Source: Methanothrix sp.
Lineage (GTDB): Archaea; Halobacteriota; Methanosarcinia; Methanotrichales; Methanotrichaceae
Length of the DNA: 64,000 nucleotides
Direction of reading: 5' to 3'
NCBI RefSeq assembly: GCF_024518575.1
Contig: NZ_JANIHG010000001.1
Coordinates: 1-64,000, forward strand
In this document: in pieces, positions 1-64,000 of the stretch
Layout of the letters: each line of letters opens with the position of its first letter
Position numbering within the stretch: the stretch's first letter is position 1
Translations under genes and position numbers: made by a program
The notes under the pieces: model-generated
The model's input: only the letters and a program-made list of their open reading frames with translations
Told to the model about the DNA's origin: nothing
Databases searched by the model: none

Positions 1-3000
1 CCAGGCGAGTACACGGTGACCGAGAGTGTGCCTGAAGGATGGGTTCTGAGCAGCATAACCATTGAGGGCGATACAGATGGCGGATCCTCTACCTCTGGCT
101 CCACTGCTACAATCGATCTTGACGCTGGCGAGACGATAAAAGTCACTTTCACCAACACACTCCAGACAGGCGGCCAGGGCAAGCTCGACGTCAGCGGCTA
201 CAAGTTCAACGATGAGAACGCGAACGGTGTCTGGGATTCAGGAGAGCCCGGAATAGAGGGCTGGACGATATATCTCTCGGACGGGACCAAAACGATCTCG
301 ACCACGACCGGTAGCGATGGCAAGTACACCTTCACCAACCTGCCCGCGGGGACTTACACGATCACCGAGGAGACGAGGAGTGGATGGACGAGAACATTAC
401 CTAAAGATGGCTACACGATAACGTTTGACGGAGAGGAGGACGAGAGTGTAACGGACCAGAACTTCGGGAACACCCGGACAGTACAGCCACAGGCAAAGCT
501 CTCGATAGAGGCCACTCCCCAGGATCCGTGCAGTGATACGCCTGTGGTTGTCACTGTGAGCTGTGAGAACCTGCAGGGAGATCTCTGCAGCAGCATCGCC
601 GGCATGACCCTGTATTACGATTCCTCCTCGGTTGAGATGACGAAGGGCACAGATGGTAAATGGACGGCGACGGTGCCAGGCCAGCCTGCAGGCACCACTC
701 TGAGCGCTTACGCTGTGCCGAAGGACTCCCAGGGCAACTTCATAGAATCGATCGGAACCACTGCGACCGCCGAGATAACCTGGATAAACTGCGCCATCGA
801 TATTGAGAAGACAGCTGATAAACAGACCGTAGAGCCGGGAGAGACGGTGACTTACACCCTTACAGTGAGAAACACCGGCAAAGCGAAGATAAATGGTATC
901 ACAGTGGTCGACACGCTCCCGCCTGGCACTCTGTACAGCTCCGCGGATCCAGCACCCTCAGGTGTGAGCGGCAGTGTTATCACGTGGAGCCTGGGAGATC
1001 TTGAGCCGGGCGCATATGTGGTCATAACACTGAAAGCCAAAGTCGAGAGCGATGTCTGCACGCGCCAGAGCTTCACACCTTCGGATGAGCAGAACGGGAA
1101 ACGCGGCCTTGCTCCATCTGACACCCAGGGGGAGCGGCTCACCATAATGGCAGCCTCTCCCGTCGACCAGGAGCTGATCGATTCGCTCTACAGAAACATG
1201 ACAAGGCTTGAGGCAAAGCTCAGCTACGTCAGAAAGTACAGGGACACGTTCGATAAGGCGAACGCCTCTCTGATCGTGAGCAACGTCACACTGAACGGTT
1301 CTGTTTACACCCTCATGAACTACACCAACATCTCCACAGGAGACGTTCTCACAGAGGCTTACAATTTCTCTGGTGCTCTCGCATGGTCTCTCCTGGTGAG
1401 ACCTCAGAAATACGACTCCCTGCGCACGGAGTACGTCAACGGCAGGGTGGCCTCCGAGAACTACGTCACAAGAGAGCCATGGGAGGGGCTGATCGTCGAG
1501 TATGATAAGCCGTATCCAGGGTACACAACCCTCACGGTCACATACTATCCGACAGGCGACACGCTGGTAGTCGTCAGGGATCTCTACGGGAATGTTATCA
1601 GCAGGGAGTACAAGAAGCTCCCAGGAGTGCCGCCCGTGCCCCTGAAGCTCGAGAACTGCGCCACAGTCACAGGCACCGTCGATGGAACAGAGGTGAGCGA
1701 TACTGCATGCGTCGTTGTCGTTGTGCAGTGTCCGGTGCCCCCACAGGGCAAGCTCACCCTCGCTAAAAGGCCTTCCGTCGAGGTCGCATCAGTAGGTCAG
1801 ACGATAACCTACACATACACGCTAACCAACGGCGGAGAGACGACGATCAGAGACATCTACATAGATGACGACCGGCTCGGCAGGATAAACACCGATCCCA
1901 TAACCCTGGGGCCAGGAGATACCACTGAGGTCAGCAAGACCTATGTTGTGAAACCCACAGACACGTCCCCGATAAAGAATGTGGCCATAGCGAAAGGCGT
2001 GGATCCGAATGGTGAGGTGGTATCTGATCCAGCAGAGGCCGAGGTCACCATCGCTGCGGAGGTGCTCTTCAACAAGACAGCGGAGCCGAAGGTCGTTGAG
2101 CCAGGAGACACGATAACGTACACGATAAGATACCAGAACACTGCTGGAGTTACGCTCTACGACGTCTACATCGTGGATCAGTACCCGAATGAGGTCTACT
2201 TCATCAGCGCGAGTCCCGGCCCGACCAGCGGCAACAACGTCTGGCACATAGGAGATCTCGCGCCTGGCGATTACGGCGAGATCGTGATAGTGGTCGGCAT
2301 TGCCCAGGAGCTGGGCAACATGAGCTTCAGGATGGACCAGAGCGTGAGCGGCTCAGGTTACGTCAATGTCTACAACAATATGTGCACCAATCCGCCAAAG
2401 ATAGTGAACAGGGCTGAGATGGTATACAAGCTCACGGCGGAAGGAGAGAGCACGAGGGCCTATGCAGCAGCTGAGGTCCAGCTCGGCCCGCCGGCGACAT
2501 GTGCCAAGATCAAGGAGCACGGCAGCGGCTCATACGAGACCGAGGATCTGGTGAGATTCGAGCGCGGCAACCGCACGATAACCTGGAACAAGAGCCTCTC
2601 TGCGACGCATTACCCCACATCGTTCTCCCTCCCGAGAAACAGAAACGTGAACTACTCAACGCTCTGGGTTGAGAAGCAGAAGGCGAAGAACTACGCGACA
2701 GAAGCATCGTTCAGCGAGGAGTACACCTACGCCAGGAACATAAAGCGCGATAGCTCACTCCAGATGGACGAGAACGGCTCAAGGCTCATGATCGATACAG
2801 AGTTCACGGGCATGGGCCATGTCGGAATACTCAAGGCGAGGGAGAGCAATGGGACGAATAACGCCTTGGCTAACGCGGTCTACGAGAGCAGGGAGGACTA
2901 CGTCGGCAGCTTCAAGTTGTATCAGAAGATCGACGAGTACGGCGAGCACCTCCGCTCCGAGAGCGAGGCGAGCGGCACCGGCTTCACATCTGTAGATAAA

Positions 3001-4260
3001 CGCCTCGGATCCACGCAGCGCTCGTACGAGTCTGGTGCAGGCAGCTACGAGAGCTCCCAGCTGATGGACACCCTGAGCAGCTACATGCACAAGGATATCA
3101 GTATCACGCATACTCCAGCGAACTACACCTACTCGCAGGGCATGGCTGTGAACTACACCGGCAAGTGGTACGAGGGAATGTGGTCGAAGACGGAGAAGAG
3201 CCTGATAAGCGAGAGCTTCTCCTCGCTGGATTACATGAAGAAGGAGACTTACGCGAGGGGCCTGAACGAGATGGAGACCGAGGCGGAGTTCTCCGGCAAG
3301 GCCGATCTCAGGGTACTCTACCAGGATCTCAGCGGCAAGGAAGGCAGGACTGTTGATCTGGTGGATCAGTACATCGGAAGGTACAAGATAGACCGCAAGG
3401 TCGGGATAACAGGGGTCTCCAGGTACGGTTACCCGCATATATCGGTGAGAAAGGAGGGCACCGTGGATCTGGCGAACAGCACATACGCTGATTACAAGAT
3501 AATCGTGGAGAACGACGGCAACGTCAATCTAGGACCTGTGTACATCCTCGACCTCTTCCCGCCAGGCACCGAGTACGTGGGATCTTCGGCGAGGCCTGGT
3601 GAGCTGACATCAGAGTACGCGAACTGGACGCTCCTCAACCTTGGGATAGGTGAGAGCGCGACGATCTCGCTCACACTCAACATCACGGAGGAGGTCTCGA
3701 ACCTGGTCAACAGGGTGATCGTCTCAGGAAAGCATGGTGATGAGTGGATCTCTGCGAGAAACTTCTCCTCGATGAAGATCGACTGGCTCGAGTGCTGTCC
3801 ATCTGAGATCATAGCGACGAAGACCGCAACGGTATACAACGACACGGTCAGCTACAGGATCTCGCTGAGCAACAGAGCGAACTACACGATGGTCGCGTTC
3901 GTGATAGATTACGTGCCATCTGATATGCAGCTGATCAACTACTCCCTCACGCCCTCTCAGGTGAGAGAGAACAGGATCGAGTGGGCGATACTCGATCTCA
4001 GGCCCGGAAAGAGGATCGATATCGATTACAACATGAGAGCGCTGAGGAGCGGCACGTTCACGAACAGGGCCAGGATAGAGGCCTACCCGATCGACGGGCC
4101 AGGATCTGTGGAGGCGGATCTCGCAGCCAGAGCATACGTCGGGGTCGAGATAAAAGAGCCTGAGAGGGAGGGCTGGACCGTGCCGAAGTGCATGGGTCTC
4201 AGCTGCACCGAGTCGTACAGGGACGACTGGATGTCCTGCAGCACATGCGCCCCTGAGTAG
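1..4260 (+). CDS. Large secreted surface protein with SdrD-B and DUF11 repeats (5' truncated)
   Basis: The frame is open from base 1, so the gene starts upstream; 1419 residues are visible. Near visible residues 60-155 is an SdrD-B/Cna-B-like domain (motifs GYKFNDENANGVWD and LPAGTYTITE). At least five DUF11-type beta-sandwich repeats follow, recognised by the pattern K-x-A-x(6-8)-PG-x-T-x-TY-x-(I/L) and a downstream D-x-(L/F)PPGT: near residues 260, 580, 680, 1140 and 1255. A long Tyr/Ser/Glu-rich stretch at about 850-1120 matches none of these. The protein ends in a short Cys-containing tail with no membrane anchor or sorting motif visible. Such repeats are typical of archaeal cell-surface or sheath proteins; adhesion or envelope architecture is inferred. 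Confidence 0.8.
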   Translation, partial: PGEYTVTESVPEGWVLSSITIEGDTDGGSSTSGSTATIDLDAGETIKVTFTNTLQTGGQGKLDVSGYKFNDENANGVWDSGEPGIEGWTIYLSDGTKTISTTTGSDGKYTFTNLPAGTYTITEETRSGWTRTLPKDGYTITFDGEEDESVTDQNFGNTRTVQPQAKLSIEATPQDPCSDTPVVVTVSCENLQGDLCSSIAGMTLYYDSSSVEMTKGTDGKWTATVPGQPAGTTLSAYAVPKDSQGNFIESIGTTATAEITWINCAIDIEKTADKQTVEPGETVTYTLTVRNTGKAKINGITVVDTLPPGTLYSSADPAPSGVSGSVITWSLGDLEPGAYVVITLKAKVESDVCTRQSFTPSDEQNGKRGLAPSDTQGERLTIMAASPVDQELIDSLYRNMTRLEAKLSYVRKYRDTFDKANASLIVSNVTLNGSVYTLMNYTNISTGDVLTEAYNFSGALAWSLLVRPQKYDSLRTEYVNGRVASENYVTREPWEGLIVEYDKPYPGYTTLTVTYYPTGDTLVVVRDLYGNVISREYKKLPGVPPVPLKLENCATVTGTVDGTEVSDTACVVVVVQCPVPPQGKLTLAKRPSVEVASVGQTITYTYTLTNGGETTIRDIYIDDDRLGRINTDPITLGPGDTTEVSKTYVVKPTDTSPIKNVAIAKGVDPNGEVVSDPAEAEVTIAAEVLFNKTAEPKVVEPGDTITYTIRYQNTAGVTLYDVYIVDQYPNEVYFISASPGPTSGNNVWHIGDLAPGDYGEIVIVVGIAQELGNMSFRMDQSVSGSGYVNVYNNMCTNPPKIVNRAEMVYKLTAEGESTRAYAAAEVQLGPPATCAKIKEHGSGSYETEDLVRFERGNRTITWNKSLSATHYPTSFSLPRNRNVNYSTLWVEKQKAKNYATEASFSEEYTYARNIKRDSSLQMDENGSRLMIDTEFTGMGHVGILKARESNGTNNALANAVYESREDYVGSFKLYQKIDEYGEHLRSESEASGTGFTSVDKRLGSTQRSYESGAGSYESSQLMDTLSSYMHKDISITHTPANYTYSQGMAVNYTGKWYEGMWSKTEKSLISESFSSLDYMKKETYARGLNEMETEAEFSGKADLRVLYQDLSGKEGRTVDLVDQYIGRYKIDRKVGITGVSRYGYPHISVRKEGTVDLANSTYADYKIIVENDGNVNLGPVYILDLFPPGTEYVGSSARPGELTSEYANWTLLNLGIGESATISLTLNITEEVSNLVNRVIVSGKHGDEWISARNFSSMKIDWLECCPSEIIATKTATVYNDTVSYRISLSNRANYTMVAFVIDYVPSDMQLINYSLTPSQVRENRIEWAILDLRPGKRIDIDYNMRALRSGTFTNRARIEAYPIDGPGSVEADLAARAYVGVEIKEPEREGWTVPKCMGLSCTESYRDDWMSCSTCAPE

Positions 4261-4269
4261 CCATGAGAC

Positions 4270-4288
4270 GGCGGGAGAATATCCCGCC
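4270..4288. terminator. Hairpin between convergent genes
   Basis: GGCGGGA and TCCCGCC form a perfect 7-bp stem with a 5-base loop, ten bases after the surface-protein stop and just outside the stop of the convergent carbonic-anhydrase-like gene. There is no strong T tract, so it may act as a bidirectional 3' end stabiliser rather than a true terminator. Confidence 0.4.
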
Positions 4289-4320
4289 ATCACATCTCTT
4301 CCGGATCTCAGAGCACTCTG

Positions 4321-4944
4321 TTACGCCTGACTGCTCTGCACTCCGCCACCTTTCGCGAGCAGTTTCTCTCTGTGGATGTACATCGCAGCTCTGTTCGCGT
4401 ACTGTCTGTTCGTCGAGATCACCCTCTCCCTGAGCTCCGGCGTCACCTTCTTGATCTCCCTCGCAGGCACGCCTGCCCAGAGCGTCTCCGGCGGCACCTC
4501 AGTGCCCTCAAGCACTAGAGCGCCCGCAGCGACTATCGCGCCCCTCCCCACAACAGATCTGCTAAGAACCGTGGCGCCTATGCCCACCATCGCCTCCTCC
4601 TCGATCCGGGCTGCGTGGACCGTGGCCCTGTGCCCGAGCGTGACCCGATCCCCTATTATGCATGGGGTGTCTGGCTCGACGTGCAGCACCGAGCAGTCCT
4701 GGATGTTGCTCTCCTCCCCGACCTCGATGAACGACTCATCTCCTCTCAGAACGCATCCATACCAGACCGAGCTACCCCGCTTCAAAATAACGCGCCCTAT
4801 GAGCACAGCGCCCGGGCTCACCCAGGCTTCAGGATCAACGATCGGCTGACACCAGAGCGCCTCCCAGTCCGATCTCTCAGAAGGATACGGCAGATCCGGA
4901 GGCTCTGGCACCGAAGCAGCTGGCCATCTGATTTTCTCGCTCAT
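4321..4944 (-). CDS. Gamma-carbonic-anhydrase-like hexapeptide-repeat protein
   Basis: This 207-residue protein is a left-handed beta-helix of the gamma-carbonic anhydrase/CamH/YrdA family. Hexapeptide turns such as GAVLIG, GDRVTLG, MVGIGATVL and GAIVAAGALV run through residues 45-160, followed by the usual C-terminal helix. His88, His105 and His110 match the three zinc or iron ligands of the family (pattern LH-x(16)-H-x4-H). The acidic proton-shuttle loop of Methanosarcina Cam is absent, which is normal for the CamH subclass; carbonic anhydrase activity is therefore likely but not certain. The start is the ATG at 4944. It is monocistronic and convergent with the surface-protein gene. Confidence 0.8.
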   Translation of the reverse strand: MSEKIRWPAASVPEPPDLPYPSERSDWEALWCQPIVDPEAWVSPGAVLIGRVILKRGSSVWYGCVLRGDESFIEVGEESNIQDCSVLHVEPDTPCIIGDRVTLGHRATVHAARIEEEAMVGIGATVLSRSVVGRGAIVAAGALVLEGTEVPPETLWAGVPAREIKKVTPELRERVISTNRQYANRAAMYIHREKLLAKGGGVQSSQA

Positions 4945-5012
4945 GATAAAAGATTATGATGGCTCCAAGATATCGTTTGCGTCGCTATGATCCGTGTGCT
5001 CCACATGTGAGC

Positions 5013-6071
5013 TCATGCCGGATGGCACATTGAGCTCTTCCGGTTCTCATCTATTCTCTTAAGCAGGTAGCCGGTTGCAGCGCCTCCGGCGATGGTGAGG
5101 AACCAGAGCTGTATCAGCCTGGAGAGTATCGTTGCGGCGACAGCGTAGCTCGTGGGGACTCCGATCGCGCTGAAGAGCGTTATCATCACTATGTCGACGA
5201 GCCCGATGCCGCCGGGGAGCACCAGAGGTAGCATCTGGATGAAGATCATCACAGCGTAGACCGCGAATATGGCCCACATCGGGACCTCGATTCCCATGGA
5301 TCTGAACGTCACGAACGCTACGAGGTTCATGCAGAGCCAGGCTGCTAGCGACCAGATGGTGCTAACCAGGATCGTTCTCCGGTGCTCGGTGAACCCGCTC
5401 ATAGCTGAATGGAATCTGCGGACTATGCCGATGCAGAGGTTCCTGTTGACGTTCCGATGGAATACCTTCTCGACAAACTCTATCAGTCCAGAGACGATCC
5501 CCTCAAGCCAGCCGCTTGAGAAGCATATTCCCACGAATATCGCATTGATCCCGAGGAGAACGACGGCTATGCCTGAGCAGGTCGCGATCGCCCAGCCGGG
5601 AGCGTTCGTCTCCATCACCAGATAGCCCATTCCCACAGCAACCCCGAGGAAGAATGGTATCGAGGTGATTATCCGGCTGGCGGCTACCGTAGCTGAGGCT
5701 CGGTCTATGCCGGGAGAAGCGATCTTCTCCAGGAAGTATATCCTCGCGGTCTCGCCCGAGAAGCTGCCCGACGGTATGAGATTGTTCAGGAATATGCAGG
5801 AGAGGTAGATCAGGAATGCATCTGCTATCGATATACTGCAGTCGAACTTCTGGGCCACACGTCTCCAGGCGAGCCCGTCGAAGAGCACGCCGAGAAGAGC
5901 CAGAACAAAGCCCAGCGAGAAAATGCGGATATCCACGGATCTCATGCTCTCCGCTATCTCTGAGAAGCCTACGTGATACAGATACATGAGATAAAGCGAT
6001 GTGCCTACCGCCACCAGTGTGATCGACTTTCTCGCGTTCGGCGTGGGAAGCTCTATCCTCTCTCGATGCAC
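5013..6071 (-). CDS. UPF0104/LPG synthase transmembrane-region family protein
   Basis: An integral membrane protein of 352 residues with about eight hydrophobic segments, of the lysylphosphatidylglycerol-synthase flippase-like family (archaeal UPF0104). Family hallmarks are the NLIPSGSFSGE and LPGGIGLVD motifs. In bacteria this fold flips or modifies lipids; in archaea the substrate is unknown, and a lipid or glycolipid transport role is inference. I chose the GTG at 6071 because a T-rich TATA-like element lies about 20 bases upstream, giving a nearly leaderless transcript; the open frame extends to 6164 but that stretch is not protein-like. It lies downstream of the amino-ligase operon on the same strand, separated by about 165 bases. 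Confidence 0.75.
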   Translation of the reverse strand: MHRERIELPTPNARKSITLVAVGTSLYLMYLYHVGFSEIAESMRSVDIRIFSLGFVLALLGVLFDGLAWRRVAQKFDCSISIADAFLIYLSCIFLNNLIPSGSFSGETARIYFLEKIASPGIDRASATVAASRIITSIPFFLGVAVGMGYLVMETNAPGWAIATCSGIAVVLLGINAIFVGICFSSGWLEGIVSGLIEFVEKVFHRNVNRNLCIGIVRRFHSAMSGFTEHRRTILVSTIWSLAAWLCMNLVAFVTFRSMGIEVPMWAIFAVYAVMIFIQMLPLVLPGGIGLVDIVMITLFSAIGVPTSYAVAATILSRLIQLWFLTIAGGAATGYLLKRIDENRKSSMCHPA

Positions 6072-6237
6072 ACCACAAAGGGTGATCTGAAGATAAAAAT
6101 AGCTTATCGTCAGGGGCTCCGGCGGGTGGCCAGGTTGACGTGCGACACTGCGCCTGCATGGCACATCCAGCCCGCGTGAATCCTATGGAGACCACCGGGG
6201 CTGCACGACGATTGATCTGCAGATCTCTCTGGGCCAG

Positions 6238-7344
6238 TTATCCCTCGGTGGAGAGCATGGGCGTGTTTGTCCTCAGCGCCCTCTCTGCATCCTCCAGGGG
6301 CTCTCTCATGCCTCCAGTCTGCCTGTAGATTCTAACAAGAACCTCTGCGAGGCTACCGTTATCGATGCGCTCTCTGATCAGCGGTAGATATGCCCTCTCG
6401 TCGGGAGACGCACACCTCTCCGCGACTCTGTAAAGCCTCTGGAGCTCAGGCATCATCCCAGATGTGCCGGTCCTGATGGCGAGGTACATAAGCTCCCTCA
6501 GACCCTCCTCATCCTCCTCCAGCGGGACATCGCTCCGCAGAAGTGCGCCTGTGAAAGCTGCTATGCCCATATCAGATCTTATGCATTCCTGCTCGTCTAT
6601 CGCTTTGATCTCGAGACATCTTCTCTTAAACCGGACTATTATACCCCTGGAGTTCACCCACTCCCTGCAGAGAAGATCCGCGTTCCTTTGCTGGAGTTTC
6701 CTGTAAATCCCTCTGTTTATCATCACGTAATCCCTGACGCTCCTGATCCTCTCCGGGATCACATCGTTGCATATCTCCGGGATCTCACGCTGGTTCTCCA
6801 TGTAGAAGAGAAGCCTGTTGTCCATGTATCCGGTGTATCTGCCCTCAACGAACGGGGAGGCGGCAGAGACCGCTATCAGATAGGGCAGGAGGGCTCTGAG
6901 CCTGTTGAACATCTCGACCAGCATATCGCTTCCGCTGTATGAGAAATTGATCTGCAGAGCCTGGATGTTGAGCCAGCCGTGCTGTTTTATGTTGAACAGC
7001 CTGTCGTAGAGGTGGTAATACTCAGCCTCGTCATGATCCCAGAAGCTAGTCTGGTTCAGCGTTAGAAGAGGATGCATCCCCAGCCCGAGGAATCTGTAAT
7101 CTCCGAAGGAGCTGTAAAGCCTCCTTACGCCTTCATAAAGCAGACTCTCAAGCGCAGCTATGCTCTCACTCGGCGGCGGGACCAGCTCCAGGACGTGCTT
7201 CTGAAGCTCCTTGGAGAGGCGGACGTCTCCGAAATCTACCTCGTGCTCGATTCTGCCGTTCAGTTTTTTTATCAGCAGATCTGAGATCGGGAGGGGATTG
7301 AAGCTCTGATCGTTTATGGAGTACTCATGCTCTGTGCCTATCAT
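6238..7344 (-). CDS. Glutamate-cysteine ligase family 2 (GCS2) amino ligase
   Basis: 368 residues with the GCS2/YbdK-type signature GTEHEYSI at the extreme N-terminus (the conserved G-x-E-x-E metal/ATP site) and the usual length for the family. GCS2 proteins use ATP to join glutamate to an amine through its gamma-carboxylate; the true substrate here is unknown. Methanogens are not known to make glutathione, so glutathione synthesis is unlikely. The start ATG lies 20 bases inside the end of the preceding Cys-cluster gene, showing translational coupling with the operon that also encodes an ATP-grasp ligase. It is probably one of two peptide-bond-forming enzymes of one pathway. Confidence 0.8.
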   Translation of the reverse strand: MIGTEHEYSINDQSFNPLPISDLLIKKLNGRIEHEVDFGDVRLSKELQKHVLELVPPPSESIAALESLLYEGVRRLYSSFGDYRFLGLGMHPLLTLNQTSFWDHDEAEYYHLYDRLFNIKQHGWLNIQALQINFSYSGSDMLVEMFNRLRALLPYLIAVSAASPFVEGRYTGYMDNRLLFYMENQREIPEICNDVIPERIRSVRDYVMINRGIYRKLQQRNADLLCREWVNSRGIIVRFKRRCLEIKAIDEQECIRSDMGIAAFTGALLRSDVPLEEDEEGLRELMYLAIRTGTSGMMPELQRLYRVAERCASPDERAYLPLIRERIDNGSLAEVLVRIYRQTGGMREPLEDAERALRTNTPMLSTEG

Positions 7345-7813
7345 CCAGGTCGATCTCCATGACCTTGAAGGTCTCCGGCTCCTCTATTTTGAGCACGGCT
7401 GCAAGCTCATCCCTGCTCATATCCCTTATCAGATCGAGTATCTTCTCAACCGCCAGCTTCATCTGTTTCTCGTATGCCTCACTGTCCCTGAGAAGATAGC
7501 CGGCGAGGGGGCATATGCTCTCCCTCTTCAGGTAGATCTCCAGCCGCCCGTCCACAACATCAAACGTGAAGGGGCCTGCTGAGCACGTCTCGGGCTTGAG
7601 ATGATGCAGCCTGCATCTACCATTCTCGAACAGCACGCAGGATCCGTCATCCCTCGCCCTTATCCTCCTGTAGCCCACGTCCTCTATATCATCCGGGCTC
7701 AGACCCGCGGAGATGAGGATCTCAGCCCGTCTCTTCGTCAGAGGCGGTCTCGCATCGATGCAGCAGATGCCGCCGCATGAGCTGCAGATATCGCTGAACA
7801 GATCTGGATCCAC
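7325..7813 (-). CDS. YkgJ/UPF0153-family cysteine-cluster protein
   Basis: A 162-residue protein with the N-terminal cluster C-x2-C-x3-CC (residues about 10-17), a central C-x-LH-x3-P-x2-C and a later Cys. This is the pattern of the YkgJ/UPF0153 family, which is thought to bind an Fe-S cluster or zinc. The biochemical role is not established. The GTG at 7813 follows a GGGGGTCGAA ribosome binding site, and the 3' end overlaps GCS2 by 20 bases, so it belongs to the amino-ligase operon. It may modify or mature the product of the two ligases, but that is inferred from context only. Confidence 0.75.
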   Translation of the reverse strand: MDPDLFSDICSSCGGICCIDARPPLTKRRAEILISAGLSPDDIEDVGYRRIRARDDGSCVLFENGRCRLHHLKPETCSAGPFTFDVVDGRLEIYLKRESICPLAGYLLRDSEAYEKQMKLAVEKILDLIRDMSRDELAAVLKIEEPETFKVMEIDLDDRHRA

Positions 7814-7823
7814 TTCGACCCCC

Positions 7824-8831
7824 TCATCTCTCGAAGTCGATCCTGTATGCCAGAGGCTCTTCAGATCCGAGCACGTTCTGGGTGGATGGATCGAACCTCG
7901 CCTCTCCCATGTAGCTGTCCATCCTGGATGGCATGTAGCTGAGCGTCTCTGCGTACTGGTCTCCGTTAATGAGATACGAGATTATCCTTCTGTAGACGTC
8001 AGGGTAGCAGACATCCTCGCCGCCATCTAGCGATGGGTTGTCATTGACCTCTATGACATACAGACGACCTTTGCTCTCCTTGATATCCACCCCGTAAAGA
8101 CCCTTGCCTATCGCTTTGCCAGCCTCGATCCCGAGGTCTATTATCTCGGCCGGGACATCTTCAGGAGGCACGCTCTCCACGCCGCAGTAGACGAGATGTC
8201 CGTTCACAGATGCTTGTATCTTGAATGTCTGGGATGGGATGACGTACCTGCATGCGTAGAGGAACTCACCGTTGAGCACCCCGATCCTCCAGTCGAAGCT
8301 GCTCGGCACATACTCCTGCACCACTATCCAGTCTGAGAGCCTGAGGAAACGCTTCGATATCTTCATGAACTCCTGGACGTTCGATGCCTTCTCGACCCTT
8401 GCTGAGAACGATGTCGATGGCTCTTTCAGCACCAGCGGCGTGCCTAGCCTCTCGAAGAGCGCCCTGGCGTACTCCGGAGCTATCTCTCTCTTGCTCGGGA
8501 AGACCGTCCTTGGTATGGGCAGGTTCTTCTTCACGAGGTGCAGGTACATGTTGATCTTATCTGAGCATATCTGGATCGAGGCAGGATCGTCTATGACAGG
8601 GATCCCGTAGAGGCTCGCGATCCTCGATGCGACATACGTCGCGTTCATCGGATCCGTATTGGCTCTGATGAACAGAGCGTCGAGCTTAGGAATCCTGTTT
8701 ATGTCCACCGGGAATATGAACTCCGCAGTATGGCCCATGCTCTCGGCAGCATCCCTGCACTTTATGAGTGCTGTGAGCTGCTCTGAGCTGCTCAGGGTCT
8801 GCCTGTTGACGAATATCCCCAACCTGCTCAA
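7824..8831 (-). CDS. RimK-like ATP-grasp ligase
   Basis: 335 residues with an N-terminal pre-ATP-grasp fold (RLGIFVNRQ onward) and an ATP-grasp core: the substrate loop with VLKEP, the VVQEYV adenine-binding strand, and the metal-binding VDIKES...VIEVNDNPSLDGGED near residues 245-275. This is the RimK/glutathione-synthetase type carboxylate-amine ligase. It starts at TTG 8831 with a GGTGA site 4 bases upstream and overlaps the preceding gene in a TTGA junction. Usually the RLAN domain upstream is fused to this enzyme; here the two are separate coupled genes. The substrate is unknown; a glutamate-, lysine- or cysteine-containing small peptide made together with the GCS2 enzyme is plausible. 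Confidence 0.8.
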   Translation of the reverse strand: MSRLGIFVNRQTLSSSEQLTALIKCRDAAESMGHTAEFIFPVDINRIPKLDALFIRANTDPMNATYVASRIASLYGIPVIDDPASIQICSDKINMYLHLVKKNLPIPRTVFPSKREIAPEYARALFERLGTPLVLKEPSTSFSARVEKASNVQEFMKISKRFLRLSDWIVVQEYVPSSFDWRIGVLNGEFLYACRYVIPSQTFKIQASVNGHLVYCGVESVPPEDVPAEIIDLGIEAGKAIGKGLYGVDIKESKGRLYVIEVNDNPSLDGGEDVCYPDVYRRIISYLINGDQYAETLSYMPSRMDSYMGEARFDPSTQNVLGSEEPLAYRIDFER

Positions 8832-9436
8832 CTGCTCACCCTCTTCTCAAGGATGCTCTTCATAAGTTCCCTCTCTTTCTCTGACAGCTGAGAGTACATC
8901 ACAGGTGCAAGTGATGACAAACGGTATCCTCCAAGATCTCTGACGAGCACGAGGCTCACCAGTGGTATGTTGAAGACAGCGTAGATCTTCTCCGCCAGCG
9001 TCTCTACCTCCTCAGAGCAGTCGACCGTTCTTCCGAAGATGGAGTTGTACACAGCGACCTCTGCCTCATCGCTTATCTTCTGGTAGCAGAATGGGTACTT
9101 GCCGTAGTTTGTCACGTGCTTTATCGCCTTCTTCGCGCTTGTGAAGTCCTTCACAACGAAATGTTCGGAGGGCGTGGAGAAGTAGTTCAGGCCGTAGACT
9201 ATCGCTGGAAGTGTTATGTATGCGTAGGAGACGACCCACTCGCATACGGGTATCCCTGCCATCCTCGCCTTCTCCAGGCATATCGGAACAATGTACGCGT
9301 CGAGAACAGCACTGCTGCTGGGAACTGTCCTGATTCCCTCGAACTCGTTCTGCACTATCGTGTAGTATGGCTCTGTTTTGTAGAAGTAGTTCTCGTTGAT
9401 GATGTATACGGTCCCATTTTTATTCAACGTATACAT
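8828..9436 (-). CDS. RLAN-domain protein (RimK-like ATP-grasp N-terminal domain)
   Basis: A soluble protein of about 202 residues whose sequence (SAVLDAY, a long helical segment, HFVVKDFTSAKKA, FCYQKIS, then a short alpha/beta C-terminal part with SSLAPVMYSQLS) resembles the RLAN domain found N-terminal to RimK-type ATP-grasp enzymes. It ends four bases into the ATP-grasp gene. The start is uncertain: the ATG at 9436 gives a compact protein, but the frame is open to 9511 and a TATA-like box near 9545 on this strand would place transcription start near 9520. It is the first gene of the ligase operon. Confidence 0.6.
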   Translation of the reverse strand: MYTLNKNGTVYIINENYFYKTEPYYTIVQNEFEGIRTVPSSSAVLDAYIVPICLEKARMAGIPVCEWVVSYAYITLPAIVYGLNYFSTPSEHFVVKDFTSAKKAIKHVTNYGKYPFCYQKISDEAEVAVYNSIFGRTVDCSEEVETLAEKIYAVFNIPLVSLVLVRDLGGYRLSSLAPVMYSQLSEKERELMKSILEKRVSS

Positions 9437-9578
9437 AATATTTTTCTTCGGAATAGTGTGACGTTTGTTCATACGAGCGGCCACCAGCTCTGGAAAACAG
9501 TCTGGGTGCACTCAGGTGGCCTTATCACCACTCCACTACGGTGTTTTTTATAGTATCTGCGCTCCATAAGGAGATCCT

Positions 9579-9595
9579 CGGCACCACAGGTGCCG
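9579..9595 (-). terminator. Hairpin after the YyaL-type gene
   Basis: CGGCACC and GGTGCCG form a perfect 7-bp stem with a 3-base loop, about 30 bases past the stop of the minus-strand thioredoxin-fold gene. A second small dyad (CTCC/GGAG) follows. There is no T tract directly after it on this strand, so the call is tentative. Confidence 0.4.
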
Positions 9596-9625
9596 AACGG
9601 ATTTACTGTAGATGTCTTGGAGTAT

Positions 9626-11635
9626 TTAGAGCTTACCCTGATCCGCTCTCAGAACCCTCCTCACGCCGAGCAGCTCTATCATACTTCTGATATCTGTTGT
9701 CGGAAGGCTGCATGTGTATCCCCTGCAGACATATGCCGTGGCCTTTCCATCAAGAGGTTGGAGGCCAGAGGCCCATTCTGGAGATCGATCCCCGGCGACA
9801 ACAACCTTTCTTGGCACGTAGACGGCCCAGAGGGCGCGCAGCATGGCTTTTGTCCCATCCGCATCGCCCACGATTGCGATCTCATACGACGGGCCGAGCG
9901 CGAGGTCGAGAGCGATCAGGAGCCCGACCTGCGCGGGCAGGGAGTCCATGCTGATGTTCCTGAAGCTTTTAGAGGCGATCTCCTCCAGATCCGGCCTGCC
10001 GAGTATCTTCCCGAGCATGAGAAGGTCGATGGTGGCCATGGCATTGCCTGAGGGGATCGCGCCATCGCGAACTTCCTTCCGCCGCAGGATGTGATCACCC
10101 TGCTCTTCCATCGTGTAATAGAACCCTCCATCCGGATCGAGGAAGTGGGAGATCATCTCCTCGCCCAGAATCTCGGCTCTCTCAAGATACCTTCCGTCGA
10201 ACCCGGCCTGGTAAAGCTCCATCAGTCCGAATATGAGGAAGGCGTAATCATCCAGTATCGATACCCTGCTGCCCTTATGGGAGTGCAAGAGCATGCCGTC
10301 TCTGTGCATGCTCGAAAGCACAAAATCCGCTGCCCTGGATGCGATGCGCATCCATCTCTCCTCCCCCAGAACCTGAGCTCCTCTGGAGAATGCCGCGATC
10401 ATCAGTCCGTTCCAGTCCGCGAGCACCTTCTCATCCCTGAACGGTCTTGCTCTCAGCGATCTGGCCTCCAGAAGTCTTCTTCTTATCGGCTCGACTGAGC
10501 GCTTGAACTCGCCCAATTCGCCCTCCAGCGAGATCCTGAGCACGCTCCTCCCGTTGCTCCCGCCCGCGGGCTCAAGTATGTACGCGTCGAGCGCCTTCTT
10601 CAGATCGTCGCCAAGTGCATCCCGAAGCTGATCCATCGTCCAGAGATAGTATCCGCCTTCGATTCCATCGCTCTCCGCGTCAAGCGCTGAGCAGAACGCG
10701 CCCTCCGGAGATATCAGCTCCTCAGCTACAAATCCGAGTATCTCATCTGCCACAATCGCGTAATCCCTATTTCCCGTGGCCTGGAGCGCCTCCAGGTATG
10801 CCAACGACATCAGCGCCTGGTCATAGAGCATCTTCTCGAAGTGCGGCACGCCCCAGCTCGAATCCGTTGAGTACCTGTGGAAACCATATCCGAGCTGGTC
10901 GTATATGCCGCCACATCGCATCTCCCTGAGCGTCAGCTCCACCATCTCCAGCGCTTTAACCTCCCCTGTTCTGTGCCAGTACCTGAGCAGGAACAGCAGA
11001 TTCTGTGCGAGTGGGAACTTCGGGGCTCTCCCAAACCCTCCGCTGGCCCAGTCGAAGATCCCTGAAAGCTCGAGGTACGCCCTGCTGAGAGTGCTCTCAT
11101 CTGCGTTCGACTCCTGAGGATGCGCATCAGCCTTCCGCATGGCGTTCAGCACTTTCGATCCGAGGGCTGTGAGTTCGGATCTCCGGTTCTTCCAGAGATC
11201 TTCCACCAGCGGTATGAGCTCCCTCAGCCCCATCATCCCGAGCCGCCCCTCTTTCGGGATGTATGTGGCTGCGAAGAAAGGGACGCCATCAGGAGACATT
11301 ATGATCGTCAGAGGCCATCCGCCCCTGCCGGTCATGATCTGGCAGGCCTCCATGTAGATCGCGTCGATGTCCGGCCTCTCCTCCCTGTCCACCTTCACGC
11401 ACACAAAAGCCCTGTTCAGCATCTCAGCGATCTCTTTGTCCTCAAAGGACTCCCTCGCCATCACGTGGCACCAGTGGCAGGTGGAGTATCCTATCGATAG
11501 AAATATCGGCCTGTCCTCCGCCCTCGCACGCTCGAACGCCTCAGGCGACCAGGGGTACCAGTCGACTGGGTTGTATGCATGCTGCCGGAGATACGGGCTC
11601 GACTCTCCAGCGAGACGGTTGGGTTTGCGGTCCAT
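9626..11635 (-). CDS. YyaL/DUF255 thioredoxin-domain protein
   Basis: 669 residues, the usual length of the YyaL/SPATA20 family. The N-terminal thioredoxin-like domain has the signature NPVDWYPW, then STCHWCHVM with its two cysteines, and [15 protein letters not shown]. The C-terminal two thirds (from about residue 190) are an (alpha/alpha)6 barrel resembling six-hairpin glycosidases or N-acylglucosamine epimerases, with YDQALM and [13 protein letters not shown]. Cytoplasmic, no signal peptide. The biochemical role is not established. ATG at 11635. Monocistronic, with its own hairpin downstream. Confidence 0.85.
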
Positions 11636-11842
11636 ATGAGGTTTAAGGTGGCCTCCAGGTAAATTGTTTTCTCTGTTGTATCCGTCCGATCAATCGTGCT
11701 CGCCATTGCCATGCTCTGAGGCTCTTTTTCAGAAGATCTTCACCAGCGCTGGGGCTGAGGATAATCTACGCCGTCAAAACGCATCCGCCAAAAGTTTCCG
11801 ATAGTCATGTTTTTGTATCATTGTGCAATTAGACATAAAAAC

Positions 11843-12403
11843 ATGGAAGGTGATATAATATGCCCTGCCTGCGACTCCGCCACCGAGCACACTGTTTTGC
11901 ATGCGGGCAGGGATATCGTGGTGAGGTGCGAGGTGTGTGGCACTGTGCACTCGGTGAGATCTCCTCATTTTAGGATGACACCTCTGAAGGTTATCGTGAG
12001 CTCCGGGCCGAACTCGAGGGTGTACCGTGTGAGTGTTCCTTATAATGATATGCTCTCTGTTGGCTCTGAGATAGTGGTCGATGATGGGCGGAGCGATGTT
12101 GTCGTTGCTGAGATAACTGCGATCGAGACGGAGAGGAGGGTGAGCCACGCCCTTGCAAAAGATGTGAAATGTGTATGGGCGAGAGCCGTGGATGATGTTG
12201 TGGTCAAGATCGCTGTGTACAGAGCGGGCAGGACGAGGTCCTTCAGGATCATGACGAAGGGCGACGAGGTTTTCTCAGTCGGCGATGTGAGAGACGTCGA
12301 GGGCATCAGGTACAAAATAGTGAAGATCAAGGTGCGTGACGGGGGATTTCCGGAGAGTTCCGAGGCCAGAGATATCGTGCGGGTATGGGGGCGGCAGCTT
12401 TGA
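11843..12403 (+). CDS. HVO_0476-family archaeal zinc-finger protein
   Basis: 186 residues. An N-terminal zinc ribbon (CPAC at about residue 8 and CEVC at about 33) is followed by two beta-rich segments, one containing VGSEIVVDD and the other [20 protein letters not shown]. The arrangement matches the conserved archaeal HVO_0476 family of unknown function; a nucleic-acid or translation role is a guess. I prefer the ATG at 11843 over upstream starts because it sits directly before the zinc finger and follows a T/A-rich promoter-like stretch, suggesting a leaderless message. Its last 19 bases overlap pcm, so the two are cotranscribed. Confidence 0.7.
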
Positions 12404-13032
12404 GGAAGGATAGGCTCATCGAGAGCCTCAGGAACTACGTGAGCGAGAGGGTTGTGGAGGCGGTGTCGAGGGTGCCCAGGGAGCTCTTCGTTCCTGAGGA
12501 GCTCAGAGCCATGGCGTATGAGGACCGCCCTCTCCCCATAGGCTACGGCCAGACTATATCCGCGCCGCACATGGTGGCGATAATGTGTGATCTGCTGGAT
12601 CTGCATGAGGGCATGAAGGTCCTCGAGGTCGGAGGCGGCTGCGGGTACCATGCGGCTGTGATGGCGGAGCTGGTCGGACCCTCGGGCCAGGTCTACTCGG
12701 TGGAGCGCATACCAGAGCTGGTCGAGATGGCGCGACGGAATCTGGAGAGTGCGGGTTACAGAAACGTGAGCATGATCCTCGGAGATGGAACTCTGGGATA
12801 CAAGGAGCAGGCGCCATACGACAGGATAAGCGTCGCAGCATCAGCGCCTGATATACCTGAGCCGCTGAAGGAGCAGCTCAGGCCAGGCGGGAGAATGGTC
12901 ATCCCCGTCGGCTCATACTCGCAGGACCTTCTGGTCGTGACAAAGAATCATGAGATCAGGGTAGAGCGGGCCATGGGCGTCATATTCGTACCTCTCATAG
13001 GGGAGTACGGCTTCAAGGACGCTTTCTGGTAG
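12385..13032 (+). CDS. pcm: Protein-L-isoaspartate O-methyltransferase
   Basis: 215 residues, Rossmann-fold SAM-dependent enzyme that methylates L-isoaspartyl residues for repair of aged proteins. Visible motifs are [10 protein letters not shown], the substrate-loop signature [11 protein letters not shown], the SAM-binding motif [15 protein letters not shown] at about residues 75-88, [11 protein letters not shown] and the C-terminal [11 protein letters not shown]. It starts inside the upstream zinc-protein gene, implying translational coupling. Confidence 0.93.
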
Positions 13033-13236
13033 GATGCACATCCCGTTCTGAGCTCTGAAGAGCATCTTTTCCTGGGCTTCTCATCACATGCTGACCTCCC
13101 AGAGTCTAAAAATGGCAGTATGCAAGCCATATCTCTCATGGCCTTCCCCGATCCCAGAGGGCCGAAGCTGGTGCGGTCGACGGCTGATGCAGTCTTGAGG
13201 TGATCCTGATTTATCAGGTTCAGAACACCATTCATA

Positions 13237-14142
13237 CTACCCGGAGTATCCTTGGATCGCAGCCGGAATCGTATTCGTCTCTGCTGATGTAGAGGGAGGC
13301 GAATACGAGACAGGGACCGGCTGCCCTGTCGGAATACCCACGATCGTCGGTGCTGCGGATACCGTCCCGAGCCAGACCTTGGCTGATACCTGGCTGAATG
13401 TGTACCCGGGAGCAACTGCGGTTATCACATAGTACCCTGATGGCAGATCCATACCGTAGTAGCCGAGCATATCAGTGTTTATGGCGAAGCTCCCGCCCTC
13501 ACCACCTGAGATTATGACCCTCGCCCAGGGGATGCCGGCCCCGTTCTGGTCGACCACACGCCCGACCAGGCTGTAGGTTGTCGGGTACCTCCCAGGGTCG
13601 ACGAGCACCGAGACGTTGTTTGTGAGAAGCCCGCCCACCCTCATGACGTAGAGATGGGATACGAGAAGATCGGCATGAGCTCCTGTCATCCTGTACCATC
13701 CCGGCATCATGAGACCGGTTGAGTAAACCATCCTGCCGTTATCGTAAAGCAGGAGGTTGCCTGGAACTGATGTGTAAACCCACAGTATGATCGGGTCTCC
13801 GAGAATCACAGAAGCTCGGGTTGTGAGAATGCTGCCCTGCTGTACGTACAGTATGTTCGGCAGCCTCAGCTCGTCCTTTATGGTCAGCCCCTCTGCAAGG
13901 GGATCCATCCTCTCGATAACCATCTGCTTTGAATCAAAGGGAGCATACGGGTCCCATTCAGGTCGCTCCACAGCAAATGGGTTCAGGTAATCGGGCTCAA
14001 CAGTCGTGACGGCCTGCTGCTGCGTGCTCCATGGCGTCAGCCAGTCTGGCTGCCTCGTTCCGGCAGCCCCGAAAGCATGGCAGGAGCCCGCGATGAGATT
14101 GAGCAGAACCGCAAACATAAAGATGTGCTTTGCATGATCCAT
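13237..14142 (-). CDS. Secreted protein with carboxypeptidase-regulatory-like domain
   Basis: 301 residues from ATG 14142, which follows a GGGGG ribosome binding site and gives a clean signal peptide (charged MDHAKH, hydrophobic core, cleavage near SCHAFG). The mature part holds a beta-sandwich of unknown type at about 75-180 and, at about 190-260, a carboxypeptidase-regulatory-like/CNA-B-type domain (SLVGRVVDQNGAGIPWARVIISG...DLPSGYYVIT). The C-terminus is Pro/Ser/Thr-rich. No anchor is seen. It lies between pcm (convergent) and another secreted protein on the same strand, suggesting an envelope-related pair. Confidence 0.65.
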   Translation of the reverse strand: MDHAKHIFMFAVLLNLIAGSCHAFGAAGTRQPDWLTPWSTQQQAVTTVEPDYLNPFAVERPEWDPYAPFDSKQMVIERMDPLAEGLTIKDELRLPNILYVQQGSILTTRASVILGDPIILWVYTSVPGNLLLYDNGRMVYSTGLMMPGWYRMTGAHADLLVSHLYVMRVGGLLTNNVSVLVDPGRYPTTYSLVGRVVDQNGAGIPWARVIISGGEGGSFAINTDMLGYYGMDLPSGYYVITAVAPGYTFSQVSAKVWLGTVSAAPTIVGIPTGQPVPVSYSPPSTSAETNTIPAAIQGYSG

Positions 14143-14295
14143 ACTGAGTCCCCCGCAGAGTATGGAATGCTGGGAGATAAATATTGCGTGATGCCATGGA
14201 TCGTTAAAGAGAGCATGCAGCACTGCATTCAGCGAACTGCCACAGATGCCTGGTGGCATATTGGCACAGGGATCACCCTGCAGATCTGCTTTCGC

Positions 14296-15645
14296 TCAGC
14301 AATCGAAATCATGGGGGCCGCATGTTATGGGCGGCTCTGATCTGCAGTCGAATTCATGGCATTTGGATGTGCCTCTCCCGGGCCAGACGTAGATGTATAT
14401 GTAGTTAGACCAGTCGGTTGTGCAGTAGGCCAGTATGTGCCATCCGATCTCCTCGCCATAGAACCATGTCGGGAACCAGCCGGCACTCTTGTAGCCGAAG
14501 CACTTCACACTTGGCGAGCAGTAGTATCCCCTGGGGAAGCTGCCACATGGTGCCCATTCATACGACCAGTATTTTCCGGGACGCCTGATGTGCGACCACA
14601 GCGGGAGCCACTCGCCCTGGACAACACCTGCCGCTGTGACTAGCTTGTTCGGCCATATCTGTATGTAATATGCGTTGCAACCGCACCTCTCCTCCGGGCA
14701 TCTGCAGGATGCCACTCTGGGGAAGACGGGATTGAGGTCCGCATAACATCCATCTCCTGAGCATCCTGGATAGATCTTGCTCGAGTCCGGGAGGATCAGC
14801 TGCTCTGTGTTCACATCAGGAGGCGTCGGTGCGCCCTGAATGCTGGATTCAGAGCCCTGGTGGAATGACTGGATTACATTTGAGTTCTGGACGTTGGAGA
14901 CCGACTGTACTATGTTTGTGTTCGACTGTATCACAGAGGACGGCCAGACGTAGATGTAGACGTAGTTCGACCAGCCGTTGCAGTAGTAGCTGAGGATGTG
15001 CCAGCCGGGAGAGTCTCCGTAGAACCAGCCGCGCTTGAACCCGGGCCACGACCAGCCCCACCAGCGGACCTTTGGTTTTGAGCTTGACGGGTACCATTCA
15101 TACGTGTACAGGTTCCCCGCGGAGGCTATCTGCGCCCAGAGTGGCAGGTATCCGCCAAGCTGGCAGCCGCCCACGGTTTTGAGCCCAGAGGACGTCTGCA
15201 CGTAAAGCCTGTTTCTGGATGTCAATGAGCCTGGCCAGCGCCAGACACCACTCGGGTCGAATGAAAGACCTGCAGGAGGTGTGGCTGAGCTGAAGTCGAG
15301 GCTGCCGTCAGGCTGGAAGCTCTCTGCGCTCGGCTCCTGCAGCTTCAGATCTGTCGGGGTCATCTGCTCTGCGTAGGGCCCCTGCACCTCAGGGGCAGCT
15401 GAAAATCCGCCCAGGATGTTCTCAAGGCTGCTCCACGGCTGCTGGTCTGGCAGCTGCGAGTTTGTTGATTGTGGTTGAGATCCAGGATACTGCGTGCTCT
15501 GCGGGTATCCCTGCCCGCCCATCGCTGGTGGGCTGTCGAGAGGCGTAAAATCTGAATAGCCCTGAACACCACCATCGCCTATCGCACCGAATGCGGCATT
15601 GATGAAGGCAAACACGATAAGGATAAAGGCATAGAGCTTCAACAT
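14296..15645 (-). CDS. Secreted Trp/Tyr-rich protein with a duplicated ~95-residue domain
   Basis: 449 residues from ATG 15645, with a signal peptide (MLKLYAFILIVFAFINAAFG). I do not recognise the family. After a Gln/Pro/Ser-rich linker come two copies of one domain, about residues 145-240 and 325-425. Each starts with Y(V/I)Q, has LPLW then YEW, then WF(P/Y)..WFYG(D/E)..GWHIL, and ends SN-Y-YIYVWP. The second copy is richer in Cys and is followed by a C-terminal tail with four more Cys. A TATA box (AAATATATATAG on this strand, near 15700) and GGTCGGGGTC site precede the start. Extracellular carbohydrate or sheath binding is a guess from the aromatic content. Confidence 0.65.
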   Translation of the reverse strand: MLKLYAFILIVFAFINAAFGAIGDGGVQGYSDFTPLDSPPAMGGQGYPQSTQYPGSQPQSTNSQLPDQQPWSSLENILGGFSAAPEVQGPYAEQMTPTDLKLQEPSAESFQPDGSLDFSSATPPAGLSFDPSGVWRWPGSLTSRNRLYVQTSSGLKTVGGCQLGGYLPLWAQIASAGNLYTYEWYPSSSKPKVRWWGWSWPGFKRGWFYGDSPGWHILSYYCNGWSNYVYIYVWPSSVIQSNTNIVQSVSNVQNSNVIQSFHQGSESSIQGAPTPPDVNTEQLILPDSSKIYPGCSGDGCYADLNPVFPRVASCRCPEERCGCNAYYIQIWPNKLVTAAGVVQGEWLPLWSHIRRPGKYWSYEWAPCGSFPRGYYCSPSVKCFGYKSAGWFPTWFYGEEIGWHILAYCTTDWSNYIYIYVWPGRGTSKCHEFDCRSEPPITCGPHDFDC

Positions 15646-15839
15646 GACCCCGACCTTACATGCTACTCCGAAAAAGTATGAGCACTTCATCTATATATAT
15701 TTTGGGAGGGATCAGCTCTGTTTTCCTGAATCTCTGACGCATCCGCTCACCTCTTCCACGAATAGAAACCAAAAGAGTGCAGAAGCTGAAAGAGCACTGC
15801 TCAGGAGAAGATCCGGCAGCATTGATGGTTTTATAAAAG

Positions 15840-15937
15840 CGCCGAGGGTGAGATTCGAACTCACGAGACTCTTTCGAGTCACCAGCTCTCCAGGAGGTTC
15901 ACTCCAGGCTGGCGCCCTACCACTAGACGACCTCGGC
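15840..15937 (-). tRNA. tRNA-Ser (GGA) with a 14-base intron
   Basis: The minus strand folds as a class II tRNA: acceptor GCCGAGG/CCTCGGC, D arm, anticodon stem CCAGC/GCTGG, long variable arm GACTC-GAAA-GAGTC and T arm GTGAG-TTCGAAT-CTCAC, discriminator G. The anticodon loop is 21 bases; removing 14 bases (about 15888-15901) after position 37 gives CTGGAGA with anticodon GGA, so it reads UCC/UCU. The intron ends in a copy of CTGGAG, so the splice position could shift by six. It lies directly after cbf5. No CCA is encoded. Confidence 0.92.
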
Positions 15938-15943
15938 ACATCC

Positions 15944-16957
15944 TTACTGCTTCCAGCGTCTTGGGTAAACACCGGGATCCATTATCACCCTTTCGGTCGA
16001 TGCGATTATGCCGGTCTTTGCGTGCATCATCTCATCGCTCGAGAGCTTTGCCCTGCCGATCGCAACAGCCTCTCCCTTGAGGGTGCAGATAACAACGAAA
16101 TCGCCCCTGTTTATATCTGTTTCCAGGCTCAACAGACCCGGAGCTGCCAGGGGTGCTCCGTGGCAGATCGCATCAACAGCATTATCAGATATGACAAGCC
16201 AGGGGAGGTGGCGCAGGGCCCTCTCGACCGGCATGATCACCCTCCTGAGCGCGCTCTCATCCCCGCTCTCGCGCCAGGTCTCGTATGCATCCTTGAGCTT
16301 GTGCAGCGTGACGAGCGTCTCATCCTCCGCGAACGGCCCTGCCTTTGTCCTTCGCAGCTCCTCCATGTTCGCGCCGCATCCGAGAGCGAGCCCCATGTCG
16401 TAGCATAGCTTTCTGATGTACGTCCCGGCCTCGCACCCGACCCTCATCAGCACCCTCTGGCCCTCTATCTCCAGGACCTCGATGTAGTATATCTTCCTGG
16501 TTCGCAGATTTCTGGCGACGCTCGACTTCAGCGGAGGCCTCTGGTATATCTCACCCGCGAACTCCTCACACACCTGCAATATCCTCTTACGGGGGACCTG
16601 CTCATGTGTCCTCATCAGACAGACGTACTCCTTGCCGGCAGTGAGCAGAAACTCCACAACACGCGTCGCATCGCCGGTGAGCACCGGAAGTATCCCCGTC
16701 ACCCTGGGATCCAGAGTGCCGCTGTGCCCCGCCTTCTCTATCCCCAATATCCTCTTGACCCAGGCGACGACCTCGTGGCTTGTCGGCCCAGATGGCTTGT
16801 CGAGATTTATCGCGCCGAGTCTGAGATGCTGCTGCAGCGGTCTCTTCTCAGGAAAACAGCCGTAGGATGGGTCTGTTGAACCCTCACGCCTCACCATCTT
16901 CTCCCTGACGCGCTCAGCAGGGAGCTGGGCTCTGGGGATATCTGATCGTGGCATCAT
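15944..16957 (-). CDS. cbf5: tRNA/rRNA pseudouridine synthase Cbf5
   Basis: 337 residues, the archaeal dyskerin homologue that acts with Nop10, Gar1 and L7Ae in H/ACA RNPs. The catalytic domain has INLDKPSGPTSHEV and the active-site motif GHSGTLDPRVTG with the catalytic Asp, then RPPLKSSVARNLR. The C-terminal PUA domain runs from about residue 250 (LVISDNAVDAICHGAPL...GDFVVI). The ATG at 16957 or 16954 is used, overlapping the end of cmk. Last protein of the spc-type block. Confidence 0.93.
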   Translation of the reverse strand: MMPRSDIPRAQLPAERVREKMVRREGSTDPSYGCFPEKRPLQQHLRLGAINLDKPSGPTSHEVVAWVKRILGIEKAGHSGTLDPRVTGILPVLTGDATRVVEFLLTAGKEYVCLMRTHEQVPRKRILQVCEEFAGEIYQRPPLKSSVARNLRTRKIYYIEVLEIEGQRVLMRVGCEAGTYIRKLCYDMGLALGCGANMEELRRTKAGPFAEDETLVTLHKLKDAYETWRESGDESALRRVIMPVERALRHLPWLVISDNAVDAICHGAPLAAPGLLSLETDINRGDFVVICTLKGEAVAIGRAKLSSDEMMHAKTGIIASTERVIMDPGVYPRRWKQ

Positions 16958-16961
16958 GATC

Positions 16962-17480
16962 TCATCTAAGCGCCCTGACAGCTGCAAGTGCAATCGATAG
17001 AGTGCCCTTCTCGTCCCATCTGCCCGTGTCGATTATGAGATCGTATATGCTCAGATCGTTGACGTCTATGTTGTAGTACATCTTGTACCTTCTCGCCTCG
17101 CACTCCTCCCGCGCCCTGGCCTCCGAGAGGGCCTCATCAAGAGACTTGTTCTCCCTCTTTGCTATCCTGCTGGCCCTCACGCTCAGCGAGGTCTTGAGCA
17201 TGATCTTCAGATCTGCATCGAGCATGTGCCCCGCAAGCCTGCCCTCGAAGATACCGCTGCCGTTCTTCGCCAGGCTCCGCTGCGCGTCATCGATCATGTA
17301 ATCGATCTCAGGCCCCTGCTCTGCAAGCCTCCCGAGCTCTTTGAGAGACAGACCACGCTCTGCCGCAATCTTCCTGAATAGATCCCCTGAGTTGACCCAC
17401 CTAAGGCCGAGCGCCTCTGAGAGGCCTCTTGCAAGCGTGCTTGTCCCGGATCCTGGTGGTCCGCTGATTGTTATGATCAT
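16962..17480 (-). CDS. cmk: Cytidylate kinase
   Basis: 172 residues from ATG 17480; the P-loop GPPGSGTSTLA occupies residues 7-17. The archaeal-type short cytidylate kinase phosphorylates CMP/dCMP. Further motifs are VNSGDLFRK and the Arg-rich lid region. It overlaps the EMC3-like gene by four bases. In many euryarchaea rpl34e and rpl14e lie between cmk and cbf5; they are absent here. Confidence 0.9.
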   Translation of the reverse strand: MIITISGPPGSGTSTLARGLSEALGLRWVNSGDLFRKIAAERGLSLKELGRLAEQGPEIDYMIDDAQRSLAKNGSGIFEGRLAGHMLDADLKIMLKTSLSVRASRIAKRENKSLDEALSEARAREECEARRYKMYYNIDVNDLSIYDLIIDTGRWDEKGTLSIALAAVRALR

Positions 17481-18082
17481 TCCATACCGCCGATGTCGAG
17501 CGCCTTTCTTATTACCTGCGATATCGGGATCGAGCAGATGAAGTACCAGTAGAACCAGTAGAGCACAGGCCCCCAGACGATGTGGTTGATGTTCTGCTCC
17601 CCCCAGAACGGGAAGACCATGGTGATGCTGTGCTGATCTATGTACAGATATGCCCACATGAAGAGCGGCACAGAGACGATTCCGATGTAGGCCATCGGCT
17701 TGAGCTGCATCTTCATCATCTTCCCCTGGTCGCCCATCATCTCGAGCTGTTTGTTCTGGAGCTGCTGGACCCGGGCCTGATCCCCTGCGAGCTGGGCGGC
17801 CCTGAGCTCAGCCTGGAACTCCCGCATCCTCATCTGCTGCTCCCTCAGGAAATCCCAGTCCATCGTGTATTTCTGTATCAGGCTGGCATACAGGCCTGTT
17901 ATTGCAGCGAGCACGAAGAGCACCATATGGAACGGCAGTATCTCTGGAAGCCATCCTATGACCAGCTCCATGGCCATGCCTATGGCAACCCTGAACTCAT
18001 GGCTCACCATTATCCCGATGGTGAGCGCCGCGCCAACGCTCAGTGCAAGGGTATCTATGGACTCTAAGATCCTGGACCTCAT
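17477..18082 (-). CDS. EMC3/TMCO1/YidC-like membrane insertase (DUF106)
   Basis: 201 residues with three hydrophobic segments (about 12-30, 48-68 and 130-190 containing two), separated by a basic coiled coil (residues 70-125, Met/Gln-rich). This is the archaeal DUF106 arrangement, a member of the Oxa1/YidC/EMC3 superfamily of membrane protein insertases. It directly follows secY with an ATGA overlap, consistent with a role alongside the translocon. In many archaea adk lies between them; not here. Confidence 0.85.
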   Translation of the reverse strand: MRSRILESIDTLALSVGAALTIGIMVSHEFRVAIGMAMELVIGWLPEILPFHMVLFVLAAITGLYASLIQKYTMDWDFLREQQMRMREFQAELRAAQLAGDQARVQQLQNKQLEMMGDQGKMMKMQLKPMAYIGIVSVPLFMWAYLYIDQHSITMVFPFWGEQNINHIVWGPVLYWFYWYFICSIPISQVIRKALDIGGME

Positions 18083-19692
18083 GCGCTCTCTCCGAATATC
18101 CTCTGCATCATCGGGTACATCTCCTGGATCTGCTCGCTGGCGATCTGCTCATAGAGCCTGTACATTATCGAGACCGCGAGCAGCAAACCGGTACCTCCGG
18201 CGCCTCCGAGCGTTCCCAGGAGGCTCGCTATCACGGTGAGCAGCCCGATTATCGCTCCGCCTATGACCGTCACCTTTGGGATGTACCGCTCCATGAGACG
18301 CTCTATGCTGGCCGGGCTTCTCCTGTAGCCCGGTATCTGAAGGCCTGACGCGTGAATCTTTGCAGCTATGCTCTTAGCGCCCATTCCGGTCGTCTCGATC
18401 CAGAATATGGCGAATATTATGCCGCCTATGATCAGGAAGGCGGTATCGGTGAGCAGGTGCAGCCAGATCTGCCATCCGGCTATCGGGTTTATCCCGAGCT
18501 CCACCAGGCCAGGCGTGGACTGGGATACCATGCTCGGGATCCAGTCGCTCGGCCCGTGGATGGGAGAGAGGTAGTACATCAGCCCTGATACAGGCTGTGG
18601 CGATGTCGCGCTTATGGGAGCCCCTGTGGCAGCATCGAACTTCGCCGACGAGAGGAACGTACCGAGCCAGCTCTGGTACCCGGTGTAGACGATCCTGACG
18701 CCCTCTGCAGTCGTTTCAGCTGTTATCACCGTGCCGAGCTTTGCGGTGAGCAGCGCACCGACCATCTCGATGTTGGCCTGCAGAGCCCTCACAAGGATCA
18801 TCGGCAGAACACTGGCATATACCAGTTTCACGGGGAAGCGACCCCTGGCGCCCCTCACCCTGCTGTGCGCCAGAGGGATCTCGATCCTGGTGCTCTCGAC
18901 GAAGACGACCAGAAGTATTATTCCCACCGTGGATATGAGCGCCAGGAGCCCGCCGGTGACGAATATGAACTTAAGCCCTTCTGATGTGAAGATCTCATCC
19001 AGACCTATCAGCCCGAGCCGGATTATAGATACCCACTTCGGGATTATCCCTATGGGGAGACCGCCGTCTCCAGTTGCCCAGTTGAACAAACCTGTGACGA
19101 GCTGCTGGCTCACGCCCGCAACTATGAAGAGACCGACGCCTGAGCCGATCCCCCACTTGGACACGACCTCATCCATGTAGAGTATCAGGACACCGCCCAG
19201 GCATACCTGGAGGAGTATGATCAGCGAGATTATGGATAATGAGACTCCAAGCGTCGTGGCGAGCGTCTGGTCTGGGAGCAGGTACCCTCCGGTGATCTGC
19301 GGGAGCGCCTCGACGACGATCATCACAAACACAAGGGCCTTCTGGGTTCCCTGAAATATCGCCTGATCCCGGGGATCCCTGAGATTCAGCTTTATTAGCT
19401 CCGCGCCGACGAGGAGCTGCAGCACGATAGATGCTGTGACTATCGGGCCTATTCCCAGGAGCATCAGCGAACCGAAGGAGCCAGCGAAGAACGCCCTGTA
19501 GTAGCCGAAAAGATCGATGGAGTGCTTGGAAAGCCCGAATAACGGGATGTTGGAGAGCACGAAGTACAGGAGGAGTATGCCGACCGTCCACCCCAGCTTT
19601 CTCTTGAAGTGGACGTGGCCAGCAGGCCTCTCCACGGCAGGGAGCCTCTTGACGAACGGCTCTATCGCGTAGAAGAAACTTTGCTGGTTCAT
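18079..19692 (-). CDS. secY: Protein translocase subunit SecY
   Basis: 537 residues with about ten transmembrane helices, the channel subunit of the Sec61/SecY translocon. Visible are the N-terminal plug region (IPLFGLS), the SIVLQLL segment and the cytosolic loop LAHSRVRGARGRFPVKLVYASVLP between helices 6 and 7. An insertion between helices 7 and 8 contains the extended loop with Ser/Pro-rich sequence, as seen in other archaea. The start ATG overlaps the stop of rpl15. Confidence 0.95.
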   Translation of the reverse strand: MNQQSFFYAIEPFVKRLPAVERPAGHVHFKRKLGWTVGILLLYFVLSNIPLFGLSKHSIDLFGYYRAFFAGSFGSLMLLGIGPIVTASIVLQLLVGAELIKLNLRDPRDQAIFQGTQKALVFVMIVVEALPQITGGYLLPDQTLATTLGVSLSIISLIILLQVCLGGVLILYMDEVVSKWGIGSGVGLFIVAGVSQQLVTGLFNWATGDGGLPIGIIPKWVSIIRLGLIGLDEIFTSEGLKFIFVTGGLLALISTVGIILLVVFVESTRIEIPLAHSRVRGARGRFPVKLVYASVLPMILVRALQANIEMVGALLTAKLGTVITAETTAEGVRIVYTGYQSWLGTFLSSAKFDAATGAPISATSPQPVSGLMYYLSPIHGPSDWIPSMVSQSTPGLVELGINPIAGWQIWLHLLTDTAFLIIGGIIFAIFWIETTGMGAKSIAAKIHASGLQIPGYRRSPASIERLMERYIPKVTVIGGAIIGLLTVIASLLGTLGGAGGTGLLLAVSIMYRLYEQIASEQIQEMYPMMQRIFGESA

Positions 19693-20063
19693 AGTACCAC
19701 GGCTTCACCGCCGGCAGCCTCGATCTTGCTCCTGGCTGAGCTGGAGAAGGCAGCTGCTGCGACCGTGAGCCTTCTTGTGACCTTTCCCTTTCCAAGGACC
19801 TTCACGCCGTGCAGCTCTATCCTGCCCTCCGGCCCAACCATCTCGTTCAGAACGCCCACATTGATAGTATCGATGTCGAAGGAGTTTGGCCGCACGAACC
19901 CGTGCTTGCCCATGGCCTCGCCTCGTATTATCGAGCGAACCCAGTGGTGCTTGCATGTGCCAGCGTTACCGCGCCCACCCCTCGAGCCGCCACCTCTCTG
20001 GTTCTTGTGCTTTCCGTGGTAGGTCCTGTGACCCCGCTTCTCCTTCGTATGCTCCCTGACCAT
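19689..20063 (-). CDS. rpl15: Ribosomal protein uL15
   Basis: 124 residues with the archaeal/eukaryotic uL15 N-terminus (KEKRGHRTYHGKHK then a Gly/Arg-rich stretch) and the C-terminal KVLGKGKVTRRLTV motif. It is somewhat short for archaeal uL15 but ends normally. GGTGATATC precedes the ATG; the stop overlaps the secY start. Confidence 0.95.
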   Translation of the reverse strand: MVREHTKEKRGHRTYHGKHKNQRGGGSRGGRGNAGTCKHHWVRSIIRGEAMGKHGFVRPNSFDIDTINVGVLNEMVGPEGRIELHGVKVLGKGKVTRRLTVAAAAFSSSARSKIEAAGGEAVVL

Positions 20064-20067
20064 GATA

Positions 20068-20523
20068 TCACCTCATCTTATTCAAGAGATCCGCTATCGA
20101 TTCGTGATAGCCCAGCTCTCCGCCTTCCTTAACGGTCTTCTTTATTCCGCGGTGGCCCTTGCGCGGAGGATGTAGCCTGAACACCGGTTTTATGCCGAAG
20201 TCCTTCAGGCTGGCAGCTCCTGCACATACAGCCTCCGCGAGCTCGCGTATGCTCTTGTAGGGAGATATCTCACGTACTACTTCATCTGTAAGGCGCCTGT
20301 TTCCGCTGAGCCTCCCGCGCCTTTCGAGCAGCATTGCGAGCAGATCCGCATCCGCTCTCCCCCAGGCGATGTAGTCCTTGACCACCTGGATCATCCCGCG
20401 GTAATGCTCGTCCTCCCTGACAAAGACGCAGTGGTTCACCCTGTGGAGACGGAGCATGCTCAGGGTATCCCTGATCGCGGGCTTCGTGTTGACCTCACCC
20501 CTGAGCCTGATTATCGCGTACAT
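20068..20523 (-). CDS. rpl30: Ribosomal protein uL30
   Basis: 151 residues, the long archaeal/eukaryotic form of uL30 (ferredoxin-like N-terminal half with RLRGEVN and [14 protein letters not shown], then a C-terminal extension [12 protein letters not shown]). The ATG at 20523 gives the typical start MYAIIRLRG; a TTG two codons upstream is less likely. Confidence 0.95.
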
Positions 20524-20525
20524 CC

Positions 20526-21140
20526 TCAAGACCTCACAGTTATGGTGTTAAGGAGCGCATTGTATGTCGCTTTTGCGAAGTTCAGGGTTGTCCTCGTCGA
20601 GCCCTCTGTCCTGGTCCAGACATCCTTTATGCCTGCCATCTCCATGACCTTCTTGGCCACATCTCCGGCAGCCAGTCCGAGGCCCCTGGGCGCTGGCATG
20701 AGGTATATCCTGACACTGCCAGAGCTGCCCGATACCTTGTAAGGCACAGTATGCGCCTGGCCGCAGCCGCACTCCCAGCTCCCGCAGCCCCTGTTGATCC
20801 TGACGACGTTGAGCTTCGCGTTCTCTATGCCCTTCTTTATCGCCCCGCCGACCTGGACGTCCTTGCCGTGGCCTATGCCGATGTAACCGTCTCTGTTGCC
20901 AACTATGACCGTGGTCCTGAACTTGACCCTCCTTCCGGAGTCGGTCATCCTCTGCACCATGGTTATGTCCAGAACCTCATCCTCGAGGCCGGGGAGCAGA
21001 AGATCTACAATCTGATGCTCTTTGATCGGAAGACCAGACCTGACCGCCTCCTCGAACGTAGTGACCTGTCCCTCATAGACGAGCCTTCCGAGCCTGGTCT
21101 TCGGTATCCATTCCTCTTCTGTCTCGTAACCCTTGATCAT
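20526..21140 (-). CDS. rps5: Ribosomal protein uS5
   Basis: 204 residues from ATG 21140, preceded by GGGGTGAGATC. It has the double-stranded RNA-binding segment ([15 protein letters not shown]) and the C-terminal half with [16 protein letters not shown] contacts-mRNA small-subunit protein involved in decoding fidelity. It carries the archaeal Cys-rich insertion CGSWECGCG. Confidence 0.95.
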
Positions 21141-21144
21141 GATC

Positions 21145-21654
21145 TCACCCCAGTATCCTCTCCCTCGCGGCCTCGAACTGTGAGACCACGTCCACTCCGG
21201 TGTAGTCCCTGATGACCTCTCCACGGATTCTTGAGTCGTCAGGGAAGACCTCCGGGCTGTGGGGCACGTTCACTCCAGCATCAACAACTCCTTTAAGGGC
21301 GGCATACACCCTGCTCCCTCTGGAGTTTGAGTGCAGACCTATATCGAGTATGCCTTCCTCATACCCAAGGGCTAGCATCTTCTTTCCGAATAAAAGCCCT
21401 GTTAGGTAAGCAGCAGGCACGTTGCCTGTGCTGTGCTGGAACCCGTAGTTTATGAGCTCCTTCGAGCTGACTGTGAGCAGCGTCCTATCACCTTTGAGCT
21501 CAGCGACGACCAGCTGTATCATGATATTCGCATTGCCCTTCCTGACAACCACCCTGGGCTTTCTGGAGAGGATGAGCCTGTATCTAACATGATAGTTGGT
21601 CCTGCCCTCTCTCCGCCTCCTGAAGGGCACCCTGTATCGCGGTCCTGTAGCCAA
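21145..21654 (-). CDS. rpl18: Ribosomal protein uL18
   Basis: 169 residues, the 5S-rRNA-binding protein uL18 in its archaeal/eukaryotic form ([21 protein letters not shown], then [14 protein letters not shown]). The start appears to be TTG 21654, with an AGTGATG site that overlaps the stop of rpl19e. Confidence 0.95.
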
Positions 21655-21660
21655 ATAGCA

Positions 21661-22119
21661 TCACTCTCTCATAAGGCCTTTCGCCTTGATGTAAGCATCG
21701 ATATGCGCAATGCTCCTGTACTCCCCGCCTTTCGCCTTTCTGTACAGCAGCCTGTACGCGCGTCTGTCGATCTTCTCGCTATCCCTCATCTCCCGGAGAT
21801 GCCTCCGGAGCGCTCTGATCCTGCTGATCCAGATCTCCTTTGGAGAAGCTCTGGCGCCCTTAGCACCCCTTCTCCGGCCGGGTCCTTTTCTGTGGCCGTA
21901 TGCCCTCTTCACAGCCCTCAACCTGAACCTGGCGCGGCTGTTCCCTTTCTTGGGCTTTGCCTTTATATTGCCAGCCTTGATCTGAGCGCGTATATCCTCT
22001 CTTGTGATCGCATCGGCCAGCTCACCGGCCACCGCCGGGTCCGGGTTGATCCAAACCCGGCTCTCTCCGACACCGAGCTCGCTTGCTGCAAGCCTTCGCT
22101 GAACGCTGAAGTTGGGCAC
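21661..22119 (-). CDS. rpl19e: Ribosomal protein eL19
   Basis: 152 residues, archaeal/eukaryotic-specific eL19: QRRLAASELGVGESRVWI at the N-terminus and the basic GYGHRKGPGRRRGAKGAR-type segment in the middle. The GTG at 22119 lies right after the eL32 stop. Confidence 0.95.
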   Translation of the reverse strand: MPNFSVQRRLAASELGVGESRVWINPDPAVAGELADAITREDIRAQIKAGNIKAKPKKGNSRARFRLRAVKRAYGHRKGPGRRRGAKGARASPKEIWISRIRALRRHLREMRDSEKIDRRAYRLLYRKAKGGEYRSIAHIDAYIKAKGLMRE

Positions 22120-22120
22120 C

Positions 22121-22495
22121 TCACTCGCCTCCGGTCTTTGGGTTCAGTATCTTCAGGTTCATCTCCCTGGCCATGGCCTCGATCTTCTCCCTCTTGCGCA
22201 TTCCCACGGTCCTGGCGATCCTGATAGCACAGCCCTCAGCCTTCTTGAGATCGTCTATGCATCTGACCAGGACCTCCTTGAATCCGGAGGGGTGCAGGCC
22301 TCGAACCGCCCTCGGGCTCCCAAATCCAGGCCTCACAAGACGGCCCTTCGCCCTGACCTGCTGCCTGAGCTTGTTGTGCAGACCCCTGGGCCTGCGCCAG
22401 CTGTCGCTGAGCCTGGCCTTCTTGTGGGAGTCATGGCGTCTGAACTCCGGCTTCTTAGCCTTCTGTCTGGCTCTAACCCTGAGCAACCTGTCCAT
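22121..22495 (-). CDS. rpl32e: Ribosomal protein eL32
   Basis: 124 residues, archaeal/eukaryotic-specific eL32 (FRRHDSHKKARL, SWRRPRGLHNKLR and VRPGFGSP motifs). ATG 22495 follows GGTGAGCAGAG. It has no long N-terminal extension. Confidence 0.95.
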   Translation of the reverse strand: MDRLLRVRARQKAKKPEFRRHDSHKKARLSDSWRRPRGLHNKLRQQVRAKGRLVRPGFGSPRAVRGLHPSGFKEVLVRCIDDLKKAEGCAIRIARTVGMRKREKIEAMAREMNLKILNPKTGGE

Positions 22496-22501
22496 CTCTG
22501 C

Positions 22502-23032
22502 TCACCTCTTCTCCACCAGGTATATCCCGTCCTGGAATATCCTAACATCAAATCCTCTGACCCTGGTGGCCTGCTCTATGTTTGCCATCGTCTGGCCCAC
22601 TGCCTCCCTGTCTGCGCCTCTGATAAGTATCTCGTCCTTCCCGACCTCGACCCTGGCATCTCCGACTATTGTCGCGAAGCGTGGCTTCCTCTCGCCGAGG
22701 AAGTTGCTGATGACGACCTTTCCATCGGCTACCTTCACCTGAATCGGGAAGTGCGAATACACCACCTTCATCCTGTACTCGAAGCCGTCAGTAACACCCT
22801 TTATCATGTTCTTGATGTGAGCAGTTATCGTCCCGACCATGGCCAGGTGCTGCTTTTTTGTCACCCCTGATCTGATCAGTATCTCTGAGTCCTCTCTCTT
22901 TATCTCTATACCTGGATACCAGAGCTCCCTGGACAGCTCACCCTTCGGTCCCTTCACCCTAACACAACGGCCTGCTATCTGGACATCAACGCCATCCGGG
23001 ATATTCAAACGACGAACCACCTCTTCGACCAT
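22502..23032 (-). CDS. rpl6: Ribosomal protein uL6
   Basis: 176 residues with two uL6 domains; the conserved C-terminal RNA-binding part contains NFLGERKPR and VRGFDVRIFQDGIYL. ATG 23032 follows GGTGATGATCT. Confidence 0.95.
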   Translation of the reverse strand: MVEEVVRRLNIPDGVDVQIAGRCVRVKGPKGELSRELWYPGIEIKREDSEILIRSGVTKKQHLAMVGTITAHIKNMIKGVTDGFEYRMKVVYSHFPIQVKVADGKVVISNFLGERKPRFATIVGDARVEVGKDEILIRGADREAVGQTMANIEQATRVRGFDVRIFQDGIYLVEKR

Positions 23033-23042
23033 AGATCATCAC

Positions 23043-23432
23043 CTAGTACACATAGGCCAGCAGATGGCCGCCTATGCCACGCGCCCTGGCGTCGGTGTGT
23101 GGCATCACGCCCTGGCTGGTGCTCAGTATCAGCACCCCGAAGTTCCTGGCCGGGAGGAATCGCCTCTCCCACTTCTCCAGCTCTGCGACCTTGGTGGCGA
23201 ACCTGGGCTTTATGACTCCACACCGGTTAATTCTTCCCAGCAGCTTTACCTTGAACATGCCGGACTTTCCGTCATCGATGAACTCGAACTCGCCGATATA
23301 CCCCAGGTCTGCCATCACCTTAAGAGTCATGGCTATGAGCTTGGATGCCGGCTTGATTATACACTCGGGCTTGCCGACGTTCTCAGCGTTCTTTATCGTG
23401 GACATCGCATCAGCGAGCGGATCTAGCAACAT
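23043..23432 (-). CDS. rps8: Ribosomal protein uS8
   Basis: 129 residues from ATG 23432, chosen because GGTGA stands five bases upstream; a GTG three codons earlier overlaps that site. Conserved features are [14 protein letters not shown] and the C-terminal [20 protein letters not shown] primary 16S rRNA binding protein. Confidence 0.95.
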
Positions 23433-23441
23433 AATCTTCAC

Positions 23442-23585
23442 CTATGAGTATTTCTCGAAGCCCATCTCCCTGGCTATCTCGCGGAAGCACTGCCTGCAGA
23501 GATATATGCCGTACTTCCTGACCAGACCGGGCTTTCTCCCGCAGCGCCTGCATTCGTTAGCGCCTCTACCGAATCTTTTCTTCAT
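23442..23585 (-). CDS. rps14: Ribosomal protein uS14 (zinc form)
   Basis: A 47-residue gene read directly from the minus strand: starts [18 protein letters not shown] and ends EMGFEKYS. Cys12, Cys15, Cys30 and Cys33 form the zinc site of the archaeal/eukaryotic S14 (S29e) type. The ATG overlaps the uL5 stop (ATGA), and the stop is followed at once by the uS8 ribosome binding site. Confidence 0.95.
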
Positions 23586-24091
23586 GCAGCCTCCACGACC
23601 CGTACTCCAAACCTCTTCTGGACGAACTCCACAGCCTCGTCCCTCTTGACCTTATGCGAGTTTGGAAGCTTTCTGCGGGCCACGCGTCTCTCTGCTATAC
23701 GGTATCCTGCTCTCCTCAGCGATACCGCCACGTCCATGCCGAAGATTCCTATCTCTGGATCGTACTTCATTCCCGGGAAGTCTGTGTGCTCCTCGATTCC
23801 GAAGGCGAAGTTGCCGTTCTCATCGAACTGGCTCCTCTTTATCACTCCTCCAACGACCTTGAACGCGGTCTCCAGGAACTCCTCAGCAGCTTTGCCTCTG
23901 AGCGTCACACGCGTGCCTATCGGCTCTCTCTTCTTTATCCCGAATGCCGGCAGCGTCTTCTTCGCCCTGGACCTGATCGGGGTCTGGCCTGTTATCCCGG
24001 AGAGTATCGTCTCCGCATTGACAAGCCTCTGGCCGCTCTCGCCCACGCCTATGTGAACAACGACCTTGTCTATCCTCGGCTCCAGGTTCAT
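23582..24091 (-). CDS. rpl5: Ribosomal protein uL5
   Basis: 169 residues; 5S rRNA-binding large-subunit protein with [16 protein letters not shown] at the N-terminus and the [24 protein letters not shown] signature region. ATG 24091 overlaps the eS4 stop in an ATGA junction. Confidence 0.95.
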
Positions 24092-24789
24092 CTTCCGGCC
24101 TCCAGCTCAATAACTGGCGCGTCCCTTCCTATCATGAACACGTAGTCGACGATCGTGTCTATATCGCCATCATCTGCGGATATCGTGACCCTGTTCGGCA
24201 TCGAGCTTCTCACTATCTGAACAGCCTTGATCCGCCCAATCTTTCCTGTATGAGATCCGCCTATCACCACAGCCAGGTTCCCGACCTCGAACTTTATGAC
24301 GTCCTCGATGCTGCGCTCCGGTAATGAGATCAGCAGCGAATCGCCTGTCCTGAAGTCTCCCTCTCCGAGTATATTGGATCCATCGCTGAGGTTCAGCTGT
24401 ATCCTTCCGCCCTTGATGGTCTTTTTGTCCTCTATCCTTACCAGCTTCCTCGGCTTATCAGGCGGGATCTCTATCAGATCGAAGTACCCTTTTGTGCTCT
24501 TTATCATCCTGTACTGCTTGTTCAGCGCTGGCACTGTTATGACGTCGAAGATTCCAACAGGAAACCTCGTGTCCCTTCTCACAGTCCCGTCCACCAGCAC
24601 GCCGCCCTCGTGAAGTATCCTCTTGACCTCGCGTGCGTTGTCAGCTAACTTCAACATATCCCTGACAACCACCATCAGAGGCAGGCTTTCCTCAGCTGAG
24701 TGCGGCCCAGGTCTGGGCGTTGCTATCCACTTGCTTGTCTTCCTCGGTATGGGCCAGCTTCTGGGTATCGTGACTCTCTTCTTGTGCAC
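24088..24789 (-). CDS. rps4e: Ribosomal protein eS4
   Basis: 233 residues from GTG 24789, chosen because GGTGA lies five bases upstream; a GTG at 24798 is also in frame. N-terminal [12 protein letters not shown], an S4-like RNA-binding domain ([25 protein letters not shown]) and a KOW-type segment ([14 protein letters not shown]) are visible. Archaeal/eukaryotic-specific small-subunit protein. Confidence 0.94.
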
Positions 24790-24794
24790 CTGAA

Positions 24795-25145
24795 TCACCT
24801 GGAGAAGATCTTCTCGCGCTCGGCGTCGTCGAGCTCAAGCTTTGTGATCATGACGTTTGATGGATGTATGGGCCTTGGGACCTCTGTCCCGTCAGCACGG
24901 AAGGCGCTGACGCCGGTGACTGTTATCATGCACCTCTTCAGATCCACACTCAGAACCTCGCCCTCGACGCCCGCGTTATCGCCGCGCATCACCTTCACTG
25001 TATCGCCTTTCTTGACCTGAGCGCTTCTCTTCCCGTGCTCCTTCCTGAGCTCTGGGCTCAGCAGGGCGTGCATCAACTTCTGCCTCATGTGGAGCGGGGC
25101 GTTGAACCTGGCCTTCCGCTGCTTGCGTGGTTGCTTGCTGATCAT
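24795..25145 (-). CDS. rpl24: Ribosomal protein uL24
   Basis: 116 residues from ATG 25145 ([11 protein letters not shown], the typical archaeal start); two upstream in-frame starts at 25154 and 25151 overlap the uL14 stop and its GTGATG site. KOW motif [16 protein letters not shown] at about 45-60. Confidence 0.94.
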
Positions 25146-25150
25146 AACCA

Positions 25151-25549
25151 TCACACTATCATCGCTGCTGATGATGCTATCTTCCCGAACCGCTCTGCCA
25201 CTTCCCTGGCCACAGGTCCCTTGATCTCGGATCCCTTCGGAACGCCCTCGTCATCTGTTATGACCGCAGCGTTATCCTCGAACTTGACCCTGAGACCATC
25301 GGGCCTCCTGAACTCCTTCTTCTGTCTTATTATTACAGCGTTGAAGATCTGCTTCCTCATCTCAGGAGTCCCCTTCTTCACGGAGACCACGACCATGTCG
25401 CCTATGCCGGCGCAGGGCTGTCTGTTCTTGACCCCGCGGTACTTCTTCACGGAGACGACAAAGAGCGTCCTGGCGCCTGTGTTGTCCGCGCACTCAAGAT
25501 ACGTGCCGGTGTTTATCGACCTCGGGATCTTGGCCTTGTTTCCCCTCAT
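25151..25549 (-). CDS. rpl14: Ribosomal protein uL14
   Basis: 132 residues; beta-barrel subunit-interface protein with [27 protein letters not shown] and [24 protein letters not shown] 25549 overlaps the uS17 stop (ATGA). Confidence 0.96.
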
Positions 25550-25866
25550 CGCACGACCTCCACAACGACAAACGACTTGGTCTTGCTTAGAGGTCTGCAC
25601 TCAGCTATCCTGACCCTATCCCCGACCTTCGCAGCCAGGCACGGCGGGTTGTGCGCATGGATCTTGGATCTGCGTTTCTCGTACCGCTCGTACTTTGCTA
25701 TCCTCTTTTTGAACTCTCTCATGACAACCACGGTTCTGGCCATCTTATCGCTGACCACGACCCCCTCTAGGACCTGGCCGCGAACCGGTAGCCTGCCGTG
25801 GAATGGACACTTTGGATCGTTGCAGGCCTGCTGGGGCGCGCTCACGTCCAGTCCTATATCTCTCAT
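25546..25866 (-). CDS. rps17: Ribosomal protein uS17
   Basis: 106 residues from ATG 25866, which overlaps the Rpp29 stop and follows GGTGGAAGAT. Archaeal-type N-terminal extension with [10 protein letters not shown], then the OB fold [12 protein letters not shown] and [30 protein letters not shown]. Confidence 0.95.
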
Positions 25867-26153
25867 ATCTTCCACCTCGATATTTGCATCCTTTTATTTA
25901 TTCTGTTCTCGGGTTGTGAGATCAAAACAGAGCCCGCGATCCTCACCTTCTGCCCATCAGGCAGCGTAAAGATGAAGCTTGTGTGGGCCTTTGGGACGCG
26001 CCTCAGGCCGCGCTGCGTCTCGATAACGAAGGTGTTCCTCGTCTCATCCACCACCAAGCCTCTCATGCCAGCCATGGTGCGGTTTGGGGTATCGATAACC
26101 TCGACCGTCAAACCTATCAGCTCATGCCTGGCTATGTTCTCGGGACTGATCAT
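25863..26153 (-). CDS. rnp1: Ribonuclease P protein component 1 (Rpp29)
   Basis: 96 residues, an archaeal Rpp29/Pop4 homologue that binds the RNase P RNA for tRNA 5' processing. Signatures are [15 protein letters not shown] and [17 protein letters not shown] 26153 overlaps the uL29 stop. Its place in the ribosomal operon is normal for euryarchaea, though a SUI1/eIF1 gene that sometimes precedes it is missing. Confidence 0.93.
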
Positions 26154-26356
26154 CACTTCCTGACGCGCTCCCTCTTCACAGTCTTCATCCTGGCGATCGT
26201 CCGGCGGATCTCTCTGATCCTTCCGGGCTTCTCAGGAGCGCCACCTGCCCTCACAGCACCACGCTCGCGTATCAGCTCCACCTCAAGTTTGCGGAGCTCC
26301 TCATCGAGCTCCTCTGAGCTCATGTTCCTGATCTCATCAATCCTGAATATCGCCAT
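26153..26356 (-). CDS. rpl29: Ribosomal protein uL29
   Basis: 67 residues, all-helical uL29 near the exit tunnel ([25 protein letters not shown] and the [15 protein letters not shown] helix). It starts 20 bases inside the end of rps3. Confidence 0.94.
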
Positions 26357-27149
26357 GGGCCTCAGCCTCGCTCATCTCGCCCTGTGGCTCCTGTGGAACC
26401 TGCTCTTGGACCTCTTCCGTCACATCCGCCGGAGGCGTATCGACCGGCTCATCGAGAAGCTTATCCAGCTCGCTCTTCTTCTCCTCGACCTTCTCCTGCG
26501 TCTCAGGAGCTGGAGAGGGCGCAGCCTCAGCCTCCTTCACCTCAGGCTCCTTCGGAGGCGCCTTTATCTGGAACTCGTCCGGCAGGACAGCGCCTGGCGG
26601 GACGATCCTGACCTGGCATCCGATCGCGCCGAGCTTCTTCACAGCAACAGCATAGCCCGTATCGACTATCTCCTCGGCCGGCTTTCCTGAGTGTTTTATG
26701 TAGCCAGCGAGGAACTTCTCGACACGCGCCCTCGGGCCGGTCAGCTTGCCGCTTATCACTATCTCGCACCCGAGCGCTCCGGAGTCCATCACCCTGCGCA
26801 GCATCGACTGGCCCGCCTTCCGGAAGTACCATCCGTGCTCCAGCGAGCTTGCGAGCCTGTTCGCCACAACCCTGGCGTTCAGGTCGCCCTTTCCGACGTC
26901 CTGGACGTCTATCTGGGGGTTGTCCAGACGGAACTTCCGCTCCAGATCCCTGGTTATCTTGCGTATCAGCTTCCCGCCCTTTCCGATGACCATGCCTGGT
27001 TTCTCAGCATAAACCGTGATCTGGGTGCCCATCGGGGTGCGGTTCATGATCATGCCGCCGTATCCTGCCCGGTCCAATTCCTTCGCAAGATACTCGTCCA
27101 CGAGCGCCTTTGTGAACCCCTCCTGGACGAACTTCTTCTCCACTGCCAA
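26337..27149 (-). CDS. rps3: Ribosomal protein uS3 with acidic C-terminal tail
   Basis: 270 residues from TTG 27149 after GGTGAGCTAGA. The KH domain has the loop [12 protein letters not shown] and the second domain [29 protein letters not shown]. Beyond residue 200 is a Glu/Pro/Ala-rich tail of about 70 residues, as in other archaeal uS3. Confidence 0.95.
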
Positions 27150-27150
27150 T

Positions 27151-27609
27151 CTAGCTCACCTCTGTCAGTATCATCTCTATGGACACGGTCTCCTGGTTCT
27201 TCGGAGTGGCCCTGCCCATGGCCCTCGGCATCCATCCCCGGAACGTCCTGCCCTTCTTCGTGTTGGCATAGCCGATCATCAGCTTATCCTTGTCTAGACC
27301 CTTGTACTCCGCATTTCCAACCGCATTCTGCAGCACCTTGAGCACTGCCCTGGCGGCCTTCTGCGGGAACCTTCCGGATGGCCAGCCTGCCAGGCCGTGC
27401 CTGTGTGGCACGTTCCTGTTGTACCGCCGGAACGGCACCGCCCGCCTCATGGCTATGACGTCCTGGAGGTACCTCTCCGCGGCCTCGACCTTCATCCCCC
27501 TTATCGCCCTGCAGATCTCCCTGGCATGCTTCGGAGAGATGGGCAGCTCCACGCCCATCGCCCTTGCAAACCGCCCTTCAGGGGTAATTGAGTAGTTCAG
27601 TCTTCCCAC
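27151..27609 (-). CDS. rpl22: Ribosomal protein uL22
   Basis: 152 residues from GTG 27609 (start [12 protein letters not shown]-like; AGGTG five bases upstream); a GTG two codons earlier is also possible. Conserved [24 protein letters not shown] and the C-terminal [14 protein letters not shown] signature. Lines the exit tunnel. Confidence 0.94.
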
Positions 27610-27618
27610 GAGCACACC

Positions 27619-28029
27619 TCACTTCAGCGGCACGAACTTGCTCGACCGCGTTGCTCCGACGCCTGCGGCGCCGTGAATCACCCTGGCCCTCGTGAGAGCG
27701 TACTCTCCAAGGTAATGGCCTATCATCTCAGGAATGATCTCGACGCGCTGGAAGGTCTTCCCGTTATGTATCTCCACGACCTTCCCGACCATCTCAGGGA
27801 GCACTATCGCATCCCTCAGATGCGTCTTTGCAGTTCCTCTGGACTTGAGCTTCGCCATGAACTTCCTGTGCTCCTTCGAGAGACCCCGCCTGAGCGATCT
27901 CCGCTGCCTTGACGGCAGAAGCTCTGCGATCTCCTCCAGGCGCATCTTTGCGAGCTCTGACACCTTGTAGCCCCTGTAGGTGAACTCCTCCTTCCTCTTG
28001 GGAAGCTTGGATCCTGCTCTCTTCGCCAC
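27619..28029 (-). CDS. rps19: Ribosomal protein uS19
   Basis: 136 residues with the archaeal N-terminal helical extension ([14 protein letters not shown]) and conserved core [24 protein letters not shown] and [16 protein letters not shown] 28029 after GGAGGTTGTT. Confidence 0.95.
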
Positions 28030-28041
28030 AACAACCTCCTC

Positions 28042-28752
28042 CTAGCGTTTGCCCGTCCTGCGGGCTGCTATCGATCCGACCTTACGCCCAGGAGGTGTGC
28101 CCCTGCTCACGGTCTTGGGCCTGCCCGGATGCTGGCGCCCGCCGCCTCCAAAGGGATGGTCCACTGCGTTCATGGCCACACCCCTGACCTTCGGCCATTT
28201 GGCGGCCTTCGATCTGTACTTGTAAAAGCTTTTTCCGGCCTTCACCAGGGGCTTCTCAGTCCTTCCGCCGCCTGCGACAACGCCTATGGTCGCCATGCAG
28301 TTCGGGTTCAGCCACTTCATCTCTCCGCTCGGCAGCTGGACCACGGTCGCACCCACGTCATGCGCCACAAGTATCCCGTAGACGCCGCTTGCCCTGGCAA
28401 ACTGTCCGCCATGGCCTGGCTTCGACTCTATATTGCATATAGGCATGCCTTCAGGTATGCTCGCCAGCGGCAGGGTGTTGCCGGGCTGTATCTCCGCAGC
28501 AGGCCCGCAGGAGATCTCCTGACCGACATATGTGCCCTCTGTGGCGAGAACATACTGCTTCTCACCATTCTCGAGCCTCACGAGCGCTACAGGAGCCGTC
28601 CTGGCAGGGTCGTGCATTATGTCCTCCACAACACCGCGAACAAGATCGCCGCTGAACTTGATGTGCTTTATATCAGCCCTGTATCTGTGTGATGGCGCAC
28701 GGTATGTGGGTGTTCCCTTGCCCCTGTTCTGTGATATTATTCTCTTGCCCAT
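28042..28752 (-). CDS. rpl2: Ribosomal protein uL2
   Basis: 236 residues from ATG 28752 after GGTGGTTGCG. Conserved MGKRIISQNRGKGTPTYRAP, HGGQFARASG and the peptidyl-transferase-region VRGVAMNAVDHPFGGG motif. Confidence 0.96.
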   Translation of the reverse strand: MGKRIISQNRGKGTPTYRAPSHRYRADIKHIKFSGDLVRGVVEDIMHDPARTAPVALVRLENGEKQYVLATEGTYVGQEISCGPAAEIQPGNTLPLASIPEGMPICNIESKPGHGGQFARASGVYGILVAHDVGATVVQLPSGEMKWLNPNCMATIGVVAGGGRTEKPLVKAGKSFYKYRSKAAKWPKVRGVAMNAVDHPFGGGGRQHPGRPKTVSRGTPPGRKVGSIAARRTGKR

Positions 28753-28762
28753 CGCAACCACC

Positions 28763-29011
28763 TTACAGCAGGCCCAGCCTGGTGGCAAGCTCATTTGCGG
28801 TCTTATCACCAGCGAGCCTTACAACAGCCTTCTTCTCGCCCCGGGGTGTTATCATGGTTCTGATATCGATAACCTCAACATCATAGAGCTCCTCAAGCTC
28901 CTTCTTGATCTGCGGCTTTGTCGCCTTCAGATCCACAATGAACTCTATGGTGTTGTACCTATCGATCATGCCGGTGACCTTCTCAGGGACGTAAGGGCAT
29001 TTGATTATCAT
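28763..29011 (-). CDS. rpl23: Ribosomal protein uL23
   Basis: 82 residues from ATG 29011, which overlaps the uL4 stop (ATGA). It has the archaeal/bacterial uL23 core with [22 protein letters not shown] and [19 protein letters not shown]; sits at the tunnel exit and docks SRP. Confidence 0.95.
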
Positions 29012-29763
29012 AGCCTCTCCTCCAGAACCTTGAGAGACGGCTCGCTCCATACTGTGAGCCTGCCAGCGTGGGTCCCCGGTGCCAGAAGCTCAGCATTGAG
29101 CTTATCAGCTGTCACAAAATCGACGCCTGGAAGGTTTCGCGCTGCCCTGCCTATACCATTATCTGATGCTGTCACGATCAGAATGCTCCTGGGCTGCCTG
29201 AACCTCCTTCCCCTGAGCTTGCCCTTTCCGGCCCGCACCTTCCGTCCGTTCTTCGCCCTCAGAACGTCATCCCAGAGGCCTGCAGCCATCAGAAACTTCC
29301 GCAGCTCTGAGGTCTTTGATACGCTCTCGATCTCGGCCCTGACAACGATCGGAAGCTCTCCGCTGAAGAGATGACCCCTCGCGGCAACAAGATCAGATCT
29401 TGCTGTCGCTGCCACAGCAGACCTTATCGCCTTTATCCTCTCCTTCTCGTTGATCTTCTCGCTCAGGACCTTAGATGGCACCGGTGGATGGGACGCGCGC
29501 CCGCCTCGTGCCATGGGCACTGCAGCTGCTCTTCTTCCGGTGATGATCCTCGGAACCCTGGATACTCCGTGACCGGGACCCCACGACCTGGCTGATGTGT
29601 TCATGCCAGCATAGAAGTGTGGCCCGTATGGCTGCAGCCTGTTGGCCTGGGCTGAAAGCACCGCCTTCTTTATGAGATCCGGCCTGTACTCCTCCTCAAA
29701 GATCCCCGGGAGCACAACCTCGCCGACCGGATTTCCTGAAATATCGATAATCTTAGCGTTCAT
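29008..29763 (-). CDS. rpl4: Ribosomal protein uL4
   Basis: 251 residues, archaeal/eukaryotic-type uL4 with the tunnel-lining loop [33 protein letters not shown] split into its usual motifs, and the C-terminal core [20 protein letters not shown] 29763. Confidence 0.95.
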
Positions 29764-29775
29764 CGTGATCCCCGA

Positions 29776-30783
29776 TCAGACTCCCTGCTTGGACTCCTTG
29801 CTGACGTACAGTATCTGAGGCGCCTTCGGCGCGAATGCTGCGCCTGGCCTGATCGCCCTGCGCATCCTGACCAGCCTCTTAACAGGTCCCGGGATGCTTC
29901 CCTTTATCAGCATGTACTCGTTTCTCACAACTCCATAGCCGACAAAGCCGCCATCGGGGGTTATGTCCATGCCGTTCGTGCCTATGGCCATTATCCTCTT
30001 GTTGAACTCGGTCCTCTGATGGTAGCCGGTTTGGCCGAGCTGTGGAACCCTCCAGCTTATCCTGGCCGGATGCCACGGCCCCAGGTTGCCGACATGTCTG
30101 AGCTTTCCTGTGCGTGAATGCTTTCTCTTCTGGAGCATTATTCCCCAGCGCTTCACCGGCCCCTGCGTCCCCTTTCCCTTTGTGACTGCAGTTACATCAA
30201 TCCAGTCGCCAACGCTGAAGATGCTGCCCACAGCCACCTGGCTGCCGAGAAGCCCCTCTGCGGCTTTGAGCTGCTCCTCCAAAGATCGCCCTGTGACAGG
30301 TATCTCCATGATCTCCGGCACCTTCTTGGGAATGCCAGTCACAAGACGCGGATTGGTATGGGCCAGAACCCTGATCTCGCAGAGCTCATCCACCCTGGAC
30401 TCGATATCCTCCAGGGATATGCCCCTCGTCGCCTTCGGCATTGTTATCGCTCTGGCCAGATCCTGGCTCAGGTTCTCCGCCCAGAGCTCTCCTGCAGGCC
30501 GGATGCCGCCGTTGTACATCTCATACACTCTGAGCGCTGCTATTGTCATCGGTGGGACCTCTACAACAGTAACAGGCACGCTTATCTCCATGCCCTCTGT
30601 CAGGCTTCTGGGCCTGTCGTCTATCATTATTACGTGCGTCATGCCAGCTTTGTATCCGGCAAAGCCGGCCACTCCGGCCCTCTCATCGGGGACCCAGGAT
30701 CGTATCCTCGGAACCTCGCTCTTGGCCCTCTTCCTGGGGCTGAAGGCCAGCGAACCCCGCCTCGGTCGGTGTATCTTTGCCAT
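29776..30783 (-). CDS. rpl3: Ribosomal protein uL3
   Basis: 335 residues, archaeal length. N-terminal RPRRGSLAFSPRKRA, then FAGYKAGMTHV, GVTKGKGTQGPVKRWG-type loop and GIMLQKRKHSRTGKLRHVGNLGPWHP. The ATG at 30783 follows directly on the stop of the SPOUT methyltransferase gene. Confidence 0.96.
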   Translation of the reverse strand: MAKIHRPRRGSLAFSPRKRAKSEVPRIRSWVPDERAGVAGFAGYKAGMTHVIMIDDRPRSLTEGMEISVPVTVVEVPPMTIAALRVYEMYNGGIRPAGELWAENLSQDLARAITMPKATRGISLEDIESRVDELCEIRVLAHTNPRLVTGIPKKVPEIMEIPVTGRSLEEQLKAAEGLLGSQVAVGSIFSVGDWIDVTAVTKGKGTQGPVKRWGIMLQKRKHSRTGKLRHVGNLGPWHPARISWRVPQLGQTGYHQRTEFNKRIMAIGTNGMDITPDGGFVGYGVVRNEYMLIKGSIPGPVKRLVRMRRAIRPGAAFAPKAPQILYVSKESKQGV

Positions 30784-31617
30784 TTACTCCTCCAGACGCA
30801 CCAGGTTCAGCAGGGCAAGCGTCGCGAAGACGGCCTCCTCGACGCGAACCGTCTCAGTTCCCTGATGCGGAATTGTGTTGATCACGCAGCATCTCTCCAG
30901 CATCTCGCGGCTCAGAAACGCATCAACGCCCCGTGCGGGGGAGCCGAACACCACCGCAAGCCCTTTTGAGCTTGATCTCTCTATGTGGTTGAGCAGATCA
31001 AAGCTCACCGGAGCTCCCCTTCTGGATGTGGCCACGATAAACTCGTCCCTGGAGTGGAGGTAATCCTCCAGACCATCCACGACTATCGTCTCGTATCCCC
31101 AGTATCCCGGTATCTCGCTCCGATCTACAGGCTCAGCGGCGAGTGGACTCAGCGAAAAGATCCTGACGTTCAGGCGTTGCCCCTTCTGGAATCTCCTCTC
31201 AGATTTAAGGGCTATTGGGCGGTCGAGACCGACCTCAACCCATGCGCCACCATCAGATCCGACGCTTTCTACTACCACTCCGACTCTTATCTCGCCTACC
31301 TTGAGCGTTGAGCTTCTGGAGCCCACTGGATGATGAGCGGTTCTCAGAGGCGGCAGAACTCCCGCGTGCCTGAGCTCTCTCATCCTGGGGAAGAGGAGCT
31401 TCCGCAGGTACTGCGGGGTCTCTGCGTACCGCAGCACCGTGCTTATGAACCTAGAATCGTCGAACTCGTCATCGCGATACACGACGATTCTGTCTATGCG
31501 GAAGACCGCCGCAGCCCTTGCGATAAGCCCGACCTTCGCGGTGCGAAGGCGCAGATCCGCCGTCTCCATCGTGTACGAGGACGGTATCAGTATGGACCGC
31601 TCGCAAGGACCACTCAT
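30784..31617 (-). CDS. SPOUT-class RNA methyltransferase (COG2106)
   Basis: 277 residues from ATG 31617. A COG2106/DUF171 protein: the N-terminal part begins the SPOUT fold (LILIPSSYTMET-like start, VYRDDE), a beta-barrel insertion at about 95-175 (GEIRVGVVVESVGSDGGAWVEVGLD) and the C-terminal knot with VVFGSPARGVD and INTIPHQGTETVRVEEAV. Members are nearly always placed before uL3 in archaea, which fits an rRNA modification role; the target is not known. It is the first gene of the whole ribosomal block. Confidence 0.85.
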   Translation of the reverse strand: MSGPCERSILIPSSYTMETADLRLRTAKVGLIARAAAVFRIDRIVVYRDDEFDDSRFISTVLRYAETPQYLRKLLFPRMRELRHAGVLPPLRTAHHPVGSRSSTLKVGEIRVGVVVESVGSDGGAWVEVGLDRPIALKSERRFQKGQRLNVRIFSLSPLAAEPVDRSEIPGYWGYETIVVDGLEDYLHSRDEFIVATSRRGAPVSFDLLNHIERSSSKGLAVVFGSPARGVDAFLSREMLERCCVINTIPHQGTETVRVEEAVFATLALLNLVRLEE

Positions 31618-31644
31618 CAGATGTCCTTCTCTCAGGGGAGGTAT

Positions 31645-31656
31645 CGTATATAAAAA
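31645..31656 (-). promoter_or_regulatory. TATA box for the ribosomal super-operon
   Basis: On the minus strand TTTTTATATACG lies about 33 bases before the ATG of the COG2106 gene. With archaeal spacing (about 25 bases to the start site) the leader would be under ten bases. All genes from here to cbf5 overlap or nearly touch, so this may drive about 28 genes, although internal promoters cannot be excluded. Confidence 0.6.
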
Positions 31657-31731
31657 GGTTTGCATGATCGGATGCTGCTGGATTTCGCTGCGGGAGAAGT
31701 ATCTGCTCCCACGAATTGCAGACAGCACAGC

Positions 31732-31741
31732 TTTTAATATA
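31732..31741 (+). promoter_or_regulatory. TATA box for the stomatin/NfeD pair
   Basis: TTTTAATATA stands about 35 bases before the GTG start at 31775, which also has GAGGTG four bases upstream. It forms a divergent promoter region with the ribosomal block. Confidence 0.55.
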
Positions 31742-31774
31742 CAAGAACGGCTAAAAGCATTATGAGGTGTTCGT

Positions 31775-32569
31775 GTGGCTTTGTTTGATTCACAGCTTCC
31801 GATAGTGATCGTCATTCTGCTCATACTTCTGAGCCAGTCGATGAAGATCGTAAGAGAGTATGAGCGTGTCGTCGTCTTCAGGCTCGGCAGGTACAGCGGC
31901 GTCAAGGGGCCGGGTCTGTTCTTCATAATACCGATCGTAGACAGGGTGCAGCTCATCGATCTCCGGGTTGTCACAATAGATGTGCAGAAGCAGGTCGTGA
32001 TAACGAGGGATAACGTGACCGTGGATGTTGATGCTGTGATATACTACCGCGTCATGGACCCGGCAAAGGCCGTGATCCAGGTGGAGAACTACAGGGTTGC
32101 GACAGCGCTTCTCTCGCAGACAACTCTGAGGGACGTCCTGGGGCAGATAGATCTGGACGATCTCCTCTCGAAGAGAGAGGAGCTGAACCTCAAGCTCCAG
32201 ACCATCCTCGACAGACACACGGATCCATGGGGCATAAAGGTGACTGCCGTCACGCTGAGAGATGTGAGTCTGCCAGAGTCAATGATGCGCGCGATTGCTA
32301 AGCAGGCAGAGGCCGAGAGGGAGAAGCGGTCCAGGATCATTCTGGCGGACGGCGAGCTCCAGGCATCCAAGACGATGGCCGAGGCCGCTGCGCTCTATCA
32401 GCACGCGCCCGTTGCCATAAAGCTCAGAGAGCTCCAGACCCTCGCGGAGATCGCCAGGGAGCGGAACCTGATAGTGGTGACATCAGGAGCTGATGTTGGG
32501 AGCACAGCAGGTCTGGTGGCTGCATTGCAGAAAGCGGTTGAGGAGACGGGCGGAGAGAGACGGGCGTGA
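31775..32569 (+). CDS. Stomatin/prohibitin-family (SPFH) membrane protein
   Basis: 264 residues: one N-terminal hydrophobic anchor (IVIVILLILLSQSMKIV), then an SPFH domain from about residue 25 (YERVVVFRLGRYSGVKGPG, DVQKQVVITRDNVTVDVDAVIYYRV) and a C-terminal coiled coil rich in Ala/Glu/Arg. This is the slipin group, whose Pyrococcus member PH1511 partners an NfeD protease encoded next door. The GTG start follows a GAGGTG site. It probably organises membrane microdomains and is the substrate or partner of the downstream protease. Confidence 0.92.
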   Translation: MALFDSQLPIVIVILLILLSQSMKIVREYERVVVFRLGRYSGVKGPGLFFIIPIVDRVQLIDLRVVTIDVQKQVVITRDNVTVDVDAVIYYRVMDPAKAVIQVENYRVATALLSQTTLRDVLGQIDLDDLLSKREELNLKLQTILDRHTDPWGIKVTAVTLRDVSLPESMMRAIAKQAEAEREKRSRIILADGELQASKTMAEAAALYQHAPVAIKLRELQTLAEIARERNLIVVTSGADVGSTAGLVAALQKAVEETGGERRA

Positions 32570-32581
32570 AAGTGATCTGAG

Positions 32582-33847
32582 ATGGGGTCGCACCTGAAGG
32601 CACTGCTATTTCTGCTGCTGTTATCGTCCCCCTGCCTGGGGGATGTCATATCTCTCCAGATAGACGGAGCCATAACTCCGGCGAGTGATGATCTTGTGAA
32701 AGCGGCAATAAACTACGCTGAGAGCTCGAACGCGGATGCACTGGTTCTGGTGCTCGATACCCCAGGGGGCGGCCTGAGCGAGACCCTGGAGATAATTGCC
32801 GCTGTGGAGAGAACAGAGATACCTGTGGTGGGGTACGTATCACCGCCGGGAGCGAAGGCGTGGTCTGCGGGCACAATGATACTGCTCAGCACGGACATAG
32901 CAGCCATGGCCCCGAACACGATCATAGGCTCGGCCCAGCCGGTCAGGCTCCTTCCCACAGGGGCTACTGAGCCGGTGAATGACACAAAGACGACGAATGC
33001 GATAGTGGCCCTGATCGAGGAGAAGGCCAAGGTCCACGGGCGGAACAGGACCGCGGCGAAGGAGTTCGTCCTTAGCAACCTCAATCTCAACGCCGAGGAG
33101 GCGCTTGATTATGGGGTGATCGAGCACGTCTCCCCTGATATCAGCAGCCTCCTCAGATCGATCAACGGCAGCTCTGCTAAGAACAGAACCCTTGCGACAG
33201 AGGGGGCTGCAGTGGTGATCTTTGAGCCAGATCTCAGGCTCAGGGTGCTGATGCTTCTCTCCGATCCGACAATCGCCGGGTTGCTGCTGCTCATCGGCCT
33301 CTACGCTCTGATCTTCGGTATCTCAAATCCGGGCCTCGGGGCAGAGGTCTTCGGGGTCATAGCGATCGCGCTAGGGCTCATAGGCCAGGGATTCGACGTC
33401 AACATCGGCGCTCTGTTTCTCATAATCCTCGGCATGGGCCTGATCCTGGCAGAACTCCACACGCATGCCATGGGCGTTCTCGGGGTTGCCGGACTGATAT
33501 GCATCGTGCTGGGCACGCTCCTCTTCGCGCCCATAGGATTCCCGGAGTGGTATCTTCCCGGGGAGTACCAGCGGTCTGTGATCAGGCTCTTCCTGCTCCC
33601 CTCCCTGACCATGGCGGGATTCTTCGCGTTCGCGGTTTACAAGATCGCAGAGGCGAGACGCAGGCCGACTTTCGAGGAGACCGCAGCACAGTACGCAGAG
33701 GCGATCGAGACGCTGGATCCCAGCGGCTATGTCATATACCGCGGTGAGTACTGGAAGGCGGAGGCCGATGAAAAAATCGAAAAGGGGGAAACGGTCGAGG
33801 TTGTGGGGATCTCAGGCCGCACCCTCAGGGTCAGGAAGGTCAGATGA
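32582..33847 (+). CDS. NfeD-type membrane serine protease (ClpP class)
   Basis: 421 residues. A signal peptide (residues 1-20) precedes a ClpP/crotonase-like protease domain with LDTPGGGL, the nucleophile Ser95 in AWSAGT and Lys136 in NDTKTTNA, aligning with the Ser97/Lys138 dyad of Pyrococcus PH1510. Four or five hydrophobic helices follow at about 225-355, then an OB-fold NfeD domain (GYVIYRGEYWKAEADEKIEKGETV...). PH1510-type proteases cleave the hydrophobic C-terminus of their partner stomatin; the partner gene is 12 bases upstream. Membrane protein quality control is inferred. Confidence 0.92.
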   Translation: MGSHLKALLFLLLLSSPCLGDVISLQIDGAITPASDDLVKAAINYAESSNADALVLVLDTPGGGLSETLEIIAAVERTEIPVVGYVSPPGAKAWSAGTMILLSTDIAAMAPNTIIGSAQPVRLLPTGATEPVNDTKTTNAIVALIEEKAKVHGRNRTAAKEFVLSNLNLNAEEALDYGVIEHVSPDISSLLRSINGSSAKNRTLATEGAAVVIFEPDLRLRVLMLLSDPTIAGLLLLIGLYALIFGISNPGLGAEVFGVIAIALGLIGQGFDVNIGALFLIILGMGLILAELHTHAMGVLGVAGLICIVLGTLLFAPIGFPEWYLPGEYQRSVIRLFLLPSLTMAGFFAFAVYKIAEARRRPTFEETAAQYAEAIETLDPSGYVIYRGEYWKAEADEKIEKGETVEVVGISGRTLRVRKVR

Positions 33848-33851
33848 TAGG

Positions 33852-34721
33852 TCAGATGATGCTGCTTATCATCGTGCCTATGCCTGCATCCGTCAGGAGC
33901 TCGAGTATGATCGCATGAGGAATCCTGCCGTCGATTATATGTGCTTTCTCGACGCCGCGCTCAACAGCCTGGACACACGCCTCGACCTTCGGGATCATGC
34001 CGCCCTTTATGATACCCCTCTCAACAAGCCTCTGAAACTCGGATGGCGAGAACTGCGAGATGACCTTGCCCGGATCGTTCGGATCCTCTCTCACTCCCTC
34101 GACATCTGTTATTGATATAAGCTTCTTCGCACGCAGGGCGACTGCCACAGCGCCGGCCACTGTATCAGCGTTGACGTTCAGGCTGTTCCCGTCCCGGTCG
34201 ATGGCAATTGGCGATATCACAGGGATGTAGCCCTTGCCTGCGGTGATCATCAGTATCTCCGGATTTATCTCCTCGACCTCTCCCACATAGCCCAGATCGA
34301 TGTTCTCGCCGTTTACATTCATCGGCGGCTTCTTCCTCGCCACTATGAGCATGCCATCTTTTCCGGAGAGCCCGATGCCCTTACCGCCATGCTTGCCTAT
34401 GAGAGAGACGAGCTCTGCATTTATGTTGCCCAGGAGCACCATTCTCGCTATCTCAAGCGTCTCCCTGTCCGTGACCCTGAGTCCAGCGACGAACTCGGCC
34501 TTCTTTCCGAGCCTCTTCATGGTCTCCGAGATCTCCGGTCCGCCGCCGTGGACTACCACAGGATGGATGCCGATGTATCTTAGCAGTATTACGTCCTGTA
34601 TGAAGTTCTCCAGAATCTCGCGGTTCGTCATTATCGAGCCGCCGATCTTTATCACCATTATCGAGTCGTAGAACTCCCTTATGTACGGCAGAGCCTCTAT
34701 AAGCACCTGTTCCTTCCTCAT
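33852..34721 (-). CDS. argB: Acetylglutamate kinase
   Basis: 289 residues, amino-acid kinase family; phosphorylates N-acetylglutamate in arginine biosynthesis. Signatures: VIKIGGSIMT, VVHGGGPEIS with the phosphate-binding Gly run, LLGNINAELVSLIG, NVNADTVAGAVAVAL and a C-terminal GIIKGGMIPKVEACVQAV. ATG 34721. It is convergent with nfeD, only four bases apart. Confidence 0.95.
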   Translation of the reverse strand: MRKEQVLIEALPYIREFYDSIMVIKIGGSIMTNREILENFIQDVILLRYIGIHPVVVHGGGPEISETMKRLGKKAEFVAGLRVTDRETLEIARMVLLGNINAELVSLIGKHGGKGIGLSGKDGMLIVARKKPPMNVNGENIDLGYVGEVEEINPEILMITAGKGYIPVISPIAIDRDGNSLNVNADTVAGAVAVALRAKKLISITDVEGVREDPNDPGKVISQFSPSEFQRLVERGIIKGGMIPKVEACVQAVERGVEKAHIIDGRIPHAIILELLTDAGIGTMISSII

Positions 34722-34836
34722 ATCGCAGCTCCTATCGAAAATGTGGTTTAAAGCAGCTCCGAATGTGCTTCAGATCAGCACCGAACCAGAGCGATCGGGG
34801 CACATTCAGGATGCTGCATTTCATACGTCAGAGACA

Positions 34837-36540
34837 TCACTCTATGGACATAAGCACATCGCCCGGAGAGACCGTCTTGCCCGTGTCTATGTATATCTCC
34901 TTCACGATACCGCTCTTGTCCGCGTATATCGGGTTCTCCATCTTCATCGCCTCAAGCACCGCAACGACGTCGCCCTTGTTGACCCTGTCTCCCTTCTTCA
35001 CCTTGTACCTTATCAGGATGCCCTGCATCGGGACTGTCACTCCATCTCTTGGAGCCTTCGGCTGGGCCTCCTGTATGCTTATGCCGACAGGGGCGACCTT
35101 GACGATGTAAGCCTCTCCATCAACCTCAACGTTAAATGCAACGGGCGCGCTGCCCTTAACAGATACCGATGCCTTCGCCTCCTTCTTGACGAGCGGCTCC
35201 TCGGTCGCCTGTCCCTTCAGGAACTTTATGGCTATCTGCGGGTAAAGAGCGTATGTGAGATAGTCCTCCTCTTTCTTCGCAAGACCCAGCGCATCGACCT
35301 CGCGGACCGCGGCCTCATACTCCGGCGGCAGTAGGTCTGCCGGCCTGACGGTTATCGGCTCCTCATCCTCAAGGATCTTCATGCGTATCTTTGGATCTAT
35401 CTCCGCAGGCGGTCTCCCGTAGAGCCCCTTCACATAATCGCGGACCTCCTTCGGTACGACCTTGTATCTCTCCCCTGTGAGGACGTTCAGAACCGCCTGG
35501 GTCCCGACTATCTGGCTCGTGGGCGTGACCAGCGGCGGATAGCCGAGGTCTGCTCTCACCCTCGGAATCTCAGCCAGGACCTCATCGTACCTGTCGATCG
35601 CCTTCTGCTCGATCAGCTGCGCCACGAGGTTCGAGAGCATGCCTCCTGGAACCTGGTACACCAGGACATTTGTGTCTATCTTCGCGGATATCGAATTGAA
35701 GACCGGCGCGTATACTTCCATCAGCTTGTCGAAGTATCTTTTTATCTCAGTGAGCAGCTCCAGATCCAGGCCTGTATCGTAGGGGGTCTCCTTGAACGCG
35801 GCCACAACGCTCTCTGTGGACGGCTGCGAGCTGCCTCCCGAGAGCGGGGATATTGCCGTATCAAGGATATCAGCGCCTGCCTCAACGGCTGCAAGGTAGC
35901 TCATCTGGGCGAGGCCCGCGGTGCAGTGGGTGTGCAGGCAGACGGGCAGGTTCACCTCGCGCTTTATGGATCTGACAAGCTCGCTGGCGTAGTGCGGTGA
36001 TATCAGACCGGCCATATCCTTTATGCATATCGAGTCGCAGTCCATCTCAGCCAGGCGCACCGTGAACTCTGTGAACTGCTCAATGGTGTGAACCGGGCTT
36101 ATGGTGTAGCAGACAGCGCCCTGCACGTGCGCGCCCATCCGCTTTGCAACCCTGATGGACTTCTCCATGTTTCTTATATCGTTGACCGCATCGAATATGC
36201 GGAAGACATCGACCCCGTTCTCGGCCGCCTTCTCGACGAACTTCTCCACGACATCATCGGCGTAGTGCCTGTATCCCACAAGGTTCTGCCCTCTGAGAAG
36301 CATCTGCATCTGCGTGTTGGGCATCGCCAACTTCAGAGCCCTCAAACGCTCCCAGGGATCCTCATTCAGGTAACGTATGCATGTGTCAAACGTAGCACCG
36401 CCCCAGACCTCCATCGAGAAGTAGCCGACCTGGTCAAGAATCTCAGCGATGGGTAACATATCCCGGGTCCTCATCCTGGTCGCGAGTAGCGACTGGTGTG
36501 CGTCTCTGAAGACGGTCTCGGTAAGCTTTACCCTGCCCAT
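34837..36540 (-). CDS. pycB: Pyruvate carboxylase subunit B
   Basis: 567 residues. The N-terminal TIM-barrel carboxyltransferase (about 1-300; ETVFRDAHQSLLATRMRT, EVWGGATFDTCIRYL, DSICIKDMAGL and the metal-site HTHCTAG) and the conserved PYC/OADA domain lead into a C-terminal biotinyl domain with the biotin-accepting Lys in EAMKMENP. It lacks a biotin carboxylase part, so it is the B subunit of the two-subunit archaeal pyruvate carboxylase that makes oxaloacetate for biosynthesis; a decarboxylase alpha subunit would look similar. The pycA partner is not adjacent. ATG 36540. Confidence 0.9.
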   Translation of the reverse strand: MGRVKLTETVFRDAHQSLLATRMRTRDMLPIAEILDQVGYFSMEVWGGATFDTCIRYLNEDPWERLRALKLAMPNTQMQMLLRGQNLVGYRHYADDVVEKFVEKAAENGVDVFRIFDAVNDIRNMEKSIRVAKRMGAHVQGAVCYTISPVHTIEQFTEFTVRLAEMDCDSICIKDMAGLISPHYASELVRSIKREVNLPVCLHTHCTAGLAQMSYLAAVEAGADILDTAISPLSGGSSQPSTESVVAAFKETPYDTGLDLELLTEIKRYFDKLMEVYAPVFNSISAKIDTNVLVYQVPGGMLSNLVAQLIEQKAIDRYDEVLAEIPRVRADLGYPPLVTPTSQIVGTQAVLNVLTGERYKVVPKEVRDYVKGLYGRPPAEIDPKIRMKILEDEEPITVRPADLLPPEYEAAVREVDALGLAKKEEDYLTYALYPQIAIKFLKGQATEEPLVKKEAKASVSVKGSAPVAFNVEVDGEAYIVKVAPVGISIQEAQPKAPRDGVTVPMQGILIRYKVKKGDRVNKGDVVAVLEAMKMENPIYADKSGIVKEIYIDTGKTVSPGDVLMSIE

Positions 36541-36717
36541 ATAGATCCCCCAAGCATCATCGCTCTTCCCTTAAAATACCTTCGATCGCGCTTTCAGGTA
36601 GCTGGTATGAAACCTCTCTGGAACGACAGGACCGATGATTTTCACACTGTGCATCCATCTGAAAAGCGCTGTTGCATGCTCACAAAATCTATATTCTTTC
36701 AAAGCCTGGTAACCACC

Positions 36718-37167
36718 ATGAAAGCTCTGTTCGTGCTTCTCTCACTCGCCGTCATAGCGACAGCGTCTGCATCGGATGCTGTGAGAATAGGTCTCTCTCC
36801 AAAGGAGATCGCCGTCATCGGCATGCCTGTTAAGAACACGACCCACATATCCTGGACCGGATACGGGGCTCTGGGCGAGTATCGATCGATCCAAGCTGAG
36901 TGGCTCCCTCCGCTCTCGGATTACAGTCACACGCCGGAGATCTACGAGTTCCTCCTTCCCACATGGACATCTCCGGGTTTCGGCGTGAACACGCACATAA
37001 AGCCGATATACGATTTCATCCAGGAGGGCTGGCAGCCGCCCAGGATCAACTACACAGAGCACACGCCAGAAATAGCGGAGTTCATGAGCGAGAGCTGGCG
37101 CCCATCACCGCCGAGCGGAGAGCCGTACACCGGCGAGGGCACAGGGCTGGCGGCGTTTCTGAGATGA
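36718..37167 (+). CDS. Small secreted protein with W-x-PP/HTPEI repeats
   Basis: 149 residues from ATG 36718, with a signal peptide (MKALFVLLSLAVIATASASD). The mature part holds about three imperfect repeats of some 35 residues: W-(L/Q)-PP, then Y-x-(E)-HTPEI-x-EF, then W. I do not recognise the family. A TATA-like ATCTATATTC lies about 30 bases upstream. The repeats suggest an envelope protein; function unknown. Confidence 0.55.
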   Translation: MKALFVLLSLAVIATASASDAVRIGLSPKEIAVIGMPVKNTTHISWTGYGALGEYRSIQAEWLPPLSDYSHTPEIYEFLLPTWTSPGFGVNTHIKPIYDFIQEGWQPPRINYTEHTPEIAEFMSESWRPSPPSGEPYTGEGTGLAAFLR

Positions 37168-37212
37168 GAAAACGTGAAACGAAAAGAACCAGAGTTTGTG
37201 AGATGATCGTCT

Positions 37213-37803
37213 TTGAGAAGGCTGATAGTTGCGAGAATCGTTCATTCCCCAGAGGACATGGGCTCGATGAGGGAGGGGCTTGAGAGGATAAGCGTCTCCC
37301 GGGTCGGGAGAGAGCGTTGGGAGGAGAACCGCAGAAGGATCGAGCGATTCTGGGATGAGCTCGAGAGAGAAATCAACCGCTTAGATCTCGATCCTAAGAG
37401 CCTGCGGATATACCAGGACGGGCTGCCTGCAGGCGGAGAGCTGGGGGAAAAGATAGTCAGAGAGACGGCCTCGAAGGGGAGCAGAAACTACCAGATCATC
37501 ATGAAGCTCCTGGAGAGGGGCGCCAGGATCGAGGCCACAGAGAGCCCCGAGCTGCTGTTAAGGGAGTACCAGCACATAGTTGCGATGGTATCAAAGAGCG
37601 GAGAGGAGCAGAGAAGAGCAGTGGAGGCCTACAACCAGGAGAAGGATCGCCTCCTGGAGGAACGGGACGCGTATATCGCCAAAAGAATATCCGAGACCCT
37701 GCTCGATGGGGAGACAGGCCTTCTATTCATTGGCGCCCAACACAACGTCATTCCCAAGCTGCCGCCGGATGTGGAGGTATCGTATCTGGGAGACGCCGGC
37801 TGA
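37213..37803 (+). CDS. Conserved protein of unknown function
   Basis: 196 residues, probably starting at TTG 37213 (an in-frame stop lies three codons upstream, and no better start exists). Starts RRLIVARIVHSPEDMGSM, is helical and charged in the middle (residues 30-160, coiled-coil-like with many Glu/Arg), and ends with a beta strand and LLFIGAQHNVIPKLP. Soluble. Similar open frames are known to me from methanogens only as hypothetical proteins. Follows the small secreted protein by 45 bases and may be cotranscribed. Confidence 0.6.
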   Translation: MRRLIVARIVHSPEDMGSMREGLERISVSRVGRERWEENRRRIERFWDELEREINRLDLDPKSLRIYQDGLPAGGELGEKIVRETASKGSRNYQIIMKLLERGARIEATESPELLLREYQHIVAMVSKSGEEQRRAVEAYNQEKDRLLEERDAYIAKRISETLLDGETGLLFIGAQHNVIPKLPPDVEVSYLGDAG

Positions 37804-37879
37804 GTTACAAGAGCTGGCTCCAGGCCGCGGGCCCGAACAGCTGAACCTGAAGCGCATCCACCGGAAGATAGTTTTCACT

Positions 37880-38521
37880 CTACTCAGTTGGTATCTCCCG
37901 CATATCCCTCTCTATCAGCGCCATCTCCCTCTCGGAGAGGGCAGACGGGCTCACGGGAACGATCAGTATGCCTCTGCTTATGAAGATCATCTCCATGATA
38001 TCGCGCAGGAACCTCATGACATGAACGAAGCTGTTCATGACCATCAGAAGCTCCAGACCGTCCAGAAGTACGACAGGATTCTGGCTCTTATCAAGGAACC
38101 TCGCAACTATGTCCGCCATGATCTCGAGGTTGTTTATGCTCACATGGCTCTCGCCGCGGTTGCTTATCCAGAAGATCGGCGTGGTCTGAAGCACGTATTT
38201 GCTTCTGATTTGCTCAGGGGGGAGGGTTGTGAAGCAGAGGCCCTGCGCCCTCTTCTGGCTGCAGCTCTTGCACGGGCATGATAGCGTGCACTCCTCACAC
38301 CCTATGCTCTCGCAGTTGAACGCATCAGGGTGCTCGCAGCTCGCACACGGACCCCTTACGAGAGAGGAGAAGATCTGAAAGCTGAGCTCAGGCTTTTTCT
38401 CCTTGATCAGATATGCGGAGCCCCGCGAGAGCTCTTTCGAGCTCCTCACACCTACAGGCTCGGTGAGCGGCACAACACGCGGCCTTCTCCTGAATATATT
38501 AAGTATGTTCAGGATGCCCAC
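37880..38521 (-). CDS. DUF835 protein with a cysteine-rich module
   Basis: About 213 residues from GTG 38521 (start uncertain; it overlaps the kinase gene by 23 bases). The N-terminal half has nine Cys between residues about 58 and 95 (patterns C-x2-C, C-x4-C-x2-C and C-x-C-x2-C), which could hold a metal or Fe-S cluster. The C-terminal half is a DUF835 domain (LLDGLELLMVMNSF-x-MRFLRDI), a module often found in archaeal signalling proteins. Third gene of the regulator operon; a redox or metal signal input or output is inferred. Confidence 0.6.
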   Translation of the reverse strand: MGILNILNIFRRRPRVVPLTEPVGVRSSKELSRGSAYLIKEKKPELSFQIFSSLVRGPCASCEHPDAFNCESIGCEECTLSCPCKSCSQKRAQGLCFTTLPPEQIRSKYVLQTTPIFWISNRGESHVSINNLEIMADIVARFLDKSQNPVVLLDGLELLMVMNSFVHVMRFLRDIMEMIFISRGILIVPVSPSALSEREMALIERDMREIPTE

Positions 38522-39632
38522 CACGGGGAAGAGTGAAGTAGAACGTGCTTCCCTCCCCGACCCTGCTCTCGAACCATATCCGTCCGCCATGCGCCTCCAC
38601 AATATCCTTTGCTATGGAGAGGCCCAGTCCCATGCCCATATCTGCGCGGCTCTCCTCCATCCCCACAAAGAACTTATCAAACACTCGATCCCTGTCCTCC
38701 TCCCGGATACCTATGCCGTTATCTCTGACCGAGACCAGAGCATATCCATTCTCCTCCTTGAGAACAACATCTATCCGCCCCCTCTCCGGGGTGTATTTTA
38801 TCGCATTCGTGAGCAGATTGCTCAGAACCTGTATTATCCTCTTGGGATCGCACTCTATTCTGGCATCGGCCATCTCGCATCTGAATGATATCACATGCTC
38901 CCTGAGATCGGCGAGCCTGGAGAGGCTGGCGATTACCGAGCAGATCATATCCTCAATGTCTGTAAGCTCCTTTTTCAGCCGGAGCCTCCTGGCCCCGATC
39001 CTCAGCGAATCTAGCATATCGTCCACAAGCTGGATCATTGTGTCCGTCTGCGATCTGATCAGCTGAATCTTCTCCTTCTGCAGATCCGAGAGATCCCCGA
39101 GAAGGCCATCCTCGAACATCTCCAGGTAGCTGTTGATGACTGTGAGGGGAGTCCTCAGCTCATGAGAGACCATGGACACGAACTCTGACTTGATGCCGTC
39201 AAGCTCTTTCAGCTCAGCATATGCATTCTCGAGTTTTATATACGAGTCGCGCAGCTCTTCCTCCAGCCTGGTCATCTCTGTGATATCTTCCATGAAGATC
39301 ACAGCCTTGCTGACTGCTCCCCCAGCCTCCCTCAGCGGATATATCCTGTAAAAGTAGAACCTGCCACCTGGATACCTGATCTGCTCCCCTTCAAAAGGTT
39401 CTGCTGTTGAGAAGACCTCTTGTATCTTCTTATCGAGCTTCTGCATGAGAACAGGTGAGAATATCTTTGAGAGGCGTATGCCTATTACATCCTTCTCTTT
39501 CTTGCCAGACTTCAGGTAAAAGTTCCTGTTGGCATAGAGCACCTCCCGCCCCCTATCGACTATCAGGATAGTGCTGGGTATCGTCTCGATTATATCCTCC
39601 TGATAGCCGTGAACTATCTCTATTCCCCTCAA
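38499..39632 (-). CDS. PAS-domain sensor histidine kinase
   Basis: 377 residues from TTG 39632, which overlaps the response-regulator stop (TTGA) and follows GGGGTG. No membrane segment. A PAS domain (about 8-115: TIPSTILIVDRGREVLYANR, FYRIYPLRE), a short coiled coil, the HisKA box MVSHELRTPLTVINSY with the phospho-acceptor His, and a HATPase domain with N box NLLTNAIKYT, G1 DNGIGI and G2 GMGLGLSI. Cytosolic sensor; ligand unknown. Divergent from the gas vesicle genes across a 360-base region, so a role in their control is plausible. Confidence 0.88.
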   Translation of the reverse strand: MRGIEIVHGYQEDIIETIPSTILIVDRGREVLYANRNFYLKSGKKEKDVIGIRLSKIFSPVLMQKLDKKIQEVFSTAEPFEGEQIRYPGGRFYFYRIYPLREAGGAVSKAVIFMEDITEMTRLEEELRDSYIKLENAYAELKELDGIKSEFVSMVSHELRTPLTVINSYLEMFEDGLLGDLSDLQKEKIQLIRSQTDTMIQLVDDMLDSLRIGARRLRLKKELTDIEDMICSVIASLSRLADLREHVISFRCEMADARIECDPKRIIQVLSNLLTNAIKYTPERGRIDVVLKEENGYALVSVRDNGIGIREEDRDRVFDKFFVGMEESRADMGMGLGLSIAKDIVEAHGGRIWFESRVGEGSTFYFTLPRGGHPEHT

Positions 39633-39994
39633 CGCCCACCCCTTCCTGAGAACGAGTCTATCAGCTCCATCAGCGCTCGGGCCCGGAAGGGCTTCATGAG
39701 AAACCCCTTTGCTCCTGCATCCATGCACTCCTTCTCAAGGCCTGGCTTTCCTATCGCGGTTATCACGATGATATTAGCAGCTGGATCGATATTCAGGATC
39801 TCCCGCGTAGCTGAGAGCCCGTCCATGCCCGGCATGAGTATATCCATCAGCACCACATCCGGCTTCAGATCGCGGTATGCTGAGATCGCCTCCTCTCCGC
39901 TTTGTGCCTCGTGGACCTCGAAACCCCTTGCTGCAAGTGTGTCCCTCAGGGCCCTGACGATGAATGGGGCATCGTCGACCACCAGTATCTTCAT
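39629..39994 (-). CDS. CheY-like response regulator
   Basis: 121 residues, a lone receiver domain with the acid pocket DDAPF (residues about 6-10), the phospho-acceptor Asp in VVLMDILMPGMDG, the Thr/Ser in VITAIG and Lys in FLMKPFRA. No DNA-binding output domain, as is common in archaea, so it must act through protein contacts. First gene of the operon with the kinase and the DUF835 protein. Confidence 0.92.
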   Translation of the reverse strand: MKILVVDDAPFIVRALRDTLAARGFEVHEAQSGEEAISAYRDLKPDVVLMDILMPGMDGLSATREILNIDPAANIIVITAIGKPGLEKECMDAGAKGFLMKPFRARALMELIDSFSGRGGR

Positions 39995-40135
39995 GCTGCA
40001 CCTTCTCAGCTGTTCATCAGATGCGGATTTGATATACAGTATATCGGCCGGATATCCTATAGTTTACTAATTTTCATAGTATGAGAATTGCTAAGATAAA
40101 CGCAATGAGACAATTTCAGAGACAAAAGTAAAAAC

Positions 40136-40162
40136 TATTTTAGACAGATGGTAACCTATTTT
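40136..40162 (+). promoter_or_regulatory. Conserved gas vesicle promoter element, copy 1
   Basis: TATTT, then AGACAGATG, then TATTTT in a 27-base block that matches 22 of 27 positions with the block before gvpG at 46882-46908 at identical internal spacing. The TATTTT end may be the TATA box and AGACAGATG an activator site. An ATGAGACA motif lies upstream of both, at different distances. Confidence 0.6.
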
Positions 40163-40252
40163 ACCTATCAGTGTATACTCTGATGTGGATGATCACAACT
40201 AACAATGATAACGTCTCCGCCCTCGGGTGTCAGATACGGCCAGAGCCTCCCA

Positions 40253-40280
40253 GGGGGATGGCATTGTTCATCCCCCTTTT
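40253..40280 (+). terminator. Hairpin and T run ahead of gvpA
   Basis: GGGGGATG and CATCCCCC form an 8-bp stem with an 8-base loop, followed at once by TTTT and a T-rich GTCTT. It lies 76 bases before the gvpA1 start, inside the probable leader, so it could attenuate transcription or end short transcripts. Confidence 0.5.
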
Positions 40281-40342
40281 GTCTTCCTCATCGAGGGCAA
40301 ACATATCACGCTCCAAGAGATCTCTGGAGAAAGCATTCGTTG

Positions 40343-40803
40343 GAGGTGAGAGAGGATGGTAACATCAACACCGGATTCGTCCAGTCTTGCCGAGGTTCTC
40401 GACAGGATCCTGGACAAGGGAATAGTCGTCGATGTCTGGGCCAGGGTATCCCTGGTTGGCATCGAGATACTGACGGTTGAGGCCAGAGTGGTGGTTGCAT
40501 CTGTCGATACGTTCCTCCACTACTCTGAGGAGATGGCGAAGATAGAGCAGGCTGCAATCGCTGCGGCCCCACCCGCATGAGGTGAGAGAGGATGGTAACA
40601 TCAACACCGGATTCGTCCAGTCTTGCCGAGGTTCTCGACAGGATCCTGGACAAGGGAATAGTCGTCGATGTCTGGGCCAGGGTATCCTTGGTTGGCATCG
40701 AGATACTGACGGTTGAGGCCAGAGTGGTGGTTGCATCTGTCGATACGTTCCTCCACTACTCTGAGGAGATGGCGAAGATAGAGCAGGCTGCAATCGCTGC
40801 GGC
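40343..40803 (+). repeat. Tandem duplication carrying gvpA1 and gvpA2
   Basis: The 225 bases 40343-40567 recur at 40579-40803 with one substitution (40452 C, 40688 T; silent Leu codon). The repeat includes the ribosome binding site and all but the last codons of gvpA. Such identity implies recent duplication or ongoing gene conversion. Confidence 0.95.
40356..40580 (+). CDS. gvpA: Gas vesicle major shell protein GvpA, copy 1
   Basis: 74 residues with the typical GvpA core: [30 protein letters not shown], then [16 protein letters not shown] and an alanine-rich C-terminus ending APPA. GvpA forms the ribbed wall of the gas-filled organelle. The ribosome binding site is GAGGTGAGAGAGG. The coding sequence is repeated almost perfectly 236 bases downstream. 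Confidence 0.97.
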
Positions 40804-40822
40804 TCCGGGAGTTCCTGCCTGA
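40592..40822 (+). CDS. gvpA: Gas vesicle major shell protein GvpA, copy 2
   Basis: 76 residues, identical to copy 1 until the C-terminus, which reads APGVPA instead of APPA. Preceded by the same GAGGTGAGAGAGG site. The two copies double the dose of the main wall protein. Its stop codon lies in the loop of a strong hairpin. Confidence 0.97.
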
Positions 40823-40850
40823 ACAGGAACTCCTGATTTTGGGTTATTTT
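40808..40850 (+). terminator. Hairpin at the gvpA2 stop
   Basis: GGAGTTCCTG (40808-40817) and CAGGAACTCC (40824-40833) make a perfect 10-bp stem whose 6-base loop contains the gvpA2 stop codon; ATTTT and TTATTTTT follow. It probably ends or slows a share of transcripts, keeping GvpA far above the downstream proteins, and may also stabilise the gvpA message. Confidence 0.65.
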
Positions 40851-40860
40851 TGGGGTGCGT

Positions 40861-41763
40861 ATGGAAGAGACTGTGGAAGAACTGGTGACGAAGCACACCC
40901 GGCGAGAGCTTGAGGAGATGGCAGTTGCGCTCGGAATTCAGAGCCTAGGCGGAACGAAGGCCCAGCTCGCCGAGAGCATAATCGAGGCGAGAAAGAGGGC
41001 ACAGGAGAAGGCTCCAGTCGGCAAACCAGAGGAGAGAGCTGAACCAGCTGAGACGATGCCATCTGAGGCGAAGAAGGAGATGCCCTCAAAGCCGTCAGAG
41101 GTCAAACCAGAGGCACCTGAGAAGCCTCTGGGCAGGGGTGTTCTGGCGAAGGAGGAAGAAATTCGCAGAAAATCCGGGGAGCTGAAGAGAGCCGGAGCTG
41201 CCATCCGGGAGGAGGGTGTGGGCAGGATGAGCAAAAGCGTTAGCGCCCTGAAAAAGGCGATAGATGAGCAGGTCTCTGAGAACAAGAAAGGAGTGGCGAA
41301 GATCCGCACCGGAGTGCGCCAGATGAAGCTCTCCATAAACAAGAGCACGGACGAGTTCAGAAAGTCAGGGGAGCGCATCAGGGAGGAAGGGACGAAGGAG
41401 CTCAATGAGGGGCTGAAGATCTTCAGAGCTGATCTGGACAAACAGATCAAGGAGAACAGAGAAGCAATCTCAAGGATGGGATCTGGGGCAGCAGACATCA
41501 GGCAGGCGATGGACAGAATGTCAATCGAGTTCAGGAATTCCGGAGCGCGCATCAGAGAGGAAGGGGCGAAGGAGCTCAATGAGGGGCTGAAGATCTTCAG
41601 AGCTGATCTGGATAAACAGATCAAGGAGAACAGAGAGGCAGCCTCCAAGATGAGCGCCGGAGCCAGAGAGCTGCATGCCAGAGCTATCAGCTTCAGGGAC
41701 GAGGTCTGCAGGTACGCTGAACAGGATGTTGGTAAATACATTAGAGAGTTCTACTACGGGTAA
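40861..41763 (+). CDS. GvpC-like repeat protein with N-terminal SAP-like domain
   Basis: 300 residues from ATG 40861 after GGGGTG. Residues 1-48 look like a SAP helix-extended-helix domain (TRRELEEMAVALGI, GTKAQLAESII). Residues 50-95 are a Pro/Glu/Lys linker. From about 105 come three amphipathic helical repeats of about 58 residues (core IREEG-x-KELNEGLKIF and DLDKQIKENREA); copies 2 and 3 are also nearly identical in DNA, offset 174 bases. Like GvpC it would clamp or stiffen the wall from outside, but the repeat differs from classical GvpC. It lies where gvpC usually is. Stop codon inside a hairpin loop. Confidence 0.7.
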   Translation: MEETVEELVTKHTRRELEEMAVALGIQSLGGTKAQLAESIIEARKRAQEKAPVGKPEERAEPAETMPSEAKKEMPSKPSEVKPEAPEKPLGRGVLAKEEEIRRKSGELKRAGAAIREEGVGRMSKSVSALKKAIDEQVSENKKGVAKIRTGVRQMKLSINKSTDEFRKSGERIREEGTKELNEGLKIFRADLDKQIKENREAISRMGSGAADIRQAMDRMSIEFRNSGARIREEGAKELNEGLKIFRADLDKQIKENREAASKMSAGARELHARAISFRDEVCRYAEQDVGKYIREFYYG

Positions 41764-41783
41764 ACCCTAGTAGAATTTTTATT
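41749..41783 (+). terminator. Hairpin at the stop of the GvpC-like gene
   Basis: TTCTACTA pairs with TAGTAGAA and GGG with CCC around a TAAA loop that contains the stop codon; one base bulges. TTTTTATT follows. The design repeats that at the gvpA2 stop, only 25 bases before gvpN. Confidence 0.6.
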
Positions 41784-41805
41784 GTGATCCGCAGGGGGGT
41801 TTCTT

Positions 41806-42861
41806 ATGAGATATGTTGTCACCCATCCGAGGCGCGTGAGGGGGGAGCCTGTTCATCAGACATCACGGGAGAAGAAGCTGCTAGAATCTAAAGAGAATGA
41901 AGATGTTGAGGTTAGGGTGCGCACCAGGGAAAAAGCGCGTGATCCAGAGGCACTGCGCAAGGAGATCGAGGAAGCGTATCTGATGCCTGAGGTCGAACAC
42001 TTTGTGGAGACTCCTGAGGTCAAGGAGATCGAGACCAGAATGGAGCTCTGGCTGGAGGCCGGGTATCCTGTGCATCTGATAGGTCCAACAGGCTGCGGCA
42101 AGACCAGCCTTGCGATCCACGTGGCTCGCCAGTTCGGCCGGCCAGTCGTCTGGATAAATGGGGATGAGTCGATAACGACAGCTGATCTCATTGGTGGTTA
42201 CGCCCAGATAGAGAACGAGAGCGTCCGGGACAAATACATCCACAATGTGTTCAAGAGCAAAGATGTGATAAAGGTTGAGTGGGTCGATAATCCGTTAACC
42301 CTCGCATGCAAGTACGGCTACACTCTGATATACAATGAGTTCTCCAGGACGAAGCCTGCTGCAAATAACGTTTTCCTCTCGGTCTTCGAGGAGGGCGTGC
42401 TGGAACTGCCGACGAAGTTCGGCGAGGACCGCTACATAAGAGTGCATCCGGATTTCAGGGCAATTCTCACCTCGAACTCGATAGAGTACGCTGGCATTCA
42501 CAGGCCGCAGGACGCTCTTCTTGATAGAATGGTTGGAATATACACAGACTACTACGGATACGAGACAGAGGTCAAGATAGTCGTCGAGCACACCGGTCTT
42601 CCTCAGGGCATGGCACGTAAAGTCGTGGAGATCGTAAGGTACCTGCGCGAGAGGCTCCCCGAGGCTCAGAAGCCGGGGACGAGGGCATGCATAATGATAG
42701 GCAAGGGCCTGATGCTGCTGAATGGCAAGCAGGGCATCGGTCTTGATCAGATATGCATAGATGTGATCGCCAGCAAGACCAGCTCGAGGAAGGAGATGGA
42801 GGAGAAGAGGGAGCTGGTCTACGAGGCGATATCTGCTGTCCAGGGGGTTTCCGGTGGATAG
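41806..42861 (+). CDS. gvpN: Gas vesicle AAA ATPase GvpN
   Basis: 351 residues; a MoxR-type AAA+ ATPase with Walker A GPTGCGKT at 93-100, Walker B-like TLIYNEFSR and sensor segment AILTSNS. GvpN is needed for normal-size gas vesicles in other organisms and binds the wall together with GvpC. The first 60 residues are charged and specific to this lineage. Its last 8 bases overlap the next gene. Confidence 0.93.
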   Translation: MRYVVTHPRRVRGEPVHQTSREKKLLESKENEDVEVRVRTREKARDPEALRKEIEEAYLMPEVEHFVETPEVKEIETRMELWLEAGYPVHLIGPTGCGKTSLAIHVARQFGRPVVWINGDESITTADLIGGYAQIENESVRDKYIHNVFKSKDVIKVEWVDNPLTLACKYGYTLIYNEFSRTKPAANNVFLSVFEEGVLELPTKFGEDRYIRVHPDFRAILTSNSIEYAGIHRPQDALLDRMVGIYTDYYGYETEVKIVVEHTGLPQGMARKVVEIVRYLRERLPEAQKPGTRACIMIGKGLMLLNGKQGIGLDQICIDVIASKTSSRKEMEEKRELVYEAISAVQGVSGG

Positions 42862-43207
42862 AGTTGGTGCCATCATACAGGACGTCTATATATCCGGGCT
42901 CGGTGCGAGGAGGCCGAAAGGGCTTAAGATCAACGAGACCGAGGCTCTGGTCGTGAGAGCGAAGACCGACGATGGCAGGGTCGCGGCCAGGACATTCTAT
43001 CTCTGCCTGAAGCCGGATGGAACGCTCGACCTGGAGACGATAGCATCAGGAGCCAGCAGAACGAGGCGCAGGCGGTTTGCCACTTTCCTCAAGTACTACG
43101 GCCTGCTTGACAAAAAACGGCGGTACAACCTCAAAGAGGCAATTAAGAGCTGGCGCGGCAGGCATGTTGAGGCTCTGAAGGATTGCGATATGATCTTCGT
43201 TCCATAG
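42854..43207 (+). CDS. Unknown basic protein within the gvp operon
   Basis: 117 residues from GTG 42854. I do not recognise it. The first half is beta-rich (VGAIIQDVYISGLG, ALVVRAKTDDGRVAARTFYL), the second half helical and strongly basic (RTRRRRFATFLKYYGLLDKKRRY). It overlaps gvpN by 8 bases and precedes gvpO by 10, so it is cotranslated with gas vesicle assembly genes and is probably a lineage-specific Gvp factor. A nucleic-acid-binding fold is possible from the charge. Confidence 0.75.
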   Translation: MDRVGAIIQDVYISGLGARRPKGLKINETEALVVRAKTDDGRVAARTFYLCLKPDGTLDLETIASGASRTRRRRFATFLKYYGLLDKKRRYNLKEAIKSWRGRHVEALKDCDMIFVP

Positions 43208-43217
43208 GTGTTGTATT

Positions 43218-43496
43218 ATGGCAGATAAGCCGGGTCTGAGGGATATGCTCAGAATCGCCAGAACAGCCGCTGAGGAGCTCTTGGACAAGAGGTTCGAATC
43301 CATCAGCAGCATATCCAGGACTGATGATGGCTGGATCGTGAATGTGGAGGTTCTCGAGCGGCGGGCGATACCTGATACGCAGGACATCATCGGAAGGTAT
43401 GAGATGTGCTTCGATGATGCAGGCGAGATCACAGGCTACAGGAGAATGGAGCTGCGCCATCGTGGAAGCCTGGAGAGGATCGATGAGGAGGTGTGA
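43218..43496 (+). CDS. gvpO: Gas vesicle protein GvpO
   Basis: 92 residues with the GvpO core DDGWIVNVEVLERRAIPDT-x-DIIGRYE and GEITGYRRMELRHRG. GvpO is required for gas vesicle formation in haloarchaea; biochemical role unknown. GGTG lies upstream of the ATG, and its end contains the GGAGGTG site of gvpF. Confidence 0.85.
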   Translation: MADKPGLRDMLRIARTAAEELLDKRFESISSISRTDDGWIVNVEVLERRAIPDTQDIIGRYEMCFDDAGEITGYRRMELRHRGSLERIDEEV

Positions 43497-43499
43497 GCT

Positions 43500-44147
43500 C
43501 TGCCGTCAAAGAAGATCCAGAGAGGGCTTTACGTCTACTGCGTTATCAGATCGCCCCAGGCCGAGTTCGGGCCGATCGGATTTGGCGGGAGCAACGTCCA
43601 CACGCTCGAGTACAGAGATCTGCGGCCGGTTGTGAGCGAGGCGGATCTGAGGGATTATGCGGTCGACGAGAGGGATGTCGAGGTCCACAGAAGGGTCGTG
43701 AAACGGGTCATGGAGGAGCATGATGTCCTCCCAGTCGCATACGGCATGATCTTCAAAAGCAAAAAGAATCTCACTGTGGCCATGAGCGCTGGATATACAG
43801 CGATGAAGAAGGCCTGGCCTGTGGTTACGGGAAAGGTCGAGCTGGGCGTCAAGGTCTTCAGGCCGAAGGGCGTCGAGCTGAACGGAAGGGCGGAGGAGAT
43901 CAGAAGAGATATCATCCAGCGGCTCACAGCGGTCTCTGTGGACTTCAAAGATCTCAAGCTCTTCAGCGATCGTCTTCTTCTCAACACAGCATTTCTCGTG
44001 GAACGCTCCAGGATCGATGAGTTCTCAGAGCGTGTCGGAAGCGCGATAGCAGAGCATGACCTGAAGACTAGTTATTCCGGGCCGTGGCCTCCATACAACT
44101 TCGTCGATATACACATCCTCGGGAAGAATAGGAGGGGCTTCAGATAG
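43500..44147 (+). CDS. gvpF: Gas vesicle protein GvpF, apparently starting at CTG
   Basis: 215 residues of the GvpF/GvpL family: GLYVYCVIRS near the N-terminus, EHDVLPVAYGMIF in the middle and the C-terminal signature GPWPPYNFVDI. Homology requires translation to begin before LYVYC, yet an in-frame stop lies at 43494-43496 and no ATG, GTG or TTG follows until 43632, inside the conserved domain. The CTG at 43500 has GGAGGTG six bases upstream and is the best candidate. GvpF is a minor wall or nucleation component contacting GvpA. Confidence 0.85.
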   Translation: MPSKKIQRGLYVYCVIRSPQAEFGPIGFGGSNVHTLEYRDLRPVVSEADLRDYAVDERDVEVHRRVVKRVMEEHDVLPVAYGMIFKSKKNLTVAMSAGYTAMKKAWPVVTGKVELGVKVFRPKGVELNGRAEEIRRDIIQRLTAVSVDFKDLKLFSDRLLLNTAFLVERSRIDEFSERVGSAIAEHDLKTSYSGPWPPYNFVDIHILGKNRRGFR

Positions 44148-44323
44148 CGGACAAATCGAAAGAGGATCGCGGTATCTGCGACGATCTCATTAATCTGATA
44201 AGAGAGATGGATGAGAAGTTTCTCCCAACAGGCCAGATTTCGGGCGGTACTCGCGGCCCGTTCTTCTCTGCCTTAAAATATAAGATCTCAATCTGCTCGC
44301 TGGATGCATTTGCCAAAAGATGA
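44144..44323 (+). CDS. Possible 59-residue GvpH-N-terminus-like protein
   Basis: An open frame directly after gvpF reads DDLINLIREMDEKF, then GQISGGTRGPF and YKISI, which from memory resembles the N-terminal region of GvpH proteins (DLI-helix, G-x-I-x-GG, Y-x-x-SI). It ends with TGA overlapping the next start (ATGATG). No ATG lies at the front: the ATA at 44144, inside the gvpF stop, has AGGAGGGG six bases upstream; the first ATG (44207) would remove a third of the frame. It may be a short gene with a rare start or a degraded gvpH relic. Confidence 0.4.
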   Translation: MADKSKEDRGICDDLINLIREMDEKFLPTGQISGGTRGPFFSALKYKISICSLDAFAKR

Positions 44324-44601
44324 TGGAAATGACTAGAAAGTCCAAAGTGATGGAGAACAGAGGGATCCAGCACTCAAAGGTCGTAGCGCACCGTGTGAGA
44401 CTCCGGGATGATATCATACCGTACCTCAGATCCAGGAGGAGGGAGCTGAAGAGAGAGGCTGCAGCTCACAGGCTCAGGATACAGGGTTCCTGGAATGAGA
44501 GGATGACGCATGCTAGGAGACATCTGCTCGAGGTCAAGATGAAACACAGATCCACAATCGCCCAGCACAAAAGGAGGATCGCCGAGCTGCGATCCAGATG
44601 A
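44320..44601 (+). CDS. Basic GvpI-like protein
   Basis: 93 residues from ATG 44320, extremely basic and helical (RSRRRELKREAAAHRLR, HARRHLLEVKMKHR, HKRRIAELRSR) with many His. In haloarchaeal clusters gvpI follows gvpH and encodes a similarly basic small protein, so GvpI is likely though sequence identity cannot be judged. ATGA overlap with the preceding small frame. Confidence 0.6.
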   Translation: MMEMTRKSKVMENRGIQHSKVVAHRVRLRDDIIPYLRSRRRELKREAAAHRLRIQGSWNERMTHARRHLLEVKMKHRSTIAQHKRRIAELRSR

Positions 44602-44710
44602 TCGCGCATGAAAACAGCTGCAGCCAAAACATTGTGTGGCTTTGAGACACTCAACGAGCACCGTCGATCCGTGGCTATGTGGGATATTGGTTTGCATTTT
44701 GGTGAACATT

Positions 44711-45328
44711 ATGTCGGATGGCTATGATGAGCGTTTAGACAGGATAGAGCGCAGGCTTGATGAGATCGAGAAGGCCCTTAGAGCGCTGAAAGAAGGCCCT
44801 GCCAAGGAGGGCGCTGGGAAGGAGAAAGCGGTGGAGGAGCCCTCGATAGTCAGTGGCATTGTGAGCCAGTTTATACCTGGGCTTGGCGGGATAATAAAGG
44901 CGCTTGAGGCATCATCTCCGGAGTTCAAGAAGAGGATAGCTGAGACGGACGCCGAGGTACGCCACCGAATAGAGGTCGGCTGGAGCAGCAAGCCAGTGGT
45001 CGATTACAACATCTCGGTGAGACCTCTGAGCAGCAGACCGGGTGCGCGAAGACCGCCAGCAAAACCGCCTGAGGTCAGAATACCTGGAGCTCCGAGGAAG
45101 GAGCCGATAATCGATGTAATGGATGAGGGGGACTGGATAACAATCGTCGCGGAGCTTCCAGGGGTCGATGAAGATGATCTCTCTGTCTCTGTTAGAGATG
45201 GGGTTCTGGAGATCAGGGCAGGAGAGTTCTCGAGAGAGGTGAGGCTCCCCCCTGATGCCGGTAAGATAAGCAGCAAGAGTTTCAAGAACAACATACTGCA
45301 GCTCAGGATAGAACGTATCAGAGGCTGA
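44711..45328 (+). CDS. gvpH: Gas vesicle protein GvpH (Hsp20-like)
   Basis: 205 residues from ATG 44711 after GGTGAACATT. An N-terminal coiled coil (residues 5-25), a GvpH-type middle (FIPGLGGIIKALE, PVVDYNISVRPL) and a C-terminal alpha-crystallin domain (WITIVAELPGVDEDDLSVSV, VLEIRAGEFSREVRLP, NNILQLRIER). GvpH acts as a chaperone for hydrophobic Gvp proteins. Last gene of the first sub-operon. Confidence 0.88.
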   Translation: MSDGYDERLDRIERRLDEIEKALRALKEGPAKEGAGKEKAVEEPSIVSGIVSQFIPGLGGIIKALEASSPEFKKRIAETDAEVRHRIEVGWSSKPVVDYNISVRPLSSRPGARRPPAKPPEVRIPGAPRKEPIIDVMDEGDWITIVAELPGVDEDDLSVSVRDGVLEIRAGEFSREVRLPPDAGKISSKSFKNNILQLRIERIRG

Positions 45329-45687
45329 CAGGCCTGCATTGTTCACACCATTCAGCTCGCGCACCGAGCCAACGCAATTCCTCACGCTGAAGATGGATTG
45401 TGGCTCGAATCATCGAATGAACTGCCCCGAAAGGACATCTAGCGGAGCGGTACTTCCTTAAATGACGTGGACTCAAAGAGCACACAATCTCGCTGAGGAT
45501 AGAGGCATCGATGGTGCGCATGGACCCGTGCATCTATATCTAGATGTTAACCACCTTTATTCAGATCTGATGGCTCAAATGCAATCGATTTTGCGTGATG
45601 TTCTGATAAATTAAATCAAAAATGTCTCAGTCCCTGAAAGATCGAAGATATCATAAATACGTAACAGTTATAAGTAATTAGATTACT
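45329..45687. promoter_or_regulatory. Intergenic region and padR promoter
   Basis: 359 bases without a gene. The first 200 hold nothing I recognise. Near the end a TATA-like ATAAATAC (45653-45660) lies about 30 bases before the padR ATG, which would make the transcript nearly leaderless. Confidence 0.5.
45673..45687. promoter_or_regulatory. Probable PadR operator
   Basis: AGTAAT-TAG-ATTACT is a perfect 6+6 palindrome that abuts the padR ATG and covers the expected transcription start. Winged-helix repressors often bind such dyads, so autoregulation is likely. No second copy was seen before gvpA or gvpG. Confidence 0.55.
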
Positions 45688-46065
45688 ATGTCTCTAGCAT
45701 CTTTGGGAGGGGCTCTGATAGAAGAAACAAACCTCGGGCATGAGGAGCAGGAGGAGATCCTGAGCAGGTTCGTGAAGCCGAACAAGGATATTCTGATCCT
45801 CTCAATACTCAGAGAGCGTCCGATGTGCGGCTACGACCTCATCAAGGAGATCTACAAGAGGTACAATGTTCTTCTGAGTCAGGGTACTGTGTATCCCATA
45901 CTCTACTCGATGGAGGCTGAGGGCATTCTGAGAGCGGAATATAGCAGAGGCAATATGAGAACCAAGTTTTACTCGCTTACTCCAAAGGGGCAAGAGGTGA
46001 TGAGGCTAAAGATGGGTAGTATGGTCAACGCTCTGGAGTACCTACTCTCGTTTTTGAAGGAATGA
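45688..46065 (+). CDS. PadR-family transcriptional regulator
   Basis: 125 residues. The winged helix spans about 30-110: ILILSILRERPMCGYDLIKEIYKRYNVLLSQGTVYPILYSMEAEGIL and the wing TKFYSLTPKGQEV are diagnostic PadR motifs (given here as parts). The C-terminus is one dimerisation helix. Located between two gas vesicle sub-operons and coupled by ATGA to a GvpD-like ATPase, so it probably controls gvp expression. Confidence 0.88.
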   Translation: MSLASLGGALIEETNLGHEEQEEILSRFVKPNKDILILSILRERPMCGYDLIKEIYKRYNVLLSQGTVYPILYSMEAEGILRAEYSRGNMRTKFYSLTPKGQEVMRLKMGSMVNALEYLLSFLKE

Positions 46066-46739
46066 TGCTGAGAACGTGTGTTGAAGGTCTGGATCGCGTG
46101 CTGGAGACAGATCCCCCTCCTGCCTCTGTCTTGCTGGTGACCGGAGGGGAGGGCACGTTGAAGTCCAGCCTGGTGCTGGCGATGATGTCTCGATACCTCG
46201 AGTTCAGCGGGGGGCATGGTCTCTATACGAGCCTCGAGCAGACTAGGGAGAGCCATGTCAGGAACATGGAGAGCATCGGAATAAGATGCCATGAGCATCT
46301 GCACATATTCGACTACAGGGATATGCGGGTGGAGTGGAGGGAGCAAAGCCTTGACATGTTCAGGGTGACGAGGGATATCCTCGATACATACCTGGAGAAG
46401 TATCGTGATCTCATGATCTTCGCCATAGACTCTCTCAATGCTCTTTACACATTATCTCCAAAGGCGGATCTTCGCAGAAATATCTATGACTTCCTGACAG
46501 AGCTCAAGGACAGAGGCCTGACATCCATTCTGATACTAGAGACGGACGGGGGCGCGGGGAACAGTGGGGAGAAGTTTCTCTCGGATGGCATAATAGAGGT
46601 GGGCGTGATCGAGAGCACAGAGGGCGTCAAGAGGTATCTTCAGATCAGAAAGATGCGCGGAGCGAGACATCAGATGGAGAAGCACCACCTCGTGGTGAAG
46701 CCAGGCGGCCTCGAGGTTCTCGGCCCGATATACGGATGA
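46062..46739 (+). CDS. GvpD/KaiC-type RecA-fold ATPase
   Basis: 225 residues with Walker A GGEGTLKSS (about 28-36), an ELYT-like segment GLYTSLEQTRE and Walker B LMIFAIDSLNAL. It belongs to the KaiC/RadA-like family that includes GvpD, the P-loop repressor of haloarchaeal gas vesicle genes. It lacks the long C-terminal part of haloarchaeal GvpD. ATGA overlap with padR suggests the two work together as a control module. Confidence 0.75.
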   Translation: MMLRTCVEGLDRVLETDPPPASVLLVTGGEGTLKSSLVLAMMSRYLEFSGGHGLYTSLEQTRESHVRNMESIGIRCHEHLHIFDYRDMRVEWREQSLDMFRVTRDILDTYLEKYRDLMIFAIDSLNALYTLSPKADLRRNIYDFLTELKDRGLTSILILETDGGAGNSGEKFLSDGIIEVGVIESTEGVKRYLQIRKMRGARHQMEKHHLVVKPGGLEVLGPIYG

Positions 46740-46881
46740 GTGCGCAGACGTTTCCGATCGGGCATCTCTGAGAGCTGATATTCGTAACATCTCAAGGTGG
46801 ATTACAGGTCTCTATTCGACCTCAAGTTCTTTCAGGATTTGAGAATCATCTTGATACATTTCATGAGACATAACACGAAAT

Positions 46882-46908
46882 TATTTCAGACAGATGACAA
46901 GGTATTTT
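46882..46908 (+). promoter_or_regulatory. Conserved gas vesicle promoter element, copy 2
   Basis: TATTT-C-AGACAGATG-ACAAGG-TATTTT, matching the block before gvpA at 22 of 27 positions and with no length difference. It lies 38 bases before the gvpG start, so TATTTT sits at the right distance for a TATA box with a short leader. Confidence 0.6.
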
Positions 46909-46946
46909 TTCTCAGGCTAAAAGATATCATCAGGAGGTCCTGATGG

Positions 46947-47195
46947 TTGTTCGTCATAGATGATCTTCTTCTGAGAAGCGTCGGCATCTCCGTCCCGGGC
47001 CTCGATCTGATCTGGACGCTGGAGCAGATCAGAGGATACGCCCAGCGCGAGCTGTACAACCCTGAGCGGATCAGGAATCAGATAAAGGAGATAAGGCTGC
47101 TGTACGAGTTCGGAGAGCTGAGCCACGAGGAGTACTTGGAGAGGACTGAGCAGCTGATGCAGAGGCTCAGGATAGCGGAGGAGTTGCAGAGGTGA
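46947..47195 (+). CDS. gvpG: Gas vesicle protein GvpG
   Basis: 82 residues, helical and charged, with the GvpG pattern IRGYAQRELYNPERIRNQIKEIRLLYEFGELSHEEYLERTEQL in several parts. The start is TTG 46947 with AGGAGG eight bases upstream; the ATG at 46943 is out of frame and stops after six codons. GvpG is an accessory assembly factor. First gene of the second gvp sub-operon. Confidence 0.8.
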   Translation: MFVIDDLLLRSVGISVPGLDLIWTLEQIRGYAQRELYNPERIRNQIKEIRLLYEFGELSHEEYLERTEQLMQRLRIAEELQR

Positions 47196-47257
47196 TCCGC
47201 AGTGATGCCTGATCAATGCTCTGAGTGCACAATCAGAGCGTTCTGGAGGAGAATGTA

Positions 47258-47638
47258 ATGGTACTTCCTGAGAAGGATTCGGACCGCGGGCTGGCCGGCG
47301 CGATCGACCGGATACTCGACAAGGGGCTGGTGATAAATGCGGACATCACCGTCTCCGTGGCCGGAGTCGAGCTGCTCGGAATAAAGGTTAGGGCTGCGCT
47401 TGCATCATTCGAGACGGCTGCAAAATACGGCCTGGAGTTTCCATCCGGGATCAGCTGCACGACCGCTGCGTGGCGGGATGCGATGCTCGACAAGGAGGAG
47501 TGCCCGCAGTGCGGAAAGAAGGTGCAGCGCGAGGAGCTTCTGCACGAGGGCTGCCCGTGGTGTGGATGGACGAGCGCGCTGGCCAGGGATAGGATGCTGA
47601 AGATGCCATTCGTTTTAAAAGATGACTATGGAACCTGA
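47258..47638 (+). CDS. gvpJ: GvpJ/GvpA-type shell protein with C-terminal zinc ribbon
   Basis: 126 residues from ATG 47258 after GGAGGAGAATGTA. Residues about 10-75 are a GvpA-family wall domain (LAGAIDRILDKGLVINADITVSVAGVELL, KVRAALASFETAAKYG). After it comes a zinc ribbon: CPQCGKK then 14 residues on CPWCGW. GvpJ normally has a short acidic tail instead. As a minor wall protein it probably works at vesicle tips or nucleation; the ribbon may recruit a partner. Overlaps the next gene by 17 bases. Confidence 0.8.
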   Translation: MVLPEKDSDRGLAGAIDRILDKGLVINADITVSVAGVELLGIKVRAALASFETAAKYGLEFPSGISCTTAAWRDAMLDKEECPQCGKKVQREELLHEGCPWCGWTSALARDRMLKMPFVLKDDYGT

Positions 47639-48287
47639 GAGGTGCACAAACGCAGGCCTTGTCGATCTCCTCGACAGGATACTGGACAAGGGGGTCGTGC
47701 TGAATGCGGATGTGATCATATCAGTCGCCGGTGTGCCACTGATCGGCCTCAACCTCAGGGCTGCGCTTGCAGGTATGGACACCATGCTCAGGTACGGCAT
47801 ATGGGAGGACTGGGATGCGGCCCAGAGAGCATGGGAGACGGAGAGGCGAAAGCTGAGAGATCCCACCAGGAACCTTCTGAGTGGAGGCGAGGAGATACGC
47901 CTGAGGGCCTTCGGCACGTGCTGGCACTCCACTGGAATATACCAGGCCTGGAGGCCCGGAGAGATCTGTGTCACGAACAGACGAATTTTTGCGTTCAGAA
48001 AGGAGCCCTTCGAGATACTTTTCGCAGCATGCTACGAGGATATAGAGGGGTTTGCCGTAGAACGGGAAGAGATCATGGCAAATGGAGAGACAGAGTGCCT
48101 GCATATCCACCTGAAGGATGGCACGATGACAAAGCTCCATTCAGAAGACGTTCATTCGCTCAAAGATGCTGCCGAAAGTGAGATGTGCGCCCTTGGATTG
48201 CTCCGGGAAGGGTATGGTGGGAGGAGCCAGATCCCGAACATGAGCGATGCGGTTTGCGAGAGGGAAAGAGTTCTGTTGAGGCTCTGA
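47622..48287 (+). CDS. GvpJ/GvpM-type shell protein fused to a GRAM/PH-like domain
   Basis: 221 residues (an ATG two codons in, 47628, is also possible). Residues 8-70 are a GvpA-family wall domain ([38 protein letters not shown] in parts). Residues about 85-195 form a beta-rich domain with GEEIRLRAFG, GEICVTNRRIFAFRKEPFEILFA, and LHIHLKDG, typical of GRAM or bacterial PH-like domains, ending in a helix. Such domains bind lipids or proteins. A shell protein with this tail could tether forming vesicles to membrane or regulators. I know of no described counterpart. Confidence 0.75.
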   Translation: MTMEPERCTNAGLVDLLDRILDKGVVLNADVIISVAGVPLIGLNLRAALAGMDTMLRYGIWEDWDAAQRAWETERRKLRDPTRNLLSGGEEIRLRAFGTCWHSTGIYQAWRPGEICVTNRRIFAFRKEPFEILFAACYEDIEGFAVEREEIMANGETECLHIHLKDGTMTKLHSEDVHSLKDAAESEMCALGLLREGYGGRSQIPNMSDAVCERERVLLRL

Positions 48288-48304
48288 AATCCCTGGAGCA
48301 TAAC

Positions 48305-48625
48305 ATGTCCCTAACCATCGATGAGAACAACCTGAAGCAGGGCCTCCTCGGGCTCGTCATAGCGCTCGTCGAGGTTATAAGAGATGCCCTTCGAATACAG
48401 GCAATCAGGCGGATGGAGTCGGGACTTCTAACCGAGGATGAGATGAACAGGCTTGGGGAGGCTCTGATGGAGCTGGACATCGCGATAGAGGAGATAAAAA
48501 GAGAGCAGGGGATAACGGAATCCGTAAAGGCGGTCCGTGACGGCCTGGATGAGATCGTGGACGATCTCCTGGACAGAATGATCAATCCGGAGAGGTGGAG
48601 GGAGGAGGTGGAGCATGAACGATGA
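48305..48625 (+). CDS. gvpK: Gas vesicle protein GvpK
   Basis: 106 residues from ATG 48305, with the family core LKQGLLGLVIALVEVIRDALRIQAIRRMESG and LTEDEMNRLGEALMEL. Helical accessory protein required for gas vesicle formation. The start follows GGAG; overlaps the next gene by 11 bases. Confidence 0.92.
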   Translation: MSLTIDENNLKQGLLGLVIALVEVIRDALRIQAIRRMESGLLTEDEMNRLGEALMELDIAIEEIKREQGITESVKAVRDGLDEIVDDLLDRMINPERWREEVEHER

Positions 48626-49661
48626 GCTCAGAGAGGCGATCGCTGGTATTGTCAGGGAGGAGATCAGGTCGGTAGGGGAGGAGATGGCTTCTGTGATATC
48701 AGAGGTCGTTCGATCCGAGCTCATGCCTGCACTCAGGGCTGCGATAAGAGAGGCGATAGCGAGAGAGCTGAAACTCTATGCATCCGCATCTAGCGTCGAA
48801 TCGGGTGATATCTCTAAGGGCAGCGATCTGTCACTTCCAAATGGCGTAGGGCGATCAGCCACAGGATCAGAGCCGGAGGCAGCTGAGATCGCGAGGCCTG
48901 CGGATGGGACAGGGCTTTACCTCTACGGGCTTGCAGATGCGAGCACAGCTACGAGCCTTGGCAGAATAGGAATCGAGGGGTGTGAGGTATACACAATCCC
49001 GCATGAGGGCATATCGGCGATAGTTCATATCTGCCCATTAGAGCCATACAAGAGCGATGATGATGAGACTGTAAAGAGATGGGTTAAAACGCACCAGCAG
49101 GTCTTAGACCTCGCAGCCGATAGGTTCGGAACTGTGCTGCCATTCGGCTTCGACACGATAATAGCGCCGAAGGACACCCTCACAGCTGAGGAGGTCCTGA
49201 AGAGATGGATCTCGGATGAGCTCGATGATATAAGGAGGAAGATGGATGGGATACGGGGCAAGAGGGAGTACGGAATTCAGATATTCTACGATCCAGCCGT
49301 CTTCAGCGAGAGGATCGAGAAGGAGAGCGAGGAGGTGCGGAGAATAAAGGAGGAGATAGCGTCCAAACCACCCGGGATCGCATACATGTACAGGCAGAAG
49401 CTCGAGACCGCTGTTAGAAGGAAGATGGATGAGCTGATGGGCGCGTACTTCAAGGATTTTTACGACATGATCAGCGGGAAGGTCGATGATATCAAGGTAG
49501 AGAAGGTGAAGAAGACCGATGGGGAGATGGTCATGATGATGAACCTCTCTGTGCTCGCCAGCGACGAGAAGGCCCTTGGCCAGGTCCTTGATGAGATAGA
49601 TGGAGAGCCGGGGATCTCGGTTCGCTTCACAGGGCCGTGGCAGCCATATTCTTTCGTCTGA
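48615..49661 (+). CDS. gvpL: Gas vesicle protein GvpL (GvpF/L family) with N-terminal coiled coil
   Basis: 348 residues. The first 55 form a charged helix (REAIAGIVREEIRSVGEEM, ELMPALRAAIREAIARE), then a Ser/Gly linker, then the GvpF/L fold from about 97 (GLYLYGLADA, GISAIVHICPLE, VLPFGFDTII) and the family C-terminus GPWQPYSFV. GvpL interacts with many Gvp proteins and may nucleate assembly. The helical extension is longer than usual. Last gvp gene. Confidence 0.92.
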   Translation: MNDELREAIAGIVREEIRSVGEEMASVISEVVRSELMPALRAAIREAIARELKLYASASSVESGDISKGSDLSLPNGVGRSATGSEPEAAEIARPADGTGLYLYGLADASTATSLGRIGIEGCEVYTIPHEGISAIVHICPLEPYKSDDDETVKRWVKTHQQVLDLAADRFGTVLPFGFDTIIAPKDTLTAEEVLKRWISDELDDIRRKMDGIRGKREYGIQIFYDPAVFSERIEKESEEVRRIKEEIASKPPGIAYMYRQKLETAVRRKMDELMGAYFKDFYDMISGKVDDIKVEKVKKTDGEMVMMMNLSVLASDEKALGQVLDEIDGEPGISVRFTGPWQPYSFV

Positions 49662-50004
49662 CTGGCGACTCTGTTTTGCCGAAAGCGCTCCAGGGGGAAG
49701 GTGTTCGAGAATTCGGCTGTGTATTTGTATTATTGAAATCAACAGCATTTGGCCTCACATGCTGTGTTGAATAATTAAGAGCTCTAAGGTCGAGAGCTAT
49801 CGATTTTTACTAGAATTGCAATTCGTATGAATCCCGCCTCTACTATCGGGTTCTCAAACATTATTCAACACAGCAGCCTCACAGAATTCATGAGGAATTG
49901 TGCATTTTGGCAGCGATTCCCGGGAGGCGATCCGATGAGCCCACGGCCCGATCATCTTCGAGGACCGATACGTTTATCTGACCCTTCTGTTCTCTACCCA
50001 TTGA
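49662..50004. other. Gene-free spacer between gvpL and tRNA-Ala
   Basis: 343 bases with no credible gene. It contains the inverted repeat listed separately (49760-49875). Nothing else recognised. Confidence 0.6.
49760..49875. repeat. 16-bp inverted repeat around a 12-bp palindrome
   Basis: TGCTGTGTTGAATAAT at 49760-49775 recurs inverted at 49860-49875 without mismatch. The perfect palindrome GAATTGCAATTC (49813-49824) lies within one base of the exact centre. The rest of the two halves does not pair. Could be a remnant of a small mobile element or a cruciform-forming site; no transposase is near. Confidence 0.6.
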
Positions 50005-50077
50005 GGGCAGGTAGATCAGCTGGAAGATCGCTACCTTGGCATGGTAGAGGCCTCGGGTCCGAATCCCGACCTGTCCA
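50005..50077 (+). tRNA. tRNA-Ala (GGC)
   Basis: A 73-base cloverleaf: acceptor GGGCAGG/CCTGTCC with the G3-U70 wobble pair that marks alanine tRNAs, D stem GATC/GATC, anticodon stem CTACC/GGTAG with loop TTGGCAT (anticodon GGC, reads GCC), T stem TCGGG/CCCGA, discriminator A. The T loop is TCCGAAT, so the near-universal U55 is C. No intron and no encoded CCA. Confidence 0.92.
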
Positions 50078-50205
50078 TTACATCGAGTTCTGTTTGAAAA
50101 ATCAAAGCGAGGATTGTCTCTCCTCATCCGTTAACCCAACTTGCTCGCCGGCGTCTTATCAGCAACGTGATTTGGTCGAGCGCTTCTGGCAGCTCAACGT
50201 TATGC

Positions 50206-50250
50206 CCTCTCCTGGCTGATGGGGGTGCTCAACCCATGTGACAGGAGAGG
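50206..50250 (+). ncRNA. Candidate structured RNA with K-turn-like internal loop
   Basis: CCTCTCCTG (50206-50214) pairs perfectly with CAGGAGAGG (50242-50250). Inside, ATGGG pairs with CCCAT. The internal loop between the stems is GCTG on one side and GTGA on the other, placing CTGA opposite TGTGA as in K-turns bound by archaeal L7Ae. The flanks carry AGCGCT on both sides (about 50180 and 50262). An H/ACA-like guide or K-turn element is possible; no ACA box was found. Confidence 0.3.
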
Positions 50251-50331
50251 CCGAAAGGATGAGCGCTTTGATGTGCTTCATCGATAGCTTCTGGCTCTTT
50301 GACACAAGTCCGGTGATGATCCTCAGAACCA

Positions 50332-51171
50332 TCAGCTCTGAGCCTCGCTCAGAAGCGTGAAGTATCTTCTGATTATCTCCCTGTGCTTCGGTGGCAGGCT
50401 CTCGATATAAACCTCAGATGGGACCGCGACCCCCTGGCCCGGCGGGCCCGCTCTGAAAAGCCGCTCCGTCGCCTCGGTGGGCCTTGCCCTGGATCCAACG
50501 CCTGATCCCGGATAGAGCTCAAGCTCCAGTTTGGTCTCAGAGAGCACAGCAAGAGAGGGTTTGCCGTATATGCTGACGTTATCCCTTATCTCAGACACAG
50601 GCTGCTTTGAGCCGAGAAGGTCTTCCGCGATCTCTCTTATCCCGCCAACCACTCCGAGATTCGCAGGCGTGATCTCCTCCGAGATGCTGCTGGATACCAC
50701 AACCGCAAGTGTCAGCATGGCGAATACCAGCAGCAACCTCTTGTGGAGCCTGCTGGTGTCGAGAATATCCCTATCTGATATCCCGGAAAGTATGTGCCTG
50801 AGCTCCTGCGCTAGGCTCCTCATCACTATGCTGTCATGAAATCTATTATCGTAAGCTGCCTTCAGCTTCTCGGAGAGTCCCTCCTCAAAGAGATCGAAGA
50901 CTCTGATCCTGCGCCTTCTTCTTATGAAGTGCGAGATTATCGTTCCAATTACGAGCGATACGACGACTGGTGAATGCTCTAGCGGCGTGCCGCTCCAGTA
51001 GAACCTGAAGTAAGCCACAACGCCTATCGGTATGAAGATGATGTAAAGAGCGATGGCGATCGCCAGCGCCTCCAGTGCGGATATCTTCCTCTCGAATCCC
51101 CTGCAGGCATCGCTGAGCCTCTTCAGATCCAGCAGAAACTCATATGTGACGATCTCAGATCTCTGTGGCAT
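50332..51171 (-). CDS. Membrane protein of unknown function
   Basis: 279 residues from ATG 51171 (the frame is open upstream but that part lies antisense-like over the neighbouring gene). Three hydrophobic segments: about 38-58, 70-88 and 155-175. A basic patch RRRRRIRVFDLFEEGL follows the second. The C-terminal 90 residues look extracytoplasmic or cytoplasmic soluble, with SEVYIESLPPKHREIIRRYF at the end. I do not recognise it. It lies 11 bases downstream of a small secreted protein and is probably in the same operon. Confidence 0.65.
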   Translation of the reverse strand: MPQRSEIVTYEFLLDLKRLSDACRGFERKISALEALAIAIALYIIFIPIGVVAYFRFYWSGTPLEHSPVVVSLVIGTIISHFIRRRRRIRVFDLFEEGLSEKLKAAYDNRFHDSIVMRSLAQELRHILSGISDRDILDTSRLHKRLLLVFAMLTLAVVVSSSISEEITPANLGVVGGIREIAEDLLGSKQPVSEIRDNVSIYGKPSLAVLSETKLELELYPGSGVGSRARPTEATERLFRAGPPGQGVAVPSEVYIESLPPKHREIIRRYFTLLSEAQS

Positions 51172-51182
51172 TGCTGCGATCC

Positions 51183-51605
51183 TCAGATGCACGGCATCCA
51201 GTCGACGCTGATCTCCCCTGCTGTGCTGTTGTTCCAGAGCTGGATGAACTTCTCTATGGAGAACACCCCTGTCAGATCCTCGATGCTGCGGCCGTACACC
51301 CCTCTCGAATCGGCTGATAGCCATCCGATGTGCGCGCTCCCGATCACATTCGATCTGATGTTCGCCTCGAGGACGCCGTTCTGTGAAGGCTGGGCAGTGC
51401 CGCCAGAGATGGTTCTCACCTCCGTGAACCTCTCCAGCCGCTCCACACTCGTGTAGCTCTCGGAGAGCGCCGAGCCGCCGCTCACAATGAACAGGCTCTC
51501 CGAGAACCTCGGATCCTGGCCCGCCGCATAGTTCACCGGCACAGGGAATGCGCAAGAGATGCCCACGAACACCACACACAGAGCAATCAGAGCCGATGCT
51601 TTCAT
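51183..51605 (-). CDS. Small secreted protein of unknown function
   Basis: 140 residues with a signal peptide (MKASALIALCVVFVGISCAFP). The mature part is beta-rich, ends in WMPCI, and contains NSTAGEISVD with a possible glycosylation sequon. No family recognised. ATG 51603-51605. Upstream of, and probably cotranscribed with, the membrane protein. Confidence 0.6.
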   Translation of the reverse strand: MKASALIALCVVFVGISCAFPVPVNYAAGQDPRFSESLFIVSGGSALSESYTSVERLERFTEVRTISGGTAQPSQNGVLEANIRSNVIGSAHIGWLSADSRGVYGRSIEDLTGVFSIEKFIQLWNNSTAGEISVDWMPCI

Positions 51606-51636
51606 GCTTTAACGGTACACATTCGTCGATTAAATA

Positions 51637-51909
51637 CTAATCGCGCCCCTGCTCTCCGGACAGGATCGACTTCCCCTCATCGACCACTATGTAATCCTTT
51701 ATCGCACAGACCGCGCTGAAGGGGATTCGAACAAATCTGCCGTCCGCCCTGTACTTCACGCGGCTCAGGTTGCGGTCAGGTTTGACAACAAGATCCACGA
51801 GCTCGCCTGTATCCAGATTGAAGGTTATGTTCTCCAGCTCTCCCAGGACGATGCCATCCACTGTGACTATCTCCTTGCCGGCGAGATCCGAGGCGAAGAT
51901 CTTCTTCAT
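51637..51909 (-). CDS. PRC-barrel domain protein
   Basis: 90 residues from ATG 51909, which has GGAGGT five bases upstream. A single PRC-barrel: FASDLAGKEIVTVDGIVLGELENITFNLDTGELVDLVV (in parts) and VRIPFSAVCAIKDYIVVDE. Such small archaeal proteins are RimM-like barrels of unclear role, some linked to RNA metabolism or cell division. It follows cdc48 by 54 bases on the same strand. Confidence 0.85.
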   Translation of the reverse strand: MKKIFASDLAGKEIVTVDGIVLGELENITFNLDTGELVDLVVKPDRNLSRVKYRADGRFVRIPFSAVCAIKDYIVVDEGKSILSGEQGRD

Positions 51910-51962
51910 AATACCTCCTGAGTGCAGGGATTGCAGGGGCTCTCCAGAAGCATCCGAATCCA

Positions 51963-62517: not shown

Positions 62518-64000
62518 GAAGAGACGCTGCTTGTCAAGGCGCCCTTCTTTATTCTTTTGCTCTTGTCCATACTATAACTTGTCCGTGTGGGCAGCGGTCC
62601 CGTATGCGTTCATGGGTGGTAAAGTGTGTGTTTACCAGACTGCTTTGCGTGACCCCATTTGCCAGATGCCTTAGAGCATATCGTTTTTTTGGTCGGGAGC
62701 TTGAACAACCGAAAAACTCTCAGGATAATCAGTGTGCACTGACACAATACCGTATCCAGAGTTGCATGTGTCTTAGCTCGATTGTATGGAGCACAAGAGC
62801 CGGTTTTTCCCCGCAAAGGGCACATTGTCCATCGATCCAGATAATCGGCAGCTTGAGCCTCTATACCCGGATCTCAGTGGCTCATGACCTCCACATCTGG
62901 CCACACAGCAAGAACTCTCACTTTAAGGGAAATGTGGTCTGATATTATCTGTAACACAAAATTTATGTAAATAATTCCATATTACAATAAAATAGATACA
63001 AAATTTAAACTATACAATAAAATTTAAACAAGTTATTTCGTTTTTTTAATAATTAATAATAAATTGTGTATGCACTAAAAAGTACAATTTTAAAAAATAA
63101 ATTATTTTTGTACAAATTTGTTTTAAATTTTATTCACATTAATTTGCATGTAACATTTGAGGGAGCACAGACCGGGAAGATAAATCAACCTTACAGCAGC
63201 CAAGTCTTGGATTCCTATCATTGGATGGTCTGACAGAAAATCAGCATCTTACGGCACAATATATCACAAATGCGGTTGATCTCAATTATGTGATTACACA
63301 GCGTGCATCCTTAATGCACATCTTGGGGATGGCATGCTTGGTGTTTCTGTTCTACTGGTGAGCTGTGTTTCGGTCTCTCACCCCCCAGAAAAACACATGC
63401 GCGAGCTGAATCGTGTGCGTGGCTCGGAAACATGTGGAGCTGCCCGCATCTATTCACATATCATATGGTATCAGCCCCGATGCCCTTCTTGAAAACACCA
63501 TTTTTGCAATCCCAGTTATTCCAAATGATATGTGAATTTGCCCCTCATGGCGCGCATACCCTTCCCTCACCGCACAGAAAACAGCTCTTGAGGGAGATTC
63601 AGAGATCAGAGACCCATTGTGCCTATAATATATGAGAACAAAATGCTTCTCTCAAGTAATTTCATGTATAAATTATAAAATAAATTTCACGTCTTTCACT
63701 TAAACATTAAAAGGCAAAAATTGATTTATACTATTACGTTCATTTATAAAGATAATTTGAAATAAGGTAAATATTTTTGCTAAAGGAGGTGCAGATCACA
63801 AATTTTTGTAATTCATATTGATATTATGTTTAAATTATGTATATTACTAATAATGATCTATAAAAACAAAATAATTTCTAAGTTACATAAAAATTTTGAA
63901 AAATTATAAAATAATATTTAAAACATATAAAATCTATTTTTATTATTTAAAAGAATATTTTCAAAATTTTAAAAGTTACTTGTTTTTATTTTTATCGCAA
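62518..64000. other. Gene-free, AT-rich terminal region
   Basis: About 1480 bases with no gene I can support. 62520-62940 has ordinary composition. 62943-63150 and 63640-64000 are extremely AT-rich with long A/T runs; 63150-63640 is intermediate. No tRNA, CRISPR or transposase is visible. The composition suggests acquired DNA, an insertion boundary, an origin-like region or the leader of an array beyond the window. Confidence 0.6.
63452..63537. repeat. 17-bp inverted repeat
   Basis: ATTCACATATCATATGG at 63452-63468 matches the reverse complement of CCAAATGATATGTGAAT at 63521-63537 in 16 of 17 positions, 52 bases apart. It could be a hairpin in a transcript or a remnant of element termini. 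Confidence 0.5.

Follow-up and report, generated by a model that had tools for sequence, protein, structure and literature searches.

The window analysed here is a stretch of 64,000 nucleotides at the start of a contig from Methanothrix sp. (NZ_JANIHG010000001.1). It carries a gas vesicle cluster that reads, in order, two gvpA, a gene for a coiled repeat protein, gvpN (assigned from its own sequence and a match in genome G046), gvpO, gvpF, an Hsp20-type gvpH, genes for a PadR regulator and a KaiC-like ATPase, gvpG, gvpJ, gvpM, gvpK and gvpF/L (Table 1). The gvpM gene, hereafter gvpM-PH, sits inside this cluster in the company of gvpJ, gvpK and gvpF/L. It is a single uninterrupted, stop-free frame of 221 amino acids, likely starting at ATG 47622 or at ATG 47628; in its homologues the start mostly matches the position of the latter. 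The preceding gvpJ likely starts at ATG 47258.

From gene order, we take Mthe_0071 to be the gvpM of G046. In Methanothrix thermoacetophila this gene is annotated merely as GvpA/gvpM, and the counterpart of the window's cluster, Mthe_0069-0073, is expressed, at a lower level during interspecies electron transfer (PMC10470525). The coiled, internally repeated protein encoded after gvpA is possibly an analogue of GvpC; methanogen gas vesicle clusters are said to be devoid of gvpC (PMC9501494). The PadR-type regulator and the KaiC/ArlH-like ATPase that follows it, a pair conserved within the cluster of G046 (L110), possibly replace the haloarchaeal regulators GvpD and GvpE. Near the cluster, a Cdc48/VAT-like AAA ATPase may be linked to gas vesicles, since its homologues adjoin gvp genes in loci L011, L014 and L105.

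Table 1. Features of the gas vesicle cluster and of the GvpM-PH protein (positions in the window)
Feature	Position	Strand	Basis or remark
Two gvpA	40356-40580, 40592-40822	+	family-model matches
Coiled, internally repeated protein, 302 aa	40855-41763	+	
gvpH-like, C-terminal Hsp20 domain; candidate partner	44636-45328	+	PF17886/PF00011/GvpH
PadR-type regulator, then KaiC/ArlH-like ATPase	45688-46739	+	
gvpG	46947-47195	+	PF05120
GvpJ with C-terminal zinc ribbon (CPQCG...CPWCGW); overlaps gvpM start	47225-47638	+	halo_gas_GvpJ, 90.3 bits
gvpM-PH gene	47622-48287	+	221 codons plus stop
GvpM-type wall domain, residues 1-76	47622-47849	+	PF00741; halo_gas_GvpM; RAALA 46-50, RYGI 57-60
Predicted PH-superfamily domain, residues 88-190	47883-48191	+	AlphaFold2; PDB Foldseek; profile A3
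Variable C-terminal extension, residues 191-221	48192-48284	+	low model confidence; unconserved
gvpK, inferred start at ATG 48305	48305-48625	+	PF05121
gvpF/L	48615-49661	+	PF06386, 200.3 bits
Cdc48/VAT-like AAA ATPase	51963-54182	-	

A wall domain joined to a predicted PH fold

Judging from family models and motifs, the first 76 residues of the protein form a wall domain that belongs to the GvpA family and is of the GvpM type. The Gas_vesicle model (PF00741) matches residues 13-50 with 60.6 bits for a cut-off of 25. The top NCBIfam model is halo_gas_GvpM, named for haloarchaeal proteins, which covers residues 3-69 with 100.9 bits, under its curated cut-off of 109, as compared with 51.8 bits for GvpJ and 39.7 for GvpA. 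The RAALA and RYGI stretches are conservative variants of RAAIA and EYGL, known as motifs of GvpJ and GvpM (PMC8716928).

The tail that follows, to which a helical linker would join the GvpM part, was modelled with AlphaFold2 as a single chain, from an alignment of 25 GvpM proteins. The model has seven strands (92-104, 107-118, 121-126, 131-137, 141-151, 155-164 and 169-174) capped by a C-terminal helix (177-190), in the strand order of PH domains, with block pLDDT values of about 76-95 within this domain, the wall part being modelled poorly. The 50 entries that Foldseek listed from the PDB belong to PH-domain proteins, with E values between about 1e-5 and 4e-4 and a probability of 1.00, among them 4tyz (TM by target 0.74), the PH domain of TAPP1 (TM by target 0.70), GRK2, Vps36 GLUE, MTMR2 PH-GRAM, hSac2 and the ArhGAP9 PH domain; some less obvious entries presumably hold a PH-like domain as well. 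By sequence, the window protein stays below every Pfam cut-off, reaching 12.4 bits for bPH_3 (cut-off 23), and a profile of the tail (A3) finds chance-level matches only among PDB sequences; the same profile gives 1.5e-38 for the window tail, itself a row of A3. Homologues fare better. A Methanophagales protein (L005) clears GRAM (25.1 for 23.6) and Vps36 (24.8 for 24.1) nearly equally, and the GvpM of L105 clears Vps36 (25.5 for 24.1), with bPH_3 just under its cut-off (22.8 for 23). Because of the fold matches and of these homologues above the GRAM and Vps36 cut-offs, we place the tail, as predicted, in the PH superfamily at large rather than in a single subfamily such as GRAM, Vps36 GLUE or bPH_3. 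A chance beta-rich tail is ruled out by the fold match together with an internal repeat, a second PH copy detected by profile in some relatives.

The initial annotation had proposed a GvpA-family wall domain continued in frame by a GRAM- or PH-like beta domain, and this is borne out, with the wall domain now specified as GvpM-type; the PH fold returned by prediction and PDB search contradicts the converse, a tail devoid of any GRAM/PH fold. Nor does a stop separate the two parts: stop-free homologous fusions exist in numerous genomes independent of one another, one of which is a one-contig genome from the same genus, and this rules out a sequencing artefact or read-through. The fusion is real, and it is a conserved feature of the lineage, not a peculiarity of the window protein.

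Distribution and variants of the tail

Matches were found in 21 of the 50 genomes of the window's family, where GvpM-tail frames span about 187 to 362 amino acids without stops (an extra copy in G001 is short), and the genome of the window itself has a single match to the tail profile. In a sample of 394 genomes of the phylum, the profile matches 19, with 18 intact GvpM fusions and one broken fragment (G076); the intact tail is restricted in this sample to GvpM. A search for GvpM in the same genomes found 54 carriers, a third of which (18) have the PH tail. The 36 others comprise 34 presumed haloarchaea, that is, members of families mostly above the halo_gas_GvpM cut-off, none of which has a PH tail in this sample, and two genomes of a Methanophagales-like family (f9), so that 18 of about 20 non-haloarchaeal carriers have the tail. 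Altogether, the fusion extends across the Methanothrix family, Methanosarcina-type, Methanophagales and other methanogen-related genomes, plus one MAG of the Chloroflexota phylum, the names Methanosarcina-type and Methanophagales-like being drawn from kinship and from sequence identity to named loci. The GvpM tails of a Bacillota locus (L011) and of an 'Acetobacteraceae' MAG (L014) look alike by eye; they are not counted as PH tails because neither matches the tail profile. The cluster of L014 resembles that of L011, and its label looks doubtful. A tail search of the Bacillota phylum, run without a positive control, returned no match. Within the genus, the tail has dN/dS ratios of about 0.15-0.27 for computable pairs and is under purifying selection; it diverges faster than the wall part, with 59-62% identity to congeners versus 79-88%. 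Residues 95, 101, 110, 121, 127, 134 and 171 of the domain are conserved. Searches of a full-text library of open-licence papers found none that links gas vesicle proteins with PH, GRAM or zinc ribbon; a PH tail on methanogen GvpM is apparently unreported, as far as open-licence papers go, where absence is no proof.

Some relatives have elaborated the tail. Two PH domains follow GvpM in L005, L020, L052, L053 and L055, with a terminal zinc ribbon after the second one in all but L055. A profile from which these second copies and the proteins carrying them had been left out detects them with 28.1 and 17.4 bits, compared with at most 5.2 among 1000 shuffles. In a predicted model of L005, both copies have seven strands plus a helix, and the closest structures include the double-PH histone chaperones Rtt106, Spt16, Pob3 and SSRP1, and also BBS5. 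The ribbon is of the type that ends GvpJ, homologous copies being carried by relatives' GvpJ and by some GvpM-PH-PH proteins. Because of this resemblance to the terminal ribbon of GvpJ in the window and its relatives, it may have been transferred between the two minor wall proteins. The GvpJ ribbon (CPQCGKK...GCPWCGW) is kept in methanogens and in some bacterial GvpJ (L011, L014, L010), whereas Halobacterium GvpJ has no cysteine. Locus L105 presents yet another arrangement. Next to its GvpM and beside Hsp70, the gas vesicle cluster encodes a protein of 338 amino acids (L105:2519-3532, reverse strand) that combines a PH-like domain, matched by A3 with E 6e-11, with a C-terminal Hsp20 domain; the Hsp70 appears split across two frames, and a DnaJ-type zinc protein is encoded nearby.

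In four Methanophagales-like GvpM genes the PH tail is absent. The GvpM of L006 retains a stump, VEGEEVVQKEKM, similar to the beginning of the second PH domain, and is followed by an ArsA-type ATPase, which suggests that the tail was lost secondarily. An ArsA-type ATPase (PF02374) directly follows the tail-less GvpM of L006, L007, L008 and L009 (also L106-L109), and gvp-linked ArsA has been described earlier (PMC2963123). A mutual exclusivity of tail and ArsA in Methanophagales, as four tail-less clusters with ArsA and three tailed ones without it would have it, was dropped because G137 (L111) carries both. The contig L007, from a 'Nitrosotalea' MAG, has a Methanophagales-like gvp cluster, and its label, too, looks doubtful.

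A putative docking platform and its relatives

GvpM is a minor wall protein, thought to be a seeding factor located at vesicle tips. The literature on haloarchaea assigns it to early assembly; the C-terminus of the Halobacterium protein binds GvpF, GvpH, GvpJ and GvpL, of which GvpH maintains GvpM in soluble form and prevents its aggregation (PMC6107691, PMC8716928). In Bacillus, GvpS, the counterpart of GvpM, is with GvpJ and GvpK a proposed seeding factor, GvpS and GvpJ being proposed at the tips (PMC11445434). We see about an even chance that GvpM-PH is a protein-docking platform on the seeding or tip protein, recruiting chaperone or assembly Gvps. As we infer it, the hydrophobic GvpM part would insert into the nascent shell or tip, and the PH domain would remain in the cytosol as a docking module, where it would recruit or position the Hsp20-type GvpH, GvpF/L, GvpK and GvpJ and prevent aggregation of the hydrophobic part; in some relatives, two PH domains and a zinc ribbon would do the same job. 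We favour docking because of the partners of the GvpM C-terminus, the recurrence of the domain on the Hsp20 protein of L105 (a single case), the likeness to tandem-PH proteins and the non-basic character of the domain. Bacterial PHb structures have likewise been interpreted as protein-binding, not lipid-binding (PMC2817789). Against docking, most of the haloarchaeal GvpM C-terminus is dispensable (PMC6107691), and the PH domain is missing from haloarchaeal and some Methanophagales GvpM, so that gas vesicles in general do not need it.

A tail binding lipid or protein, which would tether or sense vesicles, had been the initial proposal. Phosphoinositides are frequent ligands of PH and GRAM folds, the structural matches listed include MTMR2 PH-GRAM, TAPP1 and ArhGAP9 PH, and at least 88% of sequences conserve the basic columns 95, 127 and 171, all of which would suit membrane anchoring of the seeding complex by a domain that recognises the head group of an anionic archaeal lipid. 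Typical membrane-binding PH domains, however, are strongly basic, whereas net charge in this family runs from -8 to +7, mostly acidic or neutral (-5 in the window), and one conserved basic column falls in the general T-x-x-R motif of the fold. Published gas vesicle shells, moreover, are made of protein only, free of lipid (PMC9501494). With a mostly acidic domain, few conserved basic columns and circumstantial evidence in favour of protein partners, the lipid half of the proposal is unsupported and membrane anchoring looks quite unlikely, even if a domain with conserved basic positions 95, 121, 127 and 171 could bind some ligand; the protein-binding half is the best remaining option.

A folded tail might also keep an aggregation-prone GvpM soluble without any specific binding, as GvpM-GFP aggregates alone and GvpH solubilises GvpM (PMC6107691), and as the tail diverges faster than the wall part and is absent in some lineages. 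Yet positions are conserved across diverse lineages, one fold is retained rather than arbitrary tails, dN/dS is well below 1 and the same domain is found on another protein of the L105 cluster, which leaves this reading unlikely. Bacterial PHb domains form cyclic C5 or C12 rings (PMC2817789), and a role in nucleation and at the tip has been proposed for GvpM/GvpS (PMC11445434, PMC9994262); oligomerising PH tails could then dictate how the first turn at the vesicle tip is shaped, but close relatives differ in having either one or two PH domains, and we regard such a template as improbable. We give as little credit to a nucleation device in which a PH ring or platform would template the first turn and gather GvpH, GvpK and GvpF/L, making vesicle initiation distinct in methanogens.

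How gas vesicles are seeded is not yet understood (PMC9994262, PMC11445434). A soluble, foldable domain that nature has attached to a proposed seeding or tip protein provides a ready bait with which to search for partners and a means of finding GvpM in vesicles as they form, and the fusion suggests that GvpM tolerates a large natural C-terminal cargo, of use in engineering.

The closest known systems are haloarchaeal GvpM and Bacillus GvpS, which share with the window protein a homologous wall domain, RAAxA and YG motifs, and G, J, K and F/L as neighbours. Halobacterium GvpM, however, has 84 amino acids and a short helix, with no PH domain (PMC9501494), whereas the window protein has an additional folded domain, about 100 residues long. 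As to the tail, GRAM (PF02893), Vps36 GLUE (PF11605) and bPH_3 (PF14470) have the same seven strands plus helix and are connected to it by PDB fold matches; homologues pass the GRAM and Vps36 cut-offs, while the window domain is under all Pfam cut-offs. Bacterial PHb (PF08000, PMC2817789) likewise has the PH fold in prokaryotes and is believed to act in contacts between proteins, but the window tail has no PF08000 sequence match and continues a gas vesicle wall protein. Finally, the tandem-PH scaffolds and chaperones BBS5, Rtt106, Spt16 and CheF are resembled by the two-PH relative L005 in the fold search; unlike them, the window protein bears a single PH domain and is without a link to histones or chemotaxis.
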